This document shows positions 1 to 45,918 of a stretch of 45,918 bases of DNA, one piece after another (position 1 is the stretch's first letter; each line of letters starts with the position of its first letter). The notes under the pieces were generated by a model. The model did no database searches. It was not told where the DNA came from and was given only the letters and a program-made list of their open reading frames with translations. The position numbers were made by a program, and so were the translations under genes. Source of the stretch: Fictibacillus nanhaiensis (lineage in GTDB: Bacteria; Bacillota; Bacilli; Bacillales; Fictibacillaceae). The stretch is from positions 1 through 45,918 of the forward strand of contig JAEACG010000012.1 of NCBI GenBank assembly GCA_016401345.1, in the 5' to 3' direction.

Positions 1-127
1 AGGGAGATCCTTTATCACTTGCTGAGAAACGAACAAACAACTTTTACAACAGAAAGAAAATACTTGTTTCCACTCCAACTGTAAAAGGAGCATCTCGGAT
101 TGAAAAGGAATTCGAGTTAAGTACACA
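1..127. repeat. Terminal direct repeat, left copy (assembly overlap of a circular genome)
   Basis: Bases 1-127 are identical to 45792-45918, and both copies lie inside the same terminase gene, which reads through the joint in frame. A perfect 127-base overlap equals a common assembler k-mer length, so this is most simply the artefact left when a circular or circularly permuted genome is written as a line. It is probably not a biological terminal repeat. Confidence 0.93.
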
Positions 128-1220
128 AGAACATTGGCACTTACCATGTCCTTCATGCGAAGAATACCAGCCGTTAAGATGGGCTCAAATTTCGTTCGAA
201 AGCGAAGGACATGCTTGTAAAGAATGCGCGGTTGTTCATAACGAGTACGAATGGAAAGAAGGAAAAGGGAAGTGGGTTGCTGAGAACCCAGGTGCAGAAA
301 GCAGAGGTTTTCATCTAAACGAATTGCTCAGTCCTTGGAGAAAATGGCGCGAAATTATTAGAGATTTCAAAGACGCTAAGCGAAAAGGAAACGAAGCAAT
401 GAAGGTGTGGGTTAATACCTCACTGGGTGAAACATGGGAAGAAGAAGGTGAACAACTTGATGAAAACGAGTTGTTTAATCGTCGTGAAGAGTATCATGCC
501 GAAGTTCCTGAAGGTGTAAAAGTCTTAACTGCTGCTGTTGACGTGCAAAACGATCGCTTTGAAATTGAGGTTGTTGGATGGGGAGCAGAAAAAGAGTCTT
601 GGAGTATCGTTTATCATCAAATGTTTGGAGATCTCAAACAAAAAGACATTTGGAATCAGTTGGATGAATTCTTAACTAGAACTTGGAGCAAGGCTGATGG
701 TAAAAAATTCGGTATAGCGTGCACACTTATCGATTCTGGTGGACATTTCACTCAAGAAGTTTATAGATTCACAGGACCTCGAGAGACAAGAAGAATTTAC
801 GCAATTAAAGGGCGAGGAGAGCAGAACGGTGAGTATGTACCTTTGATCATAAACCATGTGAGGACTAAGTCGAATAAAGCTTTGTTAATCCATATAGGTG
901 TTAATGATGGAAAGGCAAGAGTTATGTCCAATTTAAAAATTGATAAGCCTGGACCGAATTACTGCCATTTTCCTAAAACGGACACTTACAATCAAAAATA
1001 TTTTGAAGGTCTTACAGCTGAGAAGCTACAGACTCTTTATCGTCAAGGTGTTCCTTATAATGTTTGGAAGAAAACAAGAGAACGAAATGAGCCACTCGAT
1101 CTTCGAGTCTATAATACAGCAGCACTTGAGATTCTAAATCCAAATCTCGAAAAAGAATATGTTATCTCTACTAAAAAGAAGAAAAAAGTGAGAAGAAAAT
1201 CATCGAAAGGGGTTCAATAA
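1..1220 (+). CDS. terL: Terminase large subunit, GpA-like (3' part; gene begins at 45221)
   Basis: ATP-driven DNA packaging motor and nuclease of the lambda GpA family. This is the C-terminal two thirds; the N-terminal part with the Walker motifs is at 45221-45918, and joining them across the circle gives 596 aa, normal for GpA proteins. Visible here are a zinc-ribbon-like run (CPSC then CKEC, about 145-225) and an acidic stretch AAVDVQNDRFEIEVVGWG (about 530-583) that fits the start of the nuclease domain. The lysine-rich tail (KKKKKVRRKS) is typical. The stop TAA overlaps the next ATG by one base, so the head genes are translationally coupled. Only the linear cut of the contig breaks the gene. 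Confidence 0.95.
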   Translation, partial: GDPLSLAEKRTNNFYNRKKILVSTPTVKGASRIEKEFELSTQEHWHLPCPSCEEYQPLRWAQISFESEGHACKECAVVHNEYEWKEGKGKWVAENPGAESRGFHLNELLSPWRKWREIIRDFKDAKRKGNEAMKVWVNTSLGETWEEEGEQLDENELFNRREEYHAEVPEGVKVLTAAVDVQNDRFEIEVVGWGAEKESWSIVYHQMFGDLKQKDIWNQLDEFLTRTWSKADGKKFGIACTLIDSGGHFTQEVYRFTGPRETRRIYAIKGRGEQNGEYVPLIINHVRTKSNKALLIHIGVNDGKARVMSNLKIDKPGPNYCHFPKTDTYNQKYFEGLTAEKLQTLYRQGVPYNVWKKTRERNEPLDLRVYNTAALEILNPNLEKEYVISTKKKKKVRRKSSKGVQ

Positions 1221-1444
1221 TGAGTGGAATATCGTCAGAACGAGCTAAACAGCATTTAGAAGCATGGTTAGATGCAGAACTTGCCGTTTCTACTGGACAA
1301 AGTTACAGCATTGGAACACGATCACTAACCAGAGCAAATCTTTCAGAAATACGTAAGCAAATTAACTTCTGGAGGAATGAGGTGTATAAATCAGGCAATA
1401 ACAACACCCGAAAAGCCAGGAGAATTATACCTCGTGACTTGTAA
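1220..1444 (+). CDS. gpW-like head-tail joining protein
   Basis: A 74-aa protein between terminase and portal, the position and size of lambda gpW (68 aa), which plugs the portal and is needed before tails attach. The sequence shows an N-terminal helix (SSERAKQHLEAWLDAELAVSTG), a central turn and a second helix (LSEIRKQINFWRNEVYKS), then a basic tail, matching the two-helix gpW fold. ATG overlaps the terL stop, with AAAGGGG upstream. Family assignment rests on position, size and helical pattern, not on a strong motif. Confidence 0.75.
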   Translation: MSGISSERAKQHLEAWLDAELAVSTGQSYSIGTRSLTRANLSEIRKQINFWRNEVYKSGNNNTRKARRIIPRDL

Positions 1445-1459
1445 AGGAGGTGATAACTT

Positions 1460-3031
1460 ATGAATTTAATAGACAAGGTATTTGCAGCTATTTCACCTCA
1501 AACTGCCCTTAAAAGAACCCGTGCTAGAAACACATTAAATATATTAAACCAAGGGTACGGGAATCACGGAGCTAGCACCCAGAAAAAAAGCTTAATGGGA
1601 TGGCAAACTAGAGCCGGATCTGTGAAAGAGGACATAGAAAATAATGTTCAAAAGCTTGGAGAACGTTCTAGGGATTTGTATATGGGTGCCCCATTAGCGA
1701 CAGGCGCATTGAAAACCATGCGTACAAACGTTATAGGTTCTGGATTAAGATTAAATGCTCAAATTGACTATGAGTACTTGGGCTTAAGTGAAGAAGAAGC
1801 AGATCAATGGGAAACAAAAGTTGAACGTGAATTCGCACTTTGGGCAGACTCAAACCATTGTGACGCACAAAGAATGAACAATTTTTATGAGCTACAGAAG
1901 TTAGCATTTTTGTCATTTCTAATGAGTGGTGATTGCTTTGGACTGTTACCAGTAATTCCGAGAGAAGGTATGCCATATGACCTTCGCGTCCAACTTATTG
2001 AAGCAGATCGCGTTTGTAATCCTGATCAGACATTGAATTTTGACAACAAAATTGTTAATGGTGTAGAGATCAATAAGCAAGGAGAAGTAATTGCTTATCA
2101 TATTGCAAATCATCATCCCCATTCCACTCTATTGAAAAAGAACGAGTGGAATAGAGTTGCGAAGTACGGCGATAAAACCGGGAGAACAAACGTTATTCAC
2201 TTAATGGAAGCCGAAAGACCTGAACAACGAAGAGGTGTACCAATACTTGCTCCAGTAATGGAAAGCATGAAACAGTTGTCCAGATATACAGACGCAGAAT
2301 TAATGGCTGCTGTTATATCAGGGATGTACACCGTATTTATTACTACAGAATCACCGCAATTGGCCAATCAACTTGCAAATACATTGAACATAGAAGATCA
2401 AATTGATGAAGACGACGATAGCACAATAGAGTTAGGGAATGGAGTAGTGAATTTCCTCGAGGAAAACGAGAAAGTGCATGATTCTAATCCTGGTCGTCCA
2501 AATGTTGCTTTCGATGGATTTGTAACGTCTATATGTAGGCAGATGGGTGCTGCATTGGAGATACCCTATGAAATTTTGTTAAAACACTTTACTGCATCAT
2601 ATTCTGCTTCACGAGGCGCATTATTAGAAGCGTGGAAAATGTTTCGAATGCGTAGAGATTGGATGGCCCGAGACTTTTGCCAGCCGATCTATGAAGAGTT
2701 TCTGGCTGAAGCTATCGCAAAAGGCAGAATATATGCGCCAGGATTCCTATCTGATCCACTTGTAAGAAAAGCCTACTGTGGAGCTGAATGGAACGGACCT
2801 TCTCAAGGGCAAATCGACCCATTAAAGGAGGTGAACGCAGCCGAGAAAAGAGTAGAGAATGGATTTAGCACAAGAGCGAGGGAAACGGTTGAACTGACAG
2901 GCGGAGATTGGTTTAAGAATCATCGATTACGTGTGAAAGAAGAAAATATGCGTAAAGAAGATGGATTAACTATTGATAAGACTGTCGGTAAAGATTCCAC
3001 GTCAAAACAAAGAGAGGAGGAAGAAGAATGA
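1460..3031 (+). CDS. Portal protein, lambda gpB-like
   Basis: A 523-aa protein of the lambda portal family, forming the dodecameric ring at the capsid vertex through which DNA enters and leaves. The N-terminal region has family features: the SLMGWQTRAGSVKEDI segment, RSRDLYMGAPLATGALKTMRTNVIGSG and a conserved GD-x-FGLLP core. The C-terminus is charged and glutamate-rich. It starts at ATG behind AAAGGAGGTGATAAC and overlaps the protease gene by four bases (ATGA), so the two are coupled. Confidence 0.95.
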   Translation: MNLIDKVFAAISPQTALKRTRARNTLNILNQGYGNHGASTQKKSLMGWQTRAGSVKEDIENNVQKLGERSRDLYMGAPLATGALKTMRTNVIGSGLRLNAQIDYEYLGLSEEEADQWETKVEREFALWADSNHCDAQRMNNFYELQKLAFLSFLMSGDCFGLLPVIPREGMPYDLRVQLIEADRVCNPDQTLNFDNKIVNGVEINKQGEVIAYHIANHHPHSTLLKKNEWNRVAKYGDKTGRTNVIHLMEAERPEQRRGVPILAPVMESMKQLSRYTDAELMAAVISGMYTVFITTESPQLANQLANTLNIEDQIDEDDDSTIELGNGVVNFLEENEKVHDSNPGRPNVAFDGFVTSICRQMGAALEIPYEILLKHFTASYSASRGALLEAWKMFRMRRDWMARDFCQPIYEEFLAEAIAKGRIYAPGFLSDPLVRKAYCGAEWNGPSQGQIDPLKEVNAAEKRVENGFSTRARETVELTGGDWFKNHRLRVKEENMRKEDGLTIDKTVGKDSTSKQREEEEE

Positions 3032-4095
3032 AAATAGCTATTAAAGGTCCAATTATCTCTGATGGTGACCAATGGATTTACGATTGGTTCGATATTCCTG
3101 CGACAAGCCCTAAAAAAGTAAATGAACTGCTTAGTAAAGCGAGTCAGAATGAAGAGATTGAGGTTGATATCAATAGTGGAGGCGGTTCAGTATTTGACGC
3201 TTCAGAGATTTACACAGCTTTAAAGTCTCATGCAGGTAAGGTCACTGGAAGAATTGTTGGATTAGCAGCGAGTTCTGCATCGATAATAGCCATGGCTGCT
3301 GATCATTTAATGATGGCTCCAACAGCACAAATGATGATTCATAATGCTTCAGTTATTGCCAGAGGAGATTACAGAGACATGGATCATACCTCGGATATCT
3401 TAAAGAATACAAATCAGACAATTGCAAATGCTTATAACTTGAAATGCGGGAGGCCGTATGATGAGTTACTGGAGCTGATGGATGCAGAAACGTGGATGAC
3501 GCCTCAACAAGCAAAGGAATTAAACCTCATCGATGAGGTTATGTTCGAAGAGAGCAGTACAAAAATTGTGGCCAGTACCAATGGAGACATGTTGCCTCCA
3601 GAAGTAATTGAGAAAATGCGGAATGAATTAAAGCCATTAGAACCAAAAAATCAGTTAATTACACCTGCAGCTGTTACAAATAGCGTTTCCAGTAAGAAGG
3701 GAGAAGAAAAAATGACAATAGAAGAACTTAAAAATAGTCATCCTGAGCTATATAATCTGATCAAAAAAGAGGGTCATGATGAAGGGGTTAAGGCTGAAAA
3801 CACACGAATTAAAAACATTGAAGACCTTCAGTTACCAGGTAACGAAGATTTAGTTAATAAAGCGAAGTTTGAAACAAACATGTCTGCCGAAGCCTTAGCC
3901 GTTGAAATTATTAAAGCTGAGAAGAACCGCGGGCAAAATTTCTTATCTAATCGTAAAGAAGATGCAGAAGATCTAAAAGACGTTCCTGGAGAAGCAGCAC
4001 CGGAAAACAATTCAAAGAACGATGATGTTAAAGCGGAAGAGAAAGGCCTAGAAATTGCAGCATTCATCAATAAAACTCGTGGAGGTACAAAATAA
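3028..4095 (+). CDS. ClpP-like head maturation protease with C-terminal scaffold domain
   Basis: A 355-aa two-part protein like lambda gpC. Residues 1-185 form a ClpP/S14-type serine protease: substrate-binding NSGGGSVFDA (49-58), nucleophile motif GLAASSASIIAMA with the likely catalytic Ser82, and MMIHNA with His105. The acidic partner is probably D152 or a neighbour. Residues 195-355 are lysine- and glutamate-rich and helical, as expected for a scaffold. An internal start at 3712 would make the scaffold alone. Expected role: cleave the scaffold and portal during procapsid maturation. Confidence 0.93.
   Translation: MKIAIKGPIISDGDQWIYDWFDIPATSPKKVNELLSKASQNEEIEVDINSGGGSVFDASEIYTALKSHAGKVTGRIVGLAASSASIIAMAADHLMMAPTAQMMIHNASVIARGDYRDMDHTSDILKNTNQTIANAYNLKCGRPYDELLELMDAETWMTPQQAKELNLIDEVMFEESSTKIVASTNGDMLPPEVIEKMRNELKPLEPKNQLITPAAVTNSVSSKKGEEKMTIEELKNSHPELYNLIKKEGHDEGVKAENTRIKNIEDLQLPGNEDLVNKAKFETNMSAEALAVEIIKAEKNRGQNFLSNRKEDAEDLKDVPGEAAPENNSKNDDVKAEEKGLEIAAFINKTRGGTK
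3712..4095 (+). CDS. Nested scaffold protein from an internal start in the protease gene
   Basis: An in-frame ATG at 3712 sits eight bases behind AAGGGAG (3697-3703), as good a ribosome binding site as those of neighbouring genes and inside coding sequence where none is needed. Initiation there gives a 127-aa charged helical protein (TIEELKNSHPELYNLIKK at its start) equal to the C-terminal domain of the protease. This is the gpC/Nu3 arrangement of lambda, in which the nested product is the internal scaffold. Inferred from sequence only. Confidence 0.75.
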   Translation: MTIEELKNSHPELYNLIKKEGHDEGVKAENTRIKNIEDLQLPGNEDLVNKAKFETNMSAEALAVEIIKAEKNRGQNFLSNRKEDAEDLKDVPGEAAPENNSKNDDVKAEEKGLEIAAFINKTRGGTK

Positions 4096-4472
4096 TGTCA
4101 GATCAATTAGCCAACACAATCGGCACGTATGAGTATGATGATCTTGTAGCCGGCGGAACTATGCAGGTTGTAACGGAGCCAGTTAAATTAAAATCAGGGG
4201 CTTCTTATGTTAGAGGAACGGTTCTGGGTAAAGTTACGGCAACAGGAGAAGCAACAATCGTTAATTCTGCTGCGTCTGACGGTTCTCAAACTCCTTACGG
4301 AATTTTAGCAGACGACGTTGACTCTACAGGTGAATCAAAACCTGCAGTAGCATATCTCACTGGTGAATTTAACGAAGACGCATTGGTGTTTGGTGGAACA
4401 GATAATGCTGCCACTCATAAAAGAGCACTTCGGAATATTGGAATCTTTTTAAAGACAAATACAAAGGCATAA
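4095..4472 (+). CDS. Head decoration protein, lambda gpD-like
   Basis: A 125-aa protein between the protease and the major capsid gene, as lambda gpD (110 aa). The segments KSGASYVRGTVLGKVT, DGSQTPYGILADDVD and AYLTGEFNEDAL match the decoration-protein pattern (a value made 'original', then a short beta barrel). It caps the three-fold sites of the expanded capsid and stabilises it against DNA pressure. The ATG overlaps the protease stop by one base. Confidence 0.9.
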   Translation: MSDQLANTIGTYEYDDLVAGGTMQVVTEPVKLKSGASYVRGTVLGKVTATGEATIVNSAASDGSQTPYGILADDVDSTGESKPAVAYLTGEFNEDALVFGGTDNAATHKRALRNIGIFLKTNTKA

Positions 4473-4485
4473 GGGGGATTTATCC

Positions 4486-5526
4486 ATGGGAAACATTAAT
4501 ATCTATGACACTCGTACAATGCTAGCAGCAGTTAAAGCGATGATGCCAGCTAATACTTTTTTAAAAAGCACGTTCTTTCCAAAAGAAAATACATTCTTAA
4601 CAGAACATGTGGATGTTGATTATTACAAAGGTCGTCGTAAAATGGCTCCGTTCGTTTCACCTCGTCTTGCAGGTAAAGTAAGTGATCGAAAAGGATTCGA
4701 AACTAAATCTTTTAAACCAGCTGTCATTAAGCCGTTACGTGCGATCACTGGCGACGATATCAACAAAAGATCGTTTGGTGAAAACATTTATTCTGCAAAA
4801 AGTCCTGATGTAAGAGCTGCAGAATTGTTGGCTCAAGATATTCAGGATCTTGATGAAGAAATCACTCGACGTGAAGAGTGGATGGTCTCTCAAGTTTTAT
4901 TTACAGGACAAGTCCACATGTTAGGTGAGGGTGTAGATCAAACGTTAGATTTTGATTTCACCAATAAGCAAACTCTCAGTGGTACCGATCTATGGTCAGA
5001 CAAGACTAACAGCGATCCAATCGCTGATCTAAAGCAATACCGTTTGACTGTCATCCAAAAATCGGGTGTAACACCGGATATGGTAGTTATGTCCTCTGAT
5101 GTTGTAGATGCTTTTACTAGTCATCCTGCTGTTCAAAAAGTAATGGATAATAATCGCATAATCCTGGGGAAAATCGAACCACGTACACTTCCAAACGGTG
5201 TTACTTTTATTGGTTCGATTTCTTCGTTAGGATTGGATATTTATAGCTACGATGAGTGGTTCTATGACGAGGAAGCAAAGACTGAAAAGCCAATGGTGCC
5301 AACTGGTCATATTATGATTGCTTCTACTCGTGCACGCTCTTCAATGTTATACGGCGCAGTTACACTTGCTGATGCAAATACAAGCAACTTTTTAACTGTG
5401 GAAGGATCTCGTGTTCCAGATTCGTGGATTCAAAAGAATCCTGCAGCACGCTTTTTGCAAATTAACAGTCGCCCTTTACCAGTTCCTCATGAAGTGGACA
5501 GCTGGTATGTAGCGAAAGTTCTGTAA
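4486..5526 (+). CDS. Major capsid protein, lambda gpE-like
   Basis: A 346-aa protein, nearly the length of lambda gpE (341 aa), directly after the decoration protein. Family marks: N-terminal NIYDTRTMLAAVKAMMP, FLKSTFFP, the KGRRKMAPFVSPRLAGKV segment, and GVTFIGSI near the C-terminal third. HK97-like fold expected; it forms the icosahedral shell. Ribosome binding site AAGGGGGA ahead of ATG. No separate propeptide is visible. Confidence 0.95.
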   Translation: MGNINIYDTRTMLAAVKAMMPANTFLKSTFFPKENTFLTEHVDVDYYKGRRKMAPFVSPRLAGKVSDRKGFETKSFKPAVIKPLRAITGDDINKRSFGENIYSAKSPDVRAAELLAQDIQDLDEEITRREEWMVSQVLFTGQVHMLGEGVDQTLDFDFTNKQTLSGTDLWSDKTNSDPIADLKQYRLTVIQKSGVTPDMVVMSSDVVDAFTSHPAVQKVMDNNRIILGKIEPRTLPNGVTFIGSISSLGLDIYSYDEWFYDEEAKTEKPMVPTGHIMIASTRARSSMLYGAVTLADANTSNFLTVEGSRVPDSWIQKNPAARFLQINSRPLPVPHEVDSWYVAKVL

Positions 5527-5539
5527 GGAGGTTAAATAT

Positions 5540-5935
5540 ATGAAAGTACAAGCTACAACTAACATTCGTCATAACGGAAAGCATTATAAGTCCGGAGATC
5601 CAATTACAGATATCTCTGATATTGAAGCAAAGCGACTGGTTAAGTTACAGGACGCTTTTTTTATTGGGAAAGAAACAGTGATTTCAGACATTGGTGTAGC
5701 TGATGGGACGGAATATCTACTTAATAATGGTGGAAATCCACAAAACTCTTCTGATGAAGACAACGAAGCATTCAAAGCTATTGATGAAGCGTACGAGTCG
5801 TACATCGAGTTAAAAAATGCTGCATTAGAAGTAGATGGCCTAGAATTTCCAGGTAACATCAGTAAGAAAAATCTTATCAATCTCATCATTGAAAAAGATA
5901 TGGTAAACGAATTTTTGGAAGATGACGCAGAATAA
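5540..5935 (+). CDS. Head-region protein with DUF7210-like N-terminus
   Basis: A 131-aa acidic protein after the capsid gene. Residues 1-42 read as a small beta domain (IRHNGKHYKSGDPI, DIEAKRLVKLQDAF) seen in many Gram-positive phage head modules. The C-terminal 45 residues (KNALEVDGLEF to KDMVNEFLED) look like a small helical extension that may act as an assembly or connector tail. Position corresponds to lambda FI. Good ribosome binding site TAAGGAGG. Function not known. Confidence 0.75.
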   Translation: MKVQATTNIRHNGKHYKSGDPITDISDIEAKRLVKLQDAFFIGKETVISDIGVADGTEYLLNNGGNPQNSSDEDNEAFKAIDEAYESYIELKNAALEVDGLEFPGNISKKNLINLIIEKDMVNEFLEDDAE

Positions 5936-5937
5936 TC

Positions 5938-6267
5938 ATGGCAAAGTTTCGTGATTACCTAGAAGGTGATTTAAAAACCTTTCTTAACCTCGATGAATTT
6001 GGTGAGGTACACACTCTCGATGGTCAAGAATTAGCAATGATCGTTGAAGATGATATGTATAATGGTCGACCAAAGCAACCAGCTGACCTTTATAATAATG
6101 CAAATGGTGTATACACCGTTTCAACAACAATATTTGTGCGTTCTGTTGATTACGAGCGTCCTGAAGTAGGGCAAATTGTAGAGCTAGACAGAACGGAATA
6201 TAATGCTGAAGCTGTATCAGAGATTGACGGTATGCTGAAAATACAGCTTATTGCATATGTCTCGTAG
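5938..6267 (+). CDS. Head-tail attachment protein, lambda FII-like
   Basis: A 109-aa protein in the FII position. It begins FRDYLEGDLKTFLNLDEFGEVHTLDG and has a beta-rich C-terminal half with VDYERPEVGQIVELDRTEY, matching the FII/'ATP-binding sugar transporter-like' phage family that forms the final ring below the portal. It starts two bases after the preceding stop; no strong Shine-Dalgarno sequence is visible, so it probably relies on coupling. Confidence 0.75.
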   Translation: MAKFRDYLEGDLKTFLNLDEFGEVHTLDGQELAMIVEDDMYNGRPKQPADLYNNANGVYTVSTTIFVRSVDYERPEVGQIVELDRTEYNAEAVSEIDGMLKIQLIAYVS

Positions 6268-6278
6268 GAGGTGCTTTC

Positions 6279-6833
6279 TTGATCGATTTGAATATAGAGC
6301 AAATGGATACAATGGAGATTGTCCTTAAGGATACACCCAAAAAAATTCCATTGGCTGTTTCTCGTGCTATTAATAGAGCCACACAAACTGCGAGAACAGA
6401 AGCAGCAAGAAAAGTGCGCCAAACCTATCGCATTAAACACGGTGACGTATTGAAAACAATTAAAATTTCTCAAGCAAGTCCTGGGAATTTAACTGGTACC
6501 GTGGTTTCTTCAGGGAATGTAACGCCATTGTATAAATACAAAGTTACACCTAAAGCTCCTAGCCCGAATAGAAAAGTATCTATTCGGGCTTCTGTTAAAA
6601 AAGGTGGGGGCGGTCCAATCAAAAGCGCTTTTGTTGCTCGTGCAAAGAGTAATGGATATACGGGTGTTTTTGTCAGATCGGGGAAAGCTAGATACCCGAT
6701 TGTTCAGCTTTATGGCCCGGCTATTCCACAAGCAATTGGAAATGACGATGTATCCAAATGGGTGGAAGAAAAGGCTCAAGAGAGGTTGGAACAAAGACTT
6801 GATCATGAAATTTCTAGAGCGTTGGAGGATTAA
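6279..6833 (+). CDS. Minor tail/head-completion protein, gpZ-like
   Basis: A 184-aa basic protein starting at TTG; TAGGAGGTG ten bases upstream makes that start convincing. The sequence SRAINRATQTARTEAARKVRQTYRIKHGDVLKTIKI is the signature region of the lambda gpZ family, whose members join tail to head. The C-terminal half is basic with a short coiled-coil-like end. It lies between the attachment protein and the tail terminator candidate. Confidence 0.8.
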   Translation: MIDLNIEQMDTMEIVLKDTPKKIPLAVSRAINRATQTARTEAARKVRQTYRIKHGDVLKTIKISQASPGNLTGTVVSSGNVTPLYKYKVTPKAPSPNRKVSIRASVKKGGGGPIKSAFVARAKSNGYTGVFVRSGKARYPIVQLYGPAIPQAIGNDDVSKWVEEKAQERLEQRLDHEISRALED

Positions 6834-6835
6834 TA

Positions 6836-7318
6836 ATGAAATACGCGATGACACCTATAGGTCTGGTTGACGCATTAGAAGATAAAATCAAAGAAATTAT
6901 TAAAAACTTTGATTTGAAGTTCAAAGCTGAAGGAACTAATGATGGAGGCACTAAAGTGCCACAAGTTTCTACTCATTATTTGCCAGACAAGAAACGAGAT
7001 CAGGAAACGACACCAGAACCAGATTATCCTCATGTCATTATTCGATTCATTGAGGAAAAACATAATACAGCATTGGTTCATATAATCGCAGGCACATACG
7101 AACCAGATTCAACAAAAGGATGGCGAGATCCCCTCAACATTTTGACTCGTATAAAGCAGGAGTTAATTAAAGAAGGAACATTGGCCTCGTTTAGTTTAGT
7201 GGAAAGTAGTTATACTACAGAATTATTTGAAGACCAAGTAGTCCCTCAGTGGGTCGCATTATCCACTGTTAAGTTTGAGATTCCGCACCCAAGTATAGAA
7301 GGGAGAGAATTGTATTGA
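6836..7318 (+). CDS. Putative tail terminator/completion protein
   Basis: A 160-aa protein in the slot where Mu-like and PBSX-like phages carry the tail terminator. It starts with an amphipathic helix (IGLVDALEDKIKEIIKNF) followed by alternating beta segments (YPHVIIRFIEE, ALVHIIAGTYEPDSTKGWRDPLNIL), as in minor capsid/tail completion proteins. Good GGAGG site ahead of ATG 6836. Assignment rests mainly on gene order. Confidence 0.6.
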   Translation: MKYAMTPIGLVDALEDKIKEIIKNFDLKFKAEGTNDGGTKVPQVSTHYLPDKKRDQETTPEPDYPHVIIRFIEEKHNTALVHIIAGTYEPDSTKGWRDPLNILTRIKQELIKEGTLASFSLVESSYTTELFEDQVVPQWVALSTVKFEIPHPSIEGRELY

Positions 7319-7653
7319 AAAAAGCAGAACAAACAGTCGAAACATCTGCAAAGGTAGAACAATCTCTAGAAAAAGAAAGGTCGACGAAAGACCGAAAGTT
7401 GAAGAAAGTTGAACCAATTATTTATTGCGGCCCCAACTTTAGTCTTGTGTCACTAGCTAAGCACACTGTTTTCTCAAAAGGAATACCAAACCATGTCTTA
7501 CCTCATTTCGATCAAGAGAAATGTCCTGAGTTAGAAAGGTTATTTGTACCTGTTTCTAAATTCAATCAATTTGAACAACGTCTGCAGCATTCTGGAAGTG
7601 CTGAACAGACGTTTTTTAATGCAGTTGAAAACTATATTAAGAAGGCGGTGTAA
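7315..7653 (+). CDS. Hypothetical protein ahead of the tail sheath
   Basis: A 112-aa protein starting at TTG with GAAGGGAGAG upstream; it overlaps the previous stop by four bases. The first 35 residues are charged and probably disordered; the rest contains IIYCGPNFSLVSLAKHTVFSKGIP, a small beta-domain-like segment. Small proteins in this position precede the sheath in many contractile-tailed phages. I do not recognise the family; a tail assembly role is likely from context. Confidence 0.6.
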   Translation: MKKAEQTVETSAKVEQSLEKERSTKDRKLKKVEPIIYCGPNFSLVSLAKHTVFSKGIPNHVLPHFDQEKCPELERLFVPVSKFNQFEQRLQHSGSAEQTFFNAVENYIKKAV

Positions 7654-7655
7654 TC

Positions 7656-9095
7656 ATGTCATACAGACACGGAATTACAATTAATGAAACCAACCCAACC
7701 GTACCATCCCCCGAGACATCAGCGTTAACGGTCGCGATTGGGACTGCACCGGTCAATATGGGACTCGGTCAAATTGCTGTTAATAAACCTTATTTCACTT
7801 CAACGCGTGAAGAAGCCATTAATGTATTTGGTTATTCTGAGGACTTCGATAAGTTCACAATCTCTGAAGTGATCAACACACATTTTGAACTTTATAAGGT
7901 AGGACCTGTTGTTTTTATTAATGTTCTAGATCCAACTAAACATAAGACAAGTCAGCCTGAGACTTCCACTTCTTTATCAAATGGAGTTGCAGTTATTAAC
8001 AAAGATGGCATATTACTTGACTCAGTTAAGGTTAAGGCTACAGCTGCAGGAGCTCTTCTTGTTAAAGGAACAGATTATGTTATCTCATTTAATGAAGTTG
8101 GAAAGCCAGCTATAGGTATTGTAGAAGGCGGATCAGTTCCACTTAGTGCTACAAATCTTTTTGTGGAGTATGACTTCTTAGATCCTTCAAAAGTAACTAA
8201 CGCTGACATTATTGGTGGATACGACAGTGTAACAGGTAATTCTAGTGGTTTAGAGTTAGTGAACGCTGTTTTCCCTCTTTATGGAGTATTACCAGGCGTC
8301 ATTATTGCTCCTAAGTACAGCGAATCACCTGAAGTAGCATCTATCCTGCGAGCAAAAGCTGACAATGTAAACAATCTATTTAAAGCAGTAGGTATTGCAG
8401 ACTTAGATCAAACGCAAGCAGATACTTATACAAAAGCTCCATCAGAAAAAGAAGATAATGGCCTTACTCATCCAATGCTACTGACTTTATGGGGTTCTCC
8501 AAAATACAAAGGCAAAGTTTATCATTATTCAACTCATGCTGCAGCTGTTATCGCAAAGACAGACGCCGAAAATGATAATCTACCATACGTTAGTCCATCT
8601 AATAAGAAACTGATTGCTGATGCCTTAGTGGTTAACGGAAAAGAAATCCCACTTGCTTTAGACCACGCTAACTATTTGAATGGAAACGGTATTGTTACAG
8701 CATTAAACCTAAATGGATTTAGACTGTGGGGGAACCGCACAAGTGCATATCCAGGTAGCAAAGATATCAAGGATACATTTATTCCAACAAGACGTATGTT
8801 CAATTACATTTCCAATAAGTTAATCATTGATTTTTGGGATCAAGTAGACAACCCAGCTACTAAACGTCTGGTTGACACATTTACAGACGGTTTCAATATT
8901 TGGTTAAACAGCTTAGTAAGTATTGGAGCTTTGGTAGGCGGACGAATTGAGTTTAGAGCGCAGGATAATCCATCTCAAAACTTAATTGATGGACGCGTCA
9001 AATTCAGAGTATTCATCGCTTCTCCTACACCGGCAGAAGATATTGAAGTAGATCTAGAGTTTGACATCAGTTATTTAAATTCAGTGTTTGCATAA
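7656..9095 (+). CDS. Tail sheath protein
   Basis: A 479-aa sheath subunit of the FI/gpL/XkdK type, the contractile outer tail layer. Family signs: N-terminal GITINETNPT, the VAIGTAPVNMG segment, central ADIIGGYD, and the conserved C-terminal handshake region ending IEVDLEFDISYLN. Its presence together with a tube gene and gpJ-type baseplate genes identifies the virion as a myovirus. Confidence 0.95.
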   Translation: MSYRHGITINETNPTVPSPETSALTVAIGTAPVNMGLGQIAVNKPYFTSTREEAINVFGYSEDFDKFTISEVINTHFELYKVGPVVFINVLDPTKHKTSQPETSTSLSNGVAVINKDGILLDSVKVKATAAGALLVKGTDYVISFNEVGKPAIGIVEGGSVPLSATNLFVEYDFLDPSKVTNADIIGGYDSVTGNSSGLELVNAVFPLYGVLPGVIIAPKYSESPEVASILRAKADNVNNLFKAVGIADLDQTQADTYTKAPSEKEDNGLTHPMLLTLWGSPKYKGKVYHYSTHAAAVIAKTDAENDNLPYVSPSNKKLIADALVVNGKEIPLALDHANYLNGNGIVTALNLNGFRLWGNRTSAYPGSKDIKDTFIPTRRMFNYISNKLIIDFWDQVDNPATKRLVDTFTDGFNIWLNSLVSIGALVGGRIEFRAQDNPSQNLIDGRVKFRVFIASPTPAEDIEVDLEFDISYLNSVFA

Positions 9096-9110
9096 TAGGA
9101 GGGAAATAGA

Positions 9111-9635
9111 ATGTCAATTACAACAGTTCCAGAAAGACTTAGTAACTTTATCATTTACACTGATGGAAATGCTCAAGCAGGGGTAGCAGATATACAGCTA
9201 CCCAGCTTTGAGCAGACGACAGAAACAGTAAAAGGCGCAGGATTGGCAGGAGAGTATGAGTCTCCAAATATCGGACACTTCCAATCTATGAAATTGGGGG
9301 TCAATTGGGTAACGGTAAACGGTGATATGCTTTCTAACATTGCTCCAAAAGTAAGAATGTTTGATTGCCGTGGCATTAACCAGGTACTTGATAAAAGTTC
9401 AGGGACTTATCAAAGAATCCCAGTTAGGGTGCTATGCCGTGGAATTGTTAACAAATCGGAATTAGGAAAAATGGAGAAAGGCTCTCCTTATGACGCTAGT
9501 ACAGAGATGGAAGTAACGTACATTAAGGTTGAAATCGACGGAAAAAGCATTATCGAACTTGACAAATTGAACTACAAATTTGTTGTAGATGGCACTGACT
9601 ATCTTGCTGATGAGCGAAAAGCTCTAGGTTTGTAA
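9111..9635 (+). CDS. Tail tube protein, FII/XkdM type
   Basis: A 174-aa major tail tube protein directly after the sheath. Recognisable elements: the N-terminal VPERLSNFIIYTDG, QLPSFEQTTETVKGAGLAGEYE, and C-terminal TYIKVEIDGKSIIELDKL, matching the P2 FII family. It polymerises as hexamer rings around the tape measure protein. Strong AGGAGGGAAATAGA ribosome binding site. Confidence 0.92.
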   Translation: MSITTVPERLSNFIIYTDGNAQAGVADIQLPSFEQTTETVKGAGLAGEYESPNIGHFQSMKLGVNWVTVNGDMLSNIAPKVRMFDCRGINQVLDKSSGTYQRIPVRVLCRGIVNKSELGKMEKGSPYDASTEMEVTYIKVEIDGKSIIELDKLNYKFVVDGTDYLADERKALGL

Positions 9636-9649
9636 GAGGAGGGGTAAAG

Positions 9650-9952
9650 ATGGAATCAAAAACAATAGAGTTAATAAAGCCAATTAACATTGATGATCAA
9701 GAAGTAAAAGTAGTTACTCTAGATTTTGAAAAGGTTAATGGGTACTCTCTTCTTGAGATTGACAGGAACTTAAAATCAAGAGGTTCAAATTTTAGTGTTT
9801 ATAGCTTAGAGGCTCAAATTGCAGTTGCAGCTAAAGCGGCATCTATGAAACCTGAGGATTTTGAGAAGTTTAGTGGTCCTGACTTTTTAGAATTGGCAGG
9901 ACAAGCAGCCATTTTTTTGCTAAATATGGGCTCGGTAAACCAGGAGAACTAA
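9650..9952 (+). CDS. Tail assembly chaperone, unshifted product (gpE/XkdN-like)
   Basis: A 100-aa acidic protein between tube and tape measure genes: the upstream reading frame of a frameshifted chaperone pair that coats the tape measure protein during tail assembly. It starts ESKTIELIKPINID and has the family's LDFEKVNGYSLLEID core. The 0-frame ends LLNMGSVNQEN soon after a slippery site, while the -1 frame continues with a family-like C-terminal domain. Confidence 0.85.
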   Translation: MESKTIELIKPINIDDQEVKVVTLDFEKVNGYSLLEIDRNLKSRGSNFSVYSLEAQIAVAAKAASMKPEDFEKFSGPDFLELAGQAAIFLLNMGSVNQEN

Positions 9953-10077
9953 GACCACTTGCGCTTCAAATGGCACAAGCATTTTTAACACCGGTTGATT
10001 TTTGGTTGAGTTGCTCTATACCAGATCTATGGGAATGGATAGAAAGCGCACCAAAGAAAGAAGAGGGTAAAGGATAA
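9650..10077 (+). CDS. Tail assembly chaperone, -1 frameshift product (join 9650-9919, 9919-10077)
   Basis: Slipping back one base at T_TTT_TTG (9913-9919) replaces the last ten residues of the 100-aa form by 52 residues beginning AKYGLGKPGELRPLAL and containing LTPVDFWLSCSIPDLWEWIE, giving 142 aa. The extension is open in frame, protein-like and ends just before a hairpin. P2 uses the same heptamer to make E+E'. The shift itself is inferred, but position, heptamer and extension all agree. Confidence 0.85.
9913..9919 (+). promoter_or_regulatory. Programmed -1 frameshift slippery site T_TTT_TTG
   Basis: The bases TTTTTTG fall as T TTT TTG in the chaperone reading frame, the same heptamer described for the P2 gpE/E' frameshift. 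The -1 frame opened by it runs to 10077. The hairpin at 10065 is too far downstream to be the stimulatory pseudoknot; no obvious stimulator was found by eye. Confidence 0.85.
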
Positions 10078-10093
10078 CTTCCTTTACCCTTTT
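10065..10093 (+). terminator. Terminator-like hairpin after the chaperone gene
   Basis: A perfect 10-bp stem (10065-10074 with 10080-10089, GGGTAAAGGA against TCCTTTACCC), five-base loop, then TTTTATAT. It overlaps the stop codon of the frameshift product. Because tail genes continue downstream without a clear new promoter, it may attenuate rather than end transcription, lowering the ratio of tape measure to tube and sheath mRNA. Confidence 0.7.
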
Positions 10094-10113
10094 ATATATC
10101 AAGGAGGATAGCA

Positions 10114-10440
10114 ATGAAAAATATAGTAACGATGGATTTACAGAACCCTGTAACAATTAAAGAGAACGAAATAGAGATCCTAAAACTTAACCTCGATGAA
10201 TTAAAGGGACAAGATATGATTGAAGCAGTCCGTCATGCTGGTGGAGGTAATTATTTAAACATTAAAACACCTATTGCTCTAATGTATCTTGCTTCAAAAG
10301 CCTCTGGAATCGATTTAGACGATCTGATTAATTTAAGTCTCAATGATTCATTAGAACTTTTAGGAATTATGGATTTATATCTTAGTGGTAATTTAGGATT
10401 ATCCAAATACGGCGAACAACTACTCTTGCCAGAAAAATAA
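10114..10440 (+). CDS. Second tail assembly chaperone-like protein
   Basis: A 108-aa protein related in layout to the gene at 9650: N-terminal beta strand (VTMDLQNPVTIKENEIEILKL), then DELKGQDMIEAVRHAGGG corresponding to FEKVNGYSLLEIDRNLKS, then two helices ending DLYLSGNLGLS. No slippery heptamer or -1 extension follows it. It appears to be a diverged duplicate with a separate role at the tape measure. Strong CAAGGAGG site ahead of ATG. Confidence 0.7.
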   Translation: MKNIVTMDLQNPVTIKENEIEILKLNLDELKGQDMIEAVRHAGGGNYLNIKTPIALMYLASKASGIDLDDLINLSLNDSLELLGIMDLYLSGNLGLSKYGEQLLLPEK

Positions 10441-10478
10441 ACCCTCCTTTCTTTCAATCTGACAACGAAGGGAGGGTT
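10440..10478 (+). promoter_or_regulatory. Hairpin sequestering the tape measure ribosome binding site
   Basis: A 12-bp stem with one G-T pair joins 10440-10451 to 10467-10478. The 3' arm contains GGGAGG (10470-10475), the ribosome binding site for the ATG at 10484. No U-run follows on the + strand, so it is not a good + terminator. Ribosomes finishing the upstream gene (stop 10438-10440) would touch the 5' arm and could open it, coupling tape measure translation to the chaperone. Confidence 0.65.
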
Positions 10479-10483
10479 AAACT

Positions 10484-13400
10484 ATGTCACGAAAAGCATT
10501 TGAGGTAAGTTTTAATATTGGAGGTAAGTTGTCCAATACATTCTCTCAAGCATTTACTTCTGCATCTACAAAAGTAGACCGTTTAAAAGATAATGCCAAG
10601 CGTTTAAAAACAGAATTGAGAGAACTTGATTCACAGTTTAAAAAAGGGAGAATTGGTACTGATCAATATAGGGCATCCCAGCAAAAGTTAGCAAGCCAAT
10701 TAGACCGTAATATTCAACAACAGAAAAGGTACCTTGCAGTTCAACAGCAACAAGCACAGATGGCAGCTGTACTTGGTGAAAAATCACGAGCAGCCGTGAC
10801 CGCAACAGCAGCCGTTCTTCCGACCGCTGTTGCTGCAGGAGCAACAGCTGCAGGAGCATTTAATTCTGTAAAAAAAGCAATGAACTTTGAAGCTCAGCTA
10901 TCATCTATTAGAGCCGTTACAGGATTAGCAGATTCAGAGATGGAAAAGATGAGAGCACTGAGTTTGCAAGTAGGTGCAGCTACAAAATATTCAGCTCTTG
11001 AAGCTGCGCAGGGTATTGAGGAATTATTAAAAGCAGGCATTAGTCCAGCAACAGTTATGGCTGGTGGTCTACAATCGGCATTAGATCTAGCGACAGCTGG
11101 CGGCTTAGAATTGGCTGAAGCAGCTGAAATTATGTCTGATGGTTTAAACGGTTTTAGGAAAGACGGGATGAAGGCGGCAGATGTTGCTAATATCCTTGCA
11201 GGCGCTGCTAATGCATCCTCAACCGGAGTTCAGCAAATAAAATTTGGTCTTTCTGCAGTAGGACCTGTAGCTGATGGTATTGGAGTCTCGTTTAAAGAAG
11301 TGAACGCGACACTAGCAGCTTTTTCAAACAACGCCTTAAAGGGCAGTGACGCAGGAACATCACTAAAAACATTCCTTTCAAACGTTCAGCCTGATACTGA
11401 GCGTGCTAATGAACTTTTTAGAGAGTTTGGTCTTACCCTAAAGGATGGAAGCAACATATTCTTTGCTAATGGTCAGTTGAAAGACATGGCAGAAGTCGCT
11501 GAAATCCTCAGAACTAAATTTAAGCATCTGACTGATCAACAACGTTCAGCAATGTTCTTCGATTTGTTCGGCTCTGATGCCGTAAGGGCAGCAAACATCT
11601 TGTACAAAGAGGGCGCACAAGGAATAGAAAAAATGTATTCTGAAATGTCCAAAGTTACAGCTTTGGATGTAGCTAAAACCAAGATGAATAACGCAGCAGG
11701 TGCTGTTGAACAGTTAGCTGGAGCGTGGGAAACCTTACAAATCGTTGGAGCTGAAGCAACTCTTCCAATAATAAAGCACGTAGCCCAAAATATTGCAGAA
11801 GGCTTTGAAGAAAACTCTCCTAAAATTGAAGCTTGGGGTAAAGCCATGGCTGGCGGATTAGAGGATATTTTAGCTCCGTTTGGTACTGTGAAACCAGATT
11901 TTGATGTTAATAGGGCTAAGGTAGATCCTGCTTATGTGGAAGAATACCGCAAACAAATGGCCGAGTATCAAAAGTACTCCAAAATGGATTTCGGTGATAA
12001 GGTCACCGAGTCTTTAGACGAGGCAGCTACAAAGATGGAGGCGTGGGTAAACGGTCCAGGCGGAGATGCTATGAACCGTATCTTCTCTAAATTAGCTGAG
12101 ATAGCTATTAAAGCATGGTCTCAAACTCTTACGAACACGATTCAATCTGCAACAAGTCAAGCTTTAGAAGGAAACTTCGCCTCTGCAGCAGGATTAGGAG
12201 TCATGGCCAACATGATGACTGGCGGTCTACTTGCTGGAGGTGCAATGTGGGCAGGCGGTAAAGTCGCCGGTGGAGCTAAATGGGCCGGTGGCAAAGCACT
12301 AGGAAAAATTAAGAAACCCAAAACCAAGAAAAGCAATAAAGATAATGATAACGACTCTTCTGGTGGAAACGCGAAAGAAGCTGCAGGTAAATCACAACCA
12401 AAAGAAACAAGAGAGTCGAGAAAAAAGAAGAAAAGTAAGTCTCCAGGTCTTTTTGGTAAAGGATTAAAATCTGCTAAAGGCGGACTTAAACGCGTTCCAT
12501 TCTTAGGAGCTGGTCTTTCTGCACTAGACTTCGCTTCAGCAAAAGGCGCAAAAGGGAAAGGCAAAGCTGCAGGAAGTGCTATTGGCGGATTGGCAGGCGG
12601 AGCACTAGGAACCTTCTTAGGTCCTGCAGGGACAATAGCCGGAGGAGCTGCAGGAAGTTCAGTAGGAAATTTTTTAGGCGGAAAAGCCGTTGATATCAGT
12701 AAAAAGATAAATTTTAGCGGAGTGGCATCTAAGCTTTCATCCTTCAAAAAAAGTGCAGGAGATACATTCAGATCGGTTTCGGAAAAAGCATCAAACTTTT
12801 TAAGCCCTTTAGGAGGCAAGGTTTCTGGGTGGATGAGTTCTGCAAAGGGTAAAGGGTTAAGTAGTTTATCTCCATTAGTTGGAGGAGCTGCAGGAATGCT
12901 CTCTCAGATACCCCAAAAGGCGTCTTCCTTTTTGGCTCCTTTAGGAGGTAAGTTCTCAAATTGGATGAGTTCTGCAAAAGCGAAAGGATTAAGCGGTCTA
13001 TCTCCTATTGTTGGAGGAGTTTCAGGCTTATTATCCAAACTACCAGGAGCGTCAGTTACTCACCTTGGCCCATTAGCTGGTAAATTTTCAGGATGGTTCA
13101 AAACAGTAAAGGACAGTGGGGTAAAAGGAATTTCTGGTCTTCCTTCTGGGGTTTCGGGGGTAGTATCAAAAATCGGTGGTAAAGTTAGCGGAGAGATAGA
13201 TGTTCTGACCAAAAAGTTCGCAGGTTACGGTGCTAAAATGGGAAAGGCTATATCTGATGCGTTTGCTTCAGCTAAAAGTGCTGCAGGTAAAGTAGCTTCT
13301 AAAGGAAAATCCATTTTAGATTCTGGTGTTAGTGCTGCAAAAGGCGGATATAAAGGGTTTGTTTCTTTTGTTAACGGATCACACGCGAAAGGTATATCAG

Positions 13401-13681
13401 ATGTACCATTCGATGGTTATAGGGCTATACTCCATAAAGGAGAAACTGTTTTACCAAAAGCAGAAGCAGATGTTTTGCGATCAATGGCCACAGGTGATTC
13501 TCTTTTGTCAAAGGCACAAGGTATCGCCCCAGCCAACAGTACAAATTTCACCTTCCAATATGCTCCAAATATCAGTGGGGTAGATCCTAAAGAAATTGAG
13601 CCTGTCTTACAACGTGATAGACAAGATTTCGAAGTACAGATGAACAACTATAAACACAAAGTAAAAAGGGTGGCATTCTAA
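10484..13681 (+). CDS. Tail tape measure protein
   Basis: A 1065-aa TP901-type tape measure protein that sets tail length and leaves with the DNA. Layout: coiled coil (about 20-90, rich in K/Q/L), alanine-rich core with the family's NFEAQLSSIRAVTGLAD segment, KALKGSDAGTSLKTFLSN-like conserved centre (about 285-300), basic Gly/Lys linker (about 605-660), glycine-zipper segment (about 690-735), three 44-aa repeats (768-899), and the common C-terminal DGYRAILHKGETVLPK. At about 0.15 nm per residue the tail should be near 160 nm (a rule of thumb). The ribosome binding site is in a hairpin. Confidence 0.94.
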   Translation: MSRKAFEVSFNIGGKLSNTFSQAFTSASTKVDRLKDNAKRLKTELRELDSQFKKGRIGTDQYRASQQKLASQLDRNIQQQKRYLAVQQQQAQMAAVLGEKSRAAVTATAAVLPTAVAAGATAAGAFNSVKKAMNFEAQLSSIRAVTGLADSEMEKMRALSLQVGAATKYSALEAAQGIEELLKAGISPATVMAGGLQSALDLATAGGLELAEAAEIMSDGLNGFRKDGMKAADVANILAGAANASSTGVQQIKFGLSAVGPVADGIGVSFKEVNATLAAFSNNALKGSDAGTSLKTFLSNVQPDTERANELFREFGLTLKDGSNIFFANGQLKDMAEVAEILRTKFKHLTDQQRSAMFFDLFGSDAVRAANILYKEGAQGIEKMYSEMSKVTALDVAKTKMNNAAGAVEQLAGAWETLQIVGAEATLPIIKHVAQNIAEGFEENSPKIEAWGKAMAGGLEDILAPFGTVKPDFDVNRAKVDPAYVEEYRKQMAEYQKYSKMDFGDKVTESLDEAATKMEAWVNGPGGDAMNRIFSKLAEIAIKAWSQTLTNTIQSATSQALEGNFASAAGLGVMANMMTGGLLAGGAMWAGGKVAGGAKWAGGKALGKIKKPKTKKSNKDNDNDSSGGNAKEAAGKSQPKETRESRKKKKSKSPGLFGKGLKSAKGGLKRVPFLGAGLSALDFASAKGAKGKGKAAGSAIGGLAGGALGTFLGPAGTIAGGAAGSSVGNFLGGKAVDISKKINFSGVASKLSSFKKSAGDTFRSVSEKASNFLSPLGGKVSGWMSSAKGKGLSSLSPLVGGAAGMLSQIPQKASSFLAPLGGKFSNWMSSAKAKGLSGLSPIVGGVSGLLSKLPGASVTHLGPLAGKFSGWFKTVKDSGVKGISGLPSGVSGVVSKIGGKVSGEIDVLTKKFAGYGAKMGKAISDAFASAKSAAGKVASKGKSILDSGVSAAKGGYKGFVSFVNGSHAKGISDVPFDGYRAILHKGETVLPKAEADVLRSMATGDSLLSKAQGIAPANSTNFTFQYAPNISGVDPKEIEPVLQRDRQDFEVQMNNYKHKVKRVAF
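12785..13180 (+). repeat. Three tandem 132-bp repeats inside the tape measure gene
   Basis: Residues 768-811, 812-855 and 856-899 are three consecutive 44-aa units. The first two share F-L-x-PLGGK, WMSSAK-KGLS-LSP and GG-x-G-LS at the same spacing, and the third keeps GPLAGKFSGW and SGV. The first two are also visibly similar in bases (12785 and 12917 onward), so they arose by recent duplication. Each unit should lengthen the tail by a fixed step. Confidence 0.85.
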
Positions 13682-13941
13682 TGAAAAAGTATACAACAAA
13701 GCATGGTGACACCTGGGACCAAATAGCATTAGAACAATTAGGGAGCGAGTATATGCTCCCTCTTTTATTGCAAAAAAACTATAAACATAGGCTTGTTGTA
13801 CAATTTGAATCTGGAATTGAGATTGATATCCCGACGATTGATTATGAAGAGATAAGTGATATTCCTTCTTGGTTGATTGGAGAAGAAATAGAGGAGGATA
13901 CTTCAGATGACGACAACTCTTGGCCGACGATCATCGGTTGA
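13681..13941 (+). CDS. Tail protein X, LysM-like
   Basis: An 86-aa protein of the P2 gpX family: YTTKHGDTWDQIALEQLGSEYMLPLLLQKN is the LysM-like fold and IEIDIPTIDYEE follows. These proteins bind the tube-initiating baseplate hub. Its ATG overlaps the tape measure stop by one base, and its 3' end overlaps the next gene by 35 bases. Confidence 0.88.
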   Translation: MKKYTTKHGDTWDQIALEQLGSEYMLPLLLQKNYKHRLVVQFESGIEIDIPTIDYEEISDIPSWLIGEEIEEDTSDDDNSWPTIIG

Positions 13942-14917
13942 TATCCTATACAACAGAATCTCGATTAGTCCTCATATTAAAACAGGAACTTATACAGATA
14001 ACCTCAGCGGTCAAGCTGATGAGATATCACTTGTTATTGAAGACAGGGAACAGTATTGGACAGGGAAATGGGCTCCTAGAAAAGGTTCAACACTCTCAGC
14101 TGCATTGATTTTGGCAAATTGGGGAGAAAACAAAAGTACAAAGCGTAGTTTAGGAACTTTTGAAATCGATGAGATAGAAGTAGTATCTATGCCTTCAGAA
14201 GCTACTATAAAAGCTATATCTATCCCTAGTTCCTCCTCTATTCGGGGTGAAGGTAAAAATACAGCGTGGGAGAAAGCAACCTTAAAAAAAGTTGGTCAGG
14301 ATATAGCGAAGAGGAACAAACTGAAACTCCACTTTGAACTCAGTGAGAATCCTCATTATGATCGAGTAGAGCAGGCTGGGGAGTCAGATGTTAAGTTCTT
14401 GATGAGACTTTGTGAAGAAGCCGGGGCAGCTCTTAAAGTATCAAACAGCCATATCGTTATACTTGATGAAGCTGATTATGAGGCAAATGAAGCAAAAGTT
14501 ACGATTTTAAAATCAGATAAGAGAATCCAGCACTATAGCGGACGCTCTACTTTGAATGGGATATACAGAGCGTGCAAAGTCATTTACGAGGACCCCAAAA
14601 CAAAAAAGACAATTAGTTATACTTTCGTTCCTCCAAAAGCGCCAAAAGTGGGACGAACACTAATTGTAAATGAGGAAGTTAAATCCCATGATCAAGCGAA
14701 AAAGTTGGCTAAGAATAGATTGCGAAATGAGAATAAAAACGCAGAAACTATGACGTTAACTTTTACAGGTGCTGATTTTTTCTATGCAGGTATGACATTA
14801 AAATTATCAGGGTTCGGAATGTTTAATGGAAAATACATCATTACACAAGCCCATGTTTCATGGGGAGGGAGAACAGAAAGTATTTTGTCTCTTCGTAAAT
14901 GTTTGGAGGGGTATTAA
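13907..14917 (+). CDS. Baseplate hub protein, late control gpD/XkdQ-like
   Basis: A 336-aa member of the P2 gpD/gp27 hub family. It begins RSSVDILYNRISISPHIKTGTY, has DNLSGQADEISLVIEDRE, and carries the SGESDVKFLMRLCEEAG-type domain near residues 150-175. The ATG lies behind GAGGAGGA within the end of the gpX gene, so the overlap is real rather than a mis-set start. It sits at the tail tip on top of the spike. Confidence 0.92.
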   Translation: MTTTLGRRSSVDILYNRISISPHIKTGTYTDNLSGQADEISLVIEDREQYWTGKWAPRKGSTLSAALILANWGENKSTKRSLGTFEIDEIEVVSMPSEATIKAISIPSSSSIRGEGKNTAWEKATLKKVGQDIAKRNKLKLHFELSENPHYDRVEQAGESDVKFLMRLCEEAGAALKVSNSHIVILDEADYEANEAKVTILKSDKRIQHYSGRSTLNGIYRACKVIYEDPKTKKTISYTFVPPKAPKVGRTLIVNEEVKSHDQAKKLAKNRLRNENKNAETMTLTFTGADFFYAGMTLKLSGFGMFNGKYIITQAHVSWGGRTESILSLRKCLEGY

Positions 14918-14919
14918 CA

Positions 14920-15291
14920 GTGAAGTTAATAGAACATGGTAGAATCTCTTCCGTAAACCCTGAAAACCATACTGCTCGCATTGTTATTACCGATCGCGAC
15001 AACATGGTGTCAGGAGAGCTCCCTATCCTTCACCATGGAGTATATTGGCTTCCAGAGGTCGGCGATACCGTCGCATGTATTATGATGCCAAACTCTAAAA
15101 GTATGGGGTTTATTATAGGGGCTTTTTATAACCAAGAGGATAAACCCCCTGTTAATAATAAAAACAAGCATCATATTCGATTTAATGACGGGGCCTCATT
15201 CGAATATGATTCAGGAAGCCATGAGTTGGTATTCAACGGAGTGTCCGGATCTAAGTTTATCTTGCGCAACTGCGAATTTATTAGAGAGTAG
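14920..15291 (+). CDS. Baseplate spike/assembly protein, gpV-like
   Basis: A 123-aa gpV/gp45-type protein: OB-fold N-terminus (EHGRISSVNPENHTARIVI, then LPEVGDTVACIMMP) and a C-terminal beta-helix-like repeat (HHIRFNDGASFEYDSGSHEL). GTG at 14920 is preferred over an ATG 21 bases upstream because GGAGGG lies nine bases before it and the upstream ATG would overlap the hub gene. It should form the trimeric membrane-piercing needle. No Zn/Fe-binding HxH tip is evident. Confidence 0.85.
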   Translation: MKLIEHGRISSVNPENHTARIVITDRDNMVSGELPILHHGVYWLPEVGDTVACIMMPNSKSMGFIIGAFYNQEDKPPVNNKNKHHIRFNDGASFEYDSGSHELVFNGVSGSKFILRNCEFIRE

Positions 15292-15298
15292 GTGAAAC

Positions 15299-15967
15299 AT
15301 GGCCATTATAGGGACATTTGGAAGTATTTCATTTGAAGTTTCATCTAAAAGAATTAAAACGTTTGATAACCTCACAAGAAACGGTGACGCGCGCTGGGCA
15401 ATTCATGAAAACTTACTTGTTAAGCCTGTTCCTGAGTTCATCGGACCAGGTCAAGATGAGTTGAACTTTACTATACGTTTATCAGCGTATCAGAAAGTAA
15501 ATCCGATACTCGAATTAGACAAGTTAAGAGCATTCAAGAATGCTGGAAAGGTTGCCCCGTTTGTTCTTGGTGGAAGGAGTGTATCCAGCAGTCATTGGTA
15601 CATTGAAAAATTAGGCGAAGCTATAACTACGGTTAACGGTAAGGGACTAATTATTACTGCTGAAGCAGATCTCACTCTGAAGGAATATCCAAAGGTTTTT
15701 GTTCCGAGGAGTAAGTCCAGGCCCAAACCAACAACCAAGAGTAGTAATACTAGTAAAAGAACAAGTACGGGAAAAATTACAATAAAAGCAGGAATGCTGA
15801 ATTGTAGATCAAGTCCTTCACTGAAGGGGAAAATTGTTAAAGTGTTAAGAAAAGGACAGGTTCACATTGTCTACGGAACTAAAAAGGGAGATATCCTTTG
15901 GTATGACTTAGGCGGTGGTAAATATTGCTCTGCAAACTCGAAATATGTGTCTTACAAGAAAGGATGA
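15299..15967 (+). CDS. gpU-like tail protein fused to a bacterial SH3 domain
   Basis: A 222-aa two-domain protein. Residues 1-135 match the P2 gpU family (IGTFGSISFEVSSKRIKTFDN, EFIGPGQDELNFTIRLSA, FVLGGRSVSSSHWYIEKL). A Lys/Ser/Thr linker (about 140-160) leads to a bacterial SH3 domain (GMLNCRSSPSLKGKIVKVL then WYDLGGGKYCSANSKYVSY). SH3 domains of this kind bind cell wall peptides, so the fusion may add a wall-contact site to the tail. Confidence 0.85.
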   Translation: MAIIGTFGSISFEVSSKRIKTFDNLTRNGDARWAIHENLLVKPVPEFIGPGQDELNFTIRLSAYQKVNPILELDKLRAFKNAGKVAPFVLGGRSVSSSHWYIEKLGEAITTVNGKGLIITAEADLTLKEYPKVFVPRSKSRPKPTTKSSNTSKRTSTGKITIKAGMLNCRSSPSLKGKIVKVLRKGQVHIVYGTKKGDILWYDLGGGKYCSANSKYVSYKKG

Positions 15968-15973
15968 TAATGA

Positions 15974-16282
15974 ATGCATAATGTAAGTCCCTTAAAGTCA
16001 ATTAACTTCGGAGCAACAGGAACTGAAGCTAAATTGCAAAATGTAGCATTCATCCTTTCTACTTACAAAAATACATGCCCCATGGATCGTGGTTTCGGGT
16101 GGGAACCTCCGATTGATTTACCACTAGAGTTAGCAAAATCGCAAATGGCTGCTCAAATTATTGAAGCCATTGAAAGTAATGAAGAAGGTATAAGAGTAGA
16201 GGAAGTAACATTCACCGATGATGCTCCGAATGGGATACTTATACCTCAAGTGAAAGTGGTGATAGAAGATGGCGAGATTTAA
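15974..16282 (+). CDS. Baseplate wedge protein, gp25/gpW-like
   Basis: A 102-aa protein of the P2 gpW/T4 gp25 lysozyme-like baseplate family: SINFGATGTEAKLQNVAFILSTYK with the DRGFGWEP motif near residue 41, and a C-terminal region IRVEEVTFTDDAPNGILIPQVKVVIE. It starts the sheath and is coupled by a 14-base overlap to gpJ. The ATG at 15974 lies about nine bases behind AAGGATG. Confidence 0.88.
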   Translation: MHNVSPLKSINFGATGTEAKLQNVAFILSTYKNTCPMDRGFGWEPPIDLPLELAKSQMAAQIIEAIESNEEGIRVEEVTFTDDAPNGILIPQVKVVIEDGEI

Positions 16283-17381
16283 CCTTCCAGAAATTGAGTT
16301 TGTCCCTGTTGATGCCGTTGAAATCGAAACTTCAATTGTGGGACGCTTCGAAGAACTATCTGGAATTAAATTAAGTGAGGCGGACCCTCGAAGAAAGTTT
16401 ATTCAATCGCTCGTTTATGGATTTACACTCCAGTTAAACAACATTGACTTTACAGCAAAACAGAACAGATTAGCTTATGCAGTAGATGATTTTCTAGATC
16501 ATTTTGGAGAGAATAAATCCGTTTCAAGAATAGAACCTAAATCTTCAATCACAGTCATTAGGTTTGAAGTTAACCCTGTAGAAACGTCTGTTATACCTGC
16601 TGGAACAAGAATATCCATAAATGAAATTTTCTTTGAGACAACATCTGTGGCAACAGTGGAACCAGGAATGCAGTTTGTAGACGTTGCTGCTGTATGCACT
16701 GAAGCAGGAACAAAAGGAAATGGTTACCTACCTGGGCAGATTAATAATCTAGTAGATCCGTTACCATGGGTATCGAAGGCCTACAATACAGTTTTAACAG
16801 TTGAAGGTTCGGATTGGGAAGACGACGATTCTTACGCAGAAAGGATTAGACAATCTAATGAAAGATTCTCGACCGCAGGTCCTACGGGAGCTTATGAGTT
16901 CTTTGCGAAATCAGCAAATCAATTAATAGTAGATGTATTTGTACATTCCCCTTCAGACGGAGTTATTGAGATTCGACCGTTACTTAAGGGAGGCGATATA
17001 CCTTCTGCAGACGTGTTAGGACAAGTTTTAAACATAGTCGATAATCGGAATGTACGACCATTAACAGATAAGGTAAATGTGTTGGCTCCAGAAGTAATCG
17101 AGTATGATATCGATGTAACATACTTCGTATCTAAAGAAAATGAAAGCATCCTTACTAGCATCCAGAGTACCGTTCAATCTGCAGTTAACGAGTATACCTT
17201 ATGGCAAAAATCAAAACTGGGTCGAGGAATTGATGCTAGTGAGTTGATCTCAAAGGTGAAGAACGCAGGGGCTAAAAGAGTTGCTGTTACTCTACCGGCT
17301 TCATACACTCCAATTGAATCCTACCAAGTAGCAAGAGACAGATTGGTGAACGTGACCTTTGGAGGGGTTGTAAATGATTGA
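16269..17381 (+). CDS. Baseplate protein J
   Basis: A 370-aa baseplate wedge protein of the gpJ/XkdT family. Visible family segments: ETSIVGRFEELSGIKLSEADPRR at the N-terminus, SSITVIRFEVN, IPAGTRISI-NEIFFETT, DDSYAERIRQSNERFSTAGPTGAYEFFAKSA in the middle, and a C-terminal GAKRVAVTLPA-x-Y region. It overlaps gpI by eight bases. Confidence 0.94.
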   Translation: MARFNLPEIEFVPVDAVEIETSIVGRFEELSGIKLSEADPRRKFIQSLVYGFTLQLNNIDFTAKQNRLAYAVDDFLDHFGENKSVSRIEPKSSITVIRFEVNPVETSVIPAGTRISINEIFFETTSVATVEPGMQFVDVAAVCTEAGTKGNGYLPGQINNLVDPLPWVSKAYNTVLTVEGSDWEDDDSYAERIRQSNERFSTAGPTGAYEFFAKSANQLIVDVFVHSPSDGVIEIRPLLKGGDIPSADVLGQVLNIVDNRNVRPLTDKVNVLAPEVIEYDIDVTYFVSKENESILTSIQSTVQSAVNEYTLWQKSKLGRGIDASELISKVKNAGAKRVAVTLPASYTPIESYQVARDRLVNVTFGGVVND

Positions 17382-17928
17382 TATTGAATCTTTGAAAATT
17401 GAAGATTTATTGCCTGATAGTCTGAAAAGAGATAAAGAGGTTCTATACCTAGCACAAGCAGTCACAGAAACATTTCAGCAGGTAAGTAAGAAAATCAATA
17501 TCTTAAATCCTAAACGACCAGTAGATGACAACGTGTTAGACATTATTGCATGGGAGGAACATGTAGATTTTTATGATAACTCTCTCCCAGCAGAACAAAA
17601 AAGAGAACTTATTGAAAAATCTACTTACTTTCACCAACATAAAGGAACTCCTGCAGCTGTTGAGGACTTAATTGCTACTATTTTTGGCGAAGGTAAAGTG
17701 GTTGAATGGTTTGAGTATGGGGGAGCCCCTTACACATTTAAGGTAGTAACAAACAATCGTTCAGTCACTCAAGAAAAAGCTGAATTATTTATTAAAGCTC
17801 TTAACTCTGTTAAAAATCTACGATCAAGACTTGAAAAGGTAGAAATTACTCAAGTAGAAGGTATGAATCTTTATTTTGCTGGAGTACTTCATACAGGAGA
17901 TAAAATTACAATTAGGCAGGTGGTGTAA
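17374..17928 (+). CDS. Tail protein I
   Basis: A 184-aa gpI/XkdU-family protein: ESLKIEDLLPDSLKRDKEVLYLAQAV, IIAWEEHVDFYDNSLP (conserved W-x-x-D/H segment), KRELIEKSTYFHQHKGTPAAVEDLI and EWFEYGG. It links the baseplate wedge to the fibres and fits its place between gpJ and the fibre gene. Confidence 0.92.
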   Translation: MIDIESLKIEDLLPDSLKRDKEVLYLAQAVTETFQQVSKKINILNPKRPVDDNVLDIIAWEEHVDFYDNSLPAEQKRELIEKSTYFHQHKGTPAAVEDLIATIFGEGKVVEWFEYGGAPYTFKVVTNNRSVTQEKAELFIKALNSVKNLRSRLEKVEITQVEGMNLYFAGVLHTGDKITIRQVV

Positions 17929-17929
17929 T

Positions 17930-18817
17930 ATGACTGCATTTGGAGGATTAGTTCTTACTAACAAAGGTAGGAATTTACAGGCCAAAGCTCAAACAGGGGT
18001 TGCTTTGGCATTTACTCGCTATGCAATTGGAGATGGACTTCTTAATGGATCGTCTATTTCAGAGTTAAACACATTAAAAAATGAGCGTTTATCATTGGAG
18101 ATTAATAAGCTTAAAGTTTTACCTGGAGGACAGGCTATTGTTGGAACGATATTATCGAACCAAACTGTCACTTCAGGTTTTTATTTTAGGGAAATTGGAC
18201 TCTTTGCTCAAGATCCTCAATTAGGTGAAATTCTTTATTGTTACGGAAATGCTGGTAACAATGGCGAGTATATACCTGCCGGTTCTGCTGGTAGCCCAGA
18301 TCTTATAGAGAAGACAATAGACCTCATCGCCTTAACGGGGAATGCGTCAAATGTCAGTGCAGTAATTAATAATTCTTTGGTTTTTGAAACACCAGAAGGC
18401 GCACAACAGAAAGCCGATTCAGCAGAGTCAACTGCGAAAGCACATGCTGATCAAATTTTCATAACTTTAGACGAAGAAGTTACTTCGCATAAGGCGGATG
18501 GTGTGTCACATATTACCGCACAGGAACGAACAGACTGGAACGCAAAAGAAACTCCTGATGGGGCAAGGAAGAAAGTTGAACAGACCAATTTCAAGGTGTA
18601 TAAGTCGGGAAAAGACTCTAACGGCATTTTTACAACAGTTGAGTACAAACGCCAGGACGACACTCTTGCAATAAAATCCGTTTTGAGTGGTGGTACTTCT
18701 CCAAATTACACCACACGAACCATCACTTATTACGGCTTAAATGGAACTACAGTCGAAAAAACAACCATTCGTACACTGACTTATGATGCTGATGGTGTTT
18801 TGATTAGTGAGGTGTAA
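17930..18817 (+). CDS. Tail fibre (collar-fibre N-terminal type)
   Basis: A 295-aa fibre whose N-terminus matches the phage tail-collar fibre family: FGGLVLTNKGRNLQAKAQTG, LAFTRYAIGDG and VTSGFYFREIGLFAQDP. The central part is helical (QQKADSAESTAKAHADQIF) and the C-terminus is beta-rich. ATG 17930 behind GCAGGTGG is preferred to an upstream ATG at 17876 inside the gpI gene. It is much shorter than typical fibres, suggesting that host recognition is shared with the next gene. Confidence 0.88.
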   Translation: MTAFGGLVLTNKGRNLQAKAQTGVALAFTRYAIGDGLLNGSSISELNTLKNERLSLEINKLKVLPGGQAIVGTILSNQTVTSGFYFREIGLFAQDPQLGEILYCYGNAGNNGEYIPAGSAGSPDLIEKTIDLIALTGNASNVSAVINNSLVFETPEGAQQKADSAESTAKAHADQIFITLDEEVTSHKADGVSHITAQERTDWNAKETPDGARKKVEQTNFKVYKSGKDSNGIFTTVEYKRQDDTLAIKSVLSGGTSPNYTTRTITYYGLNGTTVEKTTIRTLTYDADGVLISEV

Positions 18818-18820
18818 GCT

Positions 18821-19948
18821 ATGATTGATATAAGAGAACACGGTGGCAGTTTTGGAGGGGGAGGTCGCAAACCTATTTTTAACGCGAAAGTGGTTAAGCA
18901 AATTGTGAGAGCGCCTTTTACTAGAAGTGGTAACGGTTCGACACAAACTAGACTCATGACGGAAACCGCAAACTATTTATGGTACTGGTATAACGATGAT
19001 GATGAACACATCATTAGAGTGAACAAGTCTAATCTTACCGACGTTGACCATGTAAATATGCAAATTGCTTATACTCCATTAATGCTAGTACCTTTATACG
19101 AACAAGATAAAGTTGTTGTAGTGACAGCAGCAACAAATACAGCGTATATTTTAAATGCAGATTTAACTTATGCATTTAACGCTAATCTTTGGCCGAACGC
19201 CATATCAGACATACGAAATTACTACTATGACCACGCAGCCAAGAGACTATATCTGTTTTATGCAAATGGTAATTCCAGAAGTTTAATGGCAATTAACGTC
19301 ACAACAATTTCAGCACCTACAGTTATTTACAACCTTACTCTTCTATCAACAGCAGATGCAATTAGTTTTACCTATACAGCTTTTGAACCCAATAACAACG
19401 CAGTGAGAATACTTCATACCGTATCTGGAGGGTATGTAAATCGTAGGTATAGTTTAATAGATGGTTCTGTTATTGCAACATATGCAAACCCAACTTTAAT
19501 TGCTGGTCTAGGTAACGTTTTGTTAGCAATAGACAGAACAGATTATTCTAAAGTTTACTATGTGAATAGTAATGGCATAAGTAAAATCGATTTAAATACA
19601 AATACGCTTGTTGCTAGCAAATCTGCAACAGCCGTGCGCACAGAAGTATCAGCTTTTTTTCCTAATTTATTATTGAATGTAACTCAAAATCCTATACCTT
19701 TTGTTAAGAGACTACCGAACGGAAACTATTTTGGATTTCAATCAATATTTTTAAATACTTCTGTTACTTATGATCCAGAGGATTATATTGCCTTTGTATT
19801 TGACTCTTCACTAAATATAATACATGCTGAGCCTTCACAGGAGACCTATGGTTTACAACCGTCAACGTCCTTAACAGATATGAATAACTACCATGATTGG
19901 ATGTTTAGTATGGCGAACTATGGATCACCAGTACATTTTCTAAAATAA
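18821..19948 (+). CDS. Putative receptor-binding tail protein
   Basis: A 375-aa protein following the fibre gene by three bases. Its N-terminus is glycine-rich (GGSFGGGGRKP) and the rest is an aromatic-rich series of beta segments with repeating 'hydrophobic strand, NxD/DxT turn' units (for example AAKRLYLFYANGNSR, DYSKVYYVNSNGISKIDL), which looks like a beta-propeller. No known enzyme motif is seen. Position argues for host receptor binding or an accessory fibre; the family is not recognised. Confidence 0.65.
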   Translation: MIDIREHGGSFGGGGRKPIFNAKVVKQIVRAPFTRSGNGSTQTRLMTETANYLWYWYNDDDEHIIRVNKSNLTDVDHVNMQIAYTPLMLVPLYEQDKVVVVTAATNTAYILNADLTYAFNANLWPNAISDIRNYYYDHAAKRLYLFYANGNSRSLMAINVTTISAPTVIYNLTLLSTADAISFTYTAFEPNNNAVRILHTVSGGYVNRRYSLIDGSVIATYANPTLIAGLGNVLLAIDRTDYSKVYYVNSNGISKIDLNTNTLVASKSATAVRTEVSAFFPNLLLNVTQNPIPFVKRLPNGNYFGFQSIFLNTSVTYDPEDYIAFVFDSSLNIIHAEPSQETYGLQPSTSLTDMNNYHDWMFSMANYGSPVHFLK

Positions 19949-19962
19949 AGGAGGAATAAACG

Positions 19963-20304
19963 ATGATATATATACGGTATTTTGCTGACGGCAGGGTCTA
20001 TTATGAACATTACAAACCGTTCCATCCTATAGATGGGTTAGGACAAACGAAGGAAAAATTGGAGGAATCAGGTCACTTTGTCGATTCCATTCCAGTTCCT
20101 GAAATGATTCCAAGGAAAATTCCGGTTTTGAAATATAACAGTGACACGGAAGAATTGTTTTATGAATATGAGGATGCCCCACCTTCTGAAGTAGACAGAA
20201 TTTCCGAATTGGAAAGGGAACTTTTAGTTTCAAAAGAGGACAACGTTTCAAACATGTTAGCAATCACAGAACTATATGAACTGATTCTAGGAGGTACCAC
20301 CTAA
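19963..20304 (+). CDS. Tail-end hypothetical protein (XkdW-like position)
   Basis: A 113-aa protein ahead of two XkdX-like genes. Segments: IRYFADGRVYYEHYKPFHPIDG, then a beta-turn domain (VLKYNSDTEELFYEYEDAPPSE), then a C-terminal coiled helix (ISELERELLVSKEDNVSNML). Proteins of this build follow fibre genes in many Bacillus phages. AAAGGAGGAATAAACG precedes the ATG. The function is unknown. Confidence 0.7.
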   Translation: MIYIRYFADGRVYYEHYKPFHPIDGLGQTKEKLEESGHFVDSIPVPEMIPRKIPVLKYNSDTEELFYEYEDAPPSEVDRISELERELLVSKEDNVSNMLAITELYELILGGTT

Positions 20305-20429
20305 TGGTAATTGTAAATATTTATTATAGGCTCATTAAAGCCGGCGCAAAGACCATTGAACAGGTGCCAGAGATCCACAGAGCAGAGGTTCAGGAGTTAT
20401 TAGACAATGAAACTACTGCAGCTAATTAA
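20304..20429 (+). CDS. XkdX-like small protein, copy 1
   Basis: A 41-aa protein (MVIVNIYYRLIKAGAKT at the start, then IEQVP) of the XkdX family found after fibre genes in PBSX-like elements. The ATG overlaps the preceding stop (TAATG), and TAGGAGG lies upstream. Its layout V-x-V, L-I-x-x-G-x-K-T-x-x-Q-V-P, V-x-x-L matches the next gene, so the two are paralogues. Function unknown. Confidence 0.8.
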   Translation: MVIVNIYYRLIKAGAKTIEQVPEIHRAEVQELLDNETTAAN

Positions 20430-20469
20430 GATCATCGTATACCTTCTTTGGAAGGAGGTGGACATTGAT

Positions 20470-20595
20470 ATGGTAACTGTATACGTAACGCTTATCGTAC
20501 GTGGGTATAAAACTTATAGCCAAGTACCTTCAACATTGCAACCGCAAGTAAAAGCTGAACTTGAAGCTCTCGAGCTTGGAGAATTAGCACAATAA
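20470..20595 (+). CDS. XkdX-like small protein, copy 2
   Basis: A second 41-aa protein aligned end to end with copy 1 (VTVYVTLIVRGYKTYSQVP). ATG 20470 follows AAGGAGG (20452-20458); an upstream in-frame ATG at 20407 lies inside copy 1 and lacks a site, so it was not used. This gene ends the tail operon; a short hairpin with a U-run follows. Confidence 0.8.
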   Translation: MVTVYVTLIVRGYKTYSQVPSTLQPQVKAELEALELGELAQ

Positions 20596-20616
20596 CGCCG
20601 ATGAGGCGTATTTTTT
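20595..20616 (+). terminator. Terminator ending the tail operon
   Basis: A short ACGCC/GGCGT stem (20595-20599 with 20605-20609), five-base loop and ATTTTTT tail directly after the last tail gene. The stem is only 5 bp, so termination may be partial. Confidence 0.6.
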
Positions 20617-20674
20617 ATGCAGGTAAAACCTCCTTTTTTGTCGAATTTGATTATTCGGAAAGGAGGTCTTTGGT

Positions 20675-20875
20675 ATGAAATGGGAATATAAAACTTATTC
20701 ATGGAATTCAGCAGCAATTTGGGATAAAGAAAAAGATCTAGTTACTGAATTAAATGAATTAGGTAATCTCGGTTGGGAAGTCGTCAATTCAACTGCTTTA
20801 AAGTTTCGTTGTGGTGACACTGGAACTGAACAAACAGACGAAGTAATTTATTTACTCAAAAGACCAAGAGATTAA
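20675..20875 (+). CDS. DUF4177-like small protein
   Basis: A 66-aa protein: MKWEYKTYSW, LVTELNELGNLGWEVVNSTAL and a closing VIYLLKRPR match the DUF4177 pattern (N-terminal WEYK, central LNE-G-GWE-V, C-terminal LKR). Strong AAAGGAGG site. It stands alone between two terminators, just ahead of the lysis genes. Function unknown. Confidence 0.75.
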   Translation: MKWEYKTYSWNSAAIWDKEKDLVTELNELGNLGWEVVNSTALKFRCGDTGTEQTDEVIYLLKRPRD

Positions 20876-20882
20876 GCATGTG

Positions 20883-20905
20883 CACTCCCATTTGGGAGTG
20901 TTTTT
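20883..20905 (+). terminator. Rho-independent terminator
   Basis: CACTCCC (20883-20889), four-base loop, GGGAGTG (20894-20900), then TTTTTAC. Perfect 7-bp stem right after the DUF4177-like gene. Confidence 0.8.
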
Positions 20906-20955
20906 ACTTTAAATTGATATTTAGTCATGCAGATCAGGATCATGATGTGACACTT

Positions 20956-20981
20956 ACACCTTTTAAAAGGTGTATTTTTTT
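20956..20981 (+). terminator. Rho-independent terminator ahead of the holin gene
   Basis: An 18-base palindrome, ACACCTTTT followed by AAAAGGTGT (20956-20973), then ATTTTTTT. A second terminator 55 bases after the previous one isolates the lysis genes, which must have their own promoter or be read by antitermination; no clear promoter is seen between it and the holin start. Confidence 0.75.
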
Positions 20982-21013
20982 ATGCTAAAAAACTATGGGA
21001 AGAACGGTGAATT

Positions 21014-21439
21014 ATGTACGAAAAACTTTTTCAAGTTGGCGTTCCTACGCTGGCAATCATTGGTCAATATTTATTTGGGGAGTGGCCACCGCCACCAACA
21101 CTGTTATTGCTTTTTGTAACTTCTTGTATGGATTATGCAACAGGCATGGCAGCTGCAGCATACGAAGGTCAACTTAAAAGTAAAGTCGGATTTAAAGGCA
21201 TTGGGAGAAAAATTGCTATATACGCAGTAATTGTTGTAGCTCACTTCCTGGATGTGTACTTAATTCATTTTGGTATGGAATCAAAGGCTATGATCATGAA
21301 CGCGGCGATCCTCTTCTATTTCCTAAATGAGCTTCTCAGCATCACTGAGAACGTTGGAAGAATGGGCGTTCCAATTCCTGAACCTGTAAGAAATGCAATT
21401 GTTGTTTTAAGAGGTAAGGACGAAAAGAAAACAGTTTAA
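21014..21439 (+). CDS. Holin, phage holin 4 / TcdE-like family
   Basis: A 141-aa membrane protein that should form the lethal membrane hole at lysis. Hydrophobic segments: about 8-40 (interrupted by EWPPPP), 62-85 (AIYAVIVVAHFLDVYLI) and 90-115 (AMIMNAAILFYFLNELLS). The SCMDYATGMAAAAYEGQLKSKVGFKGIGRK stretch and C-terminal ENVGRMGVPIPE are family hallmarks. The charged C-terminus is cytoplasmic. It lies immediately before the endolysin. Confidence 0.93.
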   Translation: MYEKLFQVGVPTLAIIGQYLFGEWPPPPTLLLLFVTSCMDYATGMAAAAYEGQLKSKVGFKGIGRKIAIYAVIVVAHFLDVYLIHFGMESKAMIMNAAILFYFLNELLSITENVGRMGVPIPEPVRNAIVVLRGKDEKKTV

Positions 21440-21445
21440 TCATTA

Positions 21446-21476
21446 AGGCATCCTGCACTCCAGGATGTCTTTTTCT
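21446..21476 (+). terminator. Terminator between holin and endolysin
   Basis: A 10-bp stem with one G-T pair (21446-21455 with 21461-21470), five-base loop and TTTTTCTTTT tail. It would reduce endolysin mRNA relative to holin unless antiterminated. Confidence 0.75.
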
Positions 21477-21507
21477 TTTAACAATTAAAAATGGGAGATG
21501 AAACACT

Positions 21508-22515
21508 ATGGGTTATTCATTTGAGAAATTACCACAGTTAATTGATATGCGTGGAAAACTACCACGCAAAGGTGAGTACGTTGATCTTGGTGTAAATTCA
21601 AAGACTGTAAGGGTGTGGCATCATAGTTTAACAAAATCAAACTTAGCCGGATCTACTGCTGAAGCATTCGGTCGTTTTCATGTAAATACAAACGGATGGC
21701 CAGGAGTTGGTTATCATTTTGTAATTGAACCCCACAACCTTATAAAAGGTCCAGATGGAAGAATGAGAGCTAGAATTATTTGGTGTCACAATCCAGGAGT
21801 GAAATCTTTTCACGTAGGAAATAGCAACAAGTTTTCGGTTGGTATTTGTGTTGCTGGTGACTATCGTTCAGAAAAGTTAAATGACGCAACATTACTAACA
21901 GTATCTGAATTTCATGCCGCATTAGTTAGAGACAAAATTGGAAAAGATGACAAAGCACATAATCAAATGCCAGGATACTCCTGGAAGCCTTGTTGTGTAT
22001 TTGACTATAAGGCTGCATTCTTTTTTAATAAGCCTGTAAACGTATCAAAACCCACTCCACTTCCAGGAACCTATGATATCCAGGAAGGAGATACTTTCTG
22101 GTCGCTTGCTAATGAGTTAAAAGATATTACAGTACAAGATCTCATTGCTGCTAATCCAGGAGTGAATCCTCAGAACCTAAAGATTGGACAAACTATCAAA
22201 CTAGGGAAATCTAAAAACGTATACACTCGCCCTTATGAGACGCCTAAAAAGCCTCAGAATGAATATAAGTACCCTCTTCCATTAGTTACTATTGGAAAAG
22301 GTAAAAAAAATCCTAAACAAGAGGTTCTGAAGCTACAAAAGGCATTAAATGCTATCAATTATAAATGCGGTGTCGAGGATGGAATCTGGGGCCCTAAAAC
22401 TGAAGATGCTTTAAAACGATTCCAAGAGGTTTATACACCTTATGAAGTAGACCGCATTTTAGGTCCAAACACCAGAAGACAACTACAAGCAGTTTTAAAA
22501 TCTAAGGGACATTAA
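21508..22515 (+). CDS. Endolysin: N-acetylmuramoyl-L-alanine amidase with LysM and PG-binding domains
   Basis: A 335-aa cell-wall hydrolase. Residues 30-170 are an amidase_2/T7-lysozyme-type domain: likely zinc ligands H38/H39, H151 and C162, with Y69 and K160 in the usual supporting positions. Residues 189-232 are a LysM domain (YDIQEGDTFWSLANEL, NLKIGQTIKL). Residues 262-330 are a peptidoglycan-binding_1 domain (KLQKALNAINY, VEDGIWGPKTEDALKRFQ). No signal peptide, so export depends on the holin. It cleaves the bond between the glycan strand and the stem peptide. Confidence 0.95.
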   Translation: MGYSFEKLPQLIDMRGKLPRKGEYVDLGVNSKTVRVWHHSLTKSNLAGSTAEAFGRFHVNTNGWPGVGYHFVIEPHNLIKGPDGRMRARIIWCHNPGVKSFHVGNSNKFSVGICVAGDYRSEKLNDATLLTVSEFHAALVRDKIGKDDKAHNQMPGYSWKPCCVFDYKAAFFFNKPVNVSKPTPLPGTYDIQEGDTFWSLANELKDITVQDLIAANPGVNPQNLKIGQTIKLGKSKNVYTRPYETPKKPQNEYKYPLPLVTIGKGKKNPKQEVLKLQKALNAINYKCGVEDGIWGPKTEDALKRFQEVYTPYEVDRILGPNTRRQLQAVLKSKGH

Positions 22516-22527
22516 TATACACAAAGA

Positions 22528-22561
22528 AACAGCCCACTCATAAAGAGAGGGCTGTTATTTT
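22528..22561. terminator. Bidirectional terminator between endolysin and lipoprotein genes
   Basis: AACAGCCC (22528-22535) pairs with GGGCTGTT (22549-22556), followed by ATTTTTA on the + strand and TTCTTTG on the - strand. It separates two convergent genes. Confidence 0.8.
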
Positions 22562-23112
22562 TACCACCATTCAAGTGCCTTTCCATACTCATCTACCTTG
22601 GGATCTTTTTTATCAATTGTAGAAGCCTGCAATACCGACTCAACAAGATTTCCATTTGGCTCAAACTTATTCATATCAACTGTATATTGGGCGACTCTGA
22701 AATCCCCGTTCATAACCCCTATTGTAATGCTATCAGCACCTTTAATATCCTCCTGTTGCAAAAATTCATAGGATTGTAGGATAACGTGTTGTGTAGCGAG
22801 CGCAGGAGTAAGTTCTGAACTCATATGTACGACTAAATCAAGGTGTTTTGAAATATCTCTAGCATCTGTTACATCTACATTCGTTGCATAAATAAATGCA
22901 TCTGTATTTACCCCTTCTACTTCTTCCTCCGGATCACTCTCTTGAACAACTTCTTCAACAACTGGTACTTCTTGTTCTACAATCTTATCGCTCTCTTTTT
23001 TCTCAACAACCGGTTTAGTTTCTTTTGCCTCATCTTTTGCTTTCTCCTCACTACAACCTTGTAATAAAGACATAGCCAGTAGTGCTGTAACTACCCATCC
23101 TGTTAACTTCAT
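22561..23112 (-). CDS. Putative lipoprotein
   Basis: A 183-aa exported protein. MKLTGWVVTALLAMSLLQGC is a type II signal peptide with lipobox LLQG-C20. A charged linker (about 22-70, E/K/V-rich, many EEE/VVE) precedes a domain of about 115 residues (DAFIYATNVDVTDARDISKH, GADSITIGVMNGDFRVAQY). Lipoproteins carried in reverse next to lysis genes often act in the lysogen, for example in superinfection exclusion, but no family is recognised. RBS GGGGATGAG precedes the ATG. Confidence 0.8.
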   Translation of the reverse strand: MKLTGWVVTALLAMSLLQGCSEEKAKDEAKETKPVVEKKESDKIVEQEVPVVEEVVQESDPEEEVEGVNTDAFIYATNVDVTDARDISKHLDLVVHMSSELTPALATQHVILQSYEFLQQEDIKGADSITIGVMNGDFRVAQYTVDMNKFEPNGNLVESVLQASTIDKKDPKVDEYGKALEWW

Positions 23113-23511
23113 TATCTCATCCCCTTTTTTTCCATTTTATAACATAGAGAAGATAACTTAAATTATATTTTACCTTTCCTCTTATACCTTTCCCATTAGA
23201 GGAAGAGAAAAGATAGATATAACCTAGGGGTTGCAACGGCTAAGCAATGTTATATACTCCATATTTTCACTATAATTGGCACCGCCTTTATTTGGGGCTA
23301 CCCCATGAAGTTGAAGTAACAGAATTAGGAAGTGTTAAATGACTCGCTTTCGCTGATTTCGGAGCTCGGATAAACACATGAAGTACGTACTCAAAAAGCT
23401 TTGTGAAGTCTTACGGTTATTTAGGTCATCTTTGGGGCCTATCCCCGAAGTTAATGCCCCAAGGTTAAGTTCGGGGGCTAATTAAAAAACACCCCGCAGG
23501 GTGCTGTTGTT
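23113..23511. other. 399-base intergenic region with paired hairpins and a 22-base repeat
   Basis: No credible gene. A TATAAT-like box on the - strand near 23160 may serve the lipoprotein gene. TTTGGGGCTACCCC-type hairpins occur twice (23291-23312 and 23431-23452) as imperfect direct repeats ending GAAGTT. The second runs into a larger stem, 23443-23454 with 23465-23476 (12 bp, one mismatch, ten-base loop). The right end holds the terminator of the next - strand gene. It could be a structured RNA, a recombination site or a replication element. Confidence 0.55.
23484..23503 (-). terminator. Terminator of the - strand gene at 23512
   Basis: On the - strand CACCC, four-base loop, GGGTG (23490-23503) are followed by TTTTTT (complement of 23484-23489). 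Confidence 0.8.
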
Positions 23512-23739
23512 TTACTTAATGCCTAATTCATCCATTTGCTTCAGGATTTCTCCGAATTTATGTGCAGGATTAGGATCTTCTATCACATGCCAATCAGTAG
23601 TGATATTTCTATCAATATCCACACCTTTGCACATGTATTTCCCGTTACCGGTGTAAATCACATCTACTAAGAATATAGTCTTCTCGTCATAGGTAACCAT
23701 CTTTCTATCTACGCTATAAACTTTTACGTCTTTCTCCAT
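23512..23739 (-). CDS. Hypothetical protein, 75 aa
   Basis: A small protein with a beta-rich N-terminal part (KDVKVYSVDRKMVTYDEKTIF, VDVIYTGNGKYMCKGVD) and a C-terminal helix (AHKFGEILKQMDELGIK). ATG is preceded by AAGGGGGTGAAAAA on the - strand, a strong site, so the gene is real. Function unknown. Confidence 0.75.
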   Translation of the reverse strand: MEKDVKVYSVDRKMVTYDEKTIFLVDVIYTGNGKYMCKGVDIDRNITTDWHVIEDPNPAHKFGEILKQMDELGIK

Positions 23740-23831
23740 TTTTTCACCCCCTTATCTTATCAAGTTCGACAAAAGGGAATTCCTACCTTCTTTTACTAAT
23801 CACTTACGTCAAAATGTTGTGTTGGGACCCC

Positions 23832-24056
23832 CTATTTACCCTTCTTATATTTATCAGACATTTTTTTATAGGCCTGTTCCTGGTTCTTTTCAAAGTCGTA
23901 AACTTGCTGCCAATGATAAGGGCAATAGTATCCAACTATCTTATCTGGCACATCCCAATCATAAACAGCAGCCACCCGATCAATACCCTTTCCCACTTCT
24001 TCCATACAAAAGGAACAATAATAGCCTTTTTCACGAATAACCTTAATTTCATTCAT
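23832..24056 (-). CDS. Small zinc-ribbon-like protein
   Basis: A 74-aa protein with YYCSFCMEE (Cys pair at 14 and 17) and YYCPYHW (C45 and H48), a plausible single zinc-binding site. The C-terminus is lysine-rich (YKKMSDKYKKGK). Ribosome binding site AAAGGAG lies on the - strand but about 20 bases back, so the start is less certain. Function unknown. Confidence 0.6.
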   Translation of the reverse strand: MNEIKVIREKGYYCSFCMEEVGKGIDRVAAVYDWDVPDKIVGYYCPYHWQQVYDFEKNQEQAYKKMSDKYKKGK

Positions 24057-24238
24057 TTTTCAGGGGTTACTATACCCTTCAACTCCTTTCTATCGTTGAA
24101 TACAGAGCAATTTCAGAAGCCGTTTTTTCTCCATTCCATTAGATTACAAACTTATTATAAATTAGTTGCAGGATTAATAAAAAAAGTCCAAAATACTTTA
24201 ATATAAATATCAGTGATATAACGATAGGAGGAAGTGTT

Positions 24239-24811
24239 ATGTCAGACGATACAAACGATAAACAAATCATCATGAATCCTTCAGATGTCAGTACATTACT
24301 TGATATAAAGGAATCAACACTGAGGAAATATGTTGGTATTTTAAAAAACGCAGGTTACCATTTTGATGAAAATAAAGGACAAAGATGGTATCGAAACGAA
24401 GATGTTATAGTCTTAAAAAGATTTATTGAAGTTAAAAATAACCGTGACATGACACTAGAACAGTCTGCAAATGCTGTAATGACATGGTTTAAACAGTCTG
24501 ATATGTCACCCCGTGACATGGATAAACGAAAGGATAATACACGTTATAACAACGATATAAAAGAGCTACAGGAACAAATCGATAATCAGAATGATTTATT
24601 ATCAAAACAAACAGAGTTAATTAAGACATTGATTCATAAGATGGACGAGCAACAAAAATTTTTTGATACTCGATTAGAAGAACGTGATCAAAAACTCTTG
24701 GAAGTTATTCGTTTAAATCAAGCTGCCAACGAAGAGGTTTTACAATTAGCTGCAGCTCAAGAAGAGAAGGAAACAAAGAAAGGATTCCTGGCCAAGTTAT
24801 TTGGAAAGTAA
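24239..24811 (+). CDS. MerR-type HTH protein with coiled coil (DUF3967-like)
   Basis: A 190-aa protein with an N-terminal winged HTH (NPSDVSTLLDIKESTLRKYV, then GQRWYRNEDVIVLKRF), a long coiled coil (about 100-165, heptads of L/I with E/Q/K) and a basic end GFLAKLFGK that may touch the membrane. This build (MerR-like head, coiled coil, short basic tail) recalls RacA-type anchoring proteins and DUF3967 proteins of Bacillus plasmids. It may help position or segregate the extrachromosomal prophage. TAGGAGGAAG precedes the ATG. Confidence 0.75.
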   Translation: MSDDTNDKQIIMNPSDVSTLLDIKESTLRKYVGILKNAGYHFDENKGQRWYRNEDVIVLKRFIEVKNNRDMTLEQSANAVMTWFKQSDMSPRDMDKRKDNTRYNNDIKELQEQIDNQNDLLSKQTELIKTLIHKMDEQQKFFDTRLEERDQKLLEVIRLNQAANEEVLQLAAAQEEKETKKGFLAKLFGK

Positions 24812-24813
24812 AA

Positions 24814-24837
24814 AGCAGCCATTACGGCTGTTTTTTT
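24814..24837. terminator. Bidirectional terminator
   Basis: CAGCC (24816-24820) pairs with GGCTG (24826-24830), with AAAA on the left and TTTTTTT on the right, between convergent genes. Confidence 0.7.
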
Positions 24838-25438
24838 AATTGTTCTTTTGGTTGTAATTTATAATCCTCTCAACAACATTCTGCATCTTACCTTTGCTGT
24901 ATTCGTCTATAAAATCGCAATAGAGTATCTGTATAACACGTTCTAAAGTGTAGTCGTGATCGGGATAGACCTTTGATAAGTCACTTAAAATATATTCACC
25001 TCTAAGAGCATCCTTTCTAGCCATGCTATAAGAGAATTCAGCGATGTAATCAGATTCATCATCCAGTGTATCAATGATACGTTCATCTTCATGCTCTGAT
25101 ATAACGATCGTCCCATCCTTGAGTCGTAACATGTTATAAATGCTTTGAGGATCATTGTTCTTTCGAATAAAGTATAGAAAGTCATGATATAGAATATCAA
25201 TCAGCTGCACATGCCGAAAACGTTCACCTTGCACTTCACTTACATCATCACAAAAGCAACGAGCACGTATATACATATGACCAGGTACAGGGATCTTTAG
25301 TGTGACTCGTGAAGTTGGAGAGTACAGCCAACCATCAAGCATTTTATTAAAGAATCCCTTTGCTTCACTCATTGGTTTTAACAGACTTAGCTCTTCTCCA
25401 ATTAGGTTGAGATTACTGTAGGAGCGCAATAAGATCAC
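24836..25438 (-). CDS. Hypothetical protein, about 200 aa
   Basis: A soluble acidic protein with YEYTAG-type start excluded: an upstream ATG (25504) lies 70 bases inside the preceding gene, so GTG at 25438, overlapping that stop as GTGA, is preferred (ILLRSYSNLNLIGEELSLL). Notable segments: VPGHMYIRARCFCDDVSEVQG, IYNMLRLKDGTIVISEHEDE, and a helical C-terminus. No motif recognised. Coupling to the RHH-like gene upstream suggests a shared role in plasmid maintenance or regulation. Confidence 0.6.
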   Translation of the reverse strand: MILLRSYSNLNLIGEELSLLKPMSEAKGFFNKMLDGWLYSPTSRVTLKIPVPGHMYIRARCFCDDVSEVQGERFRHVQLIDILYHDFLYFIRKNNDPQSIYNMLRLKDGTIVISEHEDERIIDTLDDESDYIAEFSYSMARKDALRGEYILSDLSKVYPDHDYTLERVIQILYCDFIDEYSKGKMQNVVERIINYNQKNN

Positions 25439-25821
25439 TCGCTTTCTCTGTGGAGTATTTCGGTAAAAATACGATGCGCAGCCTGCCGTATACTCGTATC
25501 CCATTCAATAGAATACTGGATTAATAGATCATAATATTCTTTCTCTAATTTTGCTTCAGCATGCTTAGCACTGGTCTTATAAGTTACTGCAGGATAATCA
25601 TACGATCGGATTAAATACCTCTTAATTAGTTCACCAGTAAGGGGGGTCGGCCATGTATTACGAGCATGGGCCATTCTTTTTAGTTGAATACGCTGATCAA
25701 GAGTAAGGGGAATCTTCACAGGATACTTCTTATCACTCCTGGTCTTACGTGGTTTATCGTTCAATTTAACGTTATCCTTACCTTTATCATTAAGCATAGG
25801 GTTAAAGTACTCCATGAACAT
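25435..25821 (-). CDS. Putative DNA-binding protein, ribbon-helix-helix-like
   Basis: A 128-aa protein with a basic N-terminal arm (KPRKTRSDKKYPVKIPLTLD) leading into QRIQLKRMAHARNTWPTPLTGELIKRYLI: a strand followed by two helices, as in ribbon-helix-helix proteins. The C-terminal 50 residues are helical. AAAGGA lies close to the first ATG; a second ATG six bases later (MEYF) has better spacing. Small DNA binder, perhaps a partition or regulatory protein; the family is not certain. Confidence 0.65.
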   Translation of the reverse strand: MFMEYFNPMLNDKGKDNVKLNDKPRKTRSDKKYPVKIPLTLDQRIQLKRMAHARNTWPTPLTGELIKRYLIRSYDYPAVTYKTSAKHAEAKLEKEYYDLLIQYSIEWDTSIRQAAHRIFTEILHRESE

Positions 25822-25970
25822 CGTCCTTTCAACAACATCAGTTTTATCTCAGCGATATAACATCATTTAGTTATTAATCTATTGCGACATAAGCTAACCT
25901 AGAACGTATAAATTTGCTCAACTTAGTACATAATGCTACTAAACTATAGATTGAAGGGATGGCGAAACAC

Positions 25971-26096
25971 ATGGCCAGAAGAAACCTCTTAAAAGAAGCC
26001 GGACTAACTAAAAAGGATTTAGCAGGATTTGTGAAGCAATCGAAAAAGGGGTCAGGGAAAATTCTAGGGGTTACGATTTCAAAAAAGAAGAAATGA
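25971..26096 (+). CDS. Very small basic protein, 41 aa
   Basis: ARRNLLKEAGLTKKDLAGF and a C-terminus ending ISKKKK: about a third lysine/arginine. GAAGGG lies 12 bases before this ATG; another in-frame ATG at 25959 has the site too close. A - strand ORF over the same bases is a shadow. Its divergent position next to the RHH-like gene and high charge suggest a DNA- or RNA-binding role. Not recognised. Confidence 0.55.
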   Translation: MARRNLLKEAGLTKKDLAGFVKQSKKGSGKILGVTISKKKK

Positions 26097-26152
26097 TATA
26101 ATTTCACGTACCGTATTAATAATATAAAATGAACATGTCCATTTACAAAATG

Positions 26153-26181
26153 TTGAAATACCTACTTCCCTTAGCTATATT
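26153..26181 (+). promoter_or_regulatory. Sigma-A-type promoter for the 26212 gene
   Basis: TTGAAA (26153-26158), 17-base spacer, TATATT (26176-26181), 31 bases before the start codon. Confidence 0.7.
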
Positions 26182-26211
26182 AAATATAGAATGAGTCCTG
26201 GGGGAAATTAA

Positions 26212-26724
26212 ATGAAAACATTCATTGTTTACGCTGGTCCAGAAACAGTCATTGCAGTAAAAGCTAACAACAAAGATCAAGCTTATAATTTATTTGCTGA
26301 AAGTCGAATTGACGATGAATTCCTTAGCGAAGAGATTAACAATTTTATTATTAACGGTAGTCTTTTAAGTAAATTTTATTGTGATGAAAAAGGTAGCTTT
26401 TTTGATGATTATACTGGTGAATATCCAAGTAGAATCTTAAAAATGCCTAAAGATAAACGGGAAGAATATGTAGAACACCACATCCAGAAAAACATACAGA
26501 ATTATTGGTCGGATAGACCAGAATTTGCTGAAGAGTATCTTAGAGAGTACAAGAAAGCACACGAAGATGAATACTTAGAAGAAATGTACACTCCTAGCTT
26601 TTCAAAAGAGTTTTACATAGACACTATAAAACGTATTATTAATACTGGAAACTGGTATGACGGGTTTGAAATTGCTGAACTTGATCTAGTTGATAAAGAA
26701 TTACAAGTTATCTATGATAAATAA
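26212..26724 (+). CDS. Hypothetical acidic protein, 170 aa
   Basis: Begins with a beta-alpha unit KTFIVYAGPETVIAVKANNKDQAYNLFAES, like small ferredoxin-fold stress or anti-restriction proteins, and continues with a helical, Glu/Tyr-rich middle (EYVEHHIQKNIQNYW, PEFAEEYLREYKKAHEDEYLEE). It has its own promoter and terminator, so it may be expressed in the lysogen as a cargo gene. I do not recognise the family. Confidence 0.7.
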   Translation: MKTFIVYAGPETVIAVKANNKDQAYNLFAESRIDDEFLSEEINNFIINGSLLSKFYCDEKGSFFDDYTGEYPSRILKMPKDKREEYVEHHIQKNIQNYWSDRPEFAEEYLREYKKAHEDEYLEEMYTPSFSKEFYIDTIKRIINTGNWYDGFEIAELDLVDKELQVIYDK

Positions 26725-26733
26725 AAAGACATT

Positions 26734-26780
26734 AAAAAGACCTCTTAATCCCAACACACATGGGGCTAAAAGGTCTTTAA
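26734..26780. terminator. Bidirectional terminator
   Basis: AAAGACCT (26736-26743) pairs with AGGTCTTT (26771-26778), extended by CCC/GGG pairing inside, between convergent genes. Confidence 0.75.
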
Positions 26781-26783
26781 ATA

Positions 26784-26981
26784 TTAACTTTTGTTCAACA
26801 TTGATTCATGCGTTATCAGCTCTGTAACATTGGAGACAACTGGTCTATCGAAACCTACAAGACATTCTCCTTCATTATTAGGTTCTTCTAACAAAATGCA
26901 CTTTCCGTATTTACGATGAATTACTTCGTCACCTTTTTGAATCAACAATTCTTCTCCTTCGATTTTGTTTCTATTCATCAT
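26784..26981 (-). CDS. Small CarD/KOW-like protein at the end of the par operon
   Basis: A 65-aa protein: LIQKGDEVIHRKYGKCILLEE resembles the small beta barrel of CarD/TRCF or the UvrD/PcrA C-terminal Tudor-like domain, which bind RNA polymerase. ATG 26981 overlaps the parR-like stop by 11 bases and shows no separate ribosome binding site, so it is probably translated by coupling. A role in regulation of the par operon is possible but unproven. Confidence 0.6.
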   Translation of the reverse strand: MMNRNKIEGEELLIQKGDEVIHRKYGKCILLEEPNNEGECLVGFDRPVVSNVTELITHESMLNKS

Positions 26982-27396
26982 CTGGAGGTAATAAATCATC
27001 GTATATTGAGTAATCTAAATCCTCTTCTGAATCGTCTACGACTTTCTCAGCTGGTGCTTTGAGTTCACTTTCATTCTTAGGAATTGAATGTATAAGAGGC
27101 ATATTACCTGTGCCGATAATTGTTTGAGCGAATGCAGCAAGAGCTCGTTCAACATTCGGATTATTTAATTGCTTACGCTGATCCTCAGTAACTTCTATAG
27201 GAAGAGTTACTGTCACCTGATTAAGTTCTTCGTGCATCTTATGCTTCAAACCACCAATTAACGCACTAGCAAGGAACTTATTCCTGGAGACCTCGCGTTC
27301 TTGATTAATAAACACGAGAACCTCATTAGTTATATCTACAGGTAACTTTATGGTTATGTTGTCACCTGCAGCTAATTTTTTAACTGATTTTGGCAC
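26971..27396 (-). CDS. ParR-like centromere-binding protein (ribbon-helix-helix)
   Basis: A 141-aa protein three to twelve bases after the actin gene. The N-terminal NITIKLPVDITNEVLVFINQ and SRNKFLASALIGGLKHKM form a strand-helix-helix unit, as in ParR/StbB/AlfB; the acidic C-terminal half (DDSEEDLDYSIYDD) should contact the filament. GTG at 27396 is chosen because AAGGGGTG lies six bases upstream; another GTG at 27405 would overlap that site. Expected to bind the iterons at 28593-28646 and to repress the operon. Confidence 0.82.
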   Translation of the reverse strand: MPKSVKKLAAGDNITIKLPVDITNEVLVFINQEREVSRNKFLASALIGGLKHKMHEELNQVTVTLPIEVTEDQRKQLNNPNVERALAAFAQTIIGTGNMPLIHSIPKNESELKAPAEKVVDDSEEDLDYSIYDDLLPPDDE

Positions 27397-27408
27397 AAGT
27401 TCCACCCC

Positions 27409-28548
27409 TTATGCTGTTGGAATTTCTTCCTCAATTTTTAAACCTTTTTTCTTAGCTTGCAAGATCAGCAGCTTATAGTAAGCTTTTACAATACTGCAAA
27501 TACTCTCATCGCTATCAAGAAAATGCATTTCATATTTGTTACGAGCTTCATTTTCCTTTTTAAGAAAGTCTTGAATAAGAATAGCCGTTCCACCAACGTT
27601 GTATACAGCATGCAGTCTACCTACACGATTCCAGGTTCTTTCGATTTCATCATATTGTTCCTTGGCGAGAATCTTAAAATGGCTTTCTACAATTTCTTTA
27701 ATGGATTGAGCATTGCCTGTGGACCAAATATGATATTGTTCCTTCTCATCCTCGTTAGTAATACATTCAACTAATTCTCTTCTTGATTTAAAAGCTTTTG
27801 TACGAAATTCTCGATTTACATCTTCAATAATGTCATCTAAATAATTCCCTACACCCAGCAAGGAGCCATTGGAATAATCATTATCAATTTTTCCATTCTT
27901 TATTACTGCTTTGTCAGTTGTATTACCACCCATATCATTTATAAGAATTGTTTTCTTCATCATATCTAAATTAACCGGCTTAAACTGATCATCCATTGTC
28001 ATGTTGATCATAGCTGCATATCCTTCAACATTTACAAAGACTTCTTCAAATTCTATTTTAACCATTCGACCACCATATTTAGGAGTCTTTTGAAAAACCA
28101 CCTCATGAGTAGCGTTGATTAATTTTTCTCTAAACGCTTTTCTCTGTCCTTCAATTTTAGCTTCATCAACTGGCAATCCTGTACTTAGAATGTATTTAAC
28201 ATTTATAATTTTGTCATTTAAATTATTCTTTGCAGCATCAAGTGCAAGAGCGGTGAGAATTAATATAATCGTTTGATCGTTTTCACTTTTAAATGCATTA
28301 GAACGGATATGATCATTGTCTGTTCTTTTAGCAGCAAGATTGCCTACTGCATAGGTTCCAGAAGTCTTTAAAGCACTTGAGGTGATCTTTACGTGAAGTT
28401 CATCTAAAGGATCATTAGTATCATCTACTGTCTTTCTCTCATCCAATTTCGATACAACATTCGGAATTATGAGTGGTTTAGCCTTAATATCACCAAATAT
28501 CGCTTTTAAAGAATCATTACCAGCATCAATAGCAGCCGTTCTAATCAT
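27409..28548 (-). CDS. parM: ParM/AlfA-like actin ATPase for plasmid segregation
   Basis: A 379-aa bacterial actin. Phosphate-1 loop AAIDAGNDSLKAIFGD (residues 5-20), phosphate-2 loop LINDMGGNTTDKAV (about 197-210) and adenosine motif YNVGGTAILI (about 325-334) are all present. It polymerises on ATP and pushes or pulls plasmid copies bound through ParR. AAGGAGAGTGTTTTC precedes the ATG. Together with rep and a resolvase it shows that the prophage is kept as a plasmid. The exact subfamily cannot be fixed by eye. Confidence 0.9.
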   Translation of the reverse strand: MIRTAAIDAGNDSLKAIFGDIKAKPLIIPNVVSKLDERKTVDDTNDPLDELHVKITSSALKTSGTYAVGNLAAKRTDNDHIRSNAFKSENDQTIILILTALALDAAKNNLNDKIINVKYILSTGLPVDEAKIEGQRKAFREKLINATHEVVFQKTPKYGGRMVKIEFEEVFVNVEGYAAMINMTMDDQFKPVNLDMMKKTILINDMGGNTTDKAVIKNGKIDNDYSNGSLLGVGNYLDDIIEDVNREFRTKAFKSRRELVECITNEDEKEQYHIWSTGNAQSIKEIVESHFKILAKEQYDEIERTWNRVGRLHAVYNVGGTAILIQDFLKKENEARNKYEMHFLDSDESICSIVKAYYKLLILQAKKKGLKIEEEIPTA

Positions 28549-28590
28549 GAAAACACTCTCCTTAGAATTGGTTTTATTTACCTTGAATTA

Positions 28591-28620
28591 ATAGTACACC
28601 AAAAAGTACACCTTTTGCAA
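28591..28620 (-). promoter_or_regulatory. Promoter of the parM-parR operon, overlapping the iterons
   Basis: On the - strand TTGCAA (complement of 28615-28620), 18-base spacer, TACTAT (complement of 28591-28596). Two iterons lie in the spacer and over the -10 box, so ParR binding would silence it. Confidence 0.65.
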
Positions 28621-28646
28621 GATAAAAGTACACCAAAAAGTACACC
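28593..28646. repeat. Centromere-like iterons (parC): four copies of AGTACACC
   Basis: AGTACACC occurs at 28593, 28605, 28627 and 28639, each set as a pair 12 bases apart, the two pairs 34 bases apart. Flanking As are also conserved. Such an array directly upstream of parM is the expected ParR landing site. Confidence 0.85.
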
Positions 28647-28886
28647 TTTCTTTTTTCAATAGGAAGAACGCCATATTGAATCACTGACATGCTCCTGATA
28701 TACCTCTCCCTTTCCTCTCTCTTAAGCTATTTCTAGCAATATCTTAGCGACAGAAAGACACAAAGACATAACGCCAGCTTAATAGAAGTGGGGGAGAGGT
28801 GTCGCATGTGTAGCTCAATACAGGAAAAATGAATTTAAGCTACACGCAGCGTGACGTAATTCCAGAAAACCGGATTTATGACACAA
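28647..28886. other. Intergenic region between the iterons and the end of rep
   Basis: No credible gene. It holds an inverted repeat GTGTAGCT (28808-28815) / AGCTACAC (28838-28845) and a pyrimidine-rich stretch around 28700-28725. No U-run follows the repeat on either strand, so it is not a clear terminator; it may belong to the plasmid origin or the rep 3' end. Confidence 0.5.
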
Positions 28887-30218
28887 TTAACAACCTGGAT
28901 AGTAGTCCTCTGAAGCAGTAGGGACTTGTCCATATAAGCTTACGAACATATTTTTCGCTTGTGAGAAAGTCATATCGTAAAAACTCATAGATCTGCATGT
29001 GTCTAAATAAGCCTCATAAGCACACGTATCCCGTTTGAAGCACTCATAGTTTATCTTCATTTGTTTTTCTTGTTCTTGGCGTTTTCTGTGGTTCTCCAGT
29101 ACAGCTACCCGACGATCTATAGTTCTTGTATTCTCCCAATTTAGTTCTTCAGCTATTGCATCCATAGACTCGGAATATTCTAGATCCTCAGCTTCTTTGA
29201 TAACTGATTCAATTTTCTTCTTGATAATTCCACATAAGTATCCAACAGGTTCTACCTCAGTTAATTTCTCTTCACCAGTTATATGTTTCTTGTAGGTTGG
29301 CAAGAATGCAAATAACGACTCCTTAATTACATCTTGATATTCCTTTATGCTCCAGGAATACTTTTTCATTGTACGGAGGATAGAGTTAACATATTTTTTT
29401 AGTTCTTTGAATTCAAGATGAAGAATCTTAAACGTTTTCACAAAGTCTAAATTCAAATTGAGTTGTGAAGCGATAATCTCGTATCTCATTTCTTCAAAAG
29501 AAACGACAACCTTTTCTTGTGATGATGGAACGTCTGTATTAGGTACATATGTATTTTGTTTTTTCTTAAAGTGAGGTAAACCTATGTTAGAGTCTGTTTT
29601 ATCATCTTCATTCTTAGAGCCGCAAGGGATTTCTTCATGGTCCGTTTCGCACTCCGTTTCGCATTTAAAGGTTAACTTTAAAAAACGTGCCCACTTTGAA
29701 AAATAAGGATGGTTCATAAAAAATATAGCGCGGCCTTCTTTTCCGTTTCTTCCTTTCGCTTTGAAATTAGCAACGTAAATCAGCCCAGAATCCTTAAAAA
29801 TCTTCACATATTTTTGTATAGTTCTTTCACTTACTTTGAACTTTGTTTGATTGGCAAACCATTGATCAGTAGCTTTAGTGAAGCCTCTGTCAGTACATAA
29901 AAGAGCCAATGCACGTAAAGCCTGTTTAGTATCCTTTTTCATAGATCTCCAAACACCATCACCAATTACCTTCTTCATAGCGTCTAACAAGTCCATAATT
30001 ATAGCTTGTTTTTGTTTTTCTTTAACTTTAGGGTCTTTAAAACGAGATAGGAAAGATGGGAGCTTTTCCATGCTAGTAGTTTCAGACGGTTCTAACATAC
30101 GAGCTTTATCTGGCATGAAAAGCTTGTCAATTTTCTTTGGATTGAATGGAACAATTTGAGTGGAAGTTTGCACAGCAGCAGAAAAATGCTCGCCAGCAAC
30201 AGCAGCGTAATTAGACAT
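28887..30218 (-). CDS. Plasmid-type replication initiator, winged-helix Rep
   Basis: A 443-aa protein. Residues about 75-190 are a winged-helix domain (KKDTKQALRALALLCTDRGF, FKVSERTIQKYVKIFKDSGL, wing KGRNGKEGRAIFF). A variable linker follows, then a helical C-terminal half (about 230-443). The build and its long regulated leader match theta-type plasmid initiators of Gram-positive bacteria; no relaxase or rolling-circle motif is seen. AGGAGGAC precedes the ATG. A direct repeat in the linker region (29641-29664) may mark the origin. It also could start lytic replication. Confidence 0.8.
   Translation of the reverse strand: MSNYAAVAGEHFSAAVQTSTQIVPFNPKKIDKLFMPDKARMLEPSETTSMEKLPSFLSRFKDPKVKEKQKQAIIMDLLDAMKKVIGDGVWRSMKKDTKQALRALALLCTDRGFTKATDQWFANQTKFKVSERTIQKYVKIFKDSGLIYVANFKAKGRNGKEGRAIFFMNHPYFSKWARFLKLTFKCETECETDHEEIPCGSKNEDDKTDSNIGLPHFKKKQNTYVPNTDVPSSQEKVVVSFEEMRYEIIASQLNLNLDFVKTFKILHLEFKELKKYVNSILRTMKKYSWSIKEYQDVIKESLFAFLPTYKKHITGEEKLTEVEPVGYLCGIIKKKIESVIKEAEDLEYSESMDAIAEELNWENTRTIDRRVAVLENHRKRQEQEKQMKINYECFKRDTCAYEAYLDTCRSMSFYDMTFSQAKNMFVSLYGQVPTASEDYYPGC
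29641..29664. repeat. Two 12-bp direct repeats inside rep with adjacent AT-rich near-palindrome
   Basis: TCCGTTTCGCA(C/T) occurs twice in a row, followed by TTTAAAGGTTAACTTTAAA at 29664-29682. Several Gram-positive theta plasmids carry the origin as repeats in the centre of rep, just after the DNA-binding domain. Two copies are few, so this remains a candidate. Confidence 0.45.
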
Positions 30219-30277
30219 AAAAAATAGTCCTCCTGATTTACCAGAAAGACAACATTACCTAGAAAATTTTACATTAT

Positions 30278-30323
30278 CAAAAATACACTAAAACTCTTGA
30301 TTAGAAATAAAAGAGTAGTGTAT
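30278..30323 (-). terminator. Transcription attenuator in the rep leader
   Basis: In the rep mRNA, ATACACTA and CTCTT (complement of 30311-30323) pair with AAGAG and TAGTGTAT (complement of 30283-30298) through a three-base bulge: 13 bp, 12-base loop, followed by a run of Us. It lies downstream of the antisense RNA target, where pT181- and pIP501-type plasmids have their attenuator. Confidence 0.7.
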
Positions 30324-30326
30324 AAT
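30297..30326 (+). promoter_or_regulatory. Promoter of the predicted antisense RNA
   Basis: TTGATT (30297-30302), 18-base spacer, consensus TATAAT (30321-30326). It points against the rep transcript. Confidence 0.78.
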
Positions 30327-30330
30327 TAAG

Positions 30331-30402
30331 ACAAATTTCAAACGACTGCGAAATCGTTTTTTCTAGTACCCGATGGTTCCCGCCATCGGGTGTTGTCTTT
30401 TT
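30331..30402 (+). ncRNA. Predicted counter-transcribed RNA controlling rep
   Basis: About 70 nt from the TATAAT promoter to a terminator. Two stems are evident: AAACGA/TCGTTT (30340-30345, 30354-30359, eight-base loop) and ACCCGATGG/CCATCGGGT (30368-30376, 30383-30391, loop TTCCCG), closed by TTGTC-type pairing and ending TTTTT (30398-30402). It is complementary to the untranslated leader of rep. Binding should favour the attenuator at 30278-30323 and lower Rep synthesis, setting copy number. No ORF is present. Confidence 0.78.
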
Positions 30403-30480
30403 ATTGGTTATTTTATTTTAAAAGTTATGTAAGTAAAGTGACATAATTCGATTGCGAATTATCCATAATTCTTATTTATC

Positions 30481-30510
30481 AGTATAGATGATAATATATA
30501 CATCGTGCAA
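30481..30510 (-). promoter_or_regulatory. Promoter of rep
   Basis: On the - strand TTGCAC (complement of 30505-30510), 18-base spacer, TATACT (complement of 30481-30486). Transcription from it gives a leader of about 255 nt before the rep ATG. Confidence 0.62.
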
Positions 30511-30524
30511 CAGAAAATTGTATA

Positions 30525-30561
30525 TAAAAAGACCAAATCGATTTTGATTTTGGTCTTTTTT
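30525..30561. terminator. Bidirectional terminator
   Basis: AAAAAGACCAAA pairs with TTTGGTCTTTTTT around a short loop (about 30526-30561). It isolates the rep control region from the XRE gene. Confidence 0.78.
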
Positions 30562-30691
30562 ATTTTCATTGCGCACTTTACCGTGGAGAAAGACCCACGA
30601 AAATGTAGGTATTTGTTTATCTGTTTGAATCTTTCACTGTGTTATCATTAGTAAAAGAGCACTATAATGGACGTTTTGGAGGATTCATCCA

Positions 30692-30919
30692 GTGAAATAT
30701 AGAGCAAGGAGTAAACTAGGAGATTATCTAGAGGAGAGAGGAATAACAAAGACTTGGTTAGCTGATAAAATTAATGCAGATCGAAGCCAAGTATCAAAAT
30801 GGTGCACGAACGATGTGAACGGTGTAGCATTAGCAACTCCTCAAGTTCCGTACTTAATCATGGTCCTAGAAGTGTTAGATTGCAAACTAACAGACATTTA
30901 TGAAATCGTAGATCAATAA
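30692..30919 (+). CDS. XRE-family HTH regulator
   Basis: A 75-aa Cro/CI-type DNA-binding protein: LGDYLEERGITKTWLADKIN, DRSQVSKWCTND, then a closing helix (VPYLIMVLEVLDCKLTDIYEI). It is a single HTH domain with no dimer arm. GTG start, with TTGGAGGA upstream. A TATAAT box lies at 30663-30668, but no good -35 sits at the right distance. It is divergent from rep and upstream of the receptor gene, so it may regulate either. A perfect terminator follows it. Confidence 0.85.
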   Translation: MKYRARSKLGDYLEERGITKTWLADKINADRSQVSKWCTNDVNGVALATPQVPYLIMVLEVLDCKLTDIYEIVDQ

Positions 30920-30930
30920 AAATACATACA

Positions 30931-30966
30931 AAAGAGGCAATCCTAAGGGGTTGCCTCTTTATTTTT
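30931..30966 (+). terminator. Rho-independent terminator after the XRE gene
   Basis: A perfect 10-bp stem, AAAGAGGCAA (30931-30940) with TTGCCTCTTT (30951-30960), followed by ATTTTTA. Confidence 0.88.
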
Positions 30967-30971
30967 AAATA

Positions 30972-31187
30972 AACTTGGGAAAATAGAGATAAAGAACCGT
31001 GAATAAACACCTATATTTATAGTCAATTTTCCCAAGTTGTTACATGTAGAAACAGTTTATAATAAATTTGTAAACAAAAGTAAGTGATATGAGATACAAT
31101 TATTTACATAATGTAACAAAAATTGTAGGAAAGTACCTTGTTAAACAATGTCAGGTGTTGTAAAATAACAACGAATATATGTTCGTT
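30972..31187. promoter_or_regulatory. Upstream region of the AimR-like gene with inverted repeats
   Basis: AACTTGGGAAAAT (30972-30984) recurs inverted at 31026-31038 (13 of 13 bases, 41-base gap). A TATAAT box lies at 31058-31063. Further palindromes are TTGTTAAACAA (about 31138-31148) and AACGAA/TTCGTT (31170-31187). These are candidate operators for the receptor itself or the XRE protein. A - strand ORF across the area is not credible. Confidence 0.55.
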
Positions 31188-31253
31188 GATAAAAACACAC
31201 GCCCCTTGATAGAATATACGTTTGTAGAGAAATGTAGTCAAAGGAGGTTCATG

Positions 31254-32477
31254 ATGGTTCGTGATATTTTCAAGAAAGCAATGGAGAAACATGGTTATAA
31301 TAACTCCACTTTTGCAACGGCATTAGGAGTGGATCGTTCAACAATCTCGCGATTTTATAAACATGGTCAAGAATTAGCATTTAACAAAGTTGTTCTAGGA
31401 GGAAAGTTATTGTTAACTCCTAGGGAAAGACATACAGTCATTGAAGAATATGCTTCAAAAATTGCTTTGACAGAAAATATCCTCATGGCCTTAGAATATA
31501 CTTCTGTAAATAATAGAACTTCTACTCATTTAAAACTATTAGAAGATCGCAAGGTTATAAATGGTGCAGATGACGAGTATGTTGTGGTGTACATGGACAA
31601 CTATGATAGACAAACAGGAAAAATTTCTGACGAGGAAATGTTAAAGAAAGTACGAACAAGGAAGCTAGAGAATGACGCAATGAATGTTTTCCAGAGAATC
31701 ATTGGAATATATACCTTATATAAGAAGAACCGGTACATGGAAGTTATAGAACATGCCAATGAAACAGAAATAGAATTAAATAAACTGACTTGTAATTATT
31801 CTAAGAGTTCATTTCTTACAAGATTAAGCGAGCCTTTAGCTTACACTAATTTAAAAGTATATGCAGATTTCCAAGCATCAAGGATACATAGCAACAACAT
31901 CATTAACGATCCTTATGTAAATGAGCTACGTGCAGCGAGTGCACATTACAACTTGGGCTTGTCTTATCTGTTTGAAGATTATAAGAAATGTATTCATGAA
32001 TTTACTAAGTCAACAGAAATATATGACATTTACGACAATCCTCAATATTCAAAAAATGTAAAAAATTATGGTATTTCTTTAGCGAATCTATTGTATAATA
32101 AATTTAATGATTTTGAGTCTTCAGACCCGGTATTAAATGCATATTATCACGCGAAAATGGGACAAAGAGTTAGAGCTTTAGAACTATTAAATAACAACAG
32201 CGAAACTCTTTGCACAAATGCAATGACACAGTTTGTTGCAGGTGTTGCTACAGGAGACGATAAGCTGATCTGGGAATCCATAAGTAAATTTATAGAAGAA
32301 GGAGACTTATGGATGGCTTTGCTCCCATGCTTTGAGTTGATTAGGAAAGGCGAAGAACCACATAAGGTTTATGTTGCTATTAAGTTGATGGCGCGTAACT
32401 TCCAGGAGGTAGAGAAACTTGAAAAAAACTTTTTTGTTAACGTTAACGATTTTGGCACTAGTTGCATTACCGGTTGA
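31254..32477 (+). CDS. AimR-like peptide-responsive transcription regulator
   Basis: A 407-aa protein, close to AimR of SPbeta/phi3T (about 380 aa). Residues 15-40 are a HTH (STFATALGVDRSTISRFYKHG); the rest is helical with TPR-like pairs (about 225-300: AASAHYNLGLSYLFEDYKKC). The C-terminal KFIEEGDLWMALLPCFELIRKGEE parallels the last repeat of AimR (remembered, not searched). ATG 31254 is six bases behind AAAGGAGG. Its 3' end overlaps a small exported-peptide gene, as in receptor-peptide cassettes. Predicted role: sense the peptide and switch between lysis and lysogeny or plasmid states. PlcR/Rap-like alternatives cannot be excluded. Confidence 0.82.
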   Translation: MVRDIFKKAMEKHGYNNSTFATALGVDRSTISRFYKHGQELAFNKVVLGGKLLLTPRERHTVIEEYASKIALTENILMALEYTSVNNRTSTHLKLLEDRKVINGADDEYVVVYMDNYDRQTGKISDEEMLKKVRTRKLENDAMNVFQRIIGIYTLYKKNRYMEVIEHANETEIELNKLTCNYSKSSFLTRLSEPLAYTNLKVYADFQASRIHSNNIINDPYVNELRAASAHYNLGLSYLFEDYKKCIHEFTKSTEIYDIYDNPQYSKNVKNYGISLANLLYNKFNDFESSDPVLNAYYHAKMGQRVRALELLNNNSETLCTNAMTQFVAGVATGDDKLIWESISKFIEEGDLWMALLPCFELIRKGEEPHKVYVAIKLMARNFQEVEKLEKNFFVNVNDFGTSCITG

Positions 32478-32544
32478 TGCATCAACAACTAAGAGTACTG
32501 TTCAACCTACTATAAAAGCAGGTTGGGACCCTTGTTGCGGGTAA
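32419..32544 (+). CDS. AimP-like secreted communication propeptide
   Basis: A 41-codon ORF missed by usual length limits. TTG start eight bases behind AGGAGGT (32404-32410), which lies inside the receptor gene where it has no other use; the two genes overlap by 59 bases in different frames. KKTFLLTLTILALVALPVDA is a signal peptide with likely cleavage after VDA (residue 21). The rest, STTKSTVQPTIKA then GWDPCCG, is a short propeptide. Size (AimP of phi3T is 43 aa), position and order match AimP. The mature signal is probably the last six or seven residues; the C-C pair is unlike the known arbitrium peptides I recall. Confidence 0.82.
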   Translation: MKKTFLLTLTILALVALPVDASTTKSTVQPTIKAGWDPCCG

Positions 32545-32559
32545 CATTAAAATATCCTT

Positions 32560-32598
32560 AAGACGCTAACCTTAACAGGTAGCGTCTTTCGTACTTTT
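32560..32598 (+). terminator. Terminator after the peptide gene
   Basis: AAGACGCT with a bulged A and ACCT (32560-32572) pairs with AGGT and AGCGTCTT (32577-32588); the tail TTTCGTACTTTT is a weak U-run. Partial read-through into the downstream operator and small ORF is plausible. Confidence 0.65.
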
Positions 32599-32603
32599 AA
32601 GGA

Positions 32604-32645
32604 AGTGTTGCAAGGTATCCTTTAAAACTAATACCATGCAACACT
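32604..32645. promoter_or_regulatory. Paired operator ahead of the 56-codon ORF
   Basis: AGTGTTGCAAGGTAT (32604-32618) and its inverted copy ATACCATGCAACACT (32631-32645) differ at one base. A GATAAT box (32660-32665) lies 18 bases after ATGCAA in the right arm, so a bound repressor would block this promoter. The same core recurs at the cI-cro region and at 41700. Confidence 0.78.
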
Positions 32646-32713
32646 CTACATTTTTGCGTGATAATATGCATTTAAACAAAAACAACTAAAGTGAAAAAAC
32701 GGGGGTAACATTT

Positions 32714-32884
32714 TTGGATAAGGAAACTGTATTAAATAAGCTGGTAAGGATGAAAGCTGCTGGTGAACCTTTAGATTTGAAGATGGCATTAGATGAAATC
32801 GAAAAAAACGAGAACCTTCAAATATTGGATCAACAAATTAAAAGCCTCTTTGTAACAGCAAAAAAACAAGCCTATGTATCATAG
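32714..32884 (+). CDS. Small protein in the decision region (AimX position)
   Basis: A 56-aa ORF, TTG start seven bases behind GGGGGT. DKETVLNKLVRMKAAGEPLD and ALDEIEKNENLQILDQQIKSL predict two helices; the end KQAYVS is encoded inside a terminator. It lies between the peptide gene and the convergent cI-like gene, where SPbeta-like phages place the AimX region. It may act as a protein, or the transcript may act on the cI-like mRNA end it converges on. Confidence 0.62.
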   Translation: MDKETVLNKLVRMKAAGEPLDLKMALDEIEKNENLQILDQQIKSLFVTAKKQAYVS

Positions 32885-32895
32885 GCTTGTTTTTT
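32861..32895. terminator. Strong bidirectional terminator
   Basis: A perfect 16-bp stem with three-base loop (32861-32876 with 32880-32895), A-run left and T-run right. It contains the last codons of both convergent genes. Confidence 0.92.
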
Positions 32896-33295
32896 AATTT
32901 GTATTCTTATTGTTTTTAAAGAACACTTCCAGAAAGGAATCTAAAAGTTCTATCTGCTTTTCTTTATTCTCTTCACTTAAATACATACCTTCATAGTTAA
33001 GTTTATCAGCATTTTCTATTAGAAACCTTTTTAAATTGGTTTTTTCATCGGATGAATTTGATAACTCATTGTCTGTTAGCCCTTGTAAGTATTCTGTGGA
33101 TGTTTCTAAGATCTCGGCTAATTTCTGCAACTTAGAAAGAGTAGGTGTTCTGTATCCTAGTTCATAATGTGTATATGTCGATCTAGCACAACCCACATGG
33201 GCAAGTATAGTAGATATTTTAAGTCCTCTTTTTTTCCTCAGTTCTACTAATCTTGATCCAACAATTAAAGATTCAACTTTGTTAGCAGTTCCCAT
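32894..33295 (-). CDS. CI-like repressor, XRE family
   Basis: A 133-aa repressor. Residues about 13-68 are a full HTH (GSRLVELRKKRGLKISTILA, CARSTYTHYELGYRTPTLSKL, LAEILETSTEYLQG). The remaining 60 residues are acidic and helical, probably for dimerisation; no LexA-type peptidase domain is present, so release from repression needs an antirepressor (Rha?) or the peptide system. CGGAGGTG precedes the ATG. It is divergent from the Cro-like gene, the classical switch layout. Confidence 0.88.
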   Translation of the reverse strand: MGTANKVESLIVGSRLVELRKKRGLKISTILAHVGCARSTYTHYELGYRTPTLSKLQKLAEILETSTEYLQGLTDNELSNSSDEKTNLKRFLIENADKLNYEGMYLSEENKEKQIELLDSFLEVFFKNNKNTN

Positions 33296-33538
33296 GAAGA
33301 GTTACACCTCCGAAATTTATAATCAACTGTTGCAAGGTAATGGTAAATTAATCACCGATGCAACATTATAAGACCTCGTACCTATTATCCTTAATTTTGT
33401 TACTCATTGCAACACTTATCATAAAAAGAATTTCTCCAAAAACCGCATGAATATTATGAAAAATACTTGTTTTGTATACATCTTGTATATATAATTAAGG
33501 AGAAAATAATGTTTCAATAAATTGTTTAAGGAGGAATC
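33296..33538. promoter_or_regulatory. cI-cro intergenic operator region
   Basis: Three operator cores lie here: CTGTTGCAAGGTAAT (33327-33341), ATCACCGATGCAACATT (33351-33367, inverted) and ATTGCAACACTT (33406-33417, inverted), all sharing GTTGCA with the pair at 32604-32645. They cover the region where the leftward cI promoter must lie. Confidence 0.75.
33467..33495 (+). promoter_or_regulatory. Rightward promoter (cro/early)
   Basis: TTGTTT (33467-33472), exact 17-base spacer, TATAAT (33490-33495). A TGTATACA palindrome lies in the spacer. Confidence 0.8.
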
Positions 33539-33727
33539 ATGAAGAGGATTTGGTTAAAAGAATTACGAAAACAAAAAAACTTAACACAGGGAGATGTTGC
33601 TTTCAAAGCAACAATTTCAAGAATTCATTACACTTTGATTGAAAACGGTACCAGAAATCCTTCATCGGAAGTAGCTGGTAAAATAGCTAAATTTTTAAAG
33701 TTTAATAAGGATCAATGGAATTTTTAA
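33539..33727 (+). CDS. Cro-like HTH protein
   Basis: A 62-aa single HTH domain: WLKELRKQKNLTQGDVAFKA, ISRIHYTLIENGTRNPSSEV, then GKIAKFLKFNKDQWNF. This is the compact XRE type in which the conserved IENG-R-PS turn follows helix 3. AAGGAGGAATC precedes the ATG. Divergent from the repressor and followed by the early operon. Confidence 0.85.
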   Translation: MKRIWLKELRKQKNLTQGDVAFKATISRIHYTLIENGTRNPSSEVAGKIAKFLKFNKDQWNF

Positions 33728-33812
33728 TTGTATTCATTATGAAACAAATTTTCAGAAATAATAATGTAAATTAATGTAATAAAATTGTTCTTTATTATCA
33801 ATGGTTATTTTT

Positions 33813-33841
33813 TTGTAAATTTTTTTTACACCATGTATACA
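33813..33841 (+). promoter_or_regulatory. Promoter of the early (ssb) operon
   Basis: TTGTAA (33813-33818), 17-base spacer, TATACA (33836-33841), overlapping the palindrome ATGTATACAT. A T-rich run precedes it. Confidence 0.65.
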
Positions 33842-33866
33842 TATAAAAATATCAGGAGATCAACTC

Positions 33867-34100
33867 ATGGAGCTAAGAAGGCAACATTTACTGCAACAAT
33901 TGACTATAAGAGGTATAGAAACATGTATTAACGGAGAAAAATTGCTCCGCGATATGAATCTTTCAGAATTGGAAACTGAATTTTCAAGACATAAAGATAG
34001 AGATTTCGAAATCCCTAAAGTAGGTGAAAATGCTTATGTTAAACAGAACAGTATTGGTCGGACGCTTAACAAAAGACCCGGAATTAAAATACACCCCTAA
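33867..34100 (+). CDS. FbpB-like small basic protein
   Basis: A 77-aa protein whose first half ([21 protein letters not shown] then [15 protein letters not shown]) matches the 'Fur-regulated basic protein' family pattern (two helices, LSELE). In Bacillus these small proteins act with an iron-responsive small RNA; phage copies are of unknown role. TCAGGAGATC precedes the ATG. It overlaps the SSB start by 65 bases in another frame. Confidence 0.7.
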
Positions 34101-34536
34101 TCAAATTCCTGTTTGTACGATAACACTTGCAGTAAATCGACCGTTCTCCAATCAACAGGGCGAACGAGAAGCAGATTTTATAACTTGTGTTATCTGGAGA
34201 AAGCCAGCAGAGAACGCAGCTAAGTTTTTAAAGAAAGGCTCATTGGCTGGTGTTGATGGAAGACTTCAAACACGTAGCTATGAAAACAATCAAGGTCAAC
34301 GTGTTTATGTAACTGAAGTTATGGCTGAATCTGTACAGTTTTTAGAGCCAAAAGGCAAAGGGCATACACAAGAGAATCAGCAGCAACAAAGCAACGGGTA
34401 TTCCAATGATTATCAATACAATTCTGAACCATCTCCGACACGAAATAACACAAGGCGTTTAAGGGGATATGATGATGATCCTTTCGCTAATGATGGTACT
34501 CCTTTAGACATAAATGATGATGATTTGCCATTTTAG
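34036..34536 (+). CDS. ssb: Single-stranded DNA-binding protein
   Basis: A 166-aa SSB with the standard N-terminus [39 protein letters not shown], a Gln/Asn-rich linker (about 117-150) and the acidic tip DDDLPF that recruits partners. ATG 34036 is used because it gives the universal MLNRTVL start and follows AGTAGGTG; the longer ORF start at 34024 is not needed. Protects ssDNA during phage replication. Confidence 0.95.
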
Positions 34537-34547
34537 GGGCTGAGCAT

Positions 34548-34715
34548 ATGAATCGTAAAGAAGCTAGACAAGAGTTGGAAAAGATATCAAAACAAAAAAC
34601 AGTAAGTATCACCAGGTTAAACAGAATACTTGCAGCCATTGATATTGATGGATGCGAAAAACAAAGAGTTGATATGGCTAAGAAAATAAAAAGAATGAAG
34701 GAGAAAATGAAATGA
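34548..34715 (+). CDS. Hypothetical basic protein, 55 aa
   Basis: Highly charged: NRKEARQELEKISKQKTVSI, then a C-terminal KKIKRMKEKMK. Mostly helical. AGGGGCTGAGC precedes the ATG and its stop overlaps the dUTPase start (ATGA), so it is part of the operon. Function unknown. Confidence 0.7.
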   Translation: MNRKEARQELEKISKQKTVSITRLNRILAAIDIDGCEKQRVDMAKKIKRMKEKMK

Positions 34716-35257
34716 ACTTAAAGGCAATGTTTGAAACTCAACGGAAATTGCGAAAAAGAATCGTAGAAGAGCATAACTTGAATGTACTGAGTGAAGAATT
34801 CAACAATAATTTAATCCTTGCACTGTACGTTGAAGTTGGAGAGTGCGCCAATGAATGGCGAGGATTCAAACAGTGGAGTAAAGATAAAGAACCCAGAACG
34901 TATCATAAAAGCTCAAAGAACCCTAGTAGAGACGGAATCAGAAATCCACTCCTTGAGGAATATGTCGATGGATTACATTTCGTTTTAGAACAAGGTTTGC
35001 AGTGGTGTTTCGATCAAACGTATAAGCCATCAATGGTTATTGTTCATGATACAGGAAGAATGTTCAGAGAGGTTTATAAATGCATTTCAGACTTAGCCAT
35101 ACCTGGGGGGAGAAATTGGAAAAAATTTCATTATGAAGACCTGTTTAATAACTATTTAGCATTAGGGAAATCACTCGGTTTCACGTGGGAACAAATCGAA
35201 AACGCTTACTACGAGAAGAACAAAGTGAACTTCCAAAGACAGGAGGATGGTTATTGA
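34712..35257 (+). CDS. Dimeric dUTPase (all-alpha, MazG-like)
   Basis: A 181-aa dUTP pyrophosphatase of the dimeric type. Metal- and nucleotide-binding motifs are visible: ALYVEVGECANEW (E-x-x-E near 47-52) and LLEEYVDGLHFVLEQG (E-x-x-D near 90-95). It keeps dUTP low during phage DNA synthesis and in some staphylococcal islands such proteins also control repressors. Coupled by overlap at both ends. Confidence 0.93.
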   Translation: MNLKAMFETQRKLRKRIVEEHNLNVLSEEFNNNLILALYVEVGECANEWRGFKQWSKDKEPRTYHKSSKNPSRDGIRNPLLEEYVDGLHFVLEQGLQWCFDQTYKPSMVIVHDTGRMFREVYKCISDLAIPGGRNWKKFHYEDLFNNYLALGKSLGFTWEQIENAYYEKNKVNFQRQEDGY

Positions 35258-35481
35258 TGGACAAGCTTAATGAATTAAAACGAGTACGATCTAGATTAGT
35301 TGTAGCATCTCAAATCGCTAAGAAGTCTAAAACAAAAGAGCAGCTGAAGAAAAAGCACTTCTTTGTAAATGAGCTGATTGGATATATCGCATTCTTTGAA
35401 GAACCAGCCGACATCGCGGTTAATCGGGTCCAAATGAATCCACCTTACAATAGAAAAGCATTACATAAGCTGTTGTCATGA
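35257..35481 (+). CDS. Hypothetical protein, 74 aa
   Basis: Helical and lysine-rich: DKLNELKRVRSRLVVASQIA, ELIGYIAFFEEPADIAVNRV. ATG 35257 behind CAGGAGGATGG; an upstream GTG/ATG start would lie inside the dUTPase gene. Function unknown. Confidence 0.7.
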   Translation: MDKLNELKRVRSRLVVASQIAKKSKTKEQLKKKHFFVNELIGYIAFFEEPADIAVNRVQMNPPYNRKALHKLLS

Positions 35482-35717
35482 TTCAGAAAACAGCAGCATT
35501 AACTTCACGCGATTGGGGAGTTAGCAACCTCAACCCAATGAGAAGGGCGTTTGGACCTGGTCCTTCTAATAAGACGTGCAGATCATGCTGCCATTTCAAA
35601 AAACGAAACCACATTCCCTCATGCCAATTAACAACAGAGACCGAAACCCCACATCAAGGAAAATGGAAATCGTGCATGAAACACAAGATAAAATCTTATA
35701 TCAGCAAGGAGATTTAA
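35478..35717 (+). CDS. Small cysteine-rich protein
   Basis: A 79-aa protein with CRSCCHFKKRN, C49 (PSCQL) and C66 (KSCMKH), a likely zinc knuckle. N-terminus TAALTSRDWGVSNLNPM has no known match. ATG overlaps the preceding stop (ATGA). Function unknown. Confidence 0.7.
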   Translation: MIQKTAALTSRDWGVSNLNPMRRAFGPGPSNKTCRSCCHFKKRNHIPSCQLTTETETPHQGKWKSCMKHKIKSYISKEI

Positions 35718-35719
35718 AG

Positions 35720-35947
35720 ATGGATAGGAGATATAAAGCTACCTGCATCGATGATGGAGGAACTATCAACTTAGAAGTTGGAGACCACTGCTACATCACT
35801 GATCCGAAGAAAACTCATGTTTATTGCTACCGTTCGAACAGTAATAAAAAATCACATTTCGCAATGCTGCCTTCCCGGCTGTTCCAGATTGCAGAAGAAG
35901 TAGTTAATCATCGAGAAACCGATACCGGGCAACTAGCATTCTTTTAG
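35720..35947 (+). CDS. Hypothetical beta-rich protein, 75 aa
   Basis: DRRYKATCIDDGGTINLEVGDHCYI and LPSRLFQIAEEVV suggest a small beta barrel with a closing helix. ATG 35720 lies nine bases behind AAGGAG; the longer upstream start at 35576 is inside the previous gene without a site. Function unknown. Confidence 0.7.
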   Translation: MDRRYKATCIDDGGTINLEVGDHCYITDPKKTHVYCYRSNSNKKSHFAMLPSRLFQIAEEVVNHRETDTGQLAFF

Positions 35948-35958
35948 GAGATCCGATC

Positions 35959-37260
35959 ATGGAATATTTTTCAGTTAAAATGGCGAGTCATCTGCCAACA
36001 GCGAAAACCTTATGTTGTGAGCTGCAGACAATCATTAACAGAATGGAAACGGCCAATAAGTCCTTAGACAGTATCGAATTTAACCCACGTTATAACGAGC
36101 TGATCATTCATCTTACAGAAGAAACCTTCGAAGACAAAGAGATCAGAATAGAATCAATTAAAGATACAGTTCAGTGCTTTGGCCTCATTCGACTAAACCA
36201 AAGTGACGCTATTCATGCCTTTAAATTAATTCATAAGAACGTAGGACAAGTTTTGTGTAATAGGAAAGGCCATAACGCTATTAAATCTGTGGATCTATCT
36301 GCCGGAAACATTACATTTACTTTCGGAAAAAATGAAGAGTTTGAAGCTAAAACTGAACCAATAGACACAAACGAAACACTACTTCTGATTGATGGCTCTA
36401 ATTTATTGTCTCGAGGCTTTTTTGCAACAAGCTTTAAAGGAGATCTTCTACAAAACGATGAGGGCCTTTATACAAATGGTGTACTTGGTTTCGTTAAAAA
36501 ACTTAGAATACTCATCCAAAAAACGCGTGCTTCTCATGTTTTAGTAGCGTGGGATGTAAGTCGTGACTCGACATTCAGAAGAAAATTGTATCCCGATTAT
36601 AAAGGGCTACGAGGTGAAACGCCATTTGAACTGAAACAACAATATGGAACCACAGAAGAAATGCTAACAATGATGAACATTTCTCAATTAAAAGTACCAG
36701 GATACGAAGCTGACGACATTATCGGAACGGTTGCAGAGAAGTGGAGAAAAAGAAACAAAGGAAGAGTCTTTATCTATTCAAATGACAAAGATCTTCATCA
36801 GCTGCTAGATGAAGAGAATCAAGTAACGCAAATCATCTATGAAAACAAAGAGGATAAATCATTTAACGCTTCATTATTCAAAGCTAAGTATGAAATTTCA
36901 CCGTCACAATGGATAGACGCAAAAGCCATTCTTGGTGAGACCGGGAAAACGAGCGATAACATTCCAGGTGTTAAAGGTGTTGGAGAAAAGGCTGTATACC
37001 CATTAATTCAGCAATTTGGCTCACTAGATGGAATATATGAGAATCTAGAAAATTTTGAAAAGCCGTTTCAAAAATACATATCAAAATTCGAGAGCAATAA
37101 AGAAATGGCCACTCTAAGCAAAGAGCTCGTTACAATCATTCGAGACATTCCTGAATTGAACAATCTAGACCTTAACGAATTTAAACTAAGTCTAGATCAA
37201 GCCGGAAAAGAAAAAGCGTTCAAATGGCTCGGTTTTAAGAGTCTTTTAAGAACTGCATAA
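35959..37260 (+). CDS. 5'-3' exonuclease (Pol I N-terminal/FEN-like) with extra N-terminal domain
   Basis: A 433-aa protein. Residues about 137-430 are a FEN/Pol I-type 5' nuclease: metal site LLIDGSNLLSRGFF, LVAWDVSRDSTFRR, PGYEADDIIGT, YSNDKDLHQLL, and helix-hairpin-helix SDNIPGVKGVGEKAV. The first 130 residues are a separate unrecognised domain (beta-alpha, with IHLTEETFEDKEIRIESI). Expected to remove RNA primers or resect DNA; no polymerase domain or other polymerase gene is present, so host Pol must supply synthesis. Confidence 0.92.
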   Translation: MEYFSVKMASHLPTAKTLCCELQTIINRMETANKSLDSIEFNPRYNELIIHLTEETFEDKEIRIESIKDTVQCFGLIRLNQSDAIHAFKLIHKNVGQVLCNRKGHNAIKSVDLSAGNITFTFGKNEEFEAKTEPIDTNETLLLIDGSNLLSRGFFATSFKGDLLQNDEGLYTNGVLGFVKKLRILIQKTRASHVLVAWDVSRDSTFRRKLYPDYKGLRGETPFELKQQYGTTEEMLTMMNISQLKVPGYEADDIIGTVAEKWRKRNKGRVFIYSNDKDLHQLLDEENQVTQIIYENKEDKSFNASLFKAKYEISPSQWIDAKAILGETGKTSDNIPGVKGVGEKAVYPLIQQFGSLDGIYENLENFEKPFQKYISKFESNKEMATLSKELVTIIRDIPELNNLDLNEFKLSLDQAGKEKAFKWLGFKSLLRTA

Positions 37261-37277
37261 AGAGAGGAAGAACAAAA

Positions 37278-37601
37278 ATGTCAAAAGAGGAACTTTATCA
37301 GCAGTTGAAAGAAAGAAAAATCAGCATCAATGATGTTCGTGAAAAGTTAGGTCATGAGAGAGTAGAGCATCCACTCATGAACACAACAAAAACCAACCAA
37401 GAGCTCTTATTAGAGAGAAAAACCCCAAGCGCATCTAACTTTTGGGACATCTATACATGTGGCAACAATGATTGCGGAAAAGGATTCGCAGTAGAAAATG
37501 ATCCTGTTGGTGTAGAGGTAAACAACTGTCCGTTTTGTAAATCTGAACACTTTGAATACAGCCATTCTGAGCCTTGGAACGGAAAAATAGAGAAAGGTTA
37601 A
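37278..37601 (+). CDS. Zinc-ribbon protein
   Basis: A 107-aa protein: helical N-terminal half (SKEELYQQLKERKISINDVR) and a C-terminal zinc ribbon with CGNNDC and CPFC Cys pairs about 20 residues apart. GAGAGGAAG precedes the ATG. DNA- or RNA-binding role possible. Confidence 0.75.
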   Translation: MSKEELYQQLKERKISINDVREKLGHERVEHPLMNTTKTNQELLLERKTPSASNFWDIYTCGNNDCGKGFAVENDPVGVEVNNCPFCKSEHFEYSHSEPWNGKIEKG

Positions 37602-37611
37602 AAGGTGAGAA

Positions 37612-38361
37612 ATGATGCATGTTTCATCCTATAAGACTTCTAACAGAAGAGGTGGATCACCGCGGTACGGCACAAAATCAGATGACTATGATTATACAAA
37701 AGTAACGGAATACAAGCTATCAGAAGAAGAATTGAGACAGTACCAAAACGGAGAAAAGGGTGGGAGTAAATTGGTTAAATTCGAGAAGAAGGAATACTTA
37801 GCACTTAAGGATGAAGGAAAAACTGACGGCGTAATTCAAAAGTTATGGGGAATCGATCATAACAAAATGCAGAAGTTAAAAAAAGAGTGGGGACTTATTG
37901 GAGCGTTCAGTCGTCCTCCTTCAAAAAATAAAGAACTTACCAAAGAAGAGAAGGTTAACAAAGAAACTCCAGTTGAAGCACCTAATAATGAAAGTGTTAT
38001 TGAGCTAAATGAATTGAAGAATCAAAACGAAAACCTAGAAAAAGAGAATTTAAGATTAATGAAAATCCTTTCTGGAGAAGCAGAAAAGTTTGTGGATTTA
38101 GAAGAAAAATTAGAAAAGAAAGATAAACTTCTTTCTAATCTGAATGATCAGATTCAGGAATTAGAACTAAAGTGTAATGCCTTAACTGAGAGGAACGATC
38201 TTTTGTTCGGAAGAGTTAAACAATTACGAGAAGATTTGCAGGTTCAAGAGAAACAGTTGCAACAAAGTCGGATAGAAGTTGAATCTGATTATGAAGTAGC
38301 TTGTCATGAACGCGATGCATTAATTACAACACTTAAAGTAATCAGTAGGACAGCATTATGA
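37612..38361 (+). CDS. HTH plus coiled-coil protein
   Basis: A 249-aa protein. Residues about 45-100 look like a helix-turn-helix (LALKDEGKTDGVIQKLWGID, MQKLKKEWGLIG), resembling phage-type terminal HTH domains that read tandem sites. Residues 125-245 form a long coiled coil (ENLEKENLRLMK, LEEKLEKKDKLLSNL). AAAGGTGAG lies upstream; ATG 37615 is an equally possible start. A structural DNA-organising or regulatory role is suggested. Confidence 0.7.
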   Translation: MMHVSSYKTSNRRGGSPRYGTKSDDYDYTKVTEYKLSEEELRQYQNGEKGGSKLVKFEKKEYLALKDEGKTDGVIQKLWGIDHNKMQKLKKEWGLIGAFSRPPSKNKELTKEEKVNKETPVEAPNNESVIELNELKNQNENLEKENLRLMKILSGEAEKFVDLEEKLEKKDKLLSNLNDQIQELELKCNALTERNDLLFGRVKQLREDLQVQEKQLQQSRIEVESDYEVACHERDALITTLKVISRTAL

Positions 38362-38576
38362 TCACACCATTTAAAGTGCCGATGCAGGATGTAAGCAAGA
38401 AATCTTTACAGAAGCGAGTAAATGAAAAGTTAGCTGCAGGATACACCTTACACACGCCCATTACAGAGAAAAGCGAAAATCGCAAAGTGTTTCAACATAC
38501 TGCAAAACACGGTTACAAGTTCAAGGGAGACGAAAATATTGGTGTGTTTTTTGCTGTCGTTGTTAAGAATCAATAA
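38358..38576 (+). CDS. Hypothetical protein, 72 aa
   Basis: KVPMQDVSKKSLQKRVNEKLAAGY resembles the start of DUF1508/DUF4177-like small alpha-beta proteins, ending IGVFFAVVVKN. ATG overlaps the preceding stop. Function unknown. Confidence 0.65.
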   Translation: MITPFKVPMQDVSKKSLQKRVNEKLAAGYTLHTPITEKSENRKVFQHTAKHGYKFKGDENIGVFFAVVVKNQ

Positions 38577-38599
38577 ATACAAATAATTGAGGTGAGAAT

Positions 38600-38998
38600 A
38601 TGAAAATATCAGTAAATGAACAAACACAAACCTTCTATTTAGCCTGTGATACATGGAAGTCGGTAGTAGGGCATGAAATCAGAATAGGCAAGTTTCGGTT
38701 TTGTGCAATTCCTGTACCAGGATATATAAATGTTTCAGAAGTTACAACGGGTTCAAAAATATTGGACGTTCCCATGACCTTAGAAATGATGTTAGATACA
38801 GAAACAAAAGAGGGAGCAATGCTTTTGTTTCAAAAGATTGGCGAGTCTATCAAGAGCATTATTAATAGACAAGACAATTTCGAATTAACACTTGAAAAGA
38901 TGAAAGCATTATCATTTGAACTTCTTGGAGAAATGCCTCCAATTATAGATTACGACTCTACTTGGCTTTTTGATGAAGAAAGTGAGGTTTTGAATTAG
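38600..38998 (+). CDS. Hypothetical protein, 132 aa
   Basis: Beta-rich N-terminal half (KISVNEQTQTFYLACDTWKS, FCAIPVPGYINVSEV), helical C-terminal half (MTLEMMLDTETKEGAMLLF, ILEKMKALSFELL). TTGAGGTGAG precedes the ATG. Function unknown. Confidence 0.7.
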   Translation: MKISVNEQTQTFYLACDTWKSVVGHEIRIGKFRFCAIPVPGYINVSEVTTGSKILDVPMTLEMMLDTETKEGAMLLFQKIGESIKSIINRQDNFELTLEKMKALSFELLGEMPPIIDYDSTWLFDEESEVLN

Positions 38999-39202
38999 AT
39001 GGTTTACGAGCCTTTAACCAAATATGCTTGCAAAGATCTAGATTGCGAAACAGAATTTGTTATGAAAAATCAAACCCTTGAGACAGAGTCCAAAATGACA
39101 TGCCCGATTTGTCGTGATGAAGCAGAGTCAGTTGTGGGACCAGTAGAAGACGGAGATTCATTTGAATTCGGACAACTAGGTTGTCTATACCCAGTAGGAT
39201 AA
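38999..39202 (+). CDS. Small zinc-ribbon protein, 67 aa
   Basis: CKDLDCETEF and MTCPICRDEA form a four-cysteine zinc ribbon. It starts directly after the preceding stop with GTGAGG nearby, so it is coupled. Function unknown. Confidence 0.7.
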   Translation: MVYEPLTKYACKDLDCETEFVMKNQTLETESKMTCPICRDEAESVVGPVEDGDSFEFGQLGCLYPVG

Positions 39203-39243
39203 CGATTCAGAAACATTATCTGCAATAAGAAAGGAAGGACGAA

Positions 39244-39705
39244 ATGAACAAAAATTGGATGGAAAAAGAAACCGAAGCGTTCGCTAAATTGTTTAAACCT
39301 AACCAAAATACAGGACATTGCCCAGAGTGTGGTTTAAATATTGATCTTGATATCGCTTCCTATAAAAACGGAGTGGCTATTTGCGGAGATTGTTTCCTAA
39401 AGGAGGAAAATAATATGAATCAATTAGAAGTTGCCGAAGAAAAAGGATTACAAGATGTGCTGGTATTTCAGATCAGTGATGATGAATCTGTAGCAGCTTA
39501 TTCCTTGGAAGAAGCAAAATCATGGTACATGAATGAATACGGAATAAGCGAAGATGAACTATATAGTAATGATGATATAGAAATTGTTCCAATGGATAAG
39601 AAAGTCAGAAGAGGCGAAGATGAGGAAGGCTCAATCTCAGTTCAAGAAATTGTTAACAATTATTGGGAAGGTACACCTTTTATAGCAACTACTACATTAT
39701 GTTAA
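39244..39705 (+). CDS. Zinc-finger protein with internal second start
   Basis: A 153-aa protein. The first 57 residues hold a zinc ribbon (HCPECGLNIDLDIAS, ICGDCFLKEEN). From residue 58 the protein is acidic (LEVAEEKGLQDVLVF, ISEDELYSNDDIEIV). A very strong site AAAGGAGG (39400-39407) precedes an in-frame ATG at 39415, so the acidic domain of 96 aa may also be made alone. AAGGAAGGACGAA precedes the first ATG. Confidence 0.75.
   Translation: MNKNWMEKETEAFAKLFKPNQNTGHCPECGLNIDLDIASYKNGVAICGDCFLKEENNMNQLEVAEEKGLQDVLVFQISDDESVAAYSLEEAKSWYMNEYGISEDELYSNDDIEIVPMDKKVRRGEDEEGSISVQEIVNNYWEGTPFIATTTLC
39415..39705 (+). CDS. Alternative nested product (acidic domain)
   Basis: In-frame ATG eight bases after AAAGGAGG inside the zinc-finger gene; gives 96 aa starting MNQLEVAEEK. 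The site is stronger than that of the full-length start. An alternative reading is that this is the ancestral gene and the zinc finger was fused later. Confidence 0.55.
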   Translation: MNQLEVAEEKGLQDVLVFQISDDESVAAYSLEEAKSWYMNEYGISEDELYSNDDIEIVPMDKKVRRGEDEEGSISVQEIVNNYWEGTPFIATTTLC

Positions 39706-39780
39706 TGACATTAGAAGATCATGAATAATTGAATGATATGTTTTTCATTTTAAAAATTAATATGATAGGCGGTAATAGTA

Positions 39781-40050
39781 ATGGAAAAGAAAACAGTATT
39801 AATGGGCAGTGAGAATCATAACGGATGGAAGTTGGAAGAACTATTGGCTCAGGTTAAACAAGAAGTATCACAAAAGATAAATAAAATCGTTAATGATTCT
39901 TCACCACAAGCACAGTTGGTTGTAAGAAATAACTTAGCAATTATTGAACATTTGGGTGCTGCTGAAGCATTGCAACAATCATCCTATATTGTTTTAGATG
40001 CAATAAGTAAGAATGAAGGCCCAGCTGGAAACCCGAGAATAGGAAAATGA
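39781..40050 (+). CDS. Hypothetical protein, 89 aa
   Basis: Helical: KLEELLAQVKQEVSQKINKI, QLVVRNNLAIIEHLGAAEAL, and a short disordered end GPAGNPRIGK. Ends within the next gene's start (ATGA). AGGCGG lies upstream. Function unknown. Confidence 0.65.
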   Translation: MEKKTVLMGSENHNGWKLEELLAQVKQEVSQKINKIVNDSSPQAQLVVRNNLAIIEHLGAAEALQQSSYIVLDAISKNEGPAGNPRIGK

Positions 40051-40199
40051 GTAAAGAAAAAACAACTACACGACATTGCGGAATTTGTGAAAAAAGGACT
40101 GCAAACAAAGATTATTGCGATGAATGCAAATCTCGTTCTGTAAGAATGGGAAAAGAAATAAAAAAACGTCTTGAACAGAAAAGGGGATATAAAGCATGA
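40047..40199 (+). CDS. Small zinc-ribbon protein, 50 aa
   Basis: TRHCGICEKRTANKDYCDEC gives two Cys pairs 12 residues apart, followed by a basic helix (KEIKKRLEQKRGY). It is coupled at both ends by four-base overlaps, which supports it despite its size. Probably nucleic-acid binding. Confidence 0.75.
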   Translation: MSKEKTTTRHCGICEKRTANKDYCDECKSRSVRMGKEIKKRLEQKRGYKA

Positions 40200-41014
40200 G
40201 TAAAGTGGATTTTACCGGTAAAGTAGGAACAAAACACATGTGTTTTTTGATAAATGAGGATGAGAAGACTACACATTGTGCATTTTATACCACTGTCGAA
40301 ACAACATCTAAAGAAATGCTTCTTGTCATTGATAAGAATGCAACTATCGGACCTGGACTACTGTATGGTGCCTCACGAAGCGAAGCTATAAAGAAGGGTA
40401 ACGAATATCTGAAGAGATTAAGTCAAAAATTAAAATTTTCTCAAACAAATATTGGACAGTTATTTGGTTATGGAAAAGAAGTGGTGGGATATCATCAAGT
40501 ATTAAAACTCATTGCGGATAAGTCACTTGAACACCCACTGATGTTGATAAAAGAAAGTTCTGTTGAAGATGTGCTGCATCAAGTGTATGAGGATCATCAG
40601 AACGGAGTGAACAGAGAAGAGTACCCTATGGATACTCACGATTCATCTATTGAAATAGACTTTAATCCTCTCCAGGCAAAAGAGAGAAGATTGATTATGT
40701 TGCCAACTGGAGAGCCGATCTACTTTAAAGATGGAACTAAGTTCATTATCAGAACAAAATCATTACGGCACCTAATTGTTACAAAGGAAAGTGACGGGTC
40801 TCAATATTCCATTATCGATACAATCGGCGGCATTTGTGGACCTAACGACAGGACATTCAATCCTTATAACATGAACGATAATGAAGATATTAAACAATCG
40901 CTAAAGGATTTAGAGAAAGGAAAGATCAACATCTCTCATATTCGAAAAAGAGGTTCATTTATTTCAGAAGTGATTGACCTAGAAAAAACCTTCGACAAAG
41001 CTTTTGGGTGGTAA
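40196..41014 (+). CDS. Hypothetical protein, 272 aa
   Basis: Beta-alpha N-terminal half (HMCFLINEDEKTTHCAFYTT, GLLYGASRSEAIKKGNEYL), a middle helix with LFGYGKEVVGYHQVL, and a C-terminal region with MLPTGEPIYFKDGTKFIIR. No motif recognised. Overlaps the preceding gene by four bases; AAGGGGATA precedes the ATG. Found just before the Rha gene. Confidence 0.65.
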   Translation: MSKVDFTGKVGTKHMCFLINEDEKTTHCAFYTTVETTSKEMLLVIDKNATIGPGLLYGASRSEAIKKGNEYLKRLSQKLKFSQTNIGQLFGYGKEVVGYHQVLKLIADKSLEHPLMLIKESSVEDVLHQVYEDHQNGVNREEYPMDTHDSSIEIDFNPLQAKERRLIMLPTGEPIYFKDGTKFIIRTKSLRHLIVTKESDGSQYSIIDTIGGICGPNDRTFNPYNMNDNEDIKQSLKDLEKGKINISHIRKRGSFISEVIDLEKTFDKAFGW

Positions 41015-41015
41015 T

Positions 41016-41675
41016 ATGGAGAATTTAGTATTTGTTAAAAATGAGAAAGTGTTAACGGACAGTTTGAGAGTTGCCGAAGCTTTTAATAAACGTCATGATC
41101 AGGTTTTACGAGATATACGAAATTTAGGCTGCAGCTTAGAATTCAGACTCCACAATTATGCAGAGAGCAAGTACATTAACTCACAAAATAAAGAAATGCC
41201 TATGTATCTTATGAACAAAAAGGGATTTACTCTACTGGCAATGGGATATACCGGTGCCGAGGCTATGAAGTTTAAAGAAGCTTATATTAACGAATTTGAA
41301 AGAATGGAAGAATCATTAAAATCTTCTCCTAAAGTGTTAAATAACCGCGAGCAGCTGATTGCGTCAATGAAACTGACTTTAGAGAACTCTGAGGAGATTA
41401 CAGCTGTAAAAACAGAAGTCGCACAGTTAAAGGAACAGGTAAACAACAAAATTACATTAGATCATGGAGAGCAACAAACTTTAAATCACTCCATTAAGAA
41501 GAGAGTCGAAAGTATAGCCGGTGATTATGTACAGCAAATGACAAAACAAAAAATTTACTCGCAGATCCACACTCATCTTCGAAGAGCGTTCGCAGCTCCT
41601 TCCTATAGAGTGATTAAACAAAGGGATTTTAAGGATGCGTTGGCATGGATCAATGCGTGGCGGCCATTACTATAA
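41016..41675 (+). CDS. Rha-family antirepressor with ORF6C-type C-terminus
   Basis: A 219-aa protein: residues 1-95 are a Rha domain (VLTDSLRVAEAFNKRHDQVL, IRNLGC, MYLMNKKGFTLLAMGYTGAE, KFKEAYINEFERME) and residues 110-219 an ORF6C-like helical domain (ESIAGDYVQQMTKQKIYSQI, ending LAWINAWRP). Such proteins relieve repression or change host gene expression. ATG 41016 follows GGGTGG; a start 12 bases earlier lacks a site. Confidence 0.9.
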   Translation: MENLVFVKNEKVLTDSLRVAEAFNKRHDQVLRDIRNLGCSLEFRLHNYAESKYINSQNKEMPMYLMNKKGFTLLAMGYTGAEAMKFKEAYINEFERMEESLKSSPKVLNNREQLIASMKLTLENSEEITAVKTEVAQLKEQVNNKITLDHGEQQTLNHSIKKRVESIAGDYVQQMTKQKIYSQIHTHLRRAFAAPSYRVIKQRDFKDALAWINAWRPLL

Positions 41676-41699
41676 AGGCTTTTTTATTTAAATAAAATT

Positions 41700-41709
41700 G
41701 TTGCATGGT
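41700..41709. promoter_or_regulatory. Repressor-type operator upstream of the DnaA-box palindrome
   Basis: GTTGCATGGT matches the core of the operators at 32604-32645 and the cI-cro region. It sits immediately left of the inverted repeat and the arpU promoter. Confidence 0.6.
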
Positions 41710-41759
41710 GTATACATTTATCCACCTTATACACAGATGGTTGTGGATAAATGTATACA
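41709..41759. promoter_or_regulatory. Inverted repeat with three DnaA boxes, candidate lytic origin
   Basis: TGTATACATTTATCCAC (41709-41725) and its exact inverted copy (41743-41759) flank a 17-base centre. TTATACACA (41727-41735) and TGTGGATAA (41742-41750) match the DnaA consensus TTATNCACA; TTATCCACC (41718-41726) has one mismatch. Three boxes in 33 bases in a gene gap suggest an origin or a DnaA-responsive promoter. Confidence 0.7.
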
Positions 41760-41768
41760 ATATATAAA
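41741..41768 (+). promoter_or_regulatory. Promoter of arpU
   Basis: TTGTGG (41741-41746), 16-base spacer, TATAAA (41763-41768), overlapping the right arm of the inverted repeat. Confidence 0.55.
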
Positions 41769-41783
41769 AATAGGGGTGCGTTT

Positions 41784-42152
41784 ATGACTGTCTTATTAAA
41801 TGATATTAAGTTGGTAGAAGATGAAGTGGTAAAAAAGCTTAAGAATTATCCTCTTTTAAAAGTAAAAGTAGAAAATGTTCAAGAACAAGAAAGCAAAGGA
41901 CTCAATCCGTTCGCATCCTATAGAGATAGAGCGAAATTTGAAGAAGAAGAGCTTACAGTAACACAACTTGAAAGAGCTTTTAAGATATTGAATTCAATTC
42001 AACTAAAAGTAATTCAGCAAAAATACATATATAATCCAGAAAACATTAGTGATGCCACCATTTATACAAATCTTTTGTTGAAGAAACAGGTTTACTATTC
42101 CATAAGAAAAACGGCTATAAACAAAATGGCCGAAGCTCTAGGGATTATTTAA
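41784..42152 (+). CDS. ArpU-family late transcription regulator
   Basis: A 122-aa regulator: NDIKLVEDEVVKKLKNYPLL, an acidic middle (RDRAKFEEEELTVTQLERAF), and a sigma-like C-terminal HTH (QQKYIYNPENISDATIYTNL, VYYSIRKTAINKMAEAL). ArpU/RinA-type proteins turn on the late operon ahead of terS. ATG 41784 lies nine bases behind AGGGGTG; the ORF start at 41751 lies in the inverted repeat and is rejected. Confidence 0.85.
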   Translation: MTVLLNDIKLVEDEVVKKLKNYPLLKVKVENVQEQESKGLNPFASYRDRAKFEEEELTVTQLERAFKILNSIQLKVIQQKYIYNPENISDATIYTNLLLKKQVYYSIRKTAINKMAEALGII

Positions 42153-42325
42153 TGAAGTATTTAATTCTTACCAAAAAAGGGACCAATTCGGGCACCAAAA
42201 TAGGCACCAAAATAGGCACCAATTTGGGTACCATTTTGGGGGCCTATTTTTTTTGCGGAATTTCGTACGCTATTTATAGCGAGTTCAACTTATTTGTTGA
42301 GTGCTTGCTGGGAGATAGCGTCTAA
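42152..42325 (+). CDS. Possible small protein with G-T-x-x repeats
   Basis: A 57-aa ORF whose ATG overlaps the arpU stop (TAATG), with AGGGATT upstream. Residues 10-29 are five tetrads of the form G-(T)-x-x (GTNS, GTKI, GTKI, GTNL, GTIL), from 12-bp DNA repeats; then AYFFCGISYAIY, a membrane-like segment. The repeats also form a terminator-like hairpin, so this ORF may be incidental. Confidence 0.4.
   Translation: MKYLILTKKGTNSGTKIGTKIGTNLGTILGAYFFCGISYAIYSEFNLFVECLLGDSV
42179..42254 (+). repeat. Five 12-bp tandem repeats forming a terminator-like hairpin
   Basis: Units start at 42179, 42191, 42203, 42215 and 42227 with core GG-ACCAAAATA-like; two are identical. The left part (AAAATAGGC-ACC) pairs with the right part (TTTTGGGGGCCTATTTT) and eight Ts follow (42247-42254). 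Probably the terminator of the early operon built from a repeat. Confidence 0.7.
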
Positions 42326-42465
42326 TCCCATATCACGGGACGTACTCGGATGGAATGGCGAGACTGTGAAGGTTATTAACTACCAAGAGGGGTAACCTGA
42401 GTTTCAAGTGTCTGTTACGGGAGTGCAAAGATGAAACACTTTGCAAAAACGTTTGTTGTTTGGGA
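42256..42465 (+). other. Structured region without a gene, possibly a small RNA
   Basis: No credible ORF after 42325. Stems seen by eye: GGTTA/TAACC (42371-42375, 42393-42397) and TGCAAAG/CTTTGCA (42424-42430, 42439-42445). A strong terminator follows. It could be a late small RNA. Confidence 0.4.
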
Positions 42466-42591
42466 TTACTGATGAAAATCCGAAACAATCTTGCTAACCT
42501 CTTGGGAGATCGTTTCGGATTTTTTAATTTGTTCCAAACTAGATATCAGCCGATTAACTCTATTTCTGATTTTGAAGTTGGCATTTGCCAT
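42466..42591 (-). CDS. Hypothetical protein, 41 aa
   Basis: ANANFKIRNRVNRLISSLEQ then ISQEVSKIVSDFH: amphipathic helices. The - strand AAAGGAGTGAG site lies 11 bases before ATG 42591; a longer start at 42675 lacks a site. Its 3' part overlaps the hairpin at 42475-42527. Function unknown. Confidence 0.5.
   Translation of the reverse strand: MANANFKIRNRVNRLISSLEQIKKSETISQEVSKIVSDFHQ
42475..42527 (+). terminator. Strong terminator-like hairpin
   Basis: AAAATCCGAAAC (42475-42486) pairs with GTTTCGGATTTT (42512-42523), followed by TTTTAATTT including shared Ts. It would end a + strand transcript coming from 42256-42465. Confidence 0.72.
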
Positions 42592-42710
42592 GATGCCACT
42601 CACTCCTTTCATGCTTCGTGACCACAGCGAATAAGAGATAGATCGTGGAGGTTTGGGTTGTACCTTAGAAAACAACTTTTAAGTTGGTATCTAGTTTAGA
42701 GCAAGTTGAA

Positions 42711-42795
42711 AGTGTCATAATTTAAAAGTTTTGATACCGATACCCTAATCCGTTAAAATAAAGGCATTGGATAGTGTCATAATTTAGTGTCATAA
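42711..42795. repeat. Res-like site: three AGTGTCATAA repeats upstream of the resolvase
   Basis: AGTGTCATAA at 42711-42720, 42773-42782 and 42786-42795, in direct orientation; the first two are followed by TTTA. Serine resolvases bind several subsites just upstream of their own gene, so this is the expected recombination and autoregulation site. Confidence 0.7.
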
Positions 42796-42819
42796 ATAAC
42801 GATGAAAAAGGGTGGTTTT

Positions 42820-43374
42820 ATGAAGTATGGATATGCTCGTGTCTCAACTATGGGACAGGATCTACAAGCTCAACTCGATACGTTAAGGAAAGAAGGATGC
42901 GACTTAATATTTTCAGAGAAATTTACCGGAACTAAAGTCGATCGTCCAGAATTCCAAACACTCTTATCTCAACTAACATCTGGTGATACATTAATGGTTA
43001 CTAAACTAGATCGGTTTGCTAGATCAACATCAGAAGCACTTACGATAGTTAAGGAGTTGTTTGAAAAAGGCGTAAAAGTACATGTGTTGAACATGGGCCT
43101 TATTGAAAACACACCAACAGGAAGATTAATCTTCACCATCATGTCAGGCTTCGCAGAGTTTGAAAGAGATTTGATTGTTGAGAGAACACAAGAAGGAAGA
43201 GCAATTGCAAGATTAAGAGAAGATTATCGAGAAGGAAGACCAGCTAAATATGGGAAGAAACAAATTGAACATGCATTAAGCATGTTAGTGGAGTATTCCT
43301 ATAAACAGGTTGAAGAAATGACAGGCATATCTAAAAGTACATTGATTAGAGCAAAGAGGAAGAAGTCGGTATAA
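42820..43374 (+). CDS. Serine resolvase/invertase
   Basis: A 184-aa Tn3-resolvase/Hin-type recombinase: [19 protein letters not shown] with nucleophile S9, [52 protein letters not shown], then a C-terminal HTH ([20 protein letters not shown]). ATG 42820 follows AAGGGTGG. Likely resolves prophage-plasmid multimers so that each daughter cell receives a copy; DNA inversion is an alternative. Confidence 0.93.
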
Positions 43375-43451
43375 GAGCCGGCTTCTTTTTTAATTCACTT
43401 AAAGACATTCATGATTCTTACATAAAGCTTTTTAAAGAAAAGGGTGATGAA

Positions 43452-43559
43452 ATGAAAAGACGATGTATTAGCTGCAACGATATTATCATTAATCGACCAC
43501 AATCACACTATTGCTTAGAGTGTTTTCTTAAAGCTTTAAAACAAAAATTAGATGAATAG
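43452..43559 (+). CDS. Very small zinc-ribbon protein, 35 aa
   Basis: RRCISCNDII and YCLECFLKAL give four cysteines; the end is helical. AAAAGGGTGATGAA precedes the ATG. Similar small proteins are common in this phage. Confidence 0.6.
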   Translation: MKRRCISCNDIIINRPQSHYCLECFLKALKQKLDE

Positions 43560-43571
43560 GAAGGAAAGCTC

Positions 43572-43691
43572 ATGAGATTTTTTAAGTGGCTAACAAAACC
43601 CAGAAGCAATTGCTTATCAAATCTAGATCACCTATTTGTGAAAGGATCTAATAACTGCAGCCGATGTGGTTACTGGTTAAGAAAGAAATAA
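43572..43691 (+). CDS. Very small cysteine-containing protein, 39 aa
   Basis: RFFKWLTKPRSNCLSNLDHL and NNCSRCGYWLRKK: C13, C30 and C33 with H19 may bind zinc. AGGAAGGAAAGCTC precedes the ATG. Basic, membrane or nucleic-acid contact possible. Function unknown. Confidence 0.6.
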   Translation: MRFFKWLTKPRSNCLSNLDHLFVKGSNNCSRCGYWLRKK

Positions 43692-43710
43692 GAGGAGGTG
43701 AAGAAATCCG

Positions 43711-44253
43711 ATGAATATTGTTCAGCCAATTAGAGATCCAGAAGTGATTGAAATGATTAAAGAAGATTTAAGAAGAACTAACGAAAGAAACTACATTTTG
43801 TTTGTGTTAGGGATTAATACAGGTCTACGAATCTATGACATTCTTAAACTCAAAGTAGGTGACCTCAAAGGTGGATATATCAGCTTACGAGAGAAGAAAA
43901 CGAATAAACAGAAGTTATTTAAAATAACTCCCGATCTTAAGAGAGAGTTATCCTGGTACTTAAAAGATAAAGATGATGATGAGTATCTAGTAAAAAGCAG
44001 ACAGGGTGTTAACAGACCAATCACTAGAAACATGGCGTATAAGATTTTAAGGCAAATTGGTAAAGATTATAACCAGATTGATATCGGATGCCACTCTTTA
44101 AGAAAAACATACGGGTATCACTTTTATAAACAAACTAAGAACATCGCACTATTAATGGACCTATTCAATCATTCAACAGAGAAAACAACACTAAGATATA
44201 TAGGTGCAAACCAGGATGAAATGGACAAGGCAATGATGAGATTCAAGATATAA
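43711..44253 (+). CDS. Compact tyrosine recombinase
   Basis: A 180-aa catalytic domain without the N-terminal core-binding domain. The full set is present: R40 (NTGLRIYD), K63 region (EKKTNK), H128-x-x-R131 (CHSLRKTYGYHFY), H154 (LFNHSTEKTT) and nucleophile Y163 (LRYIG). Such short 'integrases' sit next to terminase in many Bacillus phages. It may act on a cos/dif-like site or resolve dimers; a separate full integrase is absent. AGGAGGTGAAG precedes the ATG. Confidence 0.9.
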   Translation: MNIVQPIRDPEVIEMIKEDLRRTNERNYILFVLGINTGLRIYDILKLKVGDLKGGYISLREKKTNKQKLFKITPDLKRELSWYLKDKDDDEYLVKSRQGVNRPITRNMAYKILRQIGKDYNQIDIGCHSLRKTYGYHFYKQTKNIALLMDLFNHSTEKTTLRYIGANQDEMDKAMMRFKI

Positions 44254-44649
44254 AATTCTTACTATAAATTTTAAAAAAACCATCAGTTAAACATAAAATA
44301 CAAACAATGGAACTGAATAAGGAAAACACATGTAAAGCTTGATATAACAATGTTTGTGAGGGGTGCACGAGGTTAACTCCCTATAAGATATGGATAACTG
44401 AACAAAAAGAGTGAACTCATAAGAAATCAAGACAAAATGATGAAAATGAACACTCATTCATAATTTGATAAAAAGAAACGTAAACCCTTGATACATAAGG
44501 GTTTTTTAACGTTTAGGTACTTTGGGGATATTTTTTCCCCTGCGGGTCATTCGAGCCCCGAAATCCGTCTAGTGTCAGTCCGAAATAGGTAATTTCCGTT
44601 TCCAGTGGGTCTGCCTCTGGGAAATAATTTCAAAAGTGGGGTGAAACCC
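44254..44649. other. 396-base region before terS: terminator and candidate cos region
   Basis: No credible gene. The left half is AT-rich and without clear structure; TGAACAAAAAGAGTGAAC and ATGATGAAAATGAACACTC contain GTGAAC/TGAACA words. After the terminator at 44476-44514 come GGGGATATTTTTTCCCC (44524-44540) and a GC-rich stretch to 44569, unlike the flanks. GpA-type phages usually cut at cos just upstream of terS. Confidence 0.5.
44476..44514 (+). terminator. Terminator upstream of the late operon
   Basis: AAACCCTT (44482-44489) pairs with AAGGGTTT (44497-44504), loop of seven, then TTTT; an outer AAACGT/ACGTTT (44476-44481, 44509-44514) flanks it. Confidence 0.85.
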
Positions 44650-45246
44650 TTGTCAGATAAGGGATTAAGAGAAAACAACTACATAGTAAGTACAGCAGAA
44701 ATTTCGGAAATCCTTAGTCTTAGTGACCGAAGAATTCGGCAATTAGCAGCCGAAAACGCGCTTGTAAAAGTCGCTCATGGCAAATTTGACCTTCCAGCAT
44801 CCATTTTGAGCTATATCAGTTTCATCGTTGAGAAAGAAAAATCGTCTGGAGACAAGTTAATAAAATCTGATGAAGAAGCATTGTGGACCAGAGCAAAAAG
44901 ACAGAAAACTGAACTTGAGCTGCAAATTATGAAAGGTGAACTTCATCGGTCTATTGATGTCGAACGTGTGATGAATGACATGTTAGGAAATTTTAGAGCA
45001 CGTTTGTTGGGTTTCCCATCTAAGACAGCACCACAGCTACTTGGGAAAACAGAAATACAAGCAATAAAAGAGGCTCTGAAGCAAGGTATTTACGAAGTGA
45101 TGGAAGAGTTATCAGATTATGATCCTCAAGTGTTTTATGAACAAAGTAAAGATGATCTAATTCTCGATGAAGACGATGAGGAGGAAATAGAGGAGATCGA
45201 TAAGGTGGTTCCGATGCGCTATGGTCGTAAAAAGAAAAAAGAATGA
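44650..45246 (+). CDS. terS: Terminase small subunit, Nu1-like
   Basis: A 198-aa protein that recognises the packaging site. N-terminal winged HTH (YIVSTAEISEILSLSDRRIR, LVKVAHGKFDLPASIL), central helix with EEALWTRAKRQKTELELQIM (the typical terS signature K-x-x-LELQ-x-K-GE), and an acidic end. TTG 44650 follows GGGGTG by six bases; a GTG at 44605 lacks a site. Overlaps terL by 26 bases. Confidence 0.9.
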   Translation: MSDKGLRENNYIVSTAEISEILSLSDRRIRQLAAENALVKVAHGKFDLPASILSYISFIVEKEKSSGDKLIKSDEEALWTRAKRQKTELELQIMKGELHRSIDVERVMNDMLGNFRARLLGFPSKTAPQLLGKTEIQAIKEALKQGIYEVMEELSDYDPQVFYEQSKDDLILDEDDEEEIEEIDKVVPMRYGRKKKKE

Positions 45247-45918
45247 TACTATTTCGCTTTTTCGAACGCTTGCGAAAAGCACCCTCTCTCCTCCACCAGA
45301 CTTAACTGTATCTGAATGGGCAGACGCTTACAGAAAACTTTCTAGTGAATCATCTGCAGAACCCGGACAATGGCGAACAGATAGAGCACCTTATCAAAGA
45401 GAAATCTTAGATACGATAACCGATCCTGATTATGAAAAGATCGTTATTATGGCAAGTGCTCAAGTAGGTAAGACAGAGATCATCCTAAATGGTTGTGGTT
45501 ACCACATTGATTATGACCCGGCTCCAATTATGATCATGCAGCCGACACTTGATCTAGCAAAAAACTTTTCCAAAGAACGTCTTGCTCCGATGGTTCGTGA
45601 TTCACCAAGCTTACGGAATAAAGTTGCTGATGTTAAAAGTAGAGACGGCGGAAACACCACTTTACAAAAATCATTTGCCGGTGGATATATCGCTTTAGTT
45701 GGAGCAAACGCACCATCCGGGCTCGCTTCTAGACCGATTCGAATTTTATTGGCCGATGAAGTCGATCGCTTCCCAGTTAGTGCGGGTACAGAGGGAGATC
45801 CTTTATCACTTGCTGAGAAACGAACAAACAACTTTTACAACAGAAAGAAAATACTTGTTTCCACTCCAACTGTAAAAGGAGCATCTCGGATTGAAAAGGA
45901 ATTCGAGTTAAGTACACA
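45221..45918 (+). CDS. terL: Terminase large subunit, GpA-like (5' part; continues at 1)
   Basis: N-terminal 232 codons of the terminase, then the gene continues at base 128 of the window. Walker A: MASAQVGKTE (K84, T85); Walker B: RILLADE ending in E180, followed by VDRFP. WRTDRAPYQREILD (51-64) is the family's adenine-binding region. ATG 45221 lies nine bases behind AAGGTGG within terS. The portion 45792-45918 is the duplicate of bases 1-127. Confidence 0.95.
   Translation, partial: MVVKRKKNDTISLFRTLAKSTLSPPPDLTVSEWADAYRKLSSESSAEPGQWRTDRAPYQREILDTITDPDYEKIVIMASAQVGKTEIILNGCGYHIDYDPAPIMIMQPTLDLAKNFSKERLAPMVRDSPSLRNKVADVKSRDGGNTTLQKSFAGGYIALVGANAPSGLASRPIRILLADEVDRFPVSAGTEGDPLSLAEKRTNNFYNRKKILVSTPTVKGASRIEKEFELST
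45792..45918. repeat. Terminal direct repeat, right copy
   Basis: Identical to bases 1-127; see the left copy. Removing one copy gives a circle of 45,791 bp. Confidence 0.93.

Follow-up and report, generated by a model that had tools for sequence, protein, structure and literature searches.

A probable AimR–AimP pair with a paired-cysteine peptide on a phage-plasmid of Fictibacillus nanhaiensis

The locus and its genetic element

The DNA analysed here (the window, 45,918 nucleotides) is one entire contig of the Fictibacillus nanhaiensis genome, which comprises 4.28 Mb in 26 contigs. It contains a receptor gene, aimR, that overlaps a small peptide gene, aimP, and around these genes lie long-spaced inverted repeats and genes of HTH regulators (Table 1). 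According to the ORF listing, a longer reading of aimR, of 432 aa, is possible from an upstream ATG at position 31179.

Table 1 Features of the aimR–aimP region and their coordinates in the window
Position	Strand	Feature	Basis
30692..30919	+	Small Cro/CI-type HTH gene upstream of aimR	PF13443, 8.1e-9
30972..31038		Long-spaced inverted repeat AACTTGGGAAAA-N43-TTTTCCCAAGTT upstream of aimR, putative host-type operator	Repeat scans
31058..31063	+	Candidate -10 TATAAT, 21 nt after TTTTCCCAAG	Sequence
31254..32477	+	aimR, HTH + TPR-like receptor, 407 aa	ATG after AAAGGAGG
32133..32159	+	Inverted-repeat arm 1, in aimR codons	Repeat scan
32211..32213	+	Codon of receptor Cys320, aligned with N329 of SPbeta AimR	Sequence alignment
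32404..32409	+	aimP ribosome binding site AGGAGG, 9 nt before TTG	7/7 match to AGGAGGT
32419..32544	+	aimP, encodes a propeptide of 41 aa from TTG; 59 nt shared with aimR in a different frame	Sequence, MKKTFLLTLTILALVALPVDASTTKSTVQPTIKAGWDPCCG
32419..32481	+	Predicted signal peptide of AimP, residues 1–21, cleavage after VDA	By eye and hydropathy filter
32524..32541	+	Predicted mature signal WDPCCG	Length taken from the hexapeptide EIKPGG, a signal in this receptor clade
32606..32643		Candidate AimR operator TGTTGCA-N24-TGCAACA, 61 nt after aimP (9-bp arms AGTGTTGCA from 32604)	Repeat scan
32649..32675	-	Inverted-repeat arm 2, between N24 repeat and 56-aa ORF	Repeat scan
32714..32884	+	56-aa ORF (TTG) between aimP and repressor, candidate for the aimX position, without family match	ORF list, profile searches
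32861..32895	+	Terminator-like hairpin, 16-bp stem	
32894..33295	-	CI/RstR-like HTH repressor	PF01381, 1.3e-10; phrog_8, 2.1e-17
33328..33365		Second TGTTGCA-N24-TGCAACA copy, 32 nt upstream of the CI-like repressor ORF	Repeat scan

Phage genes for terminase, portal, head, tail sheath, tape measure and endolysin/lysis functions were found on the window, and profile searches revealed a ParM-type partition system; the match to a replication initiator is weak (phrog_270, E 5.8e-5). The two contig ends overlap exactly over 127 bp, which is read as the assembler k-mer overlap of a circular molecule, and because of this overlap the molecule is very likely a circle of 45,791 bp. On the basis of the phage genes, the partition system and the terminal overlap, the element is, judged from its sequence, a phage-plasmid, as the preliminary description had called it, with circularity deduced from the contig ends. 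A near search among phages gave no match, and a distant search among plasmids returned, among the matches listed, stretches of ssb or ParM. Nothing useful came from scans of genome contigs, nor from scans of viral contigs with the receptor, its alignment and a related receptor (P0003), and a pattern scan yielded 11 viral contigs in whose ORF lists no AimR was noticed by eye. All Rfam matches stayed below gathering scores.

The receptor

The window receptor belongs to the AimR family, as had been proposed from its C-terminal part. It passed the AimR profiles of Pfam (PF22871, 133.6 bits vs 26.7), NCBIfam (NF038310, 180 vs 70) and PHROG, and a Foldseek comparison with the PDB placed AimR chains at ranks 1–16, which identifies the fold as that of AimR. 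An identity as PlcR, NprR or Rap was considered and rejected, since AimR is nearest by both profile and structure, and the grouping with PlcR that could have undermined the earlier assignment was looked for and not seen. The nearest receptor in the protein database is that of Fictibacillus sp. 7GRE50 (P0002), with 53% identity, whereas identity to SPbeta AimR is about 20%.

Of 397 genomes of the order, 86 have a PF22871 match, which exceeds the cut-off in 80. A census of 136 AimR loci was assembled (L001–L005, L033 and 130 from among the matches listed), the receptor at each locus being the longest of the ORFs close to its centre. All 136 picks differ, and 135 match the AimR profile built here; the remaining one, L050, was kept in the tree and gave no peptide. 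The 214-aa ORF piece of L004 was excluded from the tree; at this locus (CP045534) a plasmid AimR region is split across two ORFs and followed by a peptide ORF ending in MADPGSGMG. Four genomes (G166, G240, G283 and G108) carry runs of three neighbouring AimR genes on the same strand, most of them without a peptide gene according to the filter described below. A tree of 138 AimRs unites the window receptor, P0002, P0003 and a second AimR of the same genome (L001) in one clade with a support of 0.954, nested in an 18-member clade with SpaA1 (support 0.88).

The peptide gene and a second pair in the same genome

All traits that had first drawn attention to the 41-codon TTG ORF, i.e. the strong ribosome binding site, the signal-like start and the GWDPCCG tail, were recovered, and the overlap, order and sizes of the two genes indeed resemble AimR–AimP pairs: in related loci the overlapping peptide ORF starts 53–68 nt before the aimR end, with TTG in phi18-2 and L001 and ATG in SpaA1. 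The ORF lies on the same strand as aimR, and from its signal-like start, found by the filter, the propeptide is predicted to be secreted. The proposed mature hexapeptide follows the example of EIKPGG, which is given as the signal of the Wbeta/SpaA1-type receptor clade in an excerpt of PMC8878798; it is also possible that the signal is GWDPCCG or longer.

A second pair exists in the same genome (L001). Its receptor, encoded on contig C26, is about 30% identical to the window receptor, and the end of its gene is overlapped by a small ORF, whose start is TTG or an ATG two codons before it and whose product ends in KADPICCGQG. The aligned peptides are 50% identical and have K-A-(x)-D-P-(x)-C-C-G in common, so that the aimP reading frame is kept in L001 and rests on these two systems. 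Contig C26 is plasmid-like: it encodes a MobL relaxase and a TraG-type coupling protein, only a ParA-like protein was matched when 10 of its proteins were scanned against PHROG, and an overlap of its ends was looked for and not found. The mature L001 signal may be DPICCGQG, by analogy, because several precursors in the census repeat a unit that begins with DP. Such precursors, with two to three copies of a DPG..G unit, occur at L118, L124, L126, L134 and L142, the last with DPGDPGIG twice, and the repeated units suggest where the mature peptide begins.

Because the receptor passes the AimR profiles and an overlapping ORF recurs in related loci, aimP stands above chance. That it is nevertheless a fortuitous ORF in the overlap, and AimR an orphan receptor eavesdropping on other systems, is very improbable. 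Such a reading could draw on the protein database, where a search for AimP homologues gave no match, and on the 72 of 136 census loci for which the filter, which also misses real peptides, gave no candidate. It has to contend with a perfect ribosome binding site, a signal-like start, an overlap like that of related pairs and a second peptide with the same KA-x-DP-x-CCG end beside a rather distant receptor. Moreover, a propeptide candidate is given for 100% of phage-plasmid AimR genes in the consulted section of PMC9765709.

What is new in the peptide

The filter required a start within 130 nt, a ribosome binding site matching in at least 5 of 7 positions, a basic start and a hydrophobic stretch, and the loci differ in the amount of upstream DNA; 64 of the 136 loci gave a candidate, all 64 being distinct. 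Within the last 15 residues, Asp-Pro occurs in 42 of these candidates and adjacent cysteines in two, both from this genome; at L134 the cysteine peptide that was counted is the wrong ORF of that locus. In a broader scan of 243 small ORFs near aimR, five had Cys-Cys in the last 10 residues, and the other three of these were not AimP-like by eye. The DPG motif is widespread among peptides of the AimR subfamily according to a structural phylogeny (PMC12700828, consulted in part). Asp-Pro is therefore a common theme of AimR peptides and the novelty lies in the adjacent cysteines, so that the preliminary description was right in setting the tail apart from SAIRGA and GMPRGA for its paired cysteines, and the Asp-Pro that it also named is ordinary. 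The open-licence PMC literature yielded nothing on an AimP with CCG, and among the titles and abstract starts listed there none describes a paired-cysteine AimP or a host quorum-sensing operator at aimR, which in itself is no proof of novelty.

The peptide pocket

In SPbeta AimR, N329 contacts the arginine of the peptide (PMC6458997, in the part consulted). A cysteine at this column, Cys320 in the window receptor, occurs in only 3 of the 138 receptors, i.e. those of the window, P0002 and P0003. The L001 receptor has Glu there, and since its partner is a Cys-Cys peptide as well, the pocket cysteine is not tied to such peptides as such. By the same alignment, which at about 20% identity is approximate, D360 is kept, at a distance of 31 residues from the N329 column in both proteins, and E300, N202 and R228 are replaced by Leu, Tyr and Leu; Glu is found at the E300 column in 102 of 138 receptors. 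The hallmark of the SPbeta group, an RGA end whose arginine is held by N206, N329 and D360, is replaced by a WDPCCG tail and the aligned residues K, C and D, and this hallmark defines the SPbeta group, not AimR as a whole. The pocket residues may thus fit a different peptide, and a thiol contact is possible.

For the paired cysteines, a plain side-chain fit is likelier than disulfide or metal chemistry, which is possible too. A more elaborate scheme is that the vicinal-cysteine pheromones of both elements oxidise outside the cell and are reduced after import, that the peptide of the phage-plasmid meets Cys320 so that AimR reads redox state as well as density, and that a common NprR-type operator puts both receptors under the quorum-sensing regulator of the host. 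We consider this thiol-gated dialect unlikely, even though its odds were raised slightly because the pocket cysteine was found.

Repeats and repressor downstream of aimP

The SPbeta AimR operator is ATCACT-N25-AGTGAT (PMC6458997, from the excerpt consulted), and the same type of scan as used here recovers it downstream of SPbeta aimP. With spacers of 20–30 nt allowed, TGTTGCA-TGCAACA pairs occur at two sites in the 4.28 Mb genome, both with N24 and both in the arbitrium module. Their positions suggest that AimR, through these candidate sites, may govern both an aimX-type transcript and the repressor. Among the 136 loci there is no excess of N24 or N25 repeats downstream of aimR (7 at N24 and 3 at N25, within background), and the AimR-operator reading therefore rests on the window module.

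This absence of a general excess leaves considerable room, somewhat short of even odds, for the alternative that the CI-like repressor has its operators in the N24 repeats, with one repressor box per arm, and that AimR acts elsewhere. One of the repeats closely precedes the repressor gene, the arms hold TTGCAA-like and TGCA palindromic cores, and a third half-site is present at 33402–33414. Against it, the exact N24 in both copies, without any other such pairing in the genome, fits a long-spaced dimer such as AimR, and the first copy is located after aimP, as is the SPbeta operator. We keep the candidate AimR operators as the preferred reading.

Among inverted repeats downstream of aimR at the 136 loci, with spacers of 12–40 nt, a 32-nt spacer is the commonest (17), for which related loci may account. 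The module also contains an inverted copy of a 27-nt piece of aimR, identical in 26 of 27 nt, and at the other loci of the 136, stretches complementary in this way, with no more than one mismatch allowed, do not exceed 16 nt. This copy could give an antisense transcript or, because it contains TGATAAT, could be a promoter remnant.

A host-type repeat upstream of aimR

The L001 aimR is preceded by a repeat of the same spacing, differing in one base from that of the window, and by a candidate -10, TAAAAT, that likewise lies 21 nt after TTTTCCCAAG. Promoter-like sites as such are not in excess (11 found vs 13.8 expected). With its 9-bp arms, the repeat occurs in its own genome at the two aimR genes only, and for this reason it was initially favoured as an AimR operator. 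This reading was dropped since the repeat was found beside a Rap-like TPR gene (RapH_N just under the cut-off) in two genomes without a PF22871 match, and since the version with 7-bp arms occurs in all 34 genomes of the host family that were searched.

When the arms are shortened to TTGGGAA/TTCCCAA and spacers of N35–64 are allowed, the own genome has eight matches, seven with exactly N47, and the family genomes have 3–10 each (reversed control 0–4). Restricted to N45–47, the counts are 5–8 in each of nine family genomes (reversed control 0–1), and a match is present in 68 of 249 genomes of the order. Placement was counted for 82 listed sites, from 39 of these 68 genomes: 19 sites (13 genomes, four families) are followed within 350 nt by a gene for an NprR-like HTH-TPR protein, the best PDB match of which is NprR (E 1.4e-21), and 63 do not adjoin an NprR-like gene as found at E 1e-40. 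Elsewhere in the own genome, sites are found before or beside genes for a Rap-like protein, PhoX, a PfpI-like protein and a protein with Ig-like matches; one TTGGGAA-type site precedes a Rap-like gene at L029. The motif marks a host regulon of NprR-like, Rap-like, PhoX and PfpI-like genes, seen at L027, L034 and in many Bacillales. Downstream of the NprR-like gene at L034 (G028), a small ORF with a fourfold DDRPE-type repeat was noticed, which is likely a multi-copy pheromone precursor.

Within the AimR census the upstream repeat is found at 3 of 136 loci, the third being a divergent aimR of another family (L102), where the spacer is N46 and the repeat lies 83 nt upstream of the longest ORF. 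At L033, the sole other AimR of the host family, neither repeat nor peptide was detected, and the SPbeta stretch examined has no host-type repeat before aimR. We know of no described regulator with a TTGGGAA-N45..47-TTCCCAA site. RghR was considered as the binder and set aside, the excerpts of the literature giving no binding sequence for comparison.

From these positions we infer that the host may control aimR through the upstream repeat, most likely by means of the NprR-like receptor, because the gene of that receptor carries the same repeat. There is a considerable chance, somewhat below even, that the protein acting at TTGGGAA-N47-TTCCCAA is AimR, or else a host factor distinct from the NprR-like receptor. 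AimR tolerates longer spacers, tested to 35 bp (PMC6458997, in the excerpt), and a different host factor would suit the small share of sites next to NprR-like genes, the varied genes at the others and the two genomes (G226, G272) in which a site follows the NprR-like gene instead of preceding it. For AimR as the binder it is awkward that the repeat is ubiquitous in the family and PF22871 matches occur in only 3 of the 34 genomes, one being the NprR-like gene; a different host factor is at odds with the recurrence, across four families, of sites immediately before NprR-like genes. Control by the NprR-like receptor remains the reading that we prefer.

Proposed mechanism and significance

Arbitrium is a model for viral communication, with a peptide code that is read from a few C-terminal residues, and phages use the AimR–AimP family to choose between killing and dormancy. 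We regard the window as carrying an AimR–AimP pair of a phage-plasmid, with proposed control by AimR and a host regulator, at a probability of about 0.8. The aimP product would leave the cell and be processed to a short peptide with Cys-Cys-Gly at its end, either WDPCCG or GWDPCCG, and after import this peptide would bind AimR, likely alter its hold on DNA and tilt the phage to dormancy. By occupying the two TGTTGCA-N24-TGCAACA sites, AimR would set the expression of an aimX-type transcript and of the repressor, and the amount of AimR would in turn be set by the host regulator. According to the alignment, the receptor pocket that would receive the paired cysteines also has a cysteine, Cys320. 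Cleavage, import, peptide binding, AimR action at the N24 sites and host control are proposed here from the layout of genes and motifs.

If this is correct, a Cys-Cys code word read by a receptor with a pocket cysteine widens the chemistry of the arbitrium code. Two co-resident elements with related Cys-Cys peptides make cross-talk between a phage and a plasmid directly testable. A host quorum-sensing operator at aimR would make the phage's listening depend on a density signal of the host, and it is likely that the host influences the decision of the phage in this way, because both aimR genes follow a motif that also precedes host quorum-sensing genes. AimR–AimP arbitrium is already known; what is new is the paired-cysteine variant of the peptide and the unexpected link to a host quorum-sensing regulon.

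Comparison with known arbitrium systems

With SPbeta and phi3T the window shares the AimR fold, the order of receptor and peptide genes, a propeptide that is secreted (predicted here) and a long-spaced inverted repeat after aimP. It differs in its distant receptor, in the overlap of aimP with aimR, in a peptide that ends in Cys-Cys-Gly instead of RGA, and in having a second repeat before a CI-like repressor as well as the host-type repeat before aimR. In the Wbeta/SpaA1 type (EIKPGG, TIKPGG), too, the peptide gene overlaps and an XRE-type regulator lies downstream on the opposite strand, and the SpaA1 receptor belongs to the same 18-member clade; its peptide, however, ends in KPGG, without cysteine, and SpaA1 has an ATG start. 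Also similar is the TPR architecture of NprR and Rap (RRNPPA), with an HTH in NprR, and the host NprR-like gene has the long-spaced repeat of aimR. The phage-plasmid B83, of clade 7, has a propeptide ending in MADPGGSVG (PMC6669507, as far as the excerpt goes). According to the same excerpt it resembles the window in its circular plasmid state, the Asp-Pro of the peptide and the location of the arbitrium genes between CI- and Cro-like genes, whereas it has Gly-Gly where the window has Cys-Cys, a comparison that covers peptide and layout.
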